DNA of 33,067 nucleotides from Candidatus Cloacimonadota bacterium. Lineage in GTDB: Bacteria; Cloacimonadota; Cloacimonadia; Cloacimonadales; Cloacimonadaceae. The notes beneath the pieces are model-generated. The model was not told the DNA's origin. It did no database searches and was given only the letters and a program-made list of their open reading frames with translations. The position numbers and the translations under genes were made by a program. This document shows, one piece after another, positions 1-33,067 of this stretch. The stretch is from assembly GCA_029565535.1 (NCBI GenBank), contig JAKQNZ010000026.1, positions 1 through 33,067 on the forward strand, in the 5' to 3' direction. The first letter of the stretch is position 1. Every line of letters begins with the position of its first letter.

Positions 1-3000
1 CCTTATGTTTATAATGACATACCGCATACAGGGGTTCATGTAACACTACCCTTGGATAGCTACAATGGTATATACTATATTGCTTTCTATGGAGAATCCA
101 CTCTCACAAATGCCGATAACGACTTCTTCGTGGATAATGTCCTGATCCGCCAAACCCCTGCCGGAGCACCGGAACACGTTACCTTGACGAGCCCTGTTGA
201 TGCTGCCACAGGATTATGGCCAGAGAACGTTACCCTTAGCTGGACTGCTTCAATGACCGGTGGAACTCCTGCTTATTATGAAGTATATGTAGGCGAAAAC
301 CCCATCGATCCGGGGACCAGCTATTATGGCGAATACATGTATGAGACTACTAACACCAGCTTGAATCTCTCAGCTCAGGATGACATCAATCTGGGATACT
401 CCACCACCTGGTATTGGGCTGTGTTGCCATATAATTCCGGGGGACTGTCTCCCGATCCCGACACGCCTGATTTCAATGTTTGGGACTTTACTATTATCAG
501 CGATCCCACTATAACATCACTACCGCGCGAGGAACACTTTGATAGTGTTACCGCACCAGCTTTGCCTTATGGCTGGACAAAAAAACTGGTTGATACCTCA
601 GATTATGGAGTTGTAGAAACTTACAGATCTACCAGCCACACCCCCAGTAATTCTGTAAAACTATACAATTCCTCTGATATTGTTTCGGACAAAATATTGA
701 TCTCACCTCAGATCGACCCAGCTTTGTCCCTAACTACTATCAGGGTTAGGTTCTGGTTATACGGACCTTCCACTGGCGGTATTCAGGTTGGCACAGTGGA
801 CGTAGCCGGCAGTAGTGCAGTATTTACTAATGTTCAGACTGTTATTCCTGCTTCTGCATCAACTTGGGCACAATATATCGTTAGTTTTGCCGGTTATGAA
901 GGCCCGAACAAATACATTGCTTTCAAACACGCTCTGGGCGCTACTTACCAGACATGGTATATTGACGATGTGGCATTTGAAGAAATTCCCACCTCCCCGA
1001 TCTTCGTTTATACTCCCACGTCCATAAACTTCGGAACTGCTAATTCAAATATCCCCACCGCATATCAAAATGTAACCGTTACCAATAATGGGGTTGGGAC
1101 ATTGAATCTGCTAACCTCAGATATCAGCCTGATTGGAACAGACCCAACTCAGTTTGGGTTCACCACCACCACAGGTTTCCCTGCTGCACTTACATCCGGT
1201 CAATCCGTTAACATACCGGTTAGATTCAACCCAACTTCCACAGGTGATAAATCCGCAACCCTACGAATTACCTATAACAGCACCAACTATGATGTAGCCC
1301 TCACGGGAACAGCCTTAGGCGAATTCGTACTAAACGAGAGCTTTGAAGGTGCCACCTTCCCACCCGCAGGATGGTCTTACGACCCCACATGGTATTCCAG
1401 CTCTTCCTATGCATATCAAGGCTCAAAATCTTGCTATAGATCTACTACCGCTACTGCCACAAAGTTAATTACTCCAACCCTGGCAGTTACGCCCACAACC
1501 GTTCTGAATTTCAAAACCTATGTTGTTTCCAGCACATACCAGAAAATCCAGCTTTCCTATTACGATGGAACAACCTGGAATCCCTTTGGAACTGAGATTA
1601 GCCTTACGCCTGCTGCCTGGCAAAACCATAGCATCACCCTCACCGGTCTTACCGGAAACTATAAGATTGGTATCGGTGCTTATTATGGCACCGGCGGAAG
1701 CGGTGCGTCCGTGTATGTGGATATGGTTTGGGGACCTGTAAAAGCTAACCTGGTTCCAGACCCCGTAACCCAGAACCTTCCGGCTGATCTTGCAGTGAAT
1801 CAGGCTATCCGACCCAACCTTACCTGGACGCCCAACACTACTGGCATCGGTGGAACCCCTACTGGATATAAAATCTATCTGGACAGTAGCGAAACCCCCA
1901 TTACTCCCACTACTCTCATCTATACCGATGATGCTTCACCCTATACCCTTACTACTGCCTTAAACTACGGCACCAAATACTATTGGATGGTAGTAGCTAC
2001 AAATAGTGCCGGTGATGCAATAAATAGCCCGGTTCGCTGTTTCACAACCATGGCCGATCCGACTGTGCTGTCAATCAACGAATACTTCGGTACTACCGGC
2101 ACTACCTTCCCACCCACCAATTGGACTCGTTACTCTGGTCAATTGCTTGATCCATCCACACTTACAACTACAACAAGTGGGTGGACTTCTGACGATTGGG
2201 GCAATTTAGTTACAACTCCGGTAAACTATTCCGCCAGAATGGAGATATGGTCAACAAACAAATACTGGCTCTTAACTCCTCCGATTCAGATGCCTGGTGC
2301 AGGATTCCAGCTTGATCTGGATATCGCACTTACATATTATAGTTCTACCGCAGCTCCAACAACCACTCAACCCGATGACCGCTTCATCATCCTGATAGGA
2401 GACGGAAATTCCTGGTCACCAGCAAACATCCTCAGGGAATGGAACAACTCTGGCTCTGCTTATGTGTTCAATGATATTCCCACTACGGGAGTTCATGTTT
2501 CTATTCCCTTGGATGCTTACACCGGAATCAAGTACATTGCCTTCTACGGAGAATCAACCGTAAGCGGTAATGGTGACAACAACCTATATGTGGATAATGT
2601 GAAGGTATGGACACCCACTTCCAATGACCTCGCTGCCACGGGGATCACAGGTCCCGGTGCGGCAGTGGTTGGCACTCCGGTAACTCACACAGTGTCCATT
2701 ACTAATAATGGCACAGCAGACCAAACCGGATTTACAGTGTATTTAAAGAGTGTATCTCCTGCTGCCACCATAGACTCCTATGTAATGCCTCTCCTTGCGG
2801 CAGGTGCTTCCACAACCCATGCGTTTACCTGGACACCTCCGATCAGTGGTTCTGGCAATATCTATGGCGAAGTTTATCTCTCCACAGATACGGTCCCGGG
2901 AAATAATACAACTCCGAATCTGCCCATCACAATCTATCCGGAAGGAACCTGGATTGAAGGATTTGAAGCTGGTTACATCCCTAGTGATTGGACGTTAAGA

Positions 3001-3708
3001 ACCGGTGATACAGGTTCTTACAACTGGGAAATCTACTCCACCAATCCTCGCACTGGAACAAAGTGTGTTGCGGTACGTTGGGAATCCAGCACCTTAGCAA
3101 ACAACGACTGGCTGATTACCCCGCCAATTCAACTCTCTGCCACCGCAGAGGACAATATCAGCTTCTGGCTAGGTAAGTTCTCTACCTCATATTCTGAGGA
3201 GTGGGAGGTGTTGATTTCCACTACTACAAATCAAATAGCAGATTTCACCCTGATCGATAGTGGTGCGATGGCTTCAGCATTCTCAGGATACGAACAGAAG
3301 TCCTATAATCTGGATGCCTATGGCGGTGCGGTTGTATATATTGCTGTGCGCTATATCGGCTTGAACAAATTGCGCTTCTATGCAGATGATTTTATGGGGC
3401 CTGCCCTGTATGTCCCTGCGGAACCTGTAGTTACTGTCGAAACGGTTCCCACTGGAATCAAACTATCCTGGGCAGCCAATCCGTATGCCAAACACTATAA
3501 GATTTATGCGGATGATGACCCCTACGGATTGTTTAATGGTGCCCCTATTACTACAACTTCCAATGAGTACATCATCACAGCCCCAGCGGCAAAGAAATTC
3601 TACAAAGTAGTAGCGTCCACAAGTGCCCTTCCTTCCAAAGCAGCAGAAGGCCCCTCTTTCATAGAGCCGCCTTCCTTTGAAGAATTGGAAAAATTAAACA
3701 GAAAGTAA
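1..3708 (+). CDS. 5'-partial giant secreted protein with choice-of-anchor J, Fn3-like, ASH and CARDB modules
   Basis: The frame is open from base 1. The first in-frame start-like codon (TTG at 52) lies inside a domain, so the true start is upstream of the window and 1235 residues are visible. Modules in order are: the end of an anchor-J domain (to about nt 160), an Fn3-like domain (170-500), anchor-J from about 525, an ASH/choice-of-anchor D immunoglobulin-like domain (1000-1320), anchor-J from 1324, Fn3-like (1750-2050), anchor-J from 2071, a CARDB-like domain (2620-2940), anchor-J from 2950, and a C-terminal Fn3-like module (3420-3640). The anchor-J starts share an 'ExF....P.xW' pattern. 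The first 50 residues closely match those coded at about 2460-2620, so domains have been duplicated. There are few Lys/Cys and many Thr/Tyr/Asn, as in exported adhesins. No catalytic domain is visible; one could lie upstream. It is probably surface-attached or secreted, but its ligand is unknown. A terminator follows directly. Confidence 0.88.
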   Translation, partial: PYVYNDIPHTGVHVTLPLDSYNGIYYIAFYGESTLTNADNDFFVDNVLIRQTPAGAPEHVTLTSPVDAATGLWPENVTLSWTASMTGGTPAYYEVYVGENPIDPGTSYYGEYMYETTNTSLNLSAQDDINLGYSTTWYWAVLPYNSGGLSPDPDTPDFNVWDFTIISDPTITSLPREEHFDSVTAPALPYGWTKKLVDTSDYGVVETYRSTSHTPSNSVKLYNSSDIVSDKILISPQIDPALSLTTIRVRFWLYGPSTGGIQVGTVDVAGSSAVFTNVQTVIPASASTWAQYIVSFAGYEGPNKYIAFKHALGATYQTWYIDDVAFEEIPTSPIFVYTPTSINFGTANSNIPTAYQNVTVTNNGVGTLNLLTSDISLIGTDPTQFGFTTTTGFPAALTSGQSVNIPVRFNPTSTGDKSATLRITYNSTNYDVALTGTALGEFVLNESFEGATFPPAGWSYDPTWYSSSSYAYQGSKSCYRSTTATATKLITPTLAVTPTTVLNFKTYVVSSTYQKIQLSYYDGTTWNPFGTEISLTPAAWQNHSITLTGLTGNYKIGIGAYYGTGGSGASVYVDMVWGPVKANLVPDPVTQNLPADLAVNQAIRPNLTWTPNTTGIGGTPTGYKIYLDSSETPITPTTLIYTDDASPYTLTTALNYGTKYYWMVVATNSAGDAINSPVRCFTTMADPTVLSINEYFGTTGTTFPPTNWTRYSGQLLDPSTLTTTTSGWTSDDWGNLVTTPVNYSARMEIWSTNKYWLLTPPIQMPGAGFQLDLDIALTYYSSTAAPTTTQPDDRFIILIGDGNSWSPANILREWNNSGSAYVFNDIPTTGVHVSIPLDAYTGIKYIAFYGESTVSGNGDNNLYVDNVKVWTPTSNDLAATGITGPGAAVVGTPVTHTVSITNNGTADQTGFTVYLKSVSPAATIDSYVMPLLAAGASTTHAFTWTPPISGSGNIYGEVYLSTDTVPGNNTTPNLPITIYPEGTWIEGFEAGYIPSDWTLRTGDTGSYNWEIYSTNPRTGTKCVAVRWESSTLANNDWLITPPIQLSATAEDNISFWLGKFSTSYSEEWEVLISTTTNQIADFTLIDSGAMASAFSGYEQKSYNLDAYGGAVVYIAVRYIGLNKLRFYADDFMGPALYVPAEPVVTVETVPTGIKLSWAANPYAKHYKIYADDDPYGLFNGAPITTTSNEYIITAPAAKKFYKVVASTSALPSKAAEGPSFIEPPSFEELEKLNRK

Positions 3709-3731
3709 TTACTTCAAAACCAACTAACAAT

Positions 3732-3762
3732 AAACCCCCGGTTTACGCTGGGGGTTTTTTCT
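3732..3762 (+). terminator. Rho-independent terminator
   Basis: A CCCCC/GGGGG stem (3735-3739 with 3750-3754) is extended by AAA/TTT. The loop is about 10 nt and a run of six T follows. It sits 24 bases past the stop codon of the giant secreted protein. Confidence 0.9.
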
Positions 3763-3778
3763 TTTCCCTTGCTTGCCT

Positions 3779-3838
3779 GCCCATCCTGTACCCATCCTTT
3801 ACTCATCCTATAAACATAGGGTATGATATGGATGGGTA
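3779..3838. repeat. 11-bp tandem repeat with inverted arm, copy 1
   Basis: Three 11-mers of the type ACCCATCCTTT lie end to end (3779-3789, 3790-3800, 3801-3811). They are followed by 'aaacatagg', and then by GGATGGGTA (3830-3838), the exact reverse complement of TACCCATCC at 3789-3797. A second copy of the same design lies at 19602-19672, so this is a dispersed family. It lies in a gene-free gap (3709-4212). Confidence 0.75.
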
Positions 3839-4011
3839 TGGGGTTAGAGAGCTGGTGGGCTGGGTTCAGGTGGAAAGGTGCAAAGGTGGAAGGGTGAAAC
3901 CCAGGCAACGTCAGGAGTCATTTTCGTCATATCTATCTCTATGTTTAGCAATACCTTTAGCGACGAAAAGGACTCATGCCTTGCCCTGCTACCCACCTTG
4001 TGATGAAGTTC

Positions 4012-4123
4012 TGGAGTCCTGGGGTCTTGGAGTCTTGGTGTGATGGAGTGATGGGGTGCTGGAGTGTTTGAGTGCTGGAGTGATGGAGTGCTGGGGTCTT
4101 GGAGTGATGGAGTGATGGAGTTC
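4012..4123. repeat. Array of fourteen 8-bp units (TGGAGTGN)
   Basis: Fourteen consecutive 8-mers in unbroken register from 4012 to 4123 fit the pattern T(G/T)G(A/G/T)GT(G/C/T)N; the commonest forms are TGGAGTGA and TGGAGTGC. The units have diverged but the 8-bp spacing is never lost. The array lies between two related secreted-protein genes. Apparent reading frames across it, on both strands, are by-products of the repeat. Confidence 0.9.
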
Positions 4124-4140
4124 TCAGTGACAGAGCCGTT

Positions 4141-4239
4141 CAGCCCGCAGGGCGAAAGATTATAGCGATGGGTTCGGAGCTTTAGCGAAGACCCTCGAAA
4201 AAACAACAATAGAGAGGATTAGCCCCAAAGGGCGACAAC
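4141..4239. repeat. GC-rich intergenic repeat-like element (CAGCCCGCAGGGCGA ... TAGCCCCAAAGGGCGACA)
   Basis: The element starts with a GCCC..GGGC dyad (4142-4153). A weaker GGGTT...GACCC dyad sits in the middle (about 4170-4195). It ends with a second GCCCC..GGGC dyad (4222-4234). The two ends resemble each other. From memory, elements of this style are common between genes in FCB and related genomes; this window alone holds one copy. Its right edge abuts the coding sequence of the broken gene that follows. Confidence 0.5.
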
Positions 4240-5271
4240 GCGCGCCTGCTCTGGGAACCTGCCGGAGAACCCGACTACCTCTTCTTCGATTTTGAAGCCG
4301 ATAATGGCGGTTGGGTTGGTAGCGGCTATGGAGACTGGGAATACACGGACACTTACACTCTGACTGGTTATACTGATAACGATACTTCTGTTGGGACTCC
4401 TCCCACAGCTGCACATTCCGGAGACGGATTGTGGGGGACCAAGGTTCTCGGTGATTATAGCAATTCTTCTGCTTGGTCCTATCTGCGCAAGACTGTTGAC
4501 CTTGCCGGATTCACCAGTCCTGTCCTCAGTATCTGGCATTACATGAATGGTTATAATACCTATGACTATGGTATCATCAAGGTCAACGGCACCACCGTCT
4601 GGGGTAGCTCAGCTGCCGCAGTCTTTATGCCCTGGCAACAGCTGACTGTACCGCTAACTGCCTTCGAAGGTATGAGCTCTGTGGAAATCAGCTTCGAGTG
4701 GTATGCCACAGGAACGGTGAATTATGCCGGCTGGTATATAGACGACATCTATATCGGTCCTGCAACAACCCGGAACACTGCTTCCCTTGGCACCCGAAAC
4801 CGCGACCGCAGCCTGCAGAACTACAGCGTATACCGGATGCTGCTGGCCGACGAAGCCATTCCCGCAAACTGGACTCTGCTGAGCGCAGCAACTGCCGACA
4901 CTGTCTACACCGACAGCAGCTTTGGCGCACAAGCCCCCGGCAAATACAAATGGGCGGTGAAGGCTAACTACAGCGGAGGCCTGCAATCCGAAGCCATCAT
5001 TTCCAACCGCCTGGGAATCGTAGCGATGCCTCAGGATGTAATCGCCTCTCCTGTGGGTGCCACAGTCCAGCTTTCCTGGACTGCGGACGCCGGAGCGGAT
5101 TATTATGTAATCTACGCTGCCGACGATCCTTATGGTGCCTTCACGCTGCTGGGTTACAGTGCTACCAATAGCTACACTATTAACAGCCCTGCGGCAAGGA
5201 AGTTCTACAAAATCGCCGCCGCCGACGGAACCATGCCCAATCCTGCACCACCGGCCAAGGCACAACGATAA
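4213..5271 (+). pseudogene. 5'-truncated secreted anchor-J/Fn3 protein, C-terminal remnant
   Basis: The frame is open from just after a TAG at 4210. Domain-like sequence is recognisable from about 4246 ('LLWEPAGEPDYLFFDFEADN'). No in-frame ATG or GTG occurs before the first possible start, a TTG at 4429, which lies inside the anchor-J domain. There is no signal peptide and no convincing ribosome site. The remnant holds one anchor-J domain (about 4280-4770), an Fn3-like domain (4800-5010) and a terminal Fn3-like module with 'YAADDPYGAF' and 'ARKFYKI', paralogous to the end of the upstream gene. Coding sequence meets the repeat at about 4240, so the head was probably lost by deletion or recombination at the repeat. 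The alternative is translation of a short fragment from TTG 4429. Confidence 0.72.
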
Positions 5272-5295
5272 TAACCCATTAACCAATACAATAAG

Positions 5296-5325
5296 AACCC
5301 CGCTGTTCACGGCGGGGTTTTTTAA
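5296..5325 (+). terminator. Rho-independent terminator
   Basis: The stem CCCCGC (5298-5303) pairs with GCGGGG (5312-5317) across an 8-nt loop, followed by six T. It lies 25 bases beyond the stop codon of the truncated secreted-protein gene, showing that the 3' end of this gene is still intact. Confidence 0.9.
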
Positions 5326-5401
5326 TTTTGCCTGGTTGTTTTCGGTACCAAGCTTGCCACCCGGTTTCCACGGCATACTCTCTTGAATTCCTCCCGAACC
5401 G

Positions 5402-5434
5402 CATTCGGGTGGAGTTCGGGTGGCATTCGGGTGG
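5402..5434. repeat. Three 11-bp tandem units (CATTCGGGTGG)
   Basis: Units at 5402-5412, 5413-5423 and 5424-5434 are identical or differ by two bases in the first positions. A short inverted relative (CTCCCGAACCG) precedes them. The array lies upstream of the radical SAM gene, not inside it if ATG 5513 is the start. Confidence 0.8.
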
Positions 5435-5512
5435 CACAGCGGGGGCGAGCAAGGATCATGTTTTGTTTGCTTTTTGGTTGACAAGCTACTTGGCATAAAA
5501 CAACCTGCCCTG

Positions 5513-6883
5513 ATGAACAAAAAGAAAGTGTTGATGTTGGCGGTGAACAGCAGTTGGAGTCACAGCAGCCCCGCTTTTTATTATCTGCGGGCTATGCTGG
5601 GTGGCCTGCCATATCAGGCTAAGATGTTGGATTTTAGTACCAAGGATCACTTGGGTGATGTATTGCGAACCGCCTGGGCAGAGCAGGCGCAGATTGTGTG
5701 CTTTTCCGCTTATATCTGGAACCGGATCTATCTGCAGCAATTGTTGCCTCCGCTGAAGAAGCTGCTCCCGGAAGCTGTTTTAGTGGTTGGTGGCCCGGAA
5801 GCTCAGCGCTTGGAAAGCTATCTGAGCAAAACGGATTATCTGATCTGCGGCCCTGGAGAAGCAAAATTCCGGGCTTTGGCGGAAAGCGGTTTCAGGATGT
5901 CTACAGATGATTTGGCTAAAGTGCCGGCGCTGTCTCTTTCCGAATTGCCCTTTCCCTATAAGGCCTCAGACCTTAGTACTTTGCAGAACAGGCTGGTCTA
6001 CTACGAACTATACAGGGGCTGTCCCTATGGCTGCATCTATTGCCTGTCGGCCAGAGACGGCAGGAAAGAGCTTCGCTTCGATCCTGCCAATCCTGATAAC
6101 CTGGAGCGGCTTTTTGAGGAACTTGCCTTACTGGTGGCCTTGCAGCCCAGGACGCTGAAGTTTGTGGACCGCAGCTTTAATCTGAATAAGGCTTTAGCGC
6201 ACAAGGTATGGGAATTTTTCATAAGCAATCCCCTGTCCTGCGAAGCGCATTTTGAGATATATCCCGATCTGCTGGACGAATCTGATCTGGCGATTTTGGA
6301 AAAGGCAGAGGCTGGAAAATTCCGGTTTGAGATTGGGGTTCAAACCGTTAATCCAGAGGTAGCCAGAGCCTGTGGACGCAGCTCAAACTGGCGTAAAGTG
6401 CATGAGATGCTGATTAAGCTGAAAAAACGCACCAAAATCAGGCTGCATACAGATCTGCTGGCAGGTCTGCCCGGCGAGAATTATGCATCCATAGTTGATT
6501 CCCTGAATCAACTATGTGCCTGCCTTCCCGATGCGGTGCAACTGGGAATCCTGAAAATCCTTCCGGATACACCTATGCTGGAGATTGCCAAGGATAGGGG
6601 TTACAAATGGCTGGACGAGCCACCATATTCCGTTTTGAGTTCGGATGCACTCAGCTTTCCTGAGCTCTGCCTTCTGGAGGATTTTGCCAGATTGCTGAAT
6701 CTGTATTGGAATAAGGAAGAACATAGTGAAAGCTGGAAAACCCTTTTGCAGAAAGATTCTGCGGAGTCTTTGCTGAACAGACTGAGAGATATCCATAACA
6801 GATTGGGATACGAACTGCACTCCCTGGCCAGAGCCAAACGGGACGCAGTGATGAAAGAACTGCTTGAAAAATATGGAGGATAA
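5513..6883 (+). CDS. B12-binding-type radical SAM protein (DUF4080-like)
   Basis: A 456-residue protein. The N-terminal ~130 residues look like the Rossmann-like cobalamin-binding domain of this class ('LMLAVNSSWSHSSPAFYYLRAML', then a 'VLVVGGPEA' strand). The canonical radical SAM cluster motif CPYGCIYC lies near residue 170 and binds the 4Fe-4S cluster that cleaves S-adenosylmethionine. Downstream 'FEIGVQTVNPEVARACGR' and 'HTDLLAGLPGE' are typical of B12-type radical SAM enzymes. No DxHxxG cobalamin ligand is evident, so cofactor binding is uncertain, as in several subfamilies. A GTG at 5420 would add 31 atypical residues across the 11-mer repeat, so I chose ATG 5513. A TTGACA at 5478 may be a -35 box. 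The gene is followed after one base by the DUF3795 gene. The substrate is unknown. Confidence 0.82.
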   Translation: MNKKKVLMLAVNSSWSHSSPAFYYLRAMLGGLPYQAKMLDFSTKDHLGDVLRTAWAEQAQIVCFSAYIWNRIYLQQLLPPLKKLLPEAVLVVGGPEAQRLESYLSKTDYLICGPGEAKFRALAESGFRMSTDDLAKVPALSLSELPFPYKASDLSTLQNRLVYYELYRGCPYGCIYCLSARDGRKELRFDPANPDNLERLFEELALLVALQPRTLKFVDRSFNLNKALAHKVWEFFISNPLSCEAHFEIYPDLLDESDLAILEKAEAGKFRFEIGVQTVNPEVARACGRSSNWRKVHEMLIKLKKRTKIRLHTDLLAGLPGENYASIVDSLNQLCACLPDAVQLGILKILPDTPMLEIAKDRGYKWLDEPPYSVLSSDALSFPELCLLEDFARLLNLYWNKEEHSESWKTLLQKDSAESLLNRLRDIHNRLGYELHSLARAKRDAVMKELLEKYGG

Positions 6884-6884
6884 G

Positions 6885-7346
6885 ATGAAAGAATCAAGTG
6901 CTTATCTCTGCTATTGCGGATTGAACTGCAAACTATGCAGCCTGATTGCCACTCTGCCAAAGCAGGCTAAAACCCTTTTTGAGACTATGCAAGAAGATGG
7001 CTGGGAGTATTATGGCCAGGAATTGTATCCCCAGTTTCCCCAGTTTTGGGAAGTATTGAAAGACCTGAAGGAAGTGGGAGAAACCAGCCCTCTCTGTAAA
7101 GGCGGTTGTGGCGACCCGGAGTGTGAAATCCGTAAATGTGCCATTGCCAAAGAACTGCAGGTATGCGCATTTTGTACGGAATATCCCTGTGAACGCCTGG
7201 TCTCATTCACCCGGAGATATCCCTTCCTTTTGCAGAACAACGACCGGATTAAAGAAATCGGGCTTGAGGCCTGGCTGGCCGAACAGGATGAATTGGCTGC
7301 CCAGGGCATTACCAATAAAATACTCAGGCAAAGAAAACCGGACTAA
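6885..7346 (+). CDS. DUF3795-type Cys-rich protein
   Basis: A 153-residue protein opening with 'CYCGLNCKLC', the hallmark start of DUF3795 proteins. A second Cys block follows ('CKGGCGDPECEIRKC...CAFCTEYPC'), giving over a dozen cysteines, probably ligands for zinc or an iron-sulfur cluster. The function of the family is unknown. ATG 6885 is chosen because a GGAGGA ribosome site (6875-6880) lies four bases before it. An ATG at 6873 and a TTG at 6864 would also fit the frame but overlap the upstream gene. One base separates it from the radical SAM gene's stop, so the two are probably co-transcribed. Confidence 0.82.
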   Translation: MKESSAYLCYCGLNCKLCSLIATLPKQAKTLFETMQEDGWEYYGQELYPQFPQFWEVLKDLKEVGETSPLCKGGCGDPECEIRKCAIAKELQVCAFCTEYPCERLVSFTRRYPFLLQNNDRIKEIGLEAWLAEQDELAAQGITNKILRQRKPD

Positions 7347-7435
7347 TCCTCTGACCTCTCTATGTGGATATCTGGATAAAAAAACTTGCCGAAAATCCGC
7401 TGGAAGCCAAAGTGGTGCCTGAATCGGTATCAGGT

Positions 7436-8503
7436 ATGACAAGATTATTCACACTGCTATTCTGCCTTTTCGCTGGGGTTTTCCTGGCTGCCACTGAACT
7501 GGATTTCAGTTTTCAGGCAAGAGCTTTTGGCGCTTATGAGGCAGGAAACGAGACGGCATTTCTGCAAGGAGATTTTTTGCCCGAGCTGAACATAAGCCAA
7601 AACCTGGGCAAAGATATCGGCCTGATGGGCGAATATTCTGGCTACGCATTTATAAATGGGGTGTTTGGTGATTCTACTGACACGGAACTTGGGCTTCAGA
7701 ATTATCGAGCCTGGCTAAGGATTGGCAATCCGCAAACTGCCTTGCGGATAGGCTTGCAGCGTATCAACTTTGGTAGTGCCAGGGTCTTGCGGCCGCTGCA
7801 ATGGTTCGACAAGCTCGATCCCCTGGACAAGAGCGAGTTTACAGAGGGAGTATGGGCTCTGTTGGCCACCCATACCTGGCTGAATAACAGCAACCTCTGG
7901 ATTTGGGGCATGCTTGGCGACGAGGATCTCAAAGGCTCGGAAACAAACCCGGGTAAAGAAGGCAGCCTGGAATTGGGAACCCGGATACAGCTTCCCAATC
8001 CTGCCGGAGAGACAGGCCTGGCCTATCATCAGAGGCAAGCGAAGCAGGGAGATGAGTATCGGGCTGGCTTTGACCATCGTTGGGACGGGTTTGTGGGAGC
8101 CTGGCTGGAAGGAAGCGTAAGTATGACAGAGACTTCTGATAATAATGCCGATAGTATGGCTACTGCCTTAACTGTGGGGATCGATTATACTTTTCCCTGG
8201 GGAAACGGTGTGGCCATCACAGCAGAGAACCTCTTCGGCCACCAGGCCAAGACAGAGAAAACCAGGCTTCACATTACCGAACATAGCCTTGCCCTGCTGT
8301 TCAGCTATCCGCTTGGCCTGCTGGATACTGTCACTTTATTGGAAATACATAGTTTTGTATCTGATACGGATAATCTGTCCCTGATATGGAGAAGGGCTTA
8401 CGATTATCTGGCTTGGGAACTGGGGCTGAGCCTGGATAGAGGATTTGAGGCGAAACTATCCAAAAACCCAGGCTTTTTCGTAAAACTAAGCTACAATCTA
8501 TAG
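7436..8503 (+). CDS. Outer-membrane beta-barrel (porin-like), first gene of the Lol-like cassette
   Basis: A 355-residue protein with a signal peptide (MTRLFTLLFCLFAGVFLAAT). Amphipathic strands alternate with turns and it ends in an aromatic/hydrophobic pattern ('FFVKLSYNL'), as expected for a barrel inserted by the BAM machinery. 'LRIGLQRINFGSARVLRPLQ' followed by 'FDKLDPLDKSEFTEGVWAL' is the best-conserved looking stretch and resembles porin/alginate-export-like barrels of FCB bacteria; this is recognised from memory only. An upstream GTG (7364) would put 24 charged residues before the signal peptide, so ATG 7436 is preferred. Ten bases separate it from the ATPase gene, implying joint function with the ABC transporter. 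Confidence 0.72.
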   Translation: MTRLFTLLFCLFAGVFLAATELDFSFQARAFGAYEAGNETAFLQGDFLPELNISQNLGKDIGLMGEYSGYAFINGVFGDSTDTELGLQNYRAWLRIGNPQTALRIGLQRINFGSARVLRPLQWFDKLDPLDKSEFTEGVWALLATHTWLNNSNLWIWGMLGDEDLKGSETNPGKEGSLELGTRIQLPNPAGETGLAYHQRQAKQGDEYRAGFDHRWDGFVGAWLEGSVSMTETSDNNADSMATALTVGIDYTFPWGNGVAITAENLFGHQAKTEKTRLHITEHSLALLFSYPLGLLDTVTLLEIHSFVSDTDNLSLIWRRAYDYLAWELGLSLDRGFEAKLSKNPGFFVKLSYNL

Positions 8504-8513
8504 GGGTATCGTG

Positions 8514-9212
8514 ATGAGCGATTACATTGCCAGTCTGCATAAGATCAGCAAAGCCTATGCCACTGGGCATGGGGATTTTTATGCCTTGAAGGATATAGAC
8601 CTGGAATTTAGGGAAAGGGAGTTTACTGGGATTGTTGGCCCCAGTGGAAGCGGAAAAACGACGCTTTTGAATATAATTGGCAGCCTGGACTTGCCCACTG
8701 CGGGTGAAGCCAAAGTAATGGGGCTGCTAACCAGCCAGCTTAACGCCAGGCAAGCTGCAGCTCTGCGAAGCCGGCACATTGGCTTTATCTTTCAGACCTA
8801 TAACCTGTTGCCGGTATATTCGGTTTACGAGAATGTGGAGTTTCCGCTACTACTTCTGAAAATGAAGCCAGAGGAGAGGAAGAAAGCCGTTTTGGCCGCC
8901 TTGGAATGGGTGGGACTACTTGATAAGCAGAAATCCCGGCCGGCACAGCTTTCCGGAGGTCAATGCCAGCGCGTTGCCATTGCCCGGGCCATGGTAAAAA
9001 AACCGGTTCTGGTGCTGGCGGATGAACCCACAGCAAATCTTGACACAGAGAACTCCCTGCATATCCTGCAAACCATGCAGAACCTGAACACGAATCTGGG
9101 AACCAGCTTTATCTTTTCCACGCACGACGACAAGGTGATCAGATTTATGAAGAGAATTGTCCGTCTGATCGATGGCAAGGTGGCAAGTGATGATTATCAG
9201 GCTGGCGTTTAG
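8514..9212 (+). CDS. LolD/MacB-like ABC transporter ATPase
   Basis: A 232-residue nucleotide-binding subunit of the FtsE/LolD/MacB class. It has Walker A GPSGSGKTT, a Q-loop in 'FIFQTYNLLPVYSVYENV', signature LSGGQ, Walker B 'VLVLADEPTANLD' and an H-loop 'FSTHDD'. The 'QTYNLLP..SV.ENVE.PL' stretch is diagnostic for the LolD/MacB class, whose members drive mechanical extraction of substrates from the inner membrane and do not import solutes. GTG 8511 is an alternative start one codon upstream. The end overlaps the first permease gene, so translational coupling is likely. Confidence 0.9.
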   Translation: MSDYIASLHKISKAYATGHGDFYALKDIDLEFREREFTGIVGPSGSGKTTLLNIIGSLDLPTAGEAKVMGLLTSQLNARQAAALRSRHIGFIFQTYNLLPVYSVYENVEFPLLLLKMKPEERKKAVLAALEWVGLLDKQKSRPAQLSGGQCQRVAIARAMVKKPVLVLADEPTANLDTENSLHILQTMQNLNTNLGTSFIFSTHDDKVIRFMKRIVRLIDGKVASDDYQAGV

Positions 9213-10359
9213 AAACATTATCGGATCTGGCTGGCGCAGCCTGATCAATGTCCTTATTCTGGCCCTGGTTCTTATCGGCCTGATTTGGGCTGAAGGGATG
9301 TGGTTCAGTTGGCTGAATCTGGCCAAAACCCAACAGAAGCAGTGGGAATATGCCGCTGGGATCCTGAGAGCAAGAAGCTTCGACCCTTTGGATACCTTCT
9401 CTTGGGAAAAAGGCTATGCCGCGATTCCAGAACAGGCACAGAAATATATCGAAGCTGGCAGTCTGATCCCCGTGCTTTTCTCCCCAGCGGTCATCTATCC
9501 CGGCGGCAGAATGCAAAGCGCCGTGGTAAAGGGCATTCCTGCCAGCCAACAAATACTGAGGATTCCTTCGCAAGGCTTAAACGGCCAGGAGGAATATCTG
9601 GTTCCTGCGATTATTGGCAAGGCGATGGCTCGCAATACCAAACTGCAGGTTGGCGACACTTTCACTGCCCGTCTAAAAAACAGCGACGATGCCTATGACG
9701 CATTGGAACTGCAGGTTGCACAAATCATGAATTGTCCTGTACCCTCCCTGGACATTGGAACGGTGTGGATCGATCTGGATTCGCTGAGGAAGATTAAACA
9801 ACTTCCTGAAGTGGCTACTATAATGGTGATGCAGAGCCCCGGACTGGCCAGGCTGGCAAACCAGGATTTCCGGCATATTGATGAAAAGGAGTTTTTCTCT
9901 GATCTGAATCAGATGGTTAAAACCAAGGCTGCTGGGCAGATGATGCCATTTTCGATGCTTATCTTCCTGGCCATGCTGGCTATTTTTGACACTCAGGCTT
10001 TGGCCATCTTCAAACGGCGTAAGGAGATTGGTATGCTGTCAGCACTGGGAATGACAAAGGGGCAGATAATCATTCTATTTACCACAGAAGGGGTTTTGTA
10101 TATGCTGTTTGCCGCTCTGGCTGCCCTACCCTTGGGATTTCCGCTCTTTTATTATTTCTTTGCGCATGGTCTGGCGCTGCCTCCAGGGTATGATTCGTTT
10201 GGTATAGCGGGATTCGATGAGCCACTGAAGTTTCATTACAGCATTCCACTTACTTTGGCCACCGTACTATTCCTGGTTGTTCTAACGGCTGTTGTCAGTT
10301 GGTTGCCGGCCCGTAGAATAGCCAGGCTAAAACCCACAGAGGCATTGAGAGGTAGGTAG
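9190..10359 (+). CDS. FtsX/LolC-like permease 1
   Basis: A 389-residue membrane protein of the FtsX/MacB type. One N-terminal membrane segment ('LINVLILALVLIGLIWA') precedes a periplasmic domain of about 220 residues. Three C-terminal membrane segments follow, the first reading 'FSMLIFLAMLAIFDTQALAIF'. 'FKRRKEIGMLSALGMTKGQI' is the conserved FtsX-family loop that couples to the ATPase, and the tail 'PARRIARLKPTEALRG' is typical of the family. The start is ambiguous between ATG 9172 (41-base overlap with the ATPase) and ATG 9190 (23-base overlap). 9190 gives the usual 'MIIRLAFRNI' beginning. It pairs with the next permease as a heterodimer, as LolC and LolE do. Confidence 0.86.
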   Translation: MIIRLAFRNIIGSGWRSLINVLILALVLIGLIWAEGMWFSWLNLAKTQQKQWEYAAGILRARSFDPLDTFSWEKGYAAIPEQAQKYIEAGSLIPVLFSPAVIYPGGRMQSAVVKGIPASQQILRIPSQGLNGQEEYLVPAIIGKAMARNTKLQVGDTFTARLKNSDDAYDALELQVAQIMNCPVPSLDIGTVWIDLDSLRKIKQLPEVATIMVMQSPGLARLANQDFRHIDEKEFFSDLNQMVKTKAAGQMMPFSMLIFLAMLAIFDTQALAIFKRRKEIGMLSALGMTKGQIIILFTTEGVLYMLFAALAALPLGFPLFYYFFAHGLALPPGYDSFGIAGFDEPLKFHYSIPLTLATVLFLVVLTAVVSWLPARRIARLKPTEALRGR

Positions 10360-10360
10360 A

Positions 10361-11632
10361 ATGCTAAGGTTTTTGCTAAAGGGAGTTTTCCGGGATCGGC
10401 ATCGCTACCTGTTTCCTCTGCTTATTGTCAGCTCCGGCGTGCTGATCATGGTATTTATGCTGGCCTTGATAAATGGCTATATGGGTAGCTTTATCAGGGC
10501 TAACGCCGGTTTTGACACAGGGCATCTGAAAGTGGTTACCCTGGCCTATTCCGAGGTACTGGCTCAAAAACCTTACGATCTGGGATTCCTGGATATTCAA
10601 AAAGATTTCGCCAAGTGGAAGGCCAGATATCCTCAGTTGAACTGGGTGCAAAGAATTCACTTTGGTGCTCTGCTGGGTGTACCCTCCCAGGCGGACAGCC
10701 TTATTCAGCAAGGGGAGGTTCTGGGCTTTGGAATCGACCTGCTGAGTTCCACCAGGGAACGGCAGTTGATGAATCTGGATAAAGCGCTCAGAAAAGGTAG
10801 AATGCCGCACAGCGATAGGGAAATCCTTATAAGTGACAATGCTTTAAACCGCCTTAATCTGAAATTGGGAGATAGTGTACTGCTTTTTGGCAGCGATATC
10901 GATGGAGCTCTCAGTTCTGCTCAGTTCTCTGTCTGTGGCACTCTGGGTTTTGGCACAGAAGCGCTGGACCGAGGTGCTGTAATCGCAGATCTGGCAGCAG
11001 TTCGAAAGTTGCTGAACATGGAAGGCGGAGCTTCTGAAATCCTGGGATTTTTTCAAACCGGCGAATATGACCGGGAAGAAGCTGCTCTGATAAAAGCTGA
11101 TTTTAACCGCAGTTTCAGTGATCCCGACAACGAGTTTTCACCTCTAATGCTGAGCATGGAAGATCAAAACAATATGGGCTACATAATGGCCATGCTGGAT
11201 CGGATGATGGCGATTTTCAGCTTCGTTTTTATAATAATTCTGGGTATAGTTCTTTGGAATTCCGGCTTGATGAATGGCATCCGGCGGTATGGTGAGTTTG
11301 GGGTTCGTTTGGCAATGGGGGAATCCAAACTGCACATATATGAAACCTTGCTTTTGGAGGCTGCGGGTGTGGGTGTAATTGGCTCAGCCCTGGGAATCAT
11401 GCTAGGTTTGGTGCTTAGCGCGTATTTCAATCTGTATGGTATGGATGCCAGCGTTTTCAGCCGGAATTCTTCTCTGTTGTCTGAAGACATCATCTATACC
11501 AGCATCGAGTTTTCCACAGCCCTGGCCGGATTCGTGCCCGGAATTCTGTCCACCCTCCTGGGTGCAGCGCTGGCCGGATTGGCTGTATTTAGAAGACAAA
11601 CCGCTCAGCTTTTCAAGGAATTGGAAACATGA
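10361..11632 (+). CDS. FtsX/LolE-like permease 2
   Basis: A 423-residue FtsX-type permease with a start membrane segment ('YLFPLLIVSSGVLIMVFMLA'), a large periplasmic region, and three C-terminal segments beginning 'MAIFSFVFIIILGIVLWNSGLM'. The coupling-loop equivalent is 'GIRRYGEFGVRLAMGESKLHI'. It starts one base after the stop of permease 1 and its own end overlaps the LolA-like gene by four bases (ATGA). The periplasmic domain differs clearly from permease 1, so the two have probably specialised as LolC and LolE did. The substrate is not evident from sequence. Confidence 0.86.
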   Translation: MLRFLLKGVFRDRHRYLFPLLIVSSGVLIMVFMLALINGYMGSFIRANAGFDTGHLKVVTLAYSEVLAQKPYDLGFLDIQKDFAKWKARYPQLNWVQRIHFGALLGVPSQADSLIQQGEVLGFGIDLLSSTRERQLMNLDKALRKGRMPHSDREILISDNALNRLNLKLGDSVLLFGSDIDGALSSAQFSVCGTLGFGTEALDRGAVIADLAAVRKLLNMEGGASEILGFFQTGEYDREEAALIKADFNRSFSDPDNEFSPLMLSMEDQNNMGYIMAMLDRMMAIFSFVFIIILGIVLWNSGLMNGIRRYGEFGVRLAMGESKLHIYETLLLEAAGVGVIGSALGIMLGLVLSAYFNLYGMDASVFSRNSSLLSEDIIYTSIEFSTALAGFVPGILSTLLGAALAGLAVFRRQTAQLFKELET

Positions 11633-12366
11633 AAATCTTGTCTGTTATTTGTCTGATCTTGTCTTGTGAATTTCTCTTTGGAGCAAATCCCGAGCCAAGC
11701 GCAATTCTGAAGGCCATCGATGCCAATATGAACTCCTCGAGCTCAAAAAGCGTTACCAGGCTGGTTATCAATGGCAGAAGGTCGTCCCGTACGGTAGGCT
11801 CGATTAATTATGCCCAGGGAAACAGCAGGTTTTATACGGAATATACCGCCCCTCCCAGAGATAAGGGGACAAAAATGCTGAAACTCGGGAAAGACCTTTG
11901 GATTTATGAGCCTGAATCCGACCGGAGCATCAAGATATCCGGAAATATGCTGAAGCAATCGGTGATGGGCAGCGACCTTTCTTACGAAGATTTTATGGAA
12001 GAGACAAAGTTGGTGGATGCCTATTCAGCCAGGATAAGCGGCGAAACAGAACTCGACGGACGGCAGTGTTGGGTTCTTGATCTTACTGCCAAACAGAGTA
12101 ATCTGGCATATTTCAAACGCAAGCTTTGGGTGGATAAGGAGCGCTATGTGGTGCTGAAAGAATTCCTCTATGCTAAAAGCGGGAAACTGCTGAAATCCAT
12201 AACGGCTTCAGATTTCCGCAAAACCGGGAATCGCTGGTATCCCCACTATATCCTTTTTAAGGACGAGCTGAAGGAGGGCAAGGGAACGCAGTACTATATC
12301 GACAGCATCCAATTCGATATTGTTTTGCCAGCGAACCTGTTTACCAAAGGAGTTCTAAAGAAATGA
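11629..12366 (+). CDS. LolA-like periplasmic lipoprotein/lipid carrier
   Basis: A 245-residue protein with a signal peptide (MKILSVICLILSCEFLFGA) and no clear lipobox. The mature part matches the 'outer membrane lipoprotein-sorting protein' (LolA-like) family. 'YTAPPRDKGTKMLKLGKDLW' and 'YEPESDRSIKISGNMLKQS' are conserved features, and 'SDLSYEDFM' and 'KRKLWVDKERYVVLK' complete the pattern. These proteins fold as an open half-barrel that carries an acyl chain through the periplasm. Its four-base overlap with permease 2 and the nearby barrel make it the probable shuttle of this transporter. Whether the cargo is a lipoprotein or a lipid cannot be told. Confidence 0.8.
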   Translation: MKILSVICLILSCEFLFGANPEPSAILKAIDANMNSSSSKSVTRLVINGRRSSRTVGSINYAQGNSRFYTEYTAPPRDKGTKMLKLGKDLWIYEPESDRSIKISGNMLKQSVMGSDLSYEDFMEETKLVDAYSARISGETELDGRQCWVLDLTAKQSNLAYFKRKLWVDKERYVVLKEFLYAKSGKLLKSITASDFRKTGNRWYPHYILFKDELKEGKGTQYYIDSIQFDIVLPANLFTKGVLKK

Positions 12367-13589
12367 AGCACTATTCTATAATTGTGGTGGGGGCAGGGCC
12401 AGCCGGATTTTGTGCTGCAATTTCCGCAGCCAGGATCATGCCCGTGAAAGGCCATGTTATGCTCTTGGAGGGAGGAGATCAAAGCGGACGGAAGCTGCTG
12501 CTCAGCGGAAGCGGGCAATGTAATTTTACCAATGTTCTGGATAAAGATGCATTCCTGAAGAAGCTGGGTTCTTATGCGATGTATCTGAAGCCGGCATATT
12601 ACAATTTTGACAATGTATCCTTGGTGAGTTTGCTGGCAGAAGCCGGCTGCAAGCATTTTGAGCGTGAGGACGGCAAGGTTTTCCCGGCTTCCTTTGAGGC
12701 GGAAGATGTACGCAAAGCTTTACTCAGCCAGTTGTTCAGAGTGGGTGTGGAACTGAGGTGTAATACCAGGCTGGCTTCGGTGAAGAAAACAGAGGCTGGT
12801 TTTGAACTTGGCTTGGAAAATGGAAGCAGTCTGTCGGCGGGTAAACTGATTCTCTGCACAGGTGGGGCCAGCTATCCCCAAACCGGTTCTGACGGCAAAG
12901 CTGCCAGGCTAAGCAAAGCATTGGGACATCATCCTGTTCCATTTCGGCCACATCTCAGCAGTGTAAGCATAGGATATTTCGATAGATTCAAGAAATGCGC
13001 AGGAATTGGCCTTATTGGCATTCAGGCCAAGTTTATCACCCAAGGCGGAACGTTCGAAGCAAAGGGAGACCTGCTGATCACTCATAAAGGTTTCTCCGGG
13101 CCTTTGATCTTGGATAACAGCCATCTGCTTGCTAAAGGGGATGAGATTGTGATCAAATGGTTTCCGGACATCGAACCCTTGTTGCCTGAAATGATTAAAA
13201 ACTCCAAACGGATGAGCGTGATTAATGGCTTGTGGCTCACAAAGATCCCACCTGCCTTGCTGCGGGCAATCCTGAGTCCGGTCGCTTACGATTTGATGAC
13301 CATGAGCGAGCTTAGAAAGAGTGATCGGAACTGGATAATTGAGGGCTTGTCCAGCAGTTCATACTACGTGAAGGCTTTAGGCAATCTTAGCAACTCCATG
13401 GCCAGCGCGGGTGGAATTCCCCTGTCCGAGATCAATGCCAAGACTATGGAGTCCCGCCTTTGCTCCGGATTGTACTTCGCCGGTGAGATAATGGACTATG
13501 CTTTGCCAACCGGCGGTTTCAATATCCAGATTGCCTGTTCCACGGGTTGGCTGGCCGGTCAGCAAGCTGCAAAACAAACAACAAATTAA
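12363..13589 (+). CDS. NAD(P)/FAD-dependent oxidoreductase, BaiN/HI0933 family
   Basis: A 408-residue flavoprotein. The N-terminal 'IIVVGAGPAGFCAAISAAR' binds the FAD ADP moiety. 'GGDQSGRKLLLSGSGQCNFTN' is the signature of the HI0933/BaiN family, and the C-terminal 'GLYFAGEIMDYALPTGGFNIQIACSTG' is its second flavin-contacting block. The length is normal for the family. The reaction is uncertain: some members reduce bile-acid or other ring double bonds, most are uncharacterised. It overlaps the LolA-like gene by four bases, so it is in the same transcript. Nothing shows a functional link with lipid transport, and it may simply be a passenger. Confidence 0.88.
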   Translation: MKHYSIIVVGAGPAGFCAAISAARIMPVKGHVMLLEGGDQSGRKLLLSGSGQCNFTNVLDKDAFLKKLGSYAMYLKPAYYNFDNVSLVSLLAEAGCKHFEREDGKVFPASFEAEDVRKALLSQLFRVGVELRCNTRLASVKKTEAGFELGLENGSSLSAGKLILCTGGASYPQTGSDGKAARLSKALGHHPVPFRPHLSSVSIGYFDRFKKCAGIGLIGIQAKFITQGGTFEAKGDLLITHKGFSGPLILDNSHLLAKGDEIVIKWFPDIEPLLPEMIKNSKRMSVINGLWLTKIPPALLRAILSPVAYDLMTMSELRKSDRNWIIEGLSSSSYYVKALGNLSNSMASAGGIPLSEINAKTMESRLCSGLYFAGEIMDYALPTGGFNIQIACSTGWLAGQQAAKQTTN

Positions 13590-13598
13590 ACAGGTATT

Positions 13599-13614
13599 TG
13601 GCACAATCCTTGCA
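13599..13614 (+). promoter_or_regulatory. Sigma-54 (RpoN) promoter, -24/-12 elements
   Basis: The sequence TGGCACAATCCTTGCA matches the consensus TGGCAC-R-N4-TTGCW at every defined position, with exact GG-to-GC spacing. The predicted start of transcription, about 12 bases past the GC, is near 13625, leaving a 30-base leader before ATG 13655. The window itself encodes RpoN at 20676. No enhancer site or sigma-54 activator gene is visible nearby. Confidence 0.78.
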
Positions 13615-13654
13615 CGGCTTATTTTATACATCAGAAAATTGATTGAGAATTGCA

Positions 13655-14353
13655 ATGGAAGCACAATGGCTTTATATTAGAAACGGTTTTACCGCCGGAC
13701 CGGTTACTTCCAGCCGTCTGGCCCAGATGATTCTGGACCGGCAGTTGAAGCGGAGCACCATCGTGTGCTCGGTAGCAAATGGCCTCTGGTTGCCGGCTTC
13801 CGAGGCTAAAGAAGTGGTGCAAAAGGTTAACCGCAGCATTGCGGGGAGCTGTTTTGACGAAAAAGAGCTACGCCTGTTCAATAGCTATCTGGCTCAGGAA
13901 GGTAGGGGTTCCGCTGCGCTCAGCATCACTCATCTTCAACCAATCTTTTCAAATCTTAGCTGGAAGTCAATTCCTTGGTGGTCGCTGTTAACTCTTGGGC
14001 TGTTTCAGTTATATTGGTTTGCACGTCAGGGAGTGTATTCGATGACGGCAGATCCACATATGCGCAGGAATATGCCCCGAGTAGGTTTTTTCTTCTTGAT
14101 TATTCCCCTGCTTTCGTTTGTCGCCATTGATGGGAACAAACAGCTCAGGCAAGTAAATGTGGCGGATTTCAGCCCCTATTTCATCGGCATTCTATGGTAT
14201 CTATCGATAATCTTGTGTTTTGTGCAGGTTTTTCCTGGGGATTTGTTTCTGTCGCGACTGGTGAATTTCTTCGCCTTTTGTTTCAGCAATCTGCCGCTGA
14301 TGATTGCTCAGCGTTACATAAACGAATGCTATCAGCGTTTGGGTTTCGATTAA
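13655..14353 (+). CDS. GYF_2-like (DUF4339) membrane protein
   Basis: A 232-residue protein. The first ~60 residues ('WLYIRNGFTAGPVTSSRLAQMI', then 'STIVCSVANGLWLPASE') have the layout of GYF_2/DUF4339 domains, which bind peptides or partner proteins. About four hydrophobic segments follow from residue 105 ('WWSLLTLGLFQLYWFARQG', then 'VGFFFLIIPLLSFVAI'), with 'LTLGLFQLYWF' recalling DUF4234-type membrane domains. The start at ATG 13655 fits the sigma-54 promoter; TTG 13643 would add four residues. It ends 20 bases before the convergent MFS gene. The role is unknown, but sigma-54 control suggests a condition-specific envelope function. Confidence 0.72.
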   Translation: MEAQWLYIRNGFTAGPVTSSRLAQMILDRQLKRSTIVCSVANGLWLPASEAKEVVQKVNRSIAGSCFDEKELRLFNSYLAQEGRGSAALSITHLQPIFSNLSWKSIPWWSLLTLGLFQLYWFARQGVYSMTADPHMRRNMPRVGFFFLIIPLLSFVAIDGNKQLRQVNVADFSPYFIGILWYLSIILCFVQVFPGDLFLSRLVNFFAFCFSNLPLMIAQRYINECYQRLGFD

Positions 14354-14373
14354 CAACTTCCCTGTCTTTTTGT

Positions 14374-15609
14374 TTAATTCAGATTGAATTTCCGCTTAGT
14401 CCAAAGCACCATGGCTGTGCTTAGCAACGACAAAACTCCTGCCAGAAGCAACGAAGCAGTGTAACTCCCGCTGATATCACGCAGGTAGGTTCCCCCCTGG
14501 ATAGCCAAAGCTCCAAAACCATAAGCTGAAAACACAATTCCATAATTCACGCCTAGATGTTCTACGCCAAAACACTCAGAGGTAAGAACTGGATACAGGG
14601 AGAGCGAGGTTCCTATTCCCAGCCCCAGCAATACAGAAGCTATCAGAACGCTACCAAAGCTCAGCACATAAAAAGGGAAAAGTAAAAAAACTATGGCTTG
14701 CAAACCAAAAACGAAGCTCAGAACAGACAATATCCCAATTTTGTCGCTAATAAAGCCGGCCAAAGGACGGCTAAGCCCATTTGATAAAGCAAATAAAGAT
14801 ACTGGGATGGCGGCGTGTCCGCCGCTGAGCAGGATGATCTCTCTTCCGTAAGAGGGCAAGATGCCGATTATCAGCAGTGAACCATAAATCGATAGTAGAA
14901 ATGAACTCCAGATCATCCAGAACAAAGGCTTTTTCAGCATTTGCCCGGGCGGCAGATTGGAACGCACCATTCCGGTTTTGTCTGGAAGATGCATCGCTCC
15001 GTAGATGTGCATATACCATTGATCGGTAGGAAAAACTACCAAGCGGGAAGCGATGAGGGTAATGCTGAAGGTCAGTAACGCGATCAAAACGAAAGTGCCG
15101 TCCAAACCGAAGGAAGGAATAATCACATGCGCTTTCAGAGGGGCAAAAACGAAGCTGGCCAGGCCAAAGCCCATTACTCCCAATGATACTGCCAGGCCAG
15201 GAAAATCCGGAAACCAACGCCGGATCGGAGGAGCAACGCAGCTATAGGTTAATCCACATGCCAAACCTCCGATTACTCCATAGCTGAAAACGAGCCAACC
15301 TCTATAGGGAAACCAATGCAGCATAGCGCTGAGCATGTTTGCCAAAAAAAACATAAAAGCGCCAATGCCTATTAAACGCCGGGTTCCAATTCGTTCCTGC
15401 AATCTGCCAGCAGGGATCATCACTGCTGCGAAAACAACCATGAAAACGGAAAGAGGCAGCATGGAAGTTGTCTTGCTCCAGCCAAAATGGGTCTGCAGCG
15501 GTTCTACGAATACTCCCCAAGAATAGGACAATCCCCCCATCAGGGCAAGTAAAAATCCCCCCAAAACTACAGTCCAGCGCGTTCCTAAAACAGGTTTGTC
15601 AGTTTGCAT
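14374..15609 (-). CDS. MFS transporter, OFA (oxalate/formate antiporter) family
   Basis: A 411-residue protein with twelve hydrophobic segments. 'FLLALMGGLSYSWGVFVEPLQTHFGWSKT' near the N-terminus is the OFA-family opening. 'GRLQERIGTRRLIGIGAF' is the MFS loop 2-3 motif, repeated in weaker form as 'GFISDKIGILSVLSFVFG' in the second half. Family members exchange organic anions (oxalate/formate, and probably pyruvate, lactate or other carboxylates) across the inner membrane. The substrate cannot be read from sequence. A GGTGG ribosome site lies just before the start on the reverse strand. It is a single reverse-strand gene in a forward-strand block and so is its own transcription unit. Confidence 0.87.
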   Translation of the reverse strand: MQTDKPVLGTRWTVVLGGFLLALMGGLSYSWGVFVEPLQTHFGWSKTTSMLPLSVFMVVFAAVMIPAGRLQERIGTRRLIGIGAFMFFLANMLSAMLHWFPYRGWLVFSYGVIGGLACGLTYSCVAPPIRRWFPDFPGLAVSLGVMGFGLASFVFAPLKAHVIIPSFGLDGTFVLIALLTFSITLIASRLVVFPTDQWYMHIYGAMHLPDKTGMVRSNLPPGQMLKKPLFWMIWSSFLLSIYGSLLIIGILPSYGREIILLSGGHAAIPVSLFALSNGLSRPLAGFISDKIGILSVLSFVFGLQAIVFLLFPFYVLSFGSVLIASVLLGLGIGTSLSLYPVLTSECFGVEHLGVNYGIVFSAYGFGALAIQGGTYLRDISGSYTASLLLAGVLSLLSTAMVLWTKRKFNLN

Positions 15610-15823
15610 ACGCCACCAATGTTTTTCTTCGACCTATCTGCATTTTTCTCAAGTAATTACCTCATGATTCCAGCTATCCTAAGTTCAATGCGGATGTCAA
15701 GTCCTTTGTTTATCCTATTCATACTCTCACACATAGATGATAGCCCAATCGGGGTCGAGATGTTCTCGTCGCTACAACATCCTGAAAATCTCTTACGAAT
15801 AGTGCTTATTACCCTCAATAACC

Positions 15824-15852
15824 TTGACAAAAATTTGCTCAAACCATTAGTT
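15824..15852 (+). promoter_or_regulatory. Candidate sigma-70-type promoter
   Basis: TTGACA (15824-15829) is followed after 17 bases by TTAGTT (15847-15852), a weak -10. It lies 22 bases before the lipoprotein start codon. The rest of the 265-base gap from the MFS gene (15610-15874) shows no gene or strong repeat. Confidence 0.4.
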
Positions 15853-15874
15853 GCGACACAGCCAAGGAGATATT

Positions 15875-17449
15875 ATGCGCATAAGTAAATTCTTACTCCG
15901 GTTAATCTCAGTTCTGGTAATTCTATGCTTGTTGAATTCATGTGCCAGATACAGCTATTTCGAAACTCCCAAAGACGCTCCTCCTGATTTTTCGGGAAGG
16001 TCGCTCAGGCTGTATCTGCCGGACCGATCAGATGCGGCATATTGTCTTAGTAATCTCAGCTTCAAGGATAATCAGATTAGCGGCTTGCTTAGCAAAAACA
16101 CATATCTGCCAAACTACAAAAGCTCTCAGTTGATAAACGTGCATCTGAATGCGGGGCTGAGCTTTCCGGATTCCTTACCGGCGGAATTCAGTTTACCCTT
16201 GGATCAGGTGAACAAGCTGGAAGTTTATGATCTGGATTTGGGAAAAACGATCATCACATCATTTCTGGCCATAGTTGGAATTAGCGCTGCCCTTTATATT
16301 ATTGCCGCAATTATCATCATTCTCACCAAGGAATCCTGTCCCTTCATCTATGCCTACAATGGCACAGATTTTGAATTTACTGGCGAAATCTACAGCGGAG
16401 CGATTTTTCCTAATCTGGAGCGGGACGATTATCTCCTTTTGCCGGTGCTGCAGCCCAAAGATGGTGAATATCAGCTTAAGATGACCAATCAAGCGGAAGA
16501 AATCCAATTCACTAACCTGGCAGAACTGCAGGTGGTGGATCACCCACAGGGAACAACCGTTATTCCCGATCGCCAGGGAAAGCTGTGGACTCTGCGTGAT
16601 CCTGAGATACCACTGAAAGCTGTTTCGGGGGCTGGGGAAGACCTCTTGCCAGTATTGAAATCCAAAGATGATTTGAAGTTCATCGGTGATGACACTGGCG
16701 ATCCGGATTGCATTATGGATGCCTTAGAGCTAAAATTTGCCGTTCCCAAAGCCAAAACCAATGCAAGGTTGGTTCTCAAAGCGCGCAATTCGATCTGGCT
16801 GGATTATACACTGGGGCAATTCCTGGATATGTTTGGCAGCCGCTACGACCATTGGTATGCCCGGCAATCCAAGCCAGACAAAAGCATCGATCCCCAGTGG
16901 GCAGAAAAACAAGGCATTCCACTGGCTGTTTATCTGAAGCGGAATGGCGTTTGGCAGTTGGTTGACCATTTTCCGGTGGTCGGTCCGATGGCCGATCGTG
17001 ATCTGGTGATGCCTCTTAATCTAACTGGAATTTCCGGAGAGACGATTGAGCTAAGGCTGGAGGGGGGTGCCAGGTTCTGGGAAATCGATTATGCGGCCCT
17101 GGATTTATCCGATCAGGAGCAGGTGTTCTGCAGGAAGCTGCCTTTGAAAAAAGCCATCACAACCGAAGGCAAGGATGTTACCAGGCTGCTTACCCAAAGC
17201 GACCGTAAATACTTCATTCAGCCAAAGGTGGGAGACAGCGCTTTGCTTCAGTATCCAGTGCCCCCAACCAGGGAAGCTTACCAGAGGACCGTATTGCTGC
17301 ATAGCCGCGGGCATTACAAGGTAATCCGCAGAGCCAAGGGTGAACCTGATATTGCCAGATTGGAGCAATTCCGCCAGCCAGGAGCTTTTGCCGCCTTTTC
17401 GCGGGAAAATTACCTGAAACTGAGAGCCAAATACGCAGCAGGTGATTAA
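15875..17449 (+). CDS. Conserved uncharacterised envelope lipoprotein
   Basis: A 524-residue protein with a lipoprotein signal (MRISKFLLRLISVLVILCLLNSC), lipobox LNSC, so an acylated cysteine at about residue 23. A strongly hydrophobic segment lies near residues 115-140 ('TSFLAIVGISAALYIIAAIIIIL'). Right after it comes 'SCPFIYAYNGTDFEFTGEIYSGA', then 'LERDDYLLLP' and 'VVDHPQGTTVIPDRQGKLW'. From memory this block recurs in uncharacterised proteins of several Gram-negative phyla; I know no name for the family. The C-terminal two thirds look beta-rich. ATG 15875 has an AAGGAGA ribosome site four bases upstream, better than TTG 15851. The radical SAM/SPASM gene begins eight bases after its stop. 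Confidence 0.7.
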   Translation: MRISKFLLRLISVLVILCLLNSCARYSYFETPKDAPPDFSGRSLRLYLPDRSDAAYCLSNLSFKDNQISGLLSKNTYLPNYKSSQLINVHLNAGLSFPDSLPAEFSLPLDQVNKLEVYDLDLGKTIITSFLAIVGISAALYIIAAIIIILTKESCPFIYAYNGTDFEFTGEIYSGAIFPNLERDDYLLLPVLQPKDGEYQLKMTNQAEEIQFTNLAELQVVDHPQGTTVIPDRQGKLWTLRDPEIPLKAVSGAGEDLLPVLKSKDDLKFIGDDTGDPDCIMDALELKFAVPKAKTNARLVLKARNSIWLDYTLGQFLDMFGSRYDHWYARQSKPDKSIDPQWAEKQGIPLAVYLKRNGVWQLVDHFPVVGPMADRDLVMPLNLTGISGETIELRLEGGARFWEIDYAALDLSDQEQVFCRKLPLKKAITTEGKDVTRLLTQSDRKYFIQPKVGDSALLQYPVPPTREAYQRTVLLHSRGHYKVIRRAKGEPDIARLEQFRQPGAFAAFSRENYLKLRAKYAAGD

Positions 17450-17457
17450 GCCGTGAT

Positions 17458-18663
17458 ATGTTGAATAAGATCAGGAAGGATTCAGGGAAGTTGGTCTTCG
17501 GTTTTAGATGCCGGGTTCTTGTATTTGTATTCAGGTGTTATTTGCTATTGCTGGCCATCCGGGAATATCGGAATCCCTGGCTTGCCATGATGGTTCTGAG
17601 ACGCTTGGTGAATCTGAAAAGAAGCCTGGTGGGCAATACACAAAGTATGAAGTGGCTTCGTTCAAATGGCCGGTATTTCTGGAATGTCAGTTCTCCAGGT
17701 TGGCCCTCCAAAGCTTTTCGGGCCTTTATTTCGCACGAAATGAACCGGATTGTGCCGCTTAGAAAACGGCAAAGCCAATTGCAAACCCTTATCTTGTCTA
17801 TCACTAGCCGTTGCCCCCTGGCCTGTAAGCATTGCTATGAATGGAAAAATCTGGCTGGCAGTGAATGTCTCAGTTTACTTCAATTACGCCAGATTCTTGA
17901 TAGATTTCAAAGGCTTGGAGTAAGCCATGTGGAACTGAGCGGAGGAGAGCCGCTAAGCCGTTTTGACGATCTCATCGTGCTCTTGCAGGGTGCCGGAAAG
18001 GGAACGGATTTTTGGATTTTAACTTCGGGATTTGAGCTTGATTACCGTAAAGCCCGGGCCTTGAAAAAGGCAGGATTAACCGGAGCAGTGATCAGCCTGG
18101 ATCACTTTAACGAAACCAAACACAATGAATTCCGGGCAAATCCGGAATCCTACTCCTGGGTCTGGAAAGCGGTAAAAAACGCTCAAAGCGTTGGTCTGGC
18201 GGTTGCTTTGTCCCTTTGCGCCACCCGGGAATTCATCAATACTGAGAACCTGGAAAAATATCTGAAACTGGCCAAAGATATGGGAGTTTGGATTGTTCGA
18301 ATCCTGGAACCCCGGGCAGTGGGGCATTTCAGCGAATGTGACATCGAGCTTGGGGAAGAGCAATTCCGCATCCTGGACGAATTTTATCTGAAGCTTACCA
18401 ACGATCCGGACTACCGTGATTTCCCTATATTGGATTTCCTGGCCTATTATCAGCGCCGAACCGGATGTTTCGGAGGAGACCGCTATCTGTATGTGGATTC
18501 CAAAGGCGAGATGCACTCTTGTCCATTTTGCCAGGAATCGGCTGGATCTGCGCTGGCGGAATCTCTGGATGAAATCCTTGTATCTTTGCGGGGCAAAGGC
18601 TGCCACAAGTATCCCCGGGCTCGGGCGAAATCTATATTGCCAGATAGCTGCATGCTGACTTGA
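17458..18663 (+). CDS. Radical SAM/SPASM-domain protein
   Basis: A 401-residue protein. The motif CPLACKHC near residue 121 binds the 4Fe-4S cluster that cleaves SAM. 'VELSGGEPLSRFDDL' is the GGE motif. The C-terminal region has the spaced cysteines of a SPASM or twitch domain ('RTGCFGG', 'MHSCPFC', 'GKGC', 'DSCML'), which binds one or two auxiliary clusters. Such enzymes usually modify peptides or proteins, for example RiPP precursors or sulfatases. An unusual ~110-residue basic and partly hydrophobic N-terminal extension precedes the core. It starts eight bases after the lipoprotein gene, so the pair probably works together. No small precursor peptide gene was found between its neighbours. 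Confidence 0.85.
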   Translation: MLNKIRKDSGKLVFGFRCRVLVFVFRCYLLLLAIREYRNPWLAMMVLRRLVNLKRSLVGNTQSMKWLRSNGRYFWNVSSPGWPSKAFRAFISHEMNRIVPLRKRQSQLQTLILSITSRCPLACKHCYEWKNLAGSECLSLLQLRQILDRFQRLGVSHVELSGGEPLSRFDDLIVLLQGAGKGTDFWILTSGFELDYRKARALKKAGLTGAVISLDHFNETKHNEFRANPESYSWVWKAVKNAQSVGLAVALSLCATREFINTENLEKYLKLAKDMGVWIVRILEPRAVGHFSECDIELGEEQFRILDEFYLKLTNDPDYRDFPILDFLAYYQRRTGCFGGDRYLYVDSKGEMHSCPFCQESAGSALAESLDEILVSLRGKGCHKYPRARAKSILPDSCMLT

Positions 18664-18700
18664 GAAAACAACCCAGATAATCAGGAGAAAAGGAGATAAA

Positions 18701-19447
18701 ATGTTCAAACATTCCACGAGAGTTCTTTGCCTTGCTGCAGGGCTGCTATTCGGGATAAGCTTAGCTGGCTTGAGCGAGGTGCGAACCACTCAGGTGAATT
18801 CGGCTATTCCCTCCACGGGAGTTAATTTTTTCTTCAGCTCTGCTTTCGCAGGAAGTTCCGTGTGGGATGATTCCCCCAGTTCACAAAGCAAGGTTGTAAA
18901 GTCGGTGTCGGGGGGCTATGCGTCTCTCAAGGTAGATCCCCATTGGGAGTTGTCCGTTTGGCTTTCCAGTTACCAGCGTTCCACCGCCATCGAGCTACAA
19001 ACCAAGATGCTGGTTTATCATGAGCAAAATACTTATCTCAGCTTTGTTCCTGCCATCTATAATTCGGCCGGCAGCAAGAGTGGCGGGGGAACCCTGGCCA
19101 GTGGTTATAAGGAAGAATGTAGCCTAAACGGGATAGCCCTGCCTCTAATCCTGTCCCTCGATTCAAAAAGAAACGTTACTATGAACCTTAGTGCCGGAGC
19201 CAACAGCGAGTGGGTGTCAGTAAAGGGATATTATGGAGCCTATAATTCCACTACCTATCAGTACGACAGGGTTTATTACACCCGGAATACCGTGAACACC
19301 TGGCGGGGGCACCTGAATCTGAGTTTGACAGCCAATTCGGGAGCTTTGATCATGACTCCGGAGATCGGAATCACTTTTGCCGATGCTCGTAATCAGGGAA
19401 AGATTCGCTTTTTGAACTATGGCATCTCGTTCGGAGCCAGACTTTAG
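18701..19447 (+). CDS. Exported probable beta-barrel protein of unknown function
   Basis: A 248-residue protein with a signal peptide (MFKHSTRVLCLAAGLLFGISLAG). The mature part alternates polar and hydrophobic residues, is rich in Ser/Tyr/Asn, and has strand-like repeats such as 'ELSVWLSSYQRSTAIELQTKMLVY'. It ends with 'NYGISFGARL', consistent with a small outer-membrane barrel. No family was recognised. A strong AGGAGA...AGGAGATAAA ribosome site precedes ATG 18701. The 37-base gap from the radical SAM/SPASM gene suggests the same transcript, so it might be an envelope partner or substrate of that pair. Confidence 0.6.
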   Translation: MFKHSTRVLCLAAGLLFGISLAGLSEVRTTQVNSAIPSTGVNFFFSSAFAGSSVWDDSPSSQSKVVKSVSGGYASLKVDPHWELSVWLSSYQRSTAIELQTKMLVYHEQNTYLSFVPAIYNSAGSKSGGGTLASGYKEECSLNGIALPLILSLDSKRNVTMNLSAGANSEWVSVKGYYGAYNSTTYQYDRVYYTRNTVNTWRGHLNLSLTANSGALIMTPEIGITFADARNQGKIRFLNYGISFGARL

Positions 19448-19892
19448 ATTTGCCGACGCCGTTTCAAGCCCATAGAAATGCTTGTCTTACCCAGCTTTTT
19501 AAAGCGAGTTGCTAAGAGCGATATTCCGGTAAAGCTCCACCAGTTTTTTTAAGCTCATTGTTCCAAGACCCTAAAGAGTTGATTTTGCTTCGCTTCTGGC
19601 ATCCCATCCAATACCCATCCTTTACCCATCCTTTACCCATCCTATGAATATATGGTAAGTATAGAATGGGAAATGATTTGGATTGCTTTGGTTTTCTCTG
19701 GCAAGATGTCCTTTGAGAGGGGATTTTCGCAGTATCTCAATATCGATAGCGACTTGCCGTTGATAATCAGTCCAGGGAATTCCAAAGGGCTTGTCGATTC
19801 CCTAAACATAATTGCCAGAAGGGATTTGAGGCGATTTATCGAGCCTTGGAAATCTGCCTGCAAGCAAAAAACAGGCCAATGAGAAGTATTTC
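19448..19892. other. Gene-poor gap with one dispersed repeat
   Basis: This 445-base stretch between the exported protein and the lptB promoter holds the 11-mer repeat at 19602-19672 and no convincing gene. A 76-codon frame (19652-19882) starts inside the repeat, has no ribosome site and matches nothing known to me. No clear terminator for the upstream gene is visible. Confidence 0.6.
19602..19672. repeat. 11-bp tandem repeat, copy 2
   Basis: Four 11-mers (19602-19612, 19613-19623, 19624-19634, 19635-19645), two of them identical (ACCCATCCTTT), are followed by 'gaatatatgg'. A partial inverted arm ATGGGA (19667-19672) faces TCCCAT at 19602. The order of units and the AT-rich tail match the copy at 3779-3838, 15.8 kb away. 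Confidence 0.75.
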
Positions 19893-19920
19893 TTGACAAA
19901 AAAGCAGCGTTGCTTAGATT
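19893..19920 (+). promoter_or_regulatory. Sigma-70-type promoter of the lptB-rpoN operon
   Basis: A perfect -35 TTGACA (19893-19898) is followed after 16 bases by TAGATT (19915-19920). Transcription would start near 19927, only about three bases before ATG 19930, and no ribosome site precedes that ATG. This predicts a leaderless lptB message. Confidence 0.6.
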
Positions 19921-19929
19921 TAATACTGT

Positions 19930-20679
19930 ATGGATAAGCACAAGATTCGAGCTGAAAACCTCGTAAAAATATACGGAAAACGCACCGTGGTTAATAATCT
20001 CAGTATGGAGATCAGCCAGGGCGAAGTGGTTGGGATTCTGGGCCCTAATGGGGCCGGCAAGACCACAACTTTTTATATGATCATCGGTTTGGCCAAGCCT
20101 AATAAGGGCAAGGTGTATCTGGACGATACGGATATCAGCCACAAGGCGATGTTCAAAAGAGCCCGTCTGGGCTTAGGTTATCTGGCCCAAGCCCCCTCGA
20201 TATTTTCGAAGCTTACCGTTGAGCAGAATATTCTGGCCATCCTGCAAACCCTGAAGATAAACCGAAAGGAACAGAAGAAGCGTCTGCAGGAAGCCCTGGA
20301 AGAACTGAACCTGGCTCAGCTTGCCAAGCAGAAAGCCTATACACTCTCCGGTGGAGAAAGGCGCAAGCTGGAGATTACCCGCGCTCTGGTAACCAACCCA
20401 ACCTTTATCTTTATGGATGAGCCTTTTGCCGGAGTTGACCCCATCGCAGTGGCTGATATTCAGGATATAATTGCCAAGCTGCGTGCTAAAAATATAGGGA
20501 TCATGATTACTGATCATAATGTGATCGAGACTTTGAAAATCGTGAACCGGGCTTATATTATTTACCAAGGCCAGGTGATCGTTTCCGGTTCTTCGTTGGA
20601 ACTTATAAACGATGAAAAGGCAAAAGAGCTATATTTGGGAGACAGGTTTTTGGATAGCCCCTTCGAGACGAGATTATGA
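19930..20679 (+). CDS. lptB: LPS export ABC transporter ATPase LptB
   Basis: A 249-residue ATPase that powers extraction of lipopolysaccharide from the inner membrane by LptFG for transport to the outer membrane. Walker A is GPNGAGKTT (about residues 37-45), the signature is LSGGERRKLEI, and Walker B is 'FIFMDEPFAGVDP', with switch 'ITDHN'. 'LGYLAQAPSIFSKLTVEQNI' is the diagnostic LptB block that separates it from other ABC ATPases. It is the first gene of an eight-gene operon and overlaps rpoN by four bases (ATGA). Its presence implies a Gram-negative LPS-type outer membrane. No lptA or lptC precedes it here, unlike in Proteobacteria. Confidence 0.95.
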   Translation: MDKHKIRAENLVKIYGKRTVVNNLSMEISQGEVVGILGPNGAGKTTTFYMIIGLAKPNKGKVYLDDTDISHKAMFKRARLGLGYLAQAPSIFSKLTVEQNILAILQTLKINRKEQKKRLQEALEELNLAQLAKQKAYTLSGGERRKLEITRALVTNPTFIFMDEPFAGVDPIAVADIQDIIAKLRAKNIGIMITDHNVIETLKIVNRAYIIYQGQVIVSGSSLELINDEKAKELYLGDRFLDSPFETRL

Positions 20680-22133
20680 ATTCTTTGGATCAATATCTTT
20701 CCCTGAAGCAGAAGCAGGAACTGGCGTTAAAGCCCAAGATGCTGCAATCCCTGAAGATGCTGGCCTTACCGATCTTGGAGCTGGAAAGCTATATCAAACA
20801 GGAACTGGAAAACAATCCTCTGCTGGAACTGCGCGAAGAAAAAGACGAAGAAGATATTGACGAAAGCAATTTCGAACAGAGCGCTCCGGAAAGTGATAAT
20901 CCCATCGAAGAGCCTGAAGAAACGGAAGTCCACTGTTCCACTCTGGCTGAAGCGAGAGAACTGACCGAAATTTTGGATAACTGGAACGATTACCACTCGG
21001 GATACGACACCTGGCACGGAGAAAGCGAAACAGACCACACCGAAGCTCTGATCCGCTATGAAGAAAATGCCAAAGAAAAATTCATCGAGCAGCTCTTTCC
21101 CCTGAATCTGAAAGATAACGAAATGGACTTTATCACGGAACTGATTGACGCTTGTGATAATTATGGCTTTTTACCAAGAAACTATCGCATCGAAGCCCTG
21201 GGACGCCGCTACAAACTGCATCCTGAAAGAGCGAACGAATTGCACGAAATGATCTTGAACCTGAGTCCCAAAGGCATAACCTCGCGAAATCTGGAAGAAT
21301 GCCTCTATGCGCAGTTTAGCGAAGAACAAAAAGAAAACCGCATCCTCTGCGGCCTAATCGGAGAGCAATTTGAAAACCTAATCCACAGGCGTTATCAGAA
21401 GATTGCTTCTCATTACGGAGTAACCGAGGAAGCCATACTGGCTGCCAAGGAGCAGATTGGCAAGCTCGATCCCAAGCCGGGATTAAGGATTACGGGCTCC
21501 AATGCGGCCTACGTGTTCCCCGATGTTACCATGAAGCTGATCGATGGGCAATACGAAATCATCATTAACGACCAGATTACCCCCAATATCATCATCAGTC
21601 CGCGCTACCGCAAGATGATCAATCGAGGCTATTTCGACAAAGAGACGATGCAGTTTGTGAGAGAACGGATAAACTCAGCCAAGTTCCTCATCAAGTCCAT
21701 CTTTATGCGGATGCGGACCTTGGAACGGGTTTCCCTTTCGATCATCAGACATCAATACGACTTTTTCTATTATGGAACGGGGCAACTGCACCCCTTGACC
21801 TATTCAGTTATCGCCCAGGATTTGGGGATCAGCGAATCCACAATCAGCCGTGTAGTGAAAGACAAGTATGCAGAAACTCCTTATGGGATCTTTGCCTTCA
21901 AGGATTTCTTCACTTCCACCGCAGGGATCGACGACGATTATCAGAGCATCTCACGGCAAAAGGTGAAAACCTACCTTATCCGCTTGATTGAAAACGAAAA
22001 CAAGAGAAAACCCTACAGCGACCAGGAACTGGTGGCTCATCTGAAAGCCGCCGGCTTGAATATCTCACGTAGAATCATTACTAAATACCGGGATGAACTG
22101 GGAATTTTAAACAGCCATCTCAGGAGAAAATAA
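20676..22133 (+). CDS. rpoN: RNA polymerase sigma-54 factor RpoN
   Basis: A 485-residue alternative sigma factor that recognises -24/-12 promoters and needs AAA+ activators. The N-terminal region I is Gln/Leu-rich and typical ('KQKQELALKPKMLQSLKMLALP', 'ELENNPLLEL'). A long acidic region II follows (about residues 55-130), then the core-binding domain. A helix-turn-helix ('DLGISESTISRVVKDKY') and the terminal RpoN box 'SRRIITKYRDELGI' (family form ARRTVxKYRE) complete it. The RpoN box intact at the C-terminus argues for full function. It starts inside the lptB stop codon. A matching target promoter occurs at 13599-13614. Confidence 0.96.
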   Translation: MNSLDQYLSLKQKQELALKPKMLQSLKMLALPILELESYIKQELENNPLLELREEKDEEDIDESNFEQSAPESDNPIEEPEETEVHCSTLAEARELTEILDNWNDYHSGYDTWHGESETDHTEALIRYEENAKEKFIEQLFPLNLKDNEMDFITELIDACDNYGFLPRNYRIEALGRRYKLHPERANELHEMILNLSPKGITSRNLEECLYAQFSEEQKENRILCGLIGEQFENLIHRRYQKIASHYGVTEEAILAAKEQIGKLDPKPGLRITGSNAAYVFPDVTMKLIDGQYEIIINDQITPNIIISPRYRKMINRGYFDKETMQFVRERINSAKFLIKSIFMRMRTLERVSLSIIRHQYDFFYYGTGQLHPLTYSVIAQDLGISESTISRVVKDKYAETPYGIFAFKDFFTSTAGIDDDYQSISRQKVKTYLIRLIENENKRKPYSDQELVAHLKAAGLNISRRIITKYRDELGILNSHLRRK

Positions 22134-23543
22134 ATGCAACACACGCAAGTGATTATCATCGGAGGGGGACCCGGCGGCTACGAAACTGCCATCCGTCTCA
22201 GCCAGTATAATATAGAATGTCTGGTAATCGAAAAAGCCCGGCTGGGAGGGGTATGTCTGAACTGGGGCTGCATCCCTACCAAGGCCCTGGTAAAAAGCGC
22301 AGAACTCTACAGCGAAATGCTGGATGCCCCGGCTTGGGGATTGCCAGCAAATCATCAGGCATTGGACTATGCAAAAGTATATGAACGCAAGAATGCCGTG
22401 GTGGAACAGCTCGTAAGCGGGATAGAATATCTCTTCCGCAAACGCAAGATCCCCATGGTACAAGGCACTGCCATCTCCGTCCATAAAGAGGCCGATAACT
22501 ATATTGTAGAAACTGAAGCAGGCGAAAGCTTTAGCTGCTGCTACCTGATTCTGGCAACCGGCAGCGAAGCGAAAAGCCTGCCTGGAATAGAAATAGACGA
22601 AGTGGACATCCTTTCCTCCACCGGGATTCTGAAGTTGGATAAACTGCCAGAAAGCCTGGCAGTGGTTGGTGGAGGTGTTATCGGCTGTGAATTTGCCTCG
22701 ATCTTTGCTACTTTTGGAGTAAAGGTAAGCATTATCGAGTTTCTCCCGCGGCTAGTGGCTTTGGAAGATGAGGAAATCTCCAAACGCCTGGCTCTGAGCT
22801 TTAAAAAAGGTGGTATCAGCGTAAAGACCGGCGTGGGCGTGCAAAGCATCTCCAAAGGTTCTGATTCCTTGGAGCTAAGCCTTTCCGACGGTAGCTCTCT
22901 GACGGCTGAGAAAGTGCTGATGAGCGTTGGCAGAATTCCCGTTAACAATCTGCGCTGGATTGATCTGGAGCTAAAAACTGAGCGGGGAGCAATCCAAATA
23001 GACGATGCCATGCAAACCAGTCTGGATCGGGTTTTCGCCATAGGCGACGTGACTGCCAGGCTGCAATTGGCACATACTGCCAGCAAGCAGGGATTGATCG
23101 TGGCTGAGATCATCAGGAATGCCCTTACTCCAGCCCTCCAGCCCTCCAGCCCTCCAGCAGCCCTGAACTACATCAATATTCCACGTTGCACCTTCACCCA
23201 TCCCGAAATTGCTTCGGTTGGGTATACCCAGGCTGAAGCAGAGAAAGTATTTCCAGAAATCAGGATAGGTAAGTTTCCCTTTACGGCAAACGGCAAGGCC
23301 ATGGCCATGGGCAATACAGCCGGATTTGTAAAAACCATCGCTCGCGCCGATACCAATGAGTTGGTGGGTATGCATATCATGGGACCCAATGCCGCGGAGC
23401 TGATCGCCCAAGGGGCTATTCTGATCGCTAATCATAACACGTCTGAAGACGCAGAAGCCGTTGTTTTTGCTCATCCGACTCTTTCGGAAGCTATTATGGA
23501 AGCAATGGAAGACCTGCGCAACCTGTCTATTCACAAGATTTAA
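22134..23543 (+). CDS. lpdA: Dihydrolipoyl dehydrogenase
   Basis: A 469-residue flavoprotein disulfide reductase that reoxidises dihydrolipoamide of 2-oxoacid dehydrogenase or glycine-cleavage complexes with NAD. FAD-binding 'IIIGGGPGGYETAIRLSQ', redox disulfide in 'GGVCLNWGCIPTK', NAD-binding 'VVGGGVIGCEFASIF', FAD site 'VFAIGDVT', and the dimer-interface His-Pro in 'AHPTLSEAIMEAM' are all present. It begins on the base after the rpoN stop. No E1/E2 or glycine-cleavage gene is nearby, so its complex is elsewhere. Odd feature: the linker between the central and dimerisation domains (about residues 332-345) is coded by an 8-bp tandem repeat giving 'ALQPSSPPAALN'. Confidence 0.94.
   Translation: MQHTQVIIIGGGPGGYETAIRLSQYNIECLVIEKARLGGVCLNWGCIPTKALVKSAELYSEMLDAPAWGLPANHQALDYAKVYERKNAVVEQLVSGIEYLFRKRKIPMVQGTAISVHKEADNYIVETEAGESFSCCYLILATGSEAKSLPGIEIDEVDILSSTGILKLDKLPESLAVVGGGVIGCEFASIFATFGVKVSIIEFLPRLVALEDEEISKRLALSFKKGGISVKTGVGVQSISKGSDSLELSLSDGSSLTAEKVLMSVGRIPVNNLRWIDLELKTERGAIQIDDAMQTSLDRVFAIGDVTARLQLAHTASKQGLIVAEIIRNALTPALQPSSPPAALNYINIPRCTFTHPEIASVGYTQAEAEKVFPEIRIGKFPFTANGKAMAMGNTAGFVKTIARADTNELVGMHIMGPNAAELIAQGAILIANHNTSEDAEAVVFAHPTLSEAIMEAMEDLRNLSIHKI
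23130..23157. repeat. 8-bp tandem repeat inside lpdA (CCAGCCCT x3.5)
   Basis: Three exact copies of CCAGCCCT and a half copy. On the other strand the unit is TGGAGGGC, one base from the TGGAGTGC unit of the array at 4012-4123. Eight is not a multiple of three, so any change by one unit would shift the lpdA frame. Confidence 0.92.
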
Positions 23544-23560
23544 CAAAGGAGGAATCCCAA

Positions 23561-24097
23561 ATGCAGATCACAATCACTGCCCGTCATTTCGAGCTAACCA
23601 AGGCCATCCGTGATTATGTGGAAACTTCATGCCTGAAGCTGAAGAAGTACTTTGACCACATTATTACCGTCCATGCCACTCTCGCTTTGGAAAATAGCCG
23701 CAATCTCTGCGAGCTATCCCTGCACGCTGCCAAATTCAGCTTGCAAAGCCAGGCCGAGGAAATGGACATGTATTTGAGTATCGATAATGCTATCGACAAG
23801 ATGGAAGGCCAGATCAAGAAATTGAAAGATCGCATTACGGATCATCAGAAACGAGCCCTCAAGGAACAATTTGATGATTTTTCACGCGCTACCGATTTTC
23901 AGGTGGATGCCGTAGACCGCAAAAGGAAAACGCTAAAAACCAAACGCGTCGTAACCGAACCGCTGACCGTTTCCGAAGCTTTGGAAAAACTGGAAGGCAG
24001 CCAGGATGAATATCTGATCTTCAAAAACATCGAAACCGACAGCATAAATGTATTGGTAACCAAAGACCACGAGGTCTATAAACTACTGGAACCCTAA
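23561..24097 (+). CDS. hpf: Long-form ribosome hibernation promoting factor HPF
   Basis: A 178-residue protein. The N-terminal ~100 residues are the HPF/RaiA domain ('ITARHFELTKAIRDYVETSCLKLKKYF', then 'DNAIDKMEGQIKKLKDRI') that occupies the A/P sites of stalled ribosomes. A charged linker follows, then a short C-terminal domain ('LTVSEALEKLEGSQDEYLIFKNIETD') that dimerises to join 70S ribosomes into 100S. This is the long form found in Firmicutes and most other phyla, not the short HPF usually encoded beside proteobacterial rpoN. An AAAGGAGGAA ribosome site lies 18 bases after lpdA. The hairpin at 24111 follows its stop. Confidence 0.93.
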   Translation: MQITITARHFELTKAIRDYVETSCLKLKKYFDHIITVHATLALENSRNLCELSLHAAKFSLQSQAEEMDMYLSIDNAIDKMEGQIKKLKDRITDHQKRALKEQFDDFSRATDFQVDAVDRKRKTLKTKRVVTEPLTVSEALEKLEGSQDEYLIFKNIETDSINVLVTKDHEVYKLLEP

Positions 24098-24110
24098 AGA
24101 ATTTCTATTG

Positions 24111-24139
24111 TGCCGGAGTTGCTGACCGCAGCTCCGGCA
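24111..24139 (+). promoter_or_regulatory. 12-bp hairpin between hpf and hprK
   Basis: TGCCGGAGTTGC (24111-24122) pairs with GCAGCTCCGGCA (24128-24139) across the 5-base loop TGACC. One T-G wobble interrupts an otherwise perfect stem. No T run follows, so it is not a standard terminator. It lies mid-operon and could act as an mRNA processing or stability element that separates hpf levels from the PTS genes. Confidence 0.7.
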
Positions 24140-24159
24140 TCCTGAGATAAGGAATTTCC

Positions 24160-25149
24160 ATGAAAGAAATTACCGTCCAAGATTTCTTCGAGGCCAAAAA
24201 GAAAGACCTGGCTTTATCCCTAATCACTGAGCCGGAAACCCTGAACAAAAAGCTGGTTTCGCCGCATGTAAATCGCCCGGGCCTGGCCCTGGCCGGATAT
24301 CTGGAAGTTTTTTCCAGCGAAAGGGTTCAGGTTTTTGGCGAAACCGAGGTGCGATTTCTGCAAAGCCGCAACGAGGATGAACTGATATCATGCATAAGGG
24401 ACATGTTCAAAACCGACATTCCCTGCATAATCGTATCTAAGGGGCTCACTCTCCCTCCGGTGATCGAACACATGGCCAATGATCTCAATATTGCCCTGCT
24501 TTCCAGCCGGCTCTCGACAATAAACTTGATCGAGCATCTTTCCCGCTACTTGCACGATGTCTTCGCACTGGAAAAAACCATACATGCCACCTTGGTGGAT
24601 GTCTTTGGCCTGGGAATCCTGCTAACGGGGAAAAGCGGTATTGGCAAAAGCGAATGTGCTCTCGATCTGGTACATCGTGGCCATAGCCTGGTGGGTGATG
24701 ATCTGATCACTCTGCGCTATCTGGATGAGCAGTTAATGGGCAGACCGGGCCGGGAATTTGGCCATTTTATGGAAATCCGCGGGGTTGGTTTTATAAACGC
24801 AGAAAGAATGTTTGGGATAGAACGCACCCGCAGACAAAAAACCATTGATCTGCAGATCGAACTGATGCCCTGGCAGGATAACATGGATTACGAAAGAATC
24901 GGACTGGTAAACAATTATGCCGAGCACCTCGGCGTGAAAATTCCTATCATCTACCTTCCTGTTTCGCCTGGAAAAAATGTTTCCGTCATAGTCGAAGTGG
25001 CGGCGATGAACATGATCCTGAAAGGCGTTGGCTATGATGCCGCAGAGGACTTTAACCGCAAAGTAAACCAAGAAATCCGTAAGAAAACCCTCACCAAAAA
25101 CCTGGACATGAAAACTGATGAAACAGGTAGCGGTAACAGTAACCAATAA
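24160..25149 (+). CDS. hprK: HPr kinase/phosphorylase
   Basis: A 329-residue bifunctional enzyme that phosphorylates and dephosphorylates the regulatory serine of HPr according to energy state. The N-terminal domain covers about residues 1-130. The Walker A loop 'LTGKSGIGKSECALDLVHRGH' with 'LVGDD' follows, and 'MEIRGVGFINAERMFG' is the family signature. The C-terminal region ('PVSPGKNVSVIVEVAAMNMIL') matches the loop needed for dephosphorylation. The length is normal (~310). It overlaps ptsH by 32 bases, so the kinase and its substrate are translationally coupled. Confidence 0.95.
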   Translation: MKEITVQDFFEAKKKDLALSLITEPETLNKKLVSPHVNRPGLALAGYLEVFSSERVQVFGETEVRFLQSRNEDELISCIRDMFKTDIPCIIVSKGLTLPPVIEHMANDLNIALLSSRLSTINLIEHLSRYLHDVFALEKTIHATLVDVFGLGILLTGKSGIGKSECALDLVHRGHSLVGDDLITLRYLDEQLMGRPGREFGHFMEIRGVGFINAERMFGIERTRRQKTIDLQIELMPWQDNMDYERIGLVNNYAEHLGVKIPIIYLPVSPGKNVSVIVEVAAMNMILKGVGYDAAEDFNRKVNQEIRKKTLTKNLDMKTDETGSGNSNQ

Positions 25150-25381
25150 ACTCGGTTTACATGCCCGGCCATCTGCGCTGTTGGTGCGGGCTGCTACCAA
25201 ATACAGAAGCGAGTTCTTCATCGAGAAAGACGGCATGAAAGTAAATGGAAAGAGCATTATGGGCGTTATGATGCTGGCTGCTGAATGCGGTTCATCCCTG
25301 GTTCTCAGCGCTGATGGAGTGGACGAAGATTATCTTTTGGACGAACTGCAATCTCTGATCAACAGCGGTTTTGGTGAGTAA
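25118..25381 (+). CDS. ptsH: Phosphocarrier protein HPr
   Basis: An 87-residue protein. 'GLHARPS' holds the histidine phosphorylated by enzyme I, and 'VNGKSIMGVMMLA' holds the serine phosphorylated by HprK (Ser46 region of Bacillus HPr). Both sites are intact, so it can serve sugar uptake and regulation. The start ATG lies inside hprK, and the stop is one base before the ptsI ATG. The C-terminus 'LLDELQSLINSGFGE' is typical. It is canonical HPr, not the proteobacterial NPr or a catabolite-only Crh, which lacks the active histidine. Confidence 0.96.
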   Translation: MKQVAVTVTNKLGLHARPSALLVRAATKYRSEFFIEKDGMKVNGKSIMGVMMLAAECGSSLVLSADGVDEDYLLDELQSLINSGFGE

Positions 25382-25382
25382 A

Positions 25383-27107
25383 ATGAACAAACTTTCGGGC
25401 AATAGTATAAACAACGGTCTGTTTATCGGCAGAGCTCGTAGGCTGATTATCCCTGAACATCAGGTGGAGCATTACTCAATCAGCCAGGATGACATAGAAA
25501 CTGAATTCCTACGTTATCAAACGGCCATAGAAGCTGTCGACAAGGATATCTCAGCGGAGTTGCAGCATAGCACTCTGAACTCCAAAGATGCAGAAATAAT
25601 GGCAAGTCATCGCGATATTCTGCATGATCCGGAGATCCACAACCTGGTGAGAAGTGCGATTTCACAAAAGCTCCACAATGCCGGTCTGGCTGTTCAGGAA
25701 AGCTTCAAAGCCATCGCTGCCCAGTTTGAGGCCATGAGTGTGGAAACCTTCGCCCTAAAGGCTGCAGACTACCGAGATATTGGAACCAGGCTGCTTAATG
25801 CACTTAGCGGAGTATCTGCACTGCTGCCAGATGACTGGGATGCCGACCAGATTCCCATCCTGCATGACATGACTCCTTCCCTGGTAAATAAGCTGGCTCA
25901 TGCGAAAATCGGCGCTTACCTGTGCCAAAAAGGCAGTTATAACTCCCATGCCTCCATACTTACCCGGGCTTTGGGGTTGGTTGCCATCGCCAATCTGCCA
26001 AACCTGCCAGATAACGTTAAAGACGACGATCTTTTGGTAGTGGATGGCGACGAAGGGAAACTGGTGATCAATCCGGATGAAGAAACCTTGGAATTCTATG
26101 CTCAAAAAGTGCAGGTGGAGGAGTTGCTGCGGCAAAAGCTGGAAAAGCTGAAGGCCTCAGCCTCACAGACAGCCGGAGGAACAAGAATAGAACTATGCGC
26201 CAATCTGGGTTTGCCGGAAGAACTGGATTCCATAGCCAATCTAGCCTGCGACGGAATTGGCTTGTTCCGAACCGAGTTTCTCTATATATCCCGCCAGAAT
26301 CTTCCCAGCGAGGAAGAGCAATTCGAAATCTACCGCCAAATTGCAGAACGCATGGCTCCTGCACCAGTAACGATCCGTACCTTTGACCTGGGTGGTGATA
26401 AGCTTGCACCTTTTGGTTTGGGCGAACCAGAGGAAAACCCCTATTTGGGCAACAGAGGTCTTCGATTCAGCCTTTTGCATCATGAGATCTTTCATACCCA
26501 GTTAAGGGCTATTCTGCGCGCTTCGGCATTTGGCAAACTGAAGATTCTCTTTCCCATGATCATTGATGCTGAGGATTTTTCTGAAGCCAGGCACATTTTC
26601 AATCATTGCCAGGAAGAGCTTTATTCCCAAGGGATTGCTTTCGATAGCTCCATTCCTTTGGGTGCAATGGTCGAAATTCCTTCCGCGGCGATTGGAACCG
26701 ATACTCTGGCGCAGGAAGCTGATTTTCTAAGCATTGGGACCAACGACCTCGTGCAATACACCCTGGCCGTAGATCGCAACAATGAAAACGTGTCACGTTA
26801 TTACATTCAGCACCATCCCTCGGTGTTGAAACTGATCAGAATGTCTGTTCAGGCTGCACAAAGGCAAAAGGTTCCGCTGTCAGTTTGTGGCGAAATGGCC
26901 TCAAATCCGCTATACGTTCCCCTTTTGATTGGGCTGGGGATAAGGGAACTGAGCATCAATCCCACGGCGTTTTTCACCGTCAAGGCCATTATCCGAAATT
27001 GCGATGCTAAGCTGGAACGAATTATTTCTGATTTCGACTTTAATACCTCTGTCAGAGAAGTGGAACAGCTCATTTACACGCACCTAAAACCGTATTATCA
27101 GATATAG
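25383..27107 (+). CDS. ptsI: PTS enzyme I (phosphoenolpyruvate-protein phosphotransferase)
   Basis: A 574-residue cytosolic enzyme that takes phosphate from PEP and passes it to HPr. The active histidine lies in 'KGSYNSHASILTRALG', where the usual 'GGRTSH' is altered to 'GSYNSH' but the catalytic His is kept. The PEP-binding barrel has 'GIGLFRTEFLY', 'TIRTFDLGGDK', 'NPYLGNRGLRFSL', 'GAMVEIPSAA', 'FLSIGTNDLVQYTLAVDR', and the C-terminal 'SVCGEMASNPLYVPLLIGLGI' with the catalytic Cys. ATG 25383 is one base past the ptsH stop; TTG or GTG codons at 25371/25374 overlap it and are less likely. No EIIA, EIIB or EIIC gene is in the window. Confidence 0.95.
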   Translation: MNKLSGNSINNGLFIGRARRLIIPEHQVEHYSISQDDIETEFLRYQTAIEAVDKDISAELQHSTLNSKDAEIMASHRDILHDPEIHNLVRSAISQKLHNAGLAVQESFKAIAAQFEAMSVETFALKAADYRDIGTRLLNALSGVSALLPDDWDADQIPILHDMTPSLVNKLAHAKIGAYLCQKGSYNSHASILTRALGLVAIANLPNLPDNVKDDDLLVVDGDEGKLVINPDEETLEFYAQKVQVEELLRQKLEKLKASASQTAGGTRIELCANLGLPEELDSIANLACDGIGLFRTEFLYISRQNLPSEEEQFEIYRQIAERMAPAPVTIRTFDLGGDKLAPFGLGEPEENPYLGNRGLRFSLLHHEIFHTQLRAILRASAFGKLKILFPMIIDAEDFSEARHIFNHCQEELYSQGIAFDSSIPLGAMVEIPSAAIGTDTLAQEADFLSIGTNDLVQYTLAVDRNNENVSRYYIQHHPSVLKLIRMSVQAAQRQKVPLSVCGEMASNPLYVPLLIGLGIRELSINPTAFFTVKAIIRNCDAKLERIISDFDFNTSVREVEQLIYTHLKPYYQI

Positions 27108-27116
27108 GAGTATCAA

Positions 27117-28466
27117 ATGCTTGGTTATCAATATTATAACTTACTTTCTTCAGCTCATTTGGTTAGTGCTCTGCCGTTGCAGAAGATTTACGCTGCCCAA
27201 GAGCAGATCAATAGTGCTCATCAGGAAATTCTAGCCGACCGCCAGGCAGATGTCCTGGGTTTCTACAACCTTCCAGAAACCAATACCGCCTACATTTTTG
27301 ATTATCTGGCCAAGCTTGATGCCAGGTTCGACACTATGGTGGTGCTTGGAATCGGAGGTTCGGCCCTGGGCAATAAAGCGCTCTATTCAGCTCTGAAAAC
27401 CGAAGCCGAACTGCCGAAAAAGCTGTTTGTCTATGACAATGTAGATCCCATTTTCCTGGATGAGGTACTGCAGGAGATAAACCTCGACACAACGGTTTTC
27501 AACGTCATCACCAAAAGCGGCACCACAGCCGAAACCATGGCCGGCTACATGATTCTGGTCGACCTGGTTAAACGTAAATATCCCAATGACTTCCAAAAAC
27601 GCATCATCATCACTACTGATCGTGAAAAAGGTTTCCTGCGTCAGGTGATAAAGCAGGAAGGCTATCAGAGCTTTGTGGTTCCCGATAACGTGGGTGGCAG
27701 GTTCAGCGTGCTTACGGACGTAGGCCTGGTTTCCTCTGCTTTTACGGGGATAGACATCGCCGCTTTGTTAAAGGGCGCAGGAGACATGCGGGATAGCTGC
27801 CTTACGCCTGATGTCTTTAACAATCCTGCCTATCTCAACGGCCTGATCCACTTTCTTTACTATCGCCAGGGCAAGAACATCAGCGTGATGATGCCCTATA
27901 GCAATGCGCTTTACGACTTTGCCGACTGGTATCGCCAATTGTGGGCGGAAAGCCTGGGAAAAAGGCACGACCTGAAAGGCCGGGAGATATTCGTAGGCCA
28001 GACTCCGGTTAAGGCTTTGGGTACCACCGACCAGCATTCGCAGGTACAGCTCTATACTGAGGGACCAAACGACAAGGTATTCACCTTCCTGACCGTGGAA
28101 AGATTCAAGCATGACTACACAATACCGAACCTGCATCCAGACCGGGAAGAGGTTAGCTATCTGGGTGATCGAAAGCTGTCTGAACTGCTAAATGCCGAAC
28201 GTTTCGCCACAGAGATCGCCCTTACCAAGGCGGGCAGACCAAACTGCAACCTCGTTTTCCCACAGATCGATGCCTATCACCTGGGGCAGTTCATCATGCT
28301 CTATGAAATCCAGACCGTGTTTGCCGGCAAGCTGCTGCATATAAATCCTTTGGATCAGCCGGGTGTGGAAGCCGGCAAGATCGCCACCTATGCTCTGATG
28401 GGCAAAGCCGGTTTCGAAAAGGAGAGAGCAGAGATTGAGCAGTACAAAAAGGATAGGGGAGTATAG
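27117..28466 (+). CDS. pgi: Glucose-6-phosphate isomerase
   Basis: A 449-residue glycolytic enzyme that interconverts glucose 6-phosphate and fructose 6-phosphate. The sugar-phosphate site appears in 'VVLGIGGSALGNKAL' and 'VITKSGTTAETMAGYM'. 'VPDNVGGRFSVLTDVGLVSSAFTG' and 'LGTTDQHSQVQLYTEGP' are family blocks, and the C-terminal 'INPLDQPGVEAGK' carries the catalytic Lys. The length fits the short bacterial (Firmicutes-like) form and not the ~550-residue E. coli type. An AGGAG ribosome site lies in the nine-base gap after ptsI. It closes the operon and links the PTS genes to glycolysis. No canonical terminator follows, only hairpins without a T run. Confidence 0.95.
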   Translation: MLGYQYYNLLSSAHLVSALPLQKIYAAQEQINSAHQEILADRQADVLGFYNLPETNTAYIFDYLAKLDARFDTMVVLGIGGSALGNKALYSALKTEAELPKKLFVYDNVDPIFLDEVLQEINLDTTVFNVITKSGTTAETMAGYMILVDLVKRKYPNDFQKRIIITTDREKGFLRQVIKQEGYQSFVVPDNVGGRFSVLTDVGLVSSAFTGIDIAALLKGAGDMRDSCLTPDVFNNPAYLNGLIHFLYYRQGKNISVMMPYSNALYDFADWYRQLWAESLGKRHDLKGREIFVGQTPVKALGTTDQHSQVQLYTEGPNDKVFTFLTVERFKHDYTIPNLHPDREEVSYLGDRKLSELLNAERFATEIALTKAGRPNCNLVFPQIDAYHLGQFIMLYEIQTVFAGKLLHINPLDQPGVEAGKIATYALMGKAGFEKERAEIEQYKKDRGV

Positions 28467-28475
28467 AAGAAGGGT

Positions 28476-28512
28476 TGCCAATCTCTGAATTGGCAGAGGC
28501 AACGGAGTTGCC
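28476..28512. repeat. Two short hairpins after pgi
   Basis: TGCCAAT/ATTGGCA (28476-28482 with 28489-28495) is followed by GGCAAC-GGA-GTTGCC (28498-28512). Neither has a T run. The 'TGGCAA..TTGCC' style resembles the paired palindromes at 31541-31584. They may protect the operon's 3' end or be worn copies of the same repeat. Confidence 0.55.
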
Positions 28513-28580
28513 TGAGATAGCGAGCTTCGCCCGCTGTGGCAAATCAGAGTTTCCCATCCCTTTTATTGCCACGCCTCTCA

Positions 28581-29057
28581 TTACATCCTGATCATCACAT
28601 CCATATAGCATTTTCCATCCTGAGTAATCACTTCTTCCAGGCAGGAGGCAAAGCTGCACCATTCCACTTTCAGGTTGTTGGTCTGGATGTGTTTCACCAG
28701 GGCATGCCAGCCTTCGGGGATCTTCTCGATGGGAGAAAAGGGTTCGCTGATGCGCAGACTGATAAAGCTGCCTCCTGAAAAATCCACCAATTCAACTTCT
28801 TCACAAGTCTGCATGTCTTCCGGCACTTGCAGGAGGTAGCAATATCCACGGTATCCTTTGGCTTTCTCCTCATCCGAAACCGGATAATCGAAGCCAAACC
28901 GTCTTGCTTTTGAGATGTCAATTCCCTTATCAGCAGCCCAGTTCTCTAGAAAACGGATTACCTCTTCTTCGGGTTCATTGCCTGTCCTGATTGCTTTAGC
29001 CATTTTAAGGCTGGGCAGGTTTACGATTATCGGTTCTGCGAAAGCTGTGTTAATCAT
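28581..29057 (-). CDS. GyrI-like/effector-binding domain protein
   Basis: A 158-residue protein of the GyrI-like small-molecule-binding (AraC effector-binding, SHS2) fold, judged from layout. It begins with 'EPIIVNLPSLKMAKAIRTGNEPEEEV', has the family's middle 'FGFDYPVSDEEKAKGYRGYCYLLQVPEDM', then 'VDFSGGSFISLRISEPF' and 'GWHALVKHIQ'. No DNA-binding domain is attached, so it is a stand-alone domain, perhaps a ligand sponge or hydrolase as some relatives are. GGGAGA precedes its start on the reverse strand. It is transcribed alone, opposite to both neighbours. Confidence 0.7.
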   Translation of the reverse strand: MINTAFAEPIIVNLPSLKMAKAIRTGNEPEEEVIRFLENWAADKGIDISKARRFGFDYPVSDEEKAKGYRGYCYLLQVPEDMQTCEEVELVDFSGGSFISLRISEPFSPIEKIPEGWHALVKHIQTNNLKVEWCSFASCLEEVITQDGKCYMDVMIRM

Positions 29058-29232
29058 TTTATCTCCCTTGGCTTGCTGACAAGCCTTTTATTATGGTTGC
29101 CAAATTTTTTTAGCTTAGCAGATAGTCAAGCCTAAACTCATGCGATCAAAAATATCCCGCAATCTGTCCTTGACAGCTTCGGCAGGCCATACAAAGTGCG
29201 CTCACAGTTAAGCAATAGGTATGTAAAGGAAT

Positions 29233-29275
29233 GCAGCCACCCTGACTGAATGGTTGGGGCGGCTGCGTTCTTTTT
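29233..29275 (+). terminator. Terminator-like hairpin just before the substrate-binding protein gene
   Basis: GCAGCCACCC (29233-29242) pairs with GGGCGGCTGC (29257-29266) with one A-C mismatch across a 14-base loop, followed by GTTCTTTTT. It ends 13 bases before ATG 29289. The upstream gene is on the other strand, so the hairpin would act inside the leader of the downstream gene, as an attenuator or end of a short RNA. A TTGACA at 29169 may be the -35 of that leader. Confidence 0.65.
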
Positions 29276-29288
29276 ATAGGAGAAAAAA

Positions 29289-30197
29289 ATGCGGAAGATC
29301 TGGATAGTTTGTCTTGTTGTATTGCTGGGACTTTGTGCCTGCAGGCCCCGGCATGCGGTATTGCGAATTGGGATCATCAGTCCCTCGATCGATCATTTGC
29401 CGCTTTCTTTTGCCCTAGCTGAGGGAGGTATGGATAGCGATGACCTCATGATAATCCCTTTCACCAGCGGCTGGGAGGCTCAGGAAGCTTTGATAGCCGG
29501 AAGGATAGACACGGCGATACTTCCTTTTACCTACATTTGGAATGCTGTAGCCAAGGGGTATCCCATAAAAACCGCTTCCTTCTTTGAGCGCGAGACGGAC
29601 GGCCTGCTCACGCACCCAGCCATCCAGAGCGTATCTGACCTGCAGGATAAAAAGATAGGAATGCTAAAGGCCTCCAGCCTGGAGGTGCTGTGGCTTGATT
29701 TTGCAAAAAGCAACGGAATTAAGGCTCAAACCGTATATTTCCACAGCCCCAATGAGCTAGTCACCGCCTTTATCCGTTCAGAAGTCGATGCAGCGGTGCT
29801 GTATGTGCCACTCCTGAACAAGCTGGAGGGGGATTTCAAAGTCTTACATTGGTTTGCTGAGCGTTATCCCCTGCATCCTTGTTGCGATCTGGCGGTAAAC
29901 ACAAAAACCTTGGCGGCGGGTAAACAAAAGCGCTTTCAAAGGTTCTTTGCAGAGCTGGATAGGTTTGTATCAGGCTTAAACACACGTGAACCCAGGTTTA
30001 TGCAATTTGCCGCACGAACTTATTCACTCTCTCCCGATCAGCTTCAGGAGGCTTTACGGCATACCCGCTTCCGGCTTGGCCTTGAACAACAGGGAGTAGT
30101 GTTTCAGCAAAAAATGGCTGAGTATTCCAAAGTCCAGGGTTATTTGGAGAGAATCCCCGCCGCGGAAGAAGTATTCATGAATATCAGCGAGCCATAA
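29289..30197 (+). CDS. ABC transporter substrate-binding lipoprotein, NMT1/THI5-like (SsuA/TauA class)
   Basis: A 302-residue protein with a lipoprotein signal and lipobox 'LCAC' (Cys near residue 18). The mature part has the NMT1/SsuA layout: 'LRIGIISPSIDHLPLSFALAEGG', 'ALIAGRIDTAILPFTYIWNAVAKGYPIK', 'SVSDLQDKKIGMLKASSLEVLW' and 'AFIRSEVDAAVLYVP'. Relatives bind thiamine precursors, sulfonates, nitrate or similar small ions; the ligand here is not readable. An AGGAG ribosome site is close to ATG 29289, directly after a terminator-like hairpin. The permease gene begins four bases after its stop. Confidence 0.84.
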   Translation: MRKIWIVCLVVLLGLCACRPRHAVLRIGIISPSIDHLPLSFALAEGGMDSDDLMIIPFTSGWEAQEALIAGRIDTAILPFTYIWNAVAKGYPIKTASFFERETDGLLTHPAIQSVSDLQDKKIGMLKASSLEVLWLDFAKSNGIKAQTVYFHSPNELVTAFIRSEVDAAVLYVPLLNKLEGDFKVLHWFAERYPLHPCCDLAVNTKTLAAGKQKRFQRFFAELDRFVSGLNTREPRFMQFAARTYSLSPDQLQEALRHTRFRLGLEQQGVVFQQKMAEYSKVQGYLERIPAAEEVFMNISEP

Positions 30198-30201
30198 GCA
30201 G

Positions 30202-30807
30202 ATGTTATTAAAGGATTTGACCATTACTTTCTGCAGAGTGGCAGTTTGGACTACCCTGGCCTGGCTCATAGGCTTGTTGATGGGATACCTGATATATCGC
30301 TCCAGAGGTTTAAGGGCGTTTACGCTGCCTGCGGTCAATTTCTTCCGGCATGTCTCGCCTTATTGCTGGTTACCGCTGATCATTATTGCCTTTGGAATTG
30401 GTGAGTGGGCGGTGGGGATTACTTTGCTGGTTTCCCTGGTTTTCCACAGCGTGATAATCTCATTGGAGCTGTTTAATACTCTTCCCAAAGTAGTGATGGA
30501 GCAGGCAAAACTGGACGGAGCAGCCGGTTGGAGGCTGTTCCGGGAGATCGAACTGCCGCTTTCCCTAAGCGGGATTCTGGATATCTACAGAGTGCTTTGG
30601 GGAGTGGGTTGGACGGCGATAATTGCGGCGGAAATGCTGGGAGTAAGGTCTGGTATGGGATACAGGTTGCTGGACTTTCGTTATCTGCTGCGCTACAAAG
30701 AGATGCTTGGCTATATCGCCGTTATCGGAGGAGTGGGAATTATCATCGACTTACTGCTTCAAAAGCTGAAATCAAGATTGGTGAAGCTGACCCTCAGTTT
30801 TTTCTAA
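30202..30807 (+). CDS. ABC transporter permease (BPD/SsuC-TauC class)
   Basis: A 201-residue protein with five or six membrane segments. The EAA loop that contacts the ATPase is 'EQAKLDGAAGWRLFREIELPLSLSGI', and 'FRHVSPYCWLPLIIIAFGIGEWA' is the family's 'P..A..PL.i..fG.g' block. It is about 50 residues shorter than most SsuC/TauC permeases, chiefly at the N-terminus, but has no frameshift. It pairs with the preceding binding protein. No ATPase gene follows; 950 bases of repeats come next, so the transporter must borrow an ATPase or has lost it. Confidence 0.85.
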   Translation: MLLKDLTITFCRVAVWTTLAWLIGLLMGYLIYRSRGLRAFTLPAVNFFRHVSPYCWLPLIIIAFGIGEWAVGITLLVSLVFHSVIISLELFNTLPKVVMEQAKLDGAAGWRLFREIELPLSLSGILDIYRVLWGVGWTAIIAAEMLGVRSGMGYRLLDFRYLLRYKEMLGYIAVIGGVGIIIDLLLQKLKSRLVKLTLSFF

Positions 30808-30923
30808 CATATTGTAATACAATGCGTCACCAAAAGTTTCAAATGCGTATCAATCGTCACAGTAGTGATAAAACTTTGATTGGTAGAGAGATATTGTAGC
30901 ACTGGCTTAAGAGCTTGTGCGAG

Positions 30924-30955
30924 AATGCCGTATTTAGTCCCGGAGGAGCGGCATT
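30924..30955. repeat. Palindrome AATGCCG...CGGCATT
   Basis: Seven-base arms (30924-30930 and 30949-30955) flank 'tatttagtcccggaggag'. 'GAATGCCG' recurs at 31054-31061 next to the following inverted repeat, which suggests related REP-like units. Confidence 0.6.
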
Positions 30956-30987
30956 TCAATAGAATCATGCACCCATATCATTTTATC

Positions 30988-31076
30988 GAGTCCCGTCAGG
31001 GACGGTAGTTAAGATGAGCATAAGTCTCAGTCTGATAGTGAATAGCGCATCTAGAATGCCGCCCCTGACGGGACTC
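30988..31076. repeat. 18-bp inverted repeat GAGTCCCGTCAGGGACGG
   Basis: Left arm 30988-31005 and right arm 31059-31076 are complementary at 17 of 18 positions, 53 bases apart. Each arm also holds its own small dyad (GTCCC..GGGAC). This resembles a REP/BIME pair; the family could not be named from here. Confidence 0.8.
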
Positions 31077-31240
31077 AAAACACGATACTCCATTTCACAG
31101 GTGTAGTACTCGCACCAGCTCTGTAGCGAGTGGTACCAAATATACAACAGTCTTAAAGTATAATAGTTAAGTTATAGTTAAGTATAAAAGTTAAGGTTTT
31201 CTTTGGTTGTTCTTCCCTGCTTAAAGGTGTCTATTAAGTC

Positions 31241-31295
31241 TTTATCTCCCCTTAATCAAGTCTTAATTATTAACGCTTGATTAAGGGGGGATAAA
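31241..31295. repeat. 20-bp inverted repeat with 15-base loop
   Basis: 31241-31260 (TTTATCTCCCCTTAATCAAG) and 31276-31295 are complementary at 19 of 20 positions around the loop 'tcttaattattaacg'. No T run follows. It would form a strong cruciform or RNA hairpin. Confidence 0.85.
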
Positions 31296-31356
31296 GATGT
31301 GATTAAGGTGTTCAAGCAAGAGAGGAAAGGGTTGAAAAGTCGTGGAGTTGGAAGGC

Positions 31357-31388
31357 CACCCTCTTGGAGAGTCACCCTCTTGAGAGGT
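31357..31388. repeat. Tandem pair of 16-bp units (CACCCTCTTGRGAG..)
   Basis: Units 31357-31372 and 31373-31388 abut and share CACCCTCTTG and a GAG-rich end. They lie between inverted AAAGGGTT (31326-31333) and AACCCTTT (31389-31396). Confidence 0.65.
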
Positions 31389-31498
31389 AACCCTTTAAAG
31401 TATACAGGGTCTTTGATTATATGATGTGCTTTTCTGACTGAATCCCTGCAAGGATTGTATCGAGTATTAGTATCAAACAAAGGATGAGACTCAGGCAA

Positions 31499-31607
31499 CT
31501 AGTGTTGTGTCAAAACTTGTATGTCGCAAGCATCATTGGGGTGGCAATCTCCCGATTGCCACAAGCCGATCGGGAGATCGGCTTCCCTATGCTTGACATG
31601 ACACTAG
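31499..31607. mobile_element. 109-bp MITE-like element with 15-bp terminal inverted repeats
   Basis: The left end CTAGTGTTGTGTCAA (31499-31513) and the right end TTGACATGACACTAG (31593-31607) are complementary at 13 of 15 positions. No coding sequence lies inside. The centre is two abutting 22-bp palindromes with 9-base arms and 4-base loops (31541-31562 and 31563-31584). The ends recall insertion-sequence termini, so it may be moved by a transposase elsewhere. No target-site duplication beyond the CTAG ends could be identified. Confidence 0.55.
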
Positions 31608-31623
31608 CTGGCAGACAAAGGGC

Positions 31624-31651
31624 TTGACAAGTATTTACGGGCAAATAGACT
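31624..31651 (+). promoter_or_regulatory. Candidate sigma-70-type promoter
   Basis: TTGACA (31624-31629) is followed after 16 bases by TAGACT (31646-31651), nearly the same arrangement as the lptB promoter (TTGACA-16-TAGATT). The leader to ATG 31758 would be about 100 bases and contains three short hairpins (31697-31708, 31708-31722, 31734-31744). Confidence 0.55.
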
Positions 31652-31757
31652 GCACTCTTGCCTGATCTGACCTGATTGTGGGCAAGCCATTGTTTACCAG
31701 GAACCTGGCAGGGATGGCCTGCAAGAAAATATCGCCTGTCAGGCAGAGGAGCGACCC

Positions 31758-32120
31758 ATGCAAAAGCGAAGCTATATTACGATAATTCTGGGGGTGATAC
31801 TGGTAATTCTGTGTTTTGCATTCATGTTTCGGTCTGCGATCCTCAGTCCGTCGGGCATAATCGGCCTGGCGTTGATCTACACAGGCTGGAAAAGAGACCG
31901 CAAGGCGATGGTGATTCTGGGTCATGCCTGCGTTGTAGTGGGGGCGTATCTAATTACCTGGGGTTTGTATTTGCTGCCGGTCAGCACTCCCAGCCTCCTG
32001 GGAATCATCGGAAAGCCGCTGTTCTGGGGTTTGTTTTGCCTGTTTGGAGGGATCTGCGCCATATTCCACGGTTTTTGCTCCTGTGTGCGCAATTTCAGTT
32101 GTGGTAAAACTTCCGGCTGA
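31758..32120 (+). CDS. Small membrane protein of unknown function
   Basis: A 120-residue protein with about four hydrophobic segments ('YITIILGVILVILCFAFMF', 'SPSGIIGLALIYTGW', 'MVILGHACVVVGAYLITWGLYLL' and 'LFWGLFCLFGGICAIFHGF') and a short Cys-containing tail ('CSCVRNFSCG'). No family was recognised. An AGAGGAG ribosome site lies seven bases before ATG 31758, and a promoter is predicted upstream, so it is probably a real gene expressed alone. The three or four cysteines at the end could bind metal or be chance. Confidence 0.6.
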   Translation: MQKRSYITIILGVILVILCFAFMFRSAILSPSGIIGLALIYTGWKRDRKAMVILGHACVVVGAYLITWGLYLLPVSTPSLLGIIGKPLFWGLFCLFGGICAIFHGFCSCVRNFSCGKTSG

Positions 32121-32159
32121 GTTACCAATCTTCCGGAAGCAGGTTTAGGAATTAACTTG

Positions 32160-32188
32160 TTGACAAAATTCGAGTTACTTGCAGAGTA
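32160..32188 (+). promoter_or_regulatory. Weak candidate promoter for the PorT-like gene
   Basis: TTGACA (32160-32165) lies 51 bases before the start codon. The 17-base-spaced -10 (AGAGTA, 32183-32188) is poor, so only the -35 is convincing. Confidence 0.3.
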
Positions 32189-32216
32189 GCAAAAAAAATG
32201 TTACGAGGAGTTAATA

Positions 32217-32852
32217 ATGAAACAGGCATTTATCCTTTGTATCCTTGCCCTGGTTCTGGCTCAGCTTCCGGCCAATGAAATGGACGTGGCTGGTTTCTTG
32301 GGTATCAATGGCAATACCTTCTACGGTGAAAGTGGCAACAAAGATCATATTCAACCTGCTGTGAATTTTCATATCGGATCGATGATCCAAACAGAAACAG
32401 TTGATAATATGATCCTTGGTTCAGAACTGCTCTACATCCAAAAAGGAGCAAATTTTAAGTATGAAAGTAATAATGGAGTGGATGAGTATCTGCATCACGA
32501 CATACTCAGATACCTCCAGTTGGGAATCCTGGGCAAGGTTAGTTATCCAGTGGAGATGATCGAACTTCAACCTTGTGTTGGCATGCATCTGGCCTACCTG
32601 ATAAGTGCAGCACGCAAGTGGGACAAAGCCCTCGATTACGAAGATTCCGACTTCACTAAATCTTGTCAAAAGCTGGATTTGGGGCTTAGCCTTGGTTCAG
32701 ATGCCATTATCAACAACAGCTTTTTGGTAGGCGCAAGGCTGGAGGGTGGGATTCTGAGGATATATGATCCGGATTTGGGAGGCAATAAGTCCCGCAATTT
32801 GAATTTCCGGATTTACCTTGGCTATTTATTTCCGGTTGAGCTAAACTACTGA
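32217..32852 (+). CDS. PorT-like outer-membrane beta-barrel protein
   Basis: A 211-residue protein with a signal peptide (MKQAFILCILALVLAQLPA). An eight-strand-like barrel of the PorT/OmpX-type (OMP_b-brl_2) is suggested by 'VAGFLGINGNTFYG', 'VNFHIGSMIQ', 'LGSELLYIQKGANFKYE', 'RYLQLGILGKVSYP' and 'MHLAYLISAARKW', and it ends with 'FRIYLGYLFPVELNY'. Barrels of this type are common in FCB-group bacteria and mostly uncharacterised. A GAGGAG ribosome site lies seven bases before ATG 32217. It stands alone, with the tRNA gene 82 bases downstream. No other secretion-system genes are present to support a PorT role as such. Confidence 0.75.
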   Translation: MKQAFILCILALVLAQLPANEMDVAGFLGINGNTFYGESGNKDHIQPAVNFHIGSMIQTETVDNMILGSELLYIQKGANFKYESNNGVDEYLHHDILRYLQLGILGKVSYPVEMIELQPCVGMHLAYLISAARKWDKALDYEDSDFTKSCQKLDLGLSLGSDAIINNSFLVGARLEGGILRIYDPDLGGNKSRNLNFRIYLGYLFPVELNY

Positions 32853-32892
32853 TTATCCCGTCATCGATTCGGAATTTTTTTCAGATTTGTGC

Positions 32893-32921
32893 TTGACAGA
32901 TTTGCCAGCCTGAAATTTATG
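32893..32921 (+). promoter_or_regulatory. Promoter of the initiator tRNA gene
   Basis: TTGACA (32893-32898) is followed after 17 bases by TTTATG (32916-32921); TATGGT at 32918 is an alternative -10. Transcription would start near 32930, a few bases before the mature tRNA. Confidence 0.55.
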
Positions 32922-32934
32922 GTAAAAACCATGA

Positions 32935-33010
<76 letters not shown>

Positions 33011-33017
33011 ATTTTGC

Positions 33018-33055
33018 AGGAGTTCAGTTGAAACAAATTCTGGACTCCTTTTTTT
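33018..33055 (+). terminator. Rho-independent terminator after the tRNA
   Basis: AGGAGTTCAG (33018-33027) pairs with CTGGACTCCT (33040-33049) with one G-T wobble and a 12-base loop, followed by seven T. It lies eight bases after the tRNA, so the tRNA is a single-gene unit. Confidence 0.9.
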
Positions 33056-33067
33056 GAAAAGAAACTG

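Follow-up and report, generated by a model that had tools for sequence, protein, structure and literature searches.

Apparent repeated capture of an intergenic octamer repeat as a tolerated protein linker in Cloacimonadota

Cyanobacterial genomes contain STRRs, short tandem arrays that lie mostly between genes, occur genome-wide and vary in unit number. Intergenic heptamer repeats have been described with the unit GGGAATC in Xanthomonas, with related G-rich units in Nostoc and with the unit TAACTGA in Beggiatoaceae (PMC4692102, PMC4679880), and the GGGAATC-type repeats were reported to be under-represented in coding regions (PMC4692102). The account in PMC4679880 relays an earlier expectation that the units most likely to occur in coding regions are those of a length divisible by three, together with the proposal that an insertion may be tolerated between the subunits of modular proteins. 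The Rickettsia palindromic elements (RPEs), as described in PMC10969869, are dispersed repeats situated in frame in unrelated housekeeping genes, where the extra peptide is tolerated. Among the octanucleotide tracts of H. influenzae treated in PMC2651432, one had between 1 and 6 units depending on the strain.

The DNA analysed here (the window, 33,067 nucleotides) belongs to a metagenome-assembled genome (MAG) of Cloacimonadota of 2.6 Mb, a draft of 234 contigs, designated G000 below. The gene lpdA at 22134-23543 of the forward strand, identified by its ORF, translation and Pfam domains, encodes a dihydrolipoyl dehydrogenase of 469 aa, which passes the model TIGR01350 with 489.6 bits against the curated cut-off of 408.8. 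It is the one close lpdA copy in the genome, the remaining matches showing at most 36% identity, and its product is 65-74% identical to LpdA of seven other members of the genus. Within it, Tandem Repeats Finder reported at 23128-23158 a run of period 8 with 3.9 copies of the sense unit CTCCAGCC and 100% matches, written as TGGAGGGC on the reverse strand, which encodes residues 332-342 of LpdA (TPALQPSSPPA). The array placed at 23130-23157 by the first-pass annotation is the same one read in the phase CCAGCCCT, as three copies followed by CCAG; its remark that the lpdA unit is one base away from the intergenic unit is borne out by the comparison of TGGAGGGC with TGGAGTGC, and the reading frame stays open across the array.

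The unit of the lpdA array falls into TGGRGTNN, a family of dispersed octamers that is mostly intergenic in this genus of Cloacimonadota. The pattern TGGRGNNNTGGRGNNNTGGRG (TGGRGNNN three times), allowing at most one mismatch, has 15 matches in the window, where 100 dinucleotide shuffles gave 0.03 on average; 13 of the 15 fall in an intergenic array at 4004-4127 of the forward strand, composed of mixed TGGAGTGA, TGGAGTGC and TGGGGTCT units, and the other two in lpdA. Period 8 with the core TGGRG in at least three consecutive units was found in the lpdA array, in two exact matches at 23128-23156. Throughout G000, the exact triple pattern TGGAGNNN matched 33 times, 14 of them forward and 19 reverse, while no match was obtained for its reversed control, so that membership of the lpdA array in a genome-wide family, as had been supposed, is upheld, and the octamer clearly does occur elsewhere. 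From the arrays of at least three units that were read, 25 in all (13 from G000 and 12 from G006) with 176 units, a consensus of TGGRGT followed by two variable bases was derived. Position 6 is T in 161 of these units and G in 12, including the three full lpdA units, and TGGAGGGC was seen three times among the 25 arrays, always in lpdA.

This triple pattern, the looser of two, was detected in five of the 49 genomes of the family (G000, 33 matches; G006, 22; G012, 10; G011, 6; G001, 2) and a stricter one in four of the 124 genomes of the phylum, which rules out a phylum-wide repeat; the TGGRGTNN form was found in G004 as well. Matches to the reversed control (13 in G001, 3 in G003, 3 in G004, 23 in G007, and one each in G033 and G043) are explained for G001, G003, G004 and G007 by the presence of a related octamer, GAGGTNNN, mostly as GAGGTCNN and in G004 as GAGGTGAT; a search for GAGGTNNN in G000 and G006 returned no match. 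On viral contigs, 24 stretches match the octamer, and the GC content of the measured loci, 0.57-0.64, is the basis for no conclusion. Literature searches on the octamer in Cloacimonadota and on frame-independent repeat linkers found nothing.

Several other repeats were observed. Two octamer arrays of G000, L153 at 2042-2131 (4 units) and L160 at 1872-1961 (17 units, at a contig end), have a common 3' flank beginning ggtagtcggt, which suggests that they are copies of a single repeated stretch with different numbers of units. In the window, a period-8 run of a different sequence, AGGTGGAA (3868-3896; 3.6 copies, 85% matches), adjoins the intergenic array. A second dispersed element, at 3780-3836 and 19601-19670, consists of 11-bp tandem units CCCATCCTTTA and then CATCCTATAAACATAGGGTAAGTATAGGATGGG and ends in the inverse of its own start; its end motif had 32 genome matches with at most three mismatches against none for the control. 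An inverted repeat of GAGTCCCGTCAGGG, recognized by eye, and a period-16 run of TTGGAAAGCCACCCTC lie in a single intergenic stretch (30988-31078 and 31348-31394).

According to the Pfam assignments, the LpdA residues encoded by the array (332-342) fall between Pyr_redox_2 (5-320) and Pyr_redox_dim (349-457). In the AlphaFold2 model (mean pLDDT 90.3), a helix (residues 313-331) leads into coil (332-345), and a strand follows (351-353), with a mean pLDDT of 66 for the block 331-340; the length comparison and the model together delimit a variable interdomain region of about residues 322-349 (23097-23180, forward strand). With SKQG and the HP of THPE as end points, and duplicate rows dropped, the linker measures 38 residues in 27 of the 32 distinct Cloacimonadota rows, 40 in three (G001, G003 and G007), 41 in G000 and 45 in UBA6081, and 32 residues in 67 of the 68 rows from other phyla. 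These lengths mark the loop as tolerant and lineage-variable, but the array itself contributes little length. The idea of a tolerant interdomain linker is thus supported by domain positions, length variation among the orthologues and the low-pLDDT coil, while that of an added linker holds only in part: the region is longer by three residues than the usual one, but by only one than in the nearest clade, whose linkers of 40 residues are nearly as long with no octamer period. A net change of 1-3 aa rules out a simple large insertion in lpdA.

The same site is occupied in the related species UBA6081, whose LpdA (locus L031) is 73-74% identical to that of G000. There, a period-8 array of 5.6 copies was found on the same strand, with such units as TGGGGTTC and TGGGGTGC, in which position 6 is mostly T, and in both genomes alike the CCAG cores lie 36, 28, 20 and 12 nt before a conserved Asn codon. 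When lag-8 identity was compared with codon shuffles (33 rows, L122 being listed twice), the floor of p = 0.0005 was reached among the 32 distinct lpdA linkers only by G000 (L111) and UBA6081 (L031), the lowest value in the other 30 being 0.02 (L114); the period is absent from the linkers of G001, G003 and G007 (L116, p = 0.76; L113, p = 0.40; L122, p = 0.90). The array had been taken for a possible recent expansion; because the UBA6081 array shares its site and register, the comparison of the two sequences suggests that it is old instead. However, the tree built from RpoN, HPF and LpdA stripped of its linker (35 rows) speaks in part against this history. It places UBA6081, G000, G001, G003 and G007 in one clade with support of 92, inside which G000 groups with the octamer-period-free G001, G003 and G007 (support 78) and not with UBA6081 as its sister; a six-member clade including G006 has support of 31. 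Given this placement, a single gain would imply loss or erosion of the array in G001, G003 and G007, and two separate gains at lpdA are a possible alternative.

The capture in lpdA is not unique, for the octamer also encodes linkers or inserts in an alanine racemase, a threonine synthase and a DsbD-like protein. In the alanine racemase of G000 (C211), an array lies between the Ala_racemase_N and Ala_racemase_C domains, and the aligned region measures 89 aa against 58, 58, 58 and 57 in the four relatives that gave a match among seven others searched; the insert is partly non-octamer, and its coding units include TGGAGGGT, which is also present in intergenic arrays of G000. In the threonine synthase of G006 (C351; 168.2 bits against the TIGR00260 cut-off of 167.1), the corresponding region has 94 aa against 39-46 in seven relatives. 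Hence the absence of large insertions, as seen in lpdA, does not extend to these two genes. Within L169 2241-3581, a non-octamer stretch of the threonine synthase insert encodes WIPACAGMT, and its DNA resembles, by eye, an imperfect palindrome, which gives the impression that two kinds of repeat came in at the same time.

In the DsbD-like protein, a name that reflects a reading of the sequence rather than a family search, array-derived linkers were found in G004, G005 and G006. The gene is present in 46 of the 49 genomes; 30 loci were fetched, three were left out (no anchor, Ns or too short), and three of the 27 tested gave p = 0.0005, the next lowest value being 0.0115 (L244). The gene of G000 is cut by a contig end, and that of G002 (L258, G002:C15) has a run of N, or assembly gap, where G004, G005 and G006 carry the array. 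With ORFs below 100-150 aa left out of the count, coding arrays make up two of the 13 read from G000 and one of the 12 from G006 in a first array set; among the 20 stretches of a second set, the only coding ones are the dsbD linkers in G006 and in G004. A radical SAM ORF of G006 (L168), uncertain and not counted, has an array in its first part, which may precede the true start.

At all four gene loci with coding arrays, the C-rich strand is the sense strand, although four loci are few for an argument from orientation. Over the 25 arrays, 70 of 75 frames are open on the C-rich strand against 48 of 75 on the G-rich one, and in idealised uniform arrays a stop occurs in 12 of 96 and 18 of 96 frames, respectively; thus the C-rich strand is more often stop-free, which is not so for every possible unit. 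As the unit length of 8 cannot be divided by 3, each of the three units that were translated gives one and the same peptide cycle in all three frames, for instance PPALQPSS from TGGAGGGC or TPALQHSS from TGGAGTGC, the commonest unit.

In our view, the lpdA array is probably a member of the mostly intergenic TGGRGTNN family that was captured as coding sequence and is tolerated as a linker. Since the octamer with its C-rich strand as sense rarely gives a stop, and every frame cycles through the same peptide rich in Pro, Ser, Thr, Gln and Ala, a loop or an interdomain linker would likely tolerate an array in this orientation, whether the array originated there or came in from elsewhere, and selection would then need only to preserve the reading frame over its full length. 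The lpdA array would have taken the place of, or reshaped, a loop ahead of the dimerisation domain that already varied in length; an ancestor shared with UBA6081 probably carried it, and it would later have been homogenised to TGGAGGGC in the present genome.

Other explanations must be set beside this one. Replication slippage on the Pro- and Ala-rich codon run of lpdA could have produced the array locally, its likeness to the intergenic octamers being convergent, and the identity of the three full units, the restriction of their unit to this site among the arrays read and the net length change of only 1-3 aa would agree with such an origin. It is nevertheless quite unlikely, as the UBA6081 array at the same site is built of the canonical family units TGGGGTTC and TGGGGTGC, family units including TGGAGGGT are coding in the alanine racemase of the same genome, and the core TGGAG is common to the lpdA array and the other genome matches. 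The array was also proposed as a contingency-like locus, in which slippage of the 8-bp unit would switch LpdA on and off by frameshift. The arithmetic of this proposal is sound: in computed products, the removal of one unit leaves 364 aa and of two 338 aa, the addition of one gives 346 aa and of two 372 aa, and three units either way keep the frame. Moreover, array length alone would permit slippage, since tracts of at least three octanucleotide units are counted in the H. influenzae work as potential phase-variation tracts (PMC2651432). However, these products of 338-372 aa lose all or most of the dimerisation domain, and a switching function is very improbable because lpdA is a central metabolic enzyme gene, with its one close copy in G000, and both array-bearing species keep four cores and an open frame.

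An artefact of assembly or binning might be suspected in a 234-contig draft of a metagenome-assembled genome, in which some arrays lie at contig ends (L160), but it is hardly credible for lpdA, where the frame is open across the array, rpoN and hpf adjoin the gene in relatives too, and the separate record of UBA6081 has an array at the same place. A bolder extension of the capture reading, which we regard as doubtful, is that active generation or spread of octamer arrays in the genus keeps supplying new protein linkers, with lineage-specific dialects (TGGRGTNN in G000 and G006, GAGGTCNN in G001, G003 and G007); a C-rich insertion would then supply the same probably disordered, Pro-rich segment in any frame, to diverge afterwards under selection.

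With the preferred reading, capture of a mostly intergenic repeat as a tolerated linker, the octamer family offers a concrete and comparable case of mostly noncoding repeat DNA turned into coding sequence. Four unrelated genes, in five genomes (G000, UBA6081, G004, G005 and G006) of one genus or its close relatives, contain linkers or inserts that it encodes. A unit whose length three does not divide would normally be expected to stay out of genes; the peptide of one strand, mostly without stops and the same in every frame, would be a simple reason for its tolerance that also predicts the strand seen.

Compared with the described systems, the octamer resembles the contingency loci of H. influenzae in being built of short tandem units that could shift the frame when their number changes (PMC2651432), but lpdA is a central metabolic gene, and its array is short and leaves the frame open in both array-bearing species. 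With the leuA VNTR of M. tuberculosis it has in common a tandem repeat in a metabolic enzyme gene; the leuA unit of 57 bp is a multiple of three and can change in copy number without a frameshift, in contrast to the unit of 8 bp (PMC2704214). The heptamer repeats are alike in forming short, mostly intergenic tandem arrays, genome-wide and with variable unit number (PMC4692102, PMC4679880), whereas the octamer has 8 bp, variable positions 7-8 and coding arrays inside enzymes. The RPEs share with it the in-frame capture of dispersed repeats as tolerated peptide (PMC10969869), but they are palindromic elements of about 150 bp, and the lpdA array, 31 bp of direct 8-bp tandem units without a palindrome and with one peptide in three frames, is not one of them. 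By analogy, then, the family may be described as a simple tandem array that in structure is nearest to the intergenic heptamer repeats, appears to work like the RPEs, and belongs to neither.

What the first reader, a model, noticed from the sequence alone, without database searches (positions are those of the whole stretch)
31499..31607. 109-bp MITE-like element whose core is two abutting, mutually complementary palindromes
The terminal inverted repeats match at 13 of 15 positions. Inside, hairpin 31541-31562 (loop TCCC) touches hairpin 31563-31584 (loop GGGA) with no gap, each 9-4-9. Their loops plus inner stem (ATCTCCCGAT and ATCGGGAGAT) are exact reverse complements, so the element can fold as two hairpins, one long hairpin, or a kissing-loop pair. 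Such a switchable core is unusual for a simple MITE.
Basis: seen in the sequence. Interest (0 to 1): 0.6.

Follow-up and report, generated by a model that had tools for sequence, protein, structure and literature searches.

The report
Miniature transposon carrying a REP pair
This 109-base repeat is a tiny, gene-less transposon of the IS630 type whose core is a back-to-back pair of REP palindromes, repeats normally spread by a different enzyme (RAYT), and in a sister species the same palindromes serve as landing sites for a third kind of mobile DNA, a group II intron.

Summary
In detail: 109 bp, CTAG to CTAG, TIRs matching 13/15, two perfect 9-4-9 hairpins abutting with no gap. Four near-identical copies lie in the genome, and many more in a sister species, Cloacimonetes bacterium UBA6081. 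It is a real MITE. Its ends match complete IS630-family elements in the same family of bacteria, and a paralogous empty site in UBA6081 shows duplication of TA within CTAG.

The core is not an invention of the MITE. The hairpins are a REP and an inverted REP (a REPIN-like doublet). The same palindromes flank REP-associated tyrosine transposase (RAYT) genes in UBA6081 and in another genus, and they occur without MITE ends elsewhere. Stems covary strongly while the loops stay TCCN/NGGA, so the loop complementarity follows from the inverted pairing. A regulatory 'switch' is neither shown nor needed.

In UBA6081, a group IIC-like intron has inserted directly after these hairpins at most of its sites. 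In the window's genome the related intron uses other hairpins, the only RAYT found is broken, and no matching IS630 transposase was found. Verdict: a hybrid of known kinds (IS630 MITE plus REPIN) that also acts as an intron target in a relative.

The parts
31500..31501 (.). left TA, one copy of the duplicated target dinucleotide (inside CTAG)
   Evidence: TA at both ends in 32 of 38 distinct element sites, mostly CTAG; filled/empty pair in UBA6081 shows TA duplicated
31499..31513 (+). left terminal inverted repeat (with target TA)
   Evidence: matches at 13/15 the right end; same kind of terminus in IS630 elements L266 and L268
31514..31527 (+). left subterminal stretch resembling the left end of the IS630 element (CTTG-ATGTCGCA)
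   Evidence: sequence comparison with L149/L265/L268 ends, e.g. TAGTGTCATGTCAAGCTTGACATGTCGCA
31538..31540 (+). GGG head of the first REP
   Evidence: GGG precedes most palindromes of this class, including those beside RAYT genes
31541..31562 (+). H1 = REP palindrome GTGGCAATC-TCCC-GATTGCCAC
   Evidence: 97% over 33 bp with a palindrome beside the UBA6081 RAYT gene; stem covariation
31550..31553 (+). TCCC loop of H1
   Evidence: TCCN loop conserved in the class
31563..31584 (-). H2 = inverted REP, AAGCCGATC-TCCC-GATCGGCTT on the minus strand
   Evidence: same H1...H2 order and orientation as the REPINs on both sides of the RAYT gene in G010; stem covariation
31572..31575 (+). GGGA loop of H2
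31585..31587 (-). CCC, head (GGG on the minus strand) of the inverted REP; the group II intron insertion point in UBA6081 homologues lies here
   Evidence: junctions
31593..31607 (-). right terminal inverted repeat (with target TA)
   Evidence: ATGCTTGACATGACACTA, shared with the right end of IS630 elements (ATGCTTGACGAGACACTA in L268)
31605..31606 (.). right TA, second copy of the duplicated target dinucleotide

Best explanation
The element is a non-autonomous miniature transposon of the IS630 (Tc1/mariner-like) family that has captured a REP doublet. Its ends are cut and pasted into TA, usually within CTAG, by an IS630 transposase acting in trans (inferred from shared ends and TA duplication). 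Its core is a REP plus an inverted REP (a REPIN with no spacer), the DNA hairpin substrate normally associated with a RAYT-type single-strand transposase. The hairpins ride along inside the MITE and were spread by the DDE transposase. In the sister species UBA6081 the same hairpins, wherever the MITE has placed them, are used as target hairpins by a group IIC-like retro-intron. The complementarity of the two loops is a by-product of one REP unit present in two orientations. In the window's genome the four copies look like passive residents with no visible helper, probably influencing neighbours only as structured intergenic DNA or 3'-UTR RNA.
For: IS630 side: elements in other genera of the same family with these ends (L268 about 1206 bp, L266 about 1207 bp) encode an IS630 transposase; L268 matches NF033545 and DDE_3. 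TIR pattern hits: 61+64 in UBA6081 against 3+2 for the reversed control, and 8 in G000, which are exactly the ends of the 4 MITEs. TA at both ends in 32/38 sites; one paralogous empty site, 94% identical flanks, single TA against duplicated TA. REP side: UBA6081 gene L155:800-1480 scores 85 bits on NF047646 'REP-associated tyrosine transposase' (cut-off 80) and is flanked on both sides by the same palindromes. In G010 the RAYT is flanked on both sides by full REPINs whose two REPs match that genome's own MITE at 100% over 29 bp and 90% over 30 bp. TCCN-loop palindromes flank RAYT genes in 9 of 24 loci examined (30 hairpins) against 1 in 90 kb of control loci. The same doublets occur without MITE ends (G046), and the same MITE ends occur with quite different palindromes inside. 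Stems covary, 0/500 shuffles. Intron side: in UBA6081, 8 of 9 distinct 5' junctions and at least 13 of 16 distinct 3' exons are MITE sequence immediately after a REP hairpin; a full-length relative in G005 encodes an RT closest to group IIC enzymes.
Against: No matching IS630 transposase and only a broken, distant RAYT in the window's own genome, so no helper is shown there (assembly 97% complete, 234 contigs). The only empty site is in a relative. These REPs lack the GTAG tag of classical RAYT-linked REPs. None of the four copies in the window's genome carries an intron. Copies cut by NN assembly gaps in UBA6081 limit counts.
Confidence: 0.87

Rival explanations
1. A plain IS630 MITE whose two palindromes arose inside it (for strand pairing or transposition efficiency) and later leaked out; no REP origin.
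For: The hairpins are by far most frequent inside MITE copies in UBA6081.
Against: The same doublet exists in G046, which has no such TIRs; palindromes of this class flank RAYT genes in several genera, with sequence specific to each genome; MITEs with the same ends carry other palindromes.
Confidence: 0.07
2. A structured RNA switch or kissing-loop regulator carried by a mobile element: transcribed with neighbouring genes and toggling between two hairpins and one long hairpin.
For: Two RNA folds within 2 kcal/mol; loops complementary, G-U allowed, in 98.6% of cells; two of four G000 copies sit at stop codons, so transcription into 3' UTRs is plausible.
Against: Loop covariation is weak and expected from inverted paralogous REPs; no Rfam match above its gathering score, no promoter or terminator above chance; unrelated flanking genes.
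Confidence: 0.05
3. Intrinsic terminator cassette: the hairpins act as bidirectional terminators, which would also explain the group IIC intron preference.
For: Group IIC introns are known to insert after terminator hairpins (PMC3898094).
Against: No run of T after either hairpin; the flanks are CCC/GGG.
Confidence: 0.03

Closest known systems
IS630/Tc1-mariner family MITEs (for example Nezha in cyanobacteria; its IS630 affiliation from memory, PMC3733652 lists it as a bacterial MITE)
   Same: short, no coding capacity, TIRs shared with a full element, TA duplication within CTAG
   Different: interior is a REP doublet; TIR ends have a consistent TG/CA asymmetry in most copies; no helper found in this genome
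REPINs / BIMEs with RAYT (Bertels and Rainey, PMC3116915; Nunvar et al., PMC2817692)
   Same: inverted pair of palindromic units matching the palindromes on either side of a RAYT gene; compensatory changes in stems
   Different: GGG head and TCCN loop instead of the GTAG tag; zero spacer; enclosed in DDE-transposon ends
GTAG/CGTC REP superfamilies (PMC3733652)
   Same: 20-40 bp palindromes with a conserved head at one end, often paired in opposite orientation
   Different: neither GTAG nor CGTC tag; lineage (Cloacimonadota) not named in the passages read
REP palindromes as insertion targets (PMC1525189) and group IIC introns targeting hairpins (PMC3898094, PMC7923331)
   Same: mobile DNA with high selectivity for palindromes; group IIC inserts just 3' of a hairpin
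   Different: here the hairpin is a REP already inside a MITE; the hits of the searches made named no such case

Membership tests
IS630-family MITE | TIRs shared with a full-length IS630 element | tested here: met
   L266 and L268 carry the same kind of ends; L268 encodes NF033545/DDE_3
IS630-family MITE | TA target duplication | tested here: met
   32/38 sites with TA at both ends; one filled/empty pair in UBA6081; not shown for the window copy itself
IS630-family MITE | multiple copies at unrelated loci, no coding capacity | tested here: met
   4 copies in G000, many in UBA6081
IS630-family MITE | helper transposase available in the same genome | tested here: not met
   no match in G000 and no extra TIRs; the assembly is incomplete, and a helper may be lost after amplification
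REPIN (RAYT-associated REP doublet) | two REP palindromes in inverted orientation | tested here: met
   H1/H2 with opposite loops, 18 distinct doublets aligned
REPIN (RAYT-associated REP doublet) | same REP flanks a RAYT gene | tested here: met
   met in UBA6081 and G010; not in the window's own genome, whose only RAYT is broken and lacks these palindromes
GTAG REP superfamily | GTAG tetranucleotide at one end | tested here: not met
   head is GGG
REPIN (RAYT-associated REP doublet) | mobilised by RAYT | not testable with these tools
   needs biochemistry or population sequencing
group IIC intron target hairpin | intron inserted directly 3' of the hairpin | tested here: met
   UBA6081: 8/9 5' junctions, at least 13/16 3' exons; not met for the four copies in the window's genome
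group IIC intron target hairpin | intron RT belongs to class C | tested here: met
   best solved relative GsI-IIC RT (6ar1), 1e-56, ahead of LtrA, 1e-37, measured on the G005 relative of the intron; no class phylogeny was made
intrinsic terminator | U-tract after the hairpin | tested here: not met

The most novel reading that the evidence does not exclude
A dual-drive element: one short DNA that two unrelated enzymes can move, a DDE transposase at its ends and a RAYT at its core. REPINs of different genera would repeatedly enter IS630 MITEs (at least in this genus and in G010), so that MITE amplification seeds the genome with landing pads later colonised by group IIC introns.
Probability: 0.2. 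Interest if true: 0.72.

Novelty: new variant of a known kind. Interest (0 to 1): 0.5.

Why it matters
REP palindromes are usually explained as products of RAYT activity alone. Here they sit inside the ends of a cut-and-paste transposon and appear to have been spread by it, which offers another route for REP dispersal and could explain REPs in genomes with no working RAYT, such as this one. It also links a third mobile class, since group IIC introns use the dispersed hairpins as sites in a sister species. The palindromes look like a REP class with a GGG head and TCCN loop, tied to RAYT genes across this Cloacimonadota family, which gives defined substrates for testing how RAYTs recognise REPs.

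Tried and rejected
RNA switch: folded both ways and counted loop pairs; possible but unsupported. Known RNA family: only weak miRNA models below their gathering scores, none over this element. Terminator or promoter: none above chance. Phage or plasmid origin: no DNA match in the phage and plasmid collections, and no exact pattern match in viral contigs. 47-96 bp 'short copies' in UBA6081: mostly assembly gaps (NN) at the palindromes, discarded. The MITE upstream of the homologue of the window's small membrane protein gene in UBA6081 (L149) looked like a shared old insertion, but the spacers between MITE and gene show no similarity beyond chance. RAYTs elsewhere in the genus were checked for these palindromes and lack them, except in UBA6081.

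Full report
What is there. The element at 31499-31607 is as described: 109 bp, CTAG at both ends, inverted termini matching at 13 of 15 positions, and two perfect 9-4-9 hairpins back to back. A genome search found three more copies at 99%, 98% and 95% identity with unrelated flanks, so the borders are real. The related sequences come from Cloacimonadota: G003 is Cloacimonetes bacterium UBA6081 and G007 is Candidatus Cloacimonadota STF1_13, both in the same genus as the window's genome.

The ends belong to IS630. The terminal pattern TAGTGTYRTGTCAA (one mismatch allowed) occurs 8 times in the window's genome, exactly the eight ends of the four copies, and 61+64 times in UBA6081 against 3+2 for the reversed control. 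In other genera of the same family, elements of about 1.2 kb (L266, L268) begin and end with these termini and encode a transposase, split over two overlapping frames; that of L268 matches NCBIfam transpos_IS630 and Pfam HTH_32/DDE_3. 32 of 38 distinct complete sites have TA at both ends, most often within CTAG. In UBA6081 one copy has a 94% identical paralogous stretch without the element; the empty site reads CTAG with one TA, the filled one has TA on both sides. So the TA dinucleotides are target duplications, and this is an IS630-type MITE. In the window's genome two copies abut stop codons: the TAG of the terminal CTAG is the stop of a ferritin-like gene and of an XdhC-like gene (gene names from reading the ORFs, not scanned against a family library), as expected if insertion into the TA of a TAG stop preserves the stop.

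The core is a REP doublet. In UBA6081 the same palindromes lie on both sides of a gene (L155:800-1480) that scores above the curated cut-off for REP-associated tyrosine transposase, NF047646. The window's H1 matches one of them at 97% over 33 bp. In G010, a different genus, the closest relative of that RAYT is flanked on both sides by complete inverted doublets in the order GGGG-H1-spacer-H2-CCC, and those two units match the interior of that genome's own MITE (L097) at 100% over 29 bp and 90% over 30 bp. Across 24 RAYT loci of the family, 30 hairpins with a TCCN loop were found in nine loci, against 1 in 90 kb of control loci. Doublets with the same anatomy occur without the MITE termini (G046, whose genome has no such TIRs), and MITEs with the same termini carry unrelated palindromes, for example TTCCCGCGGAGGCGGGAA. 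Ends and core are therefore separate modules.

Structure and covariation. Among 18 distinct doublets, 95.5% of stem cells pair, nine pairs change on both sides, and none of 500 shuffles reaches these values; sliding the partners destroys the signal. The search for doublets allowed gaps of 0-3 bases, and the gap between hairpins was zero in every one found. The loops stay TCCN and NGGA. The commonest pair in relatives is TCCT/GGGA, a G-U wobble; only one doublet (G010, TCCG/CGGA) changes both sides relative to the commonest pair, and 17-28 of 500 shuffles do as well. The loops' complementarity is thus what an inverted pair of one REP would give. The element can fold in two nearly equal ways as RNA (-54.8 and -52.8 kcal/mol), but as DNA the two-hairpin form is clearly favoured (-33.7 against -25.7). 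A switch is possible, not supported.

A third mobile element uses the hairpins. Many UBA6081 copies end at contig borders inside a group II intron. The 5' junctions read GATTGCCACCC|GTGCGCC... or GATTGGCTTCC|GTGCGCC..., directly after a REP hairpin, in 8 of 9 distinct cases (with loci grouped by hand); of 16 distinct 3' exons, 13 are clearly MITE sequence and one more probably is. Joined, the exons restore the MITE sequence with nothing duplicated, and intron-free copies are the empty sites. A full-length relative in G005 (1872 bp, also after a hairpin) encodes a reverse transcriptase closest to GsI-IIC and other IIC maturases. Group IIC introns are known to need a hairpin upstream of the insertion point (PMC3898094, PMC7923331). 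The window's genome holds at least fifteen related introns; the junctions examined lie after other palindromes (TGCCAGCG...CGCTGGCATTC|), not in the MITE.

How it most likely works. Shown: MITE anatomy, IS630 termini, TA duplication in a relative, REP identity by anatomy and RAYT flanking, stem conservation, intron targeting in a relative. Inferred: movement in trans by an IS630 transposase; entry of a REPIN into the MITE ancestor; passive state of the four copies here, since no matching IS630 gene and only a RAYT with in-frame stops were found in this genome. Not shown: any effect on neighbouring genes.

Comparison with what is known. As a MITE it meets the tested criteria except for a resident helper. 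As a REPIN it meets the doublet and RAYT-flank criteria in relatives, but it is not a GTAG REP. It works like both; the combination is what is unusual. The literature searches returned REPs as IS targets (PMC1525189) and group IIC introns in attC sites (PMC7923331); no title or abstract seen there reports REPs inside MITEs, or group II introns in RAYT-type REPs. That is weak evidence of absence, since the library holds only open papers and few were opened.

Noticed in passing
window 31207-31337: AT-rich imperfect inverted repeat (CTCCCCTTAATC...GATTAAGGGGG) that matches many places in all nine genomes of the genus, on both strands: another dispersed palindromic family.
   Followed up: no
window 30990-31078: Inverted repeat GAGTCCCGTCAGGGACGG ... 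CCGCCCCTGACGGGACTC with a long loop, between the ABC-permease-like gene and the MITE.
   Followed up: no
window 30817-30908: Stretch with an 86% identical copy elsewhere in the genome (G000:C50:13959-14049); possibly another repeat.
   Followed up: no
L149:1937-2387: The UBA6081 homologue of the window's small membrane protein gene (31758-32120) also has a REP-MITE about 100 bp upstream, in the same orientation; the spacers are not similar, so independent or very old insertions.
   Followed up: partly
L209, L213, L216 and others (G000): At least 15 group II introns in the window's genome; the junctions examined follow TGCCAGCG-AGA-CGCTGGCA-type hairpins, another palindromic repeat family used as intron targets.
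   Followed up: partly
L002:1501-1609 and L003:1501-1609: Two of the four genomic copies abut the end of a gene, with the TAG of the element's CTAG end serving as its stop codon.
   Followed up: partly
L268:239-1401, L266: IS630 transposase encoded in two overlapping frames (165 and 239 aa), suggesting programmed frameshifting.
   Followed up: no
L297, L305, L295, L292: RAYT genes in other genera are flanked by other palindrome arrays with NGGA/TCCN or GGGG loops (for example AGCGTAAGC-GGGG-ACGCTTACGAT; GCCAGAGGAT-TCCG-ATCCTCTGCC): possibly one broad REP class.
   Followed up: partly
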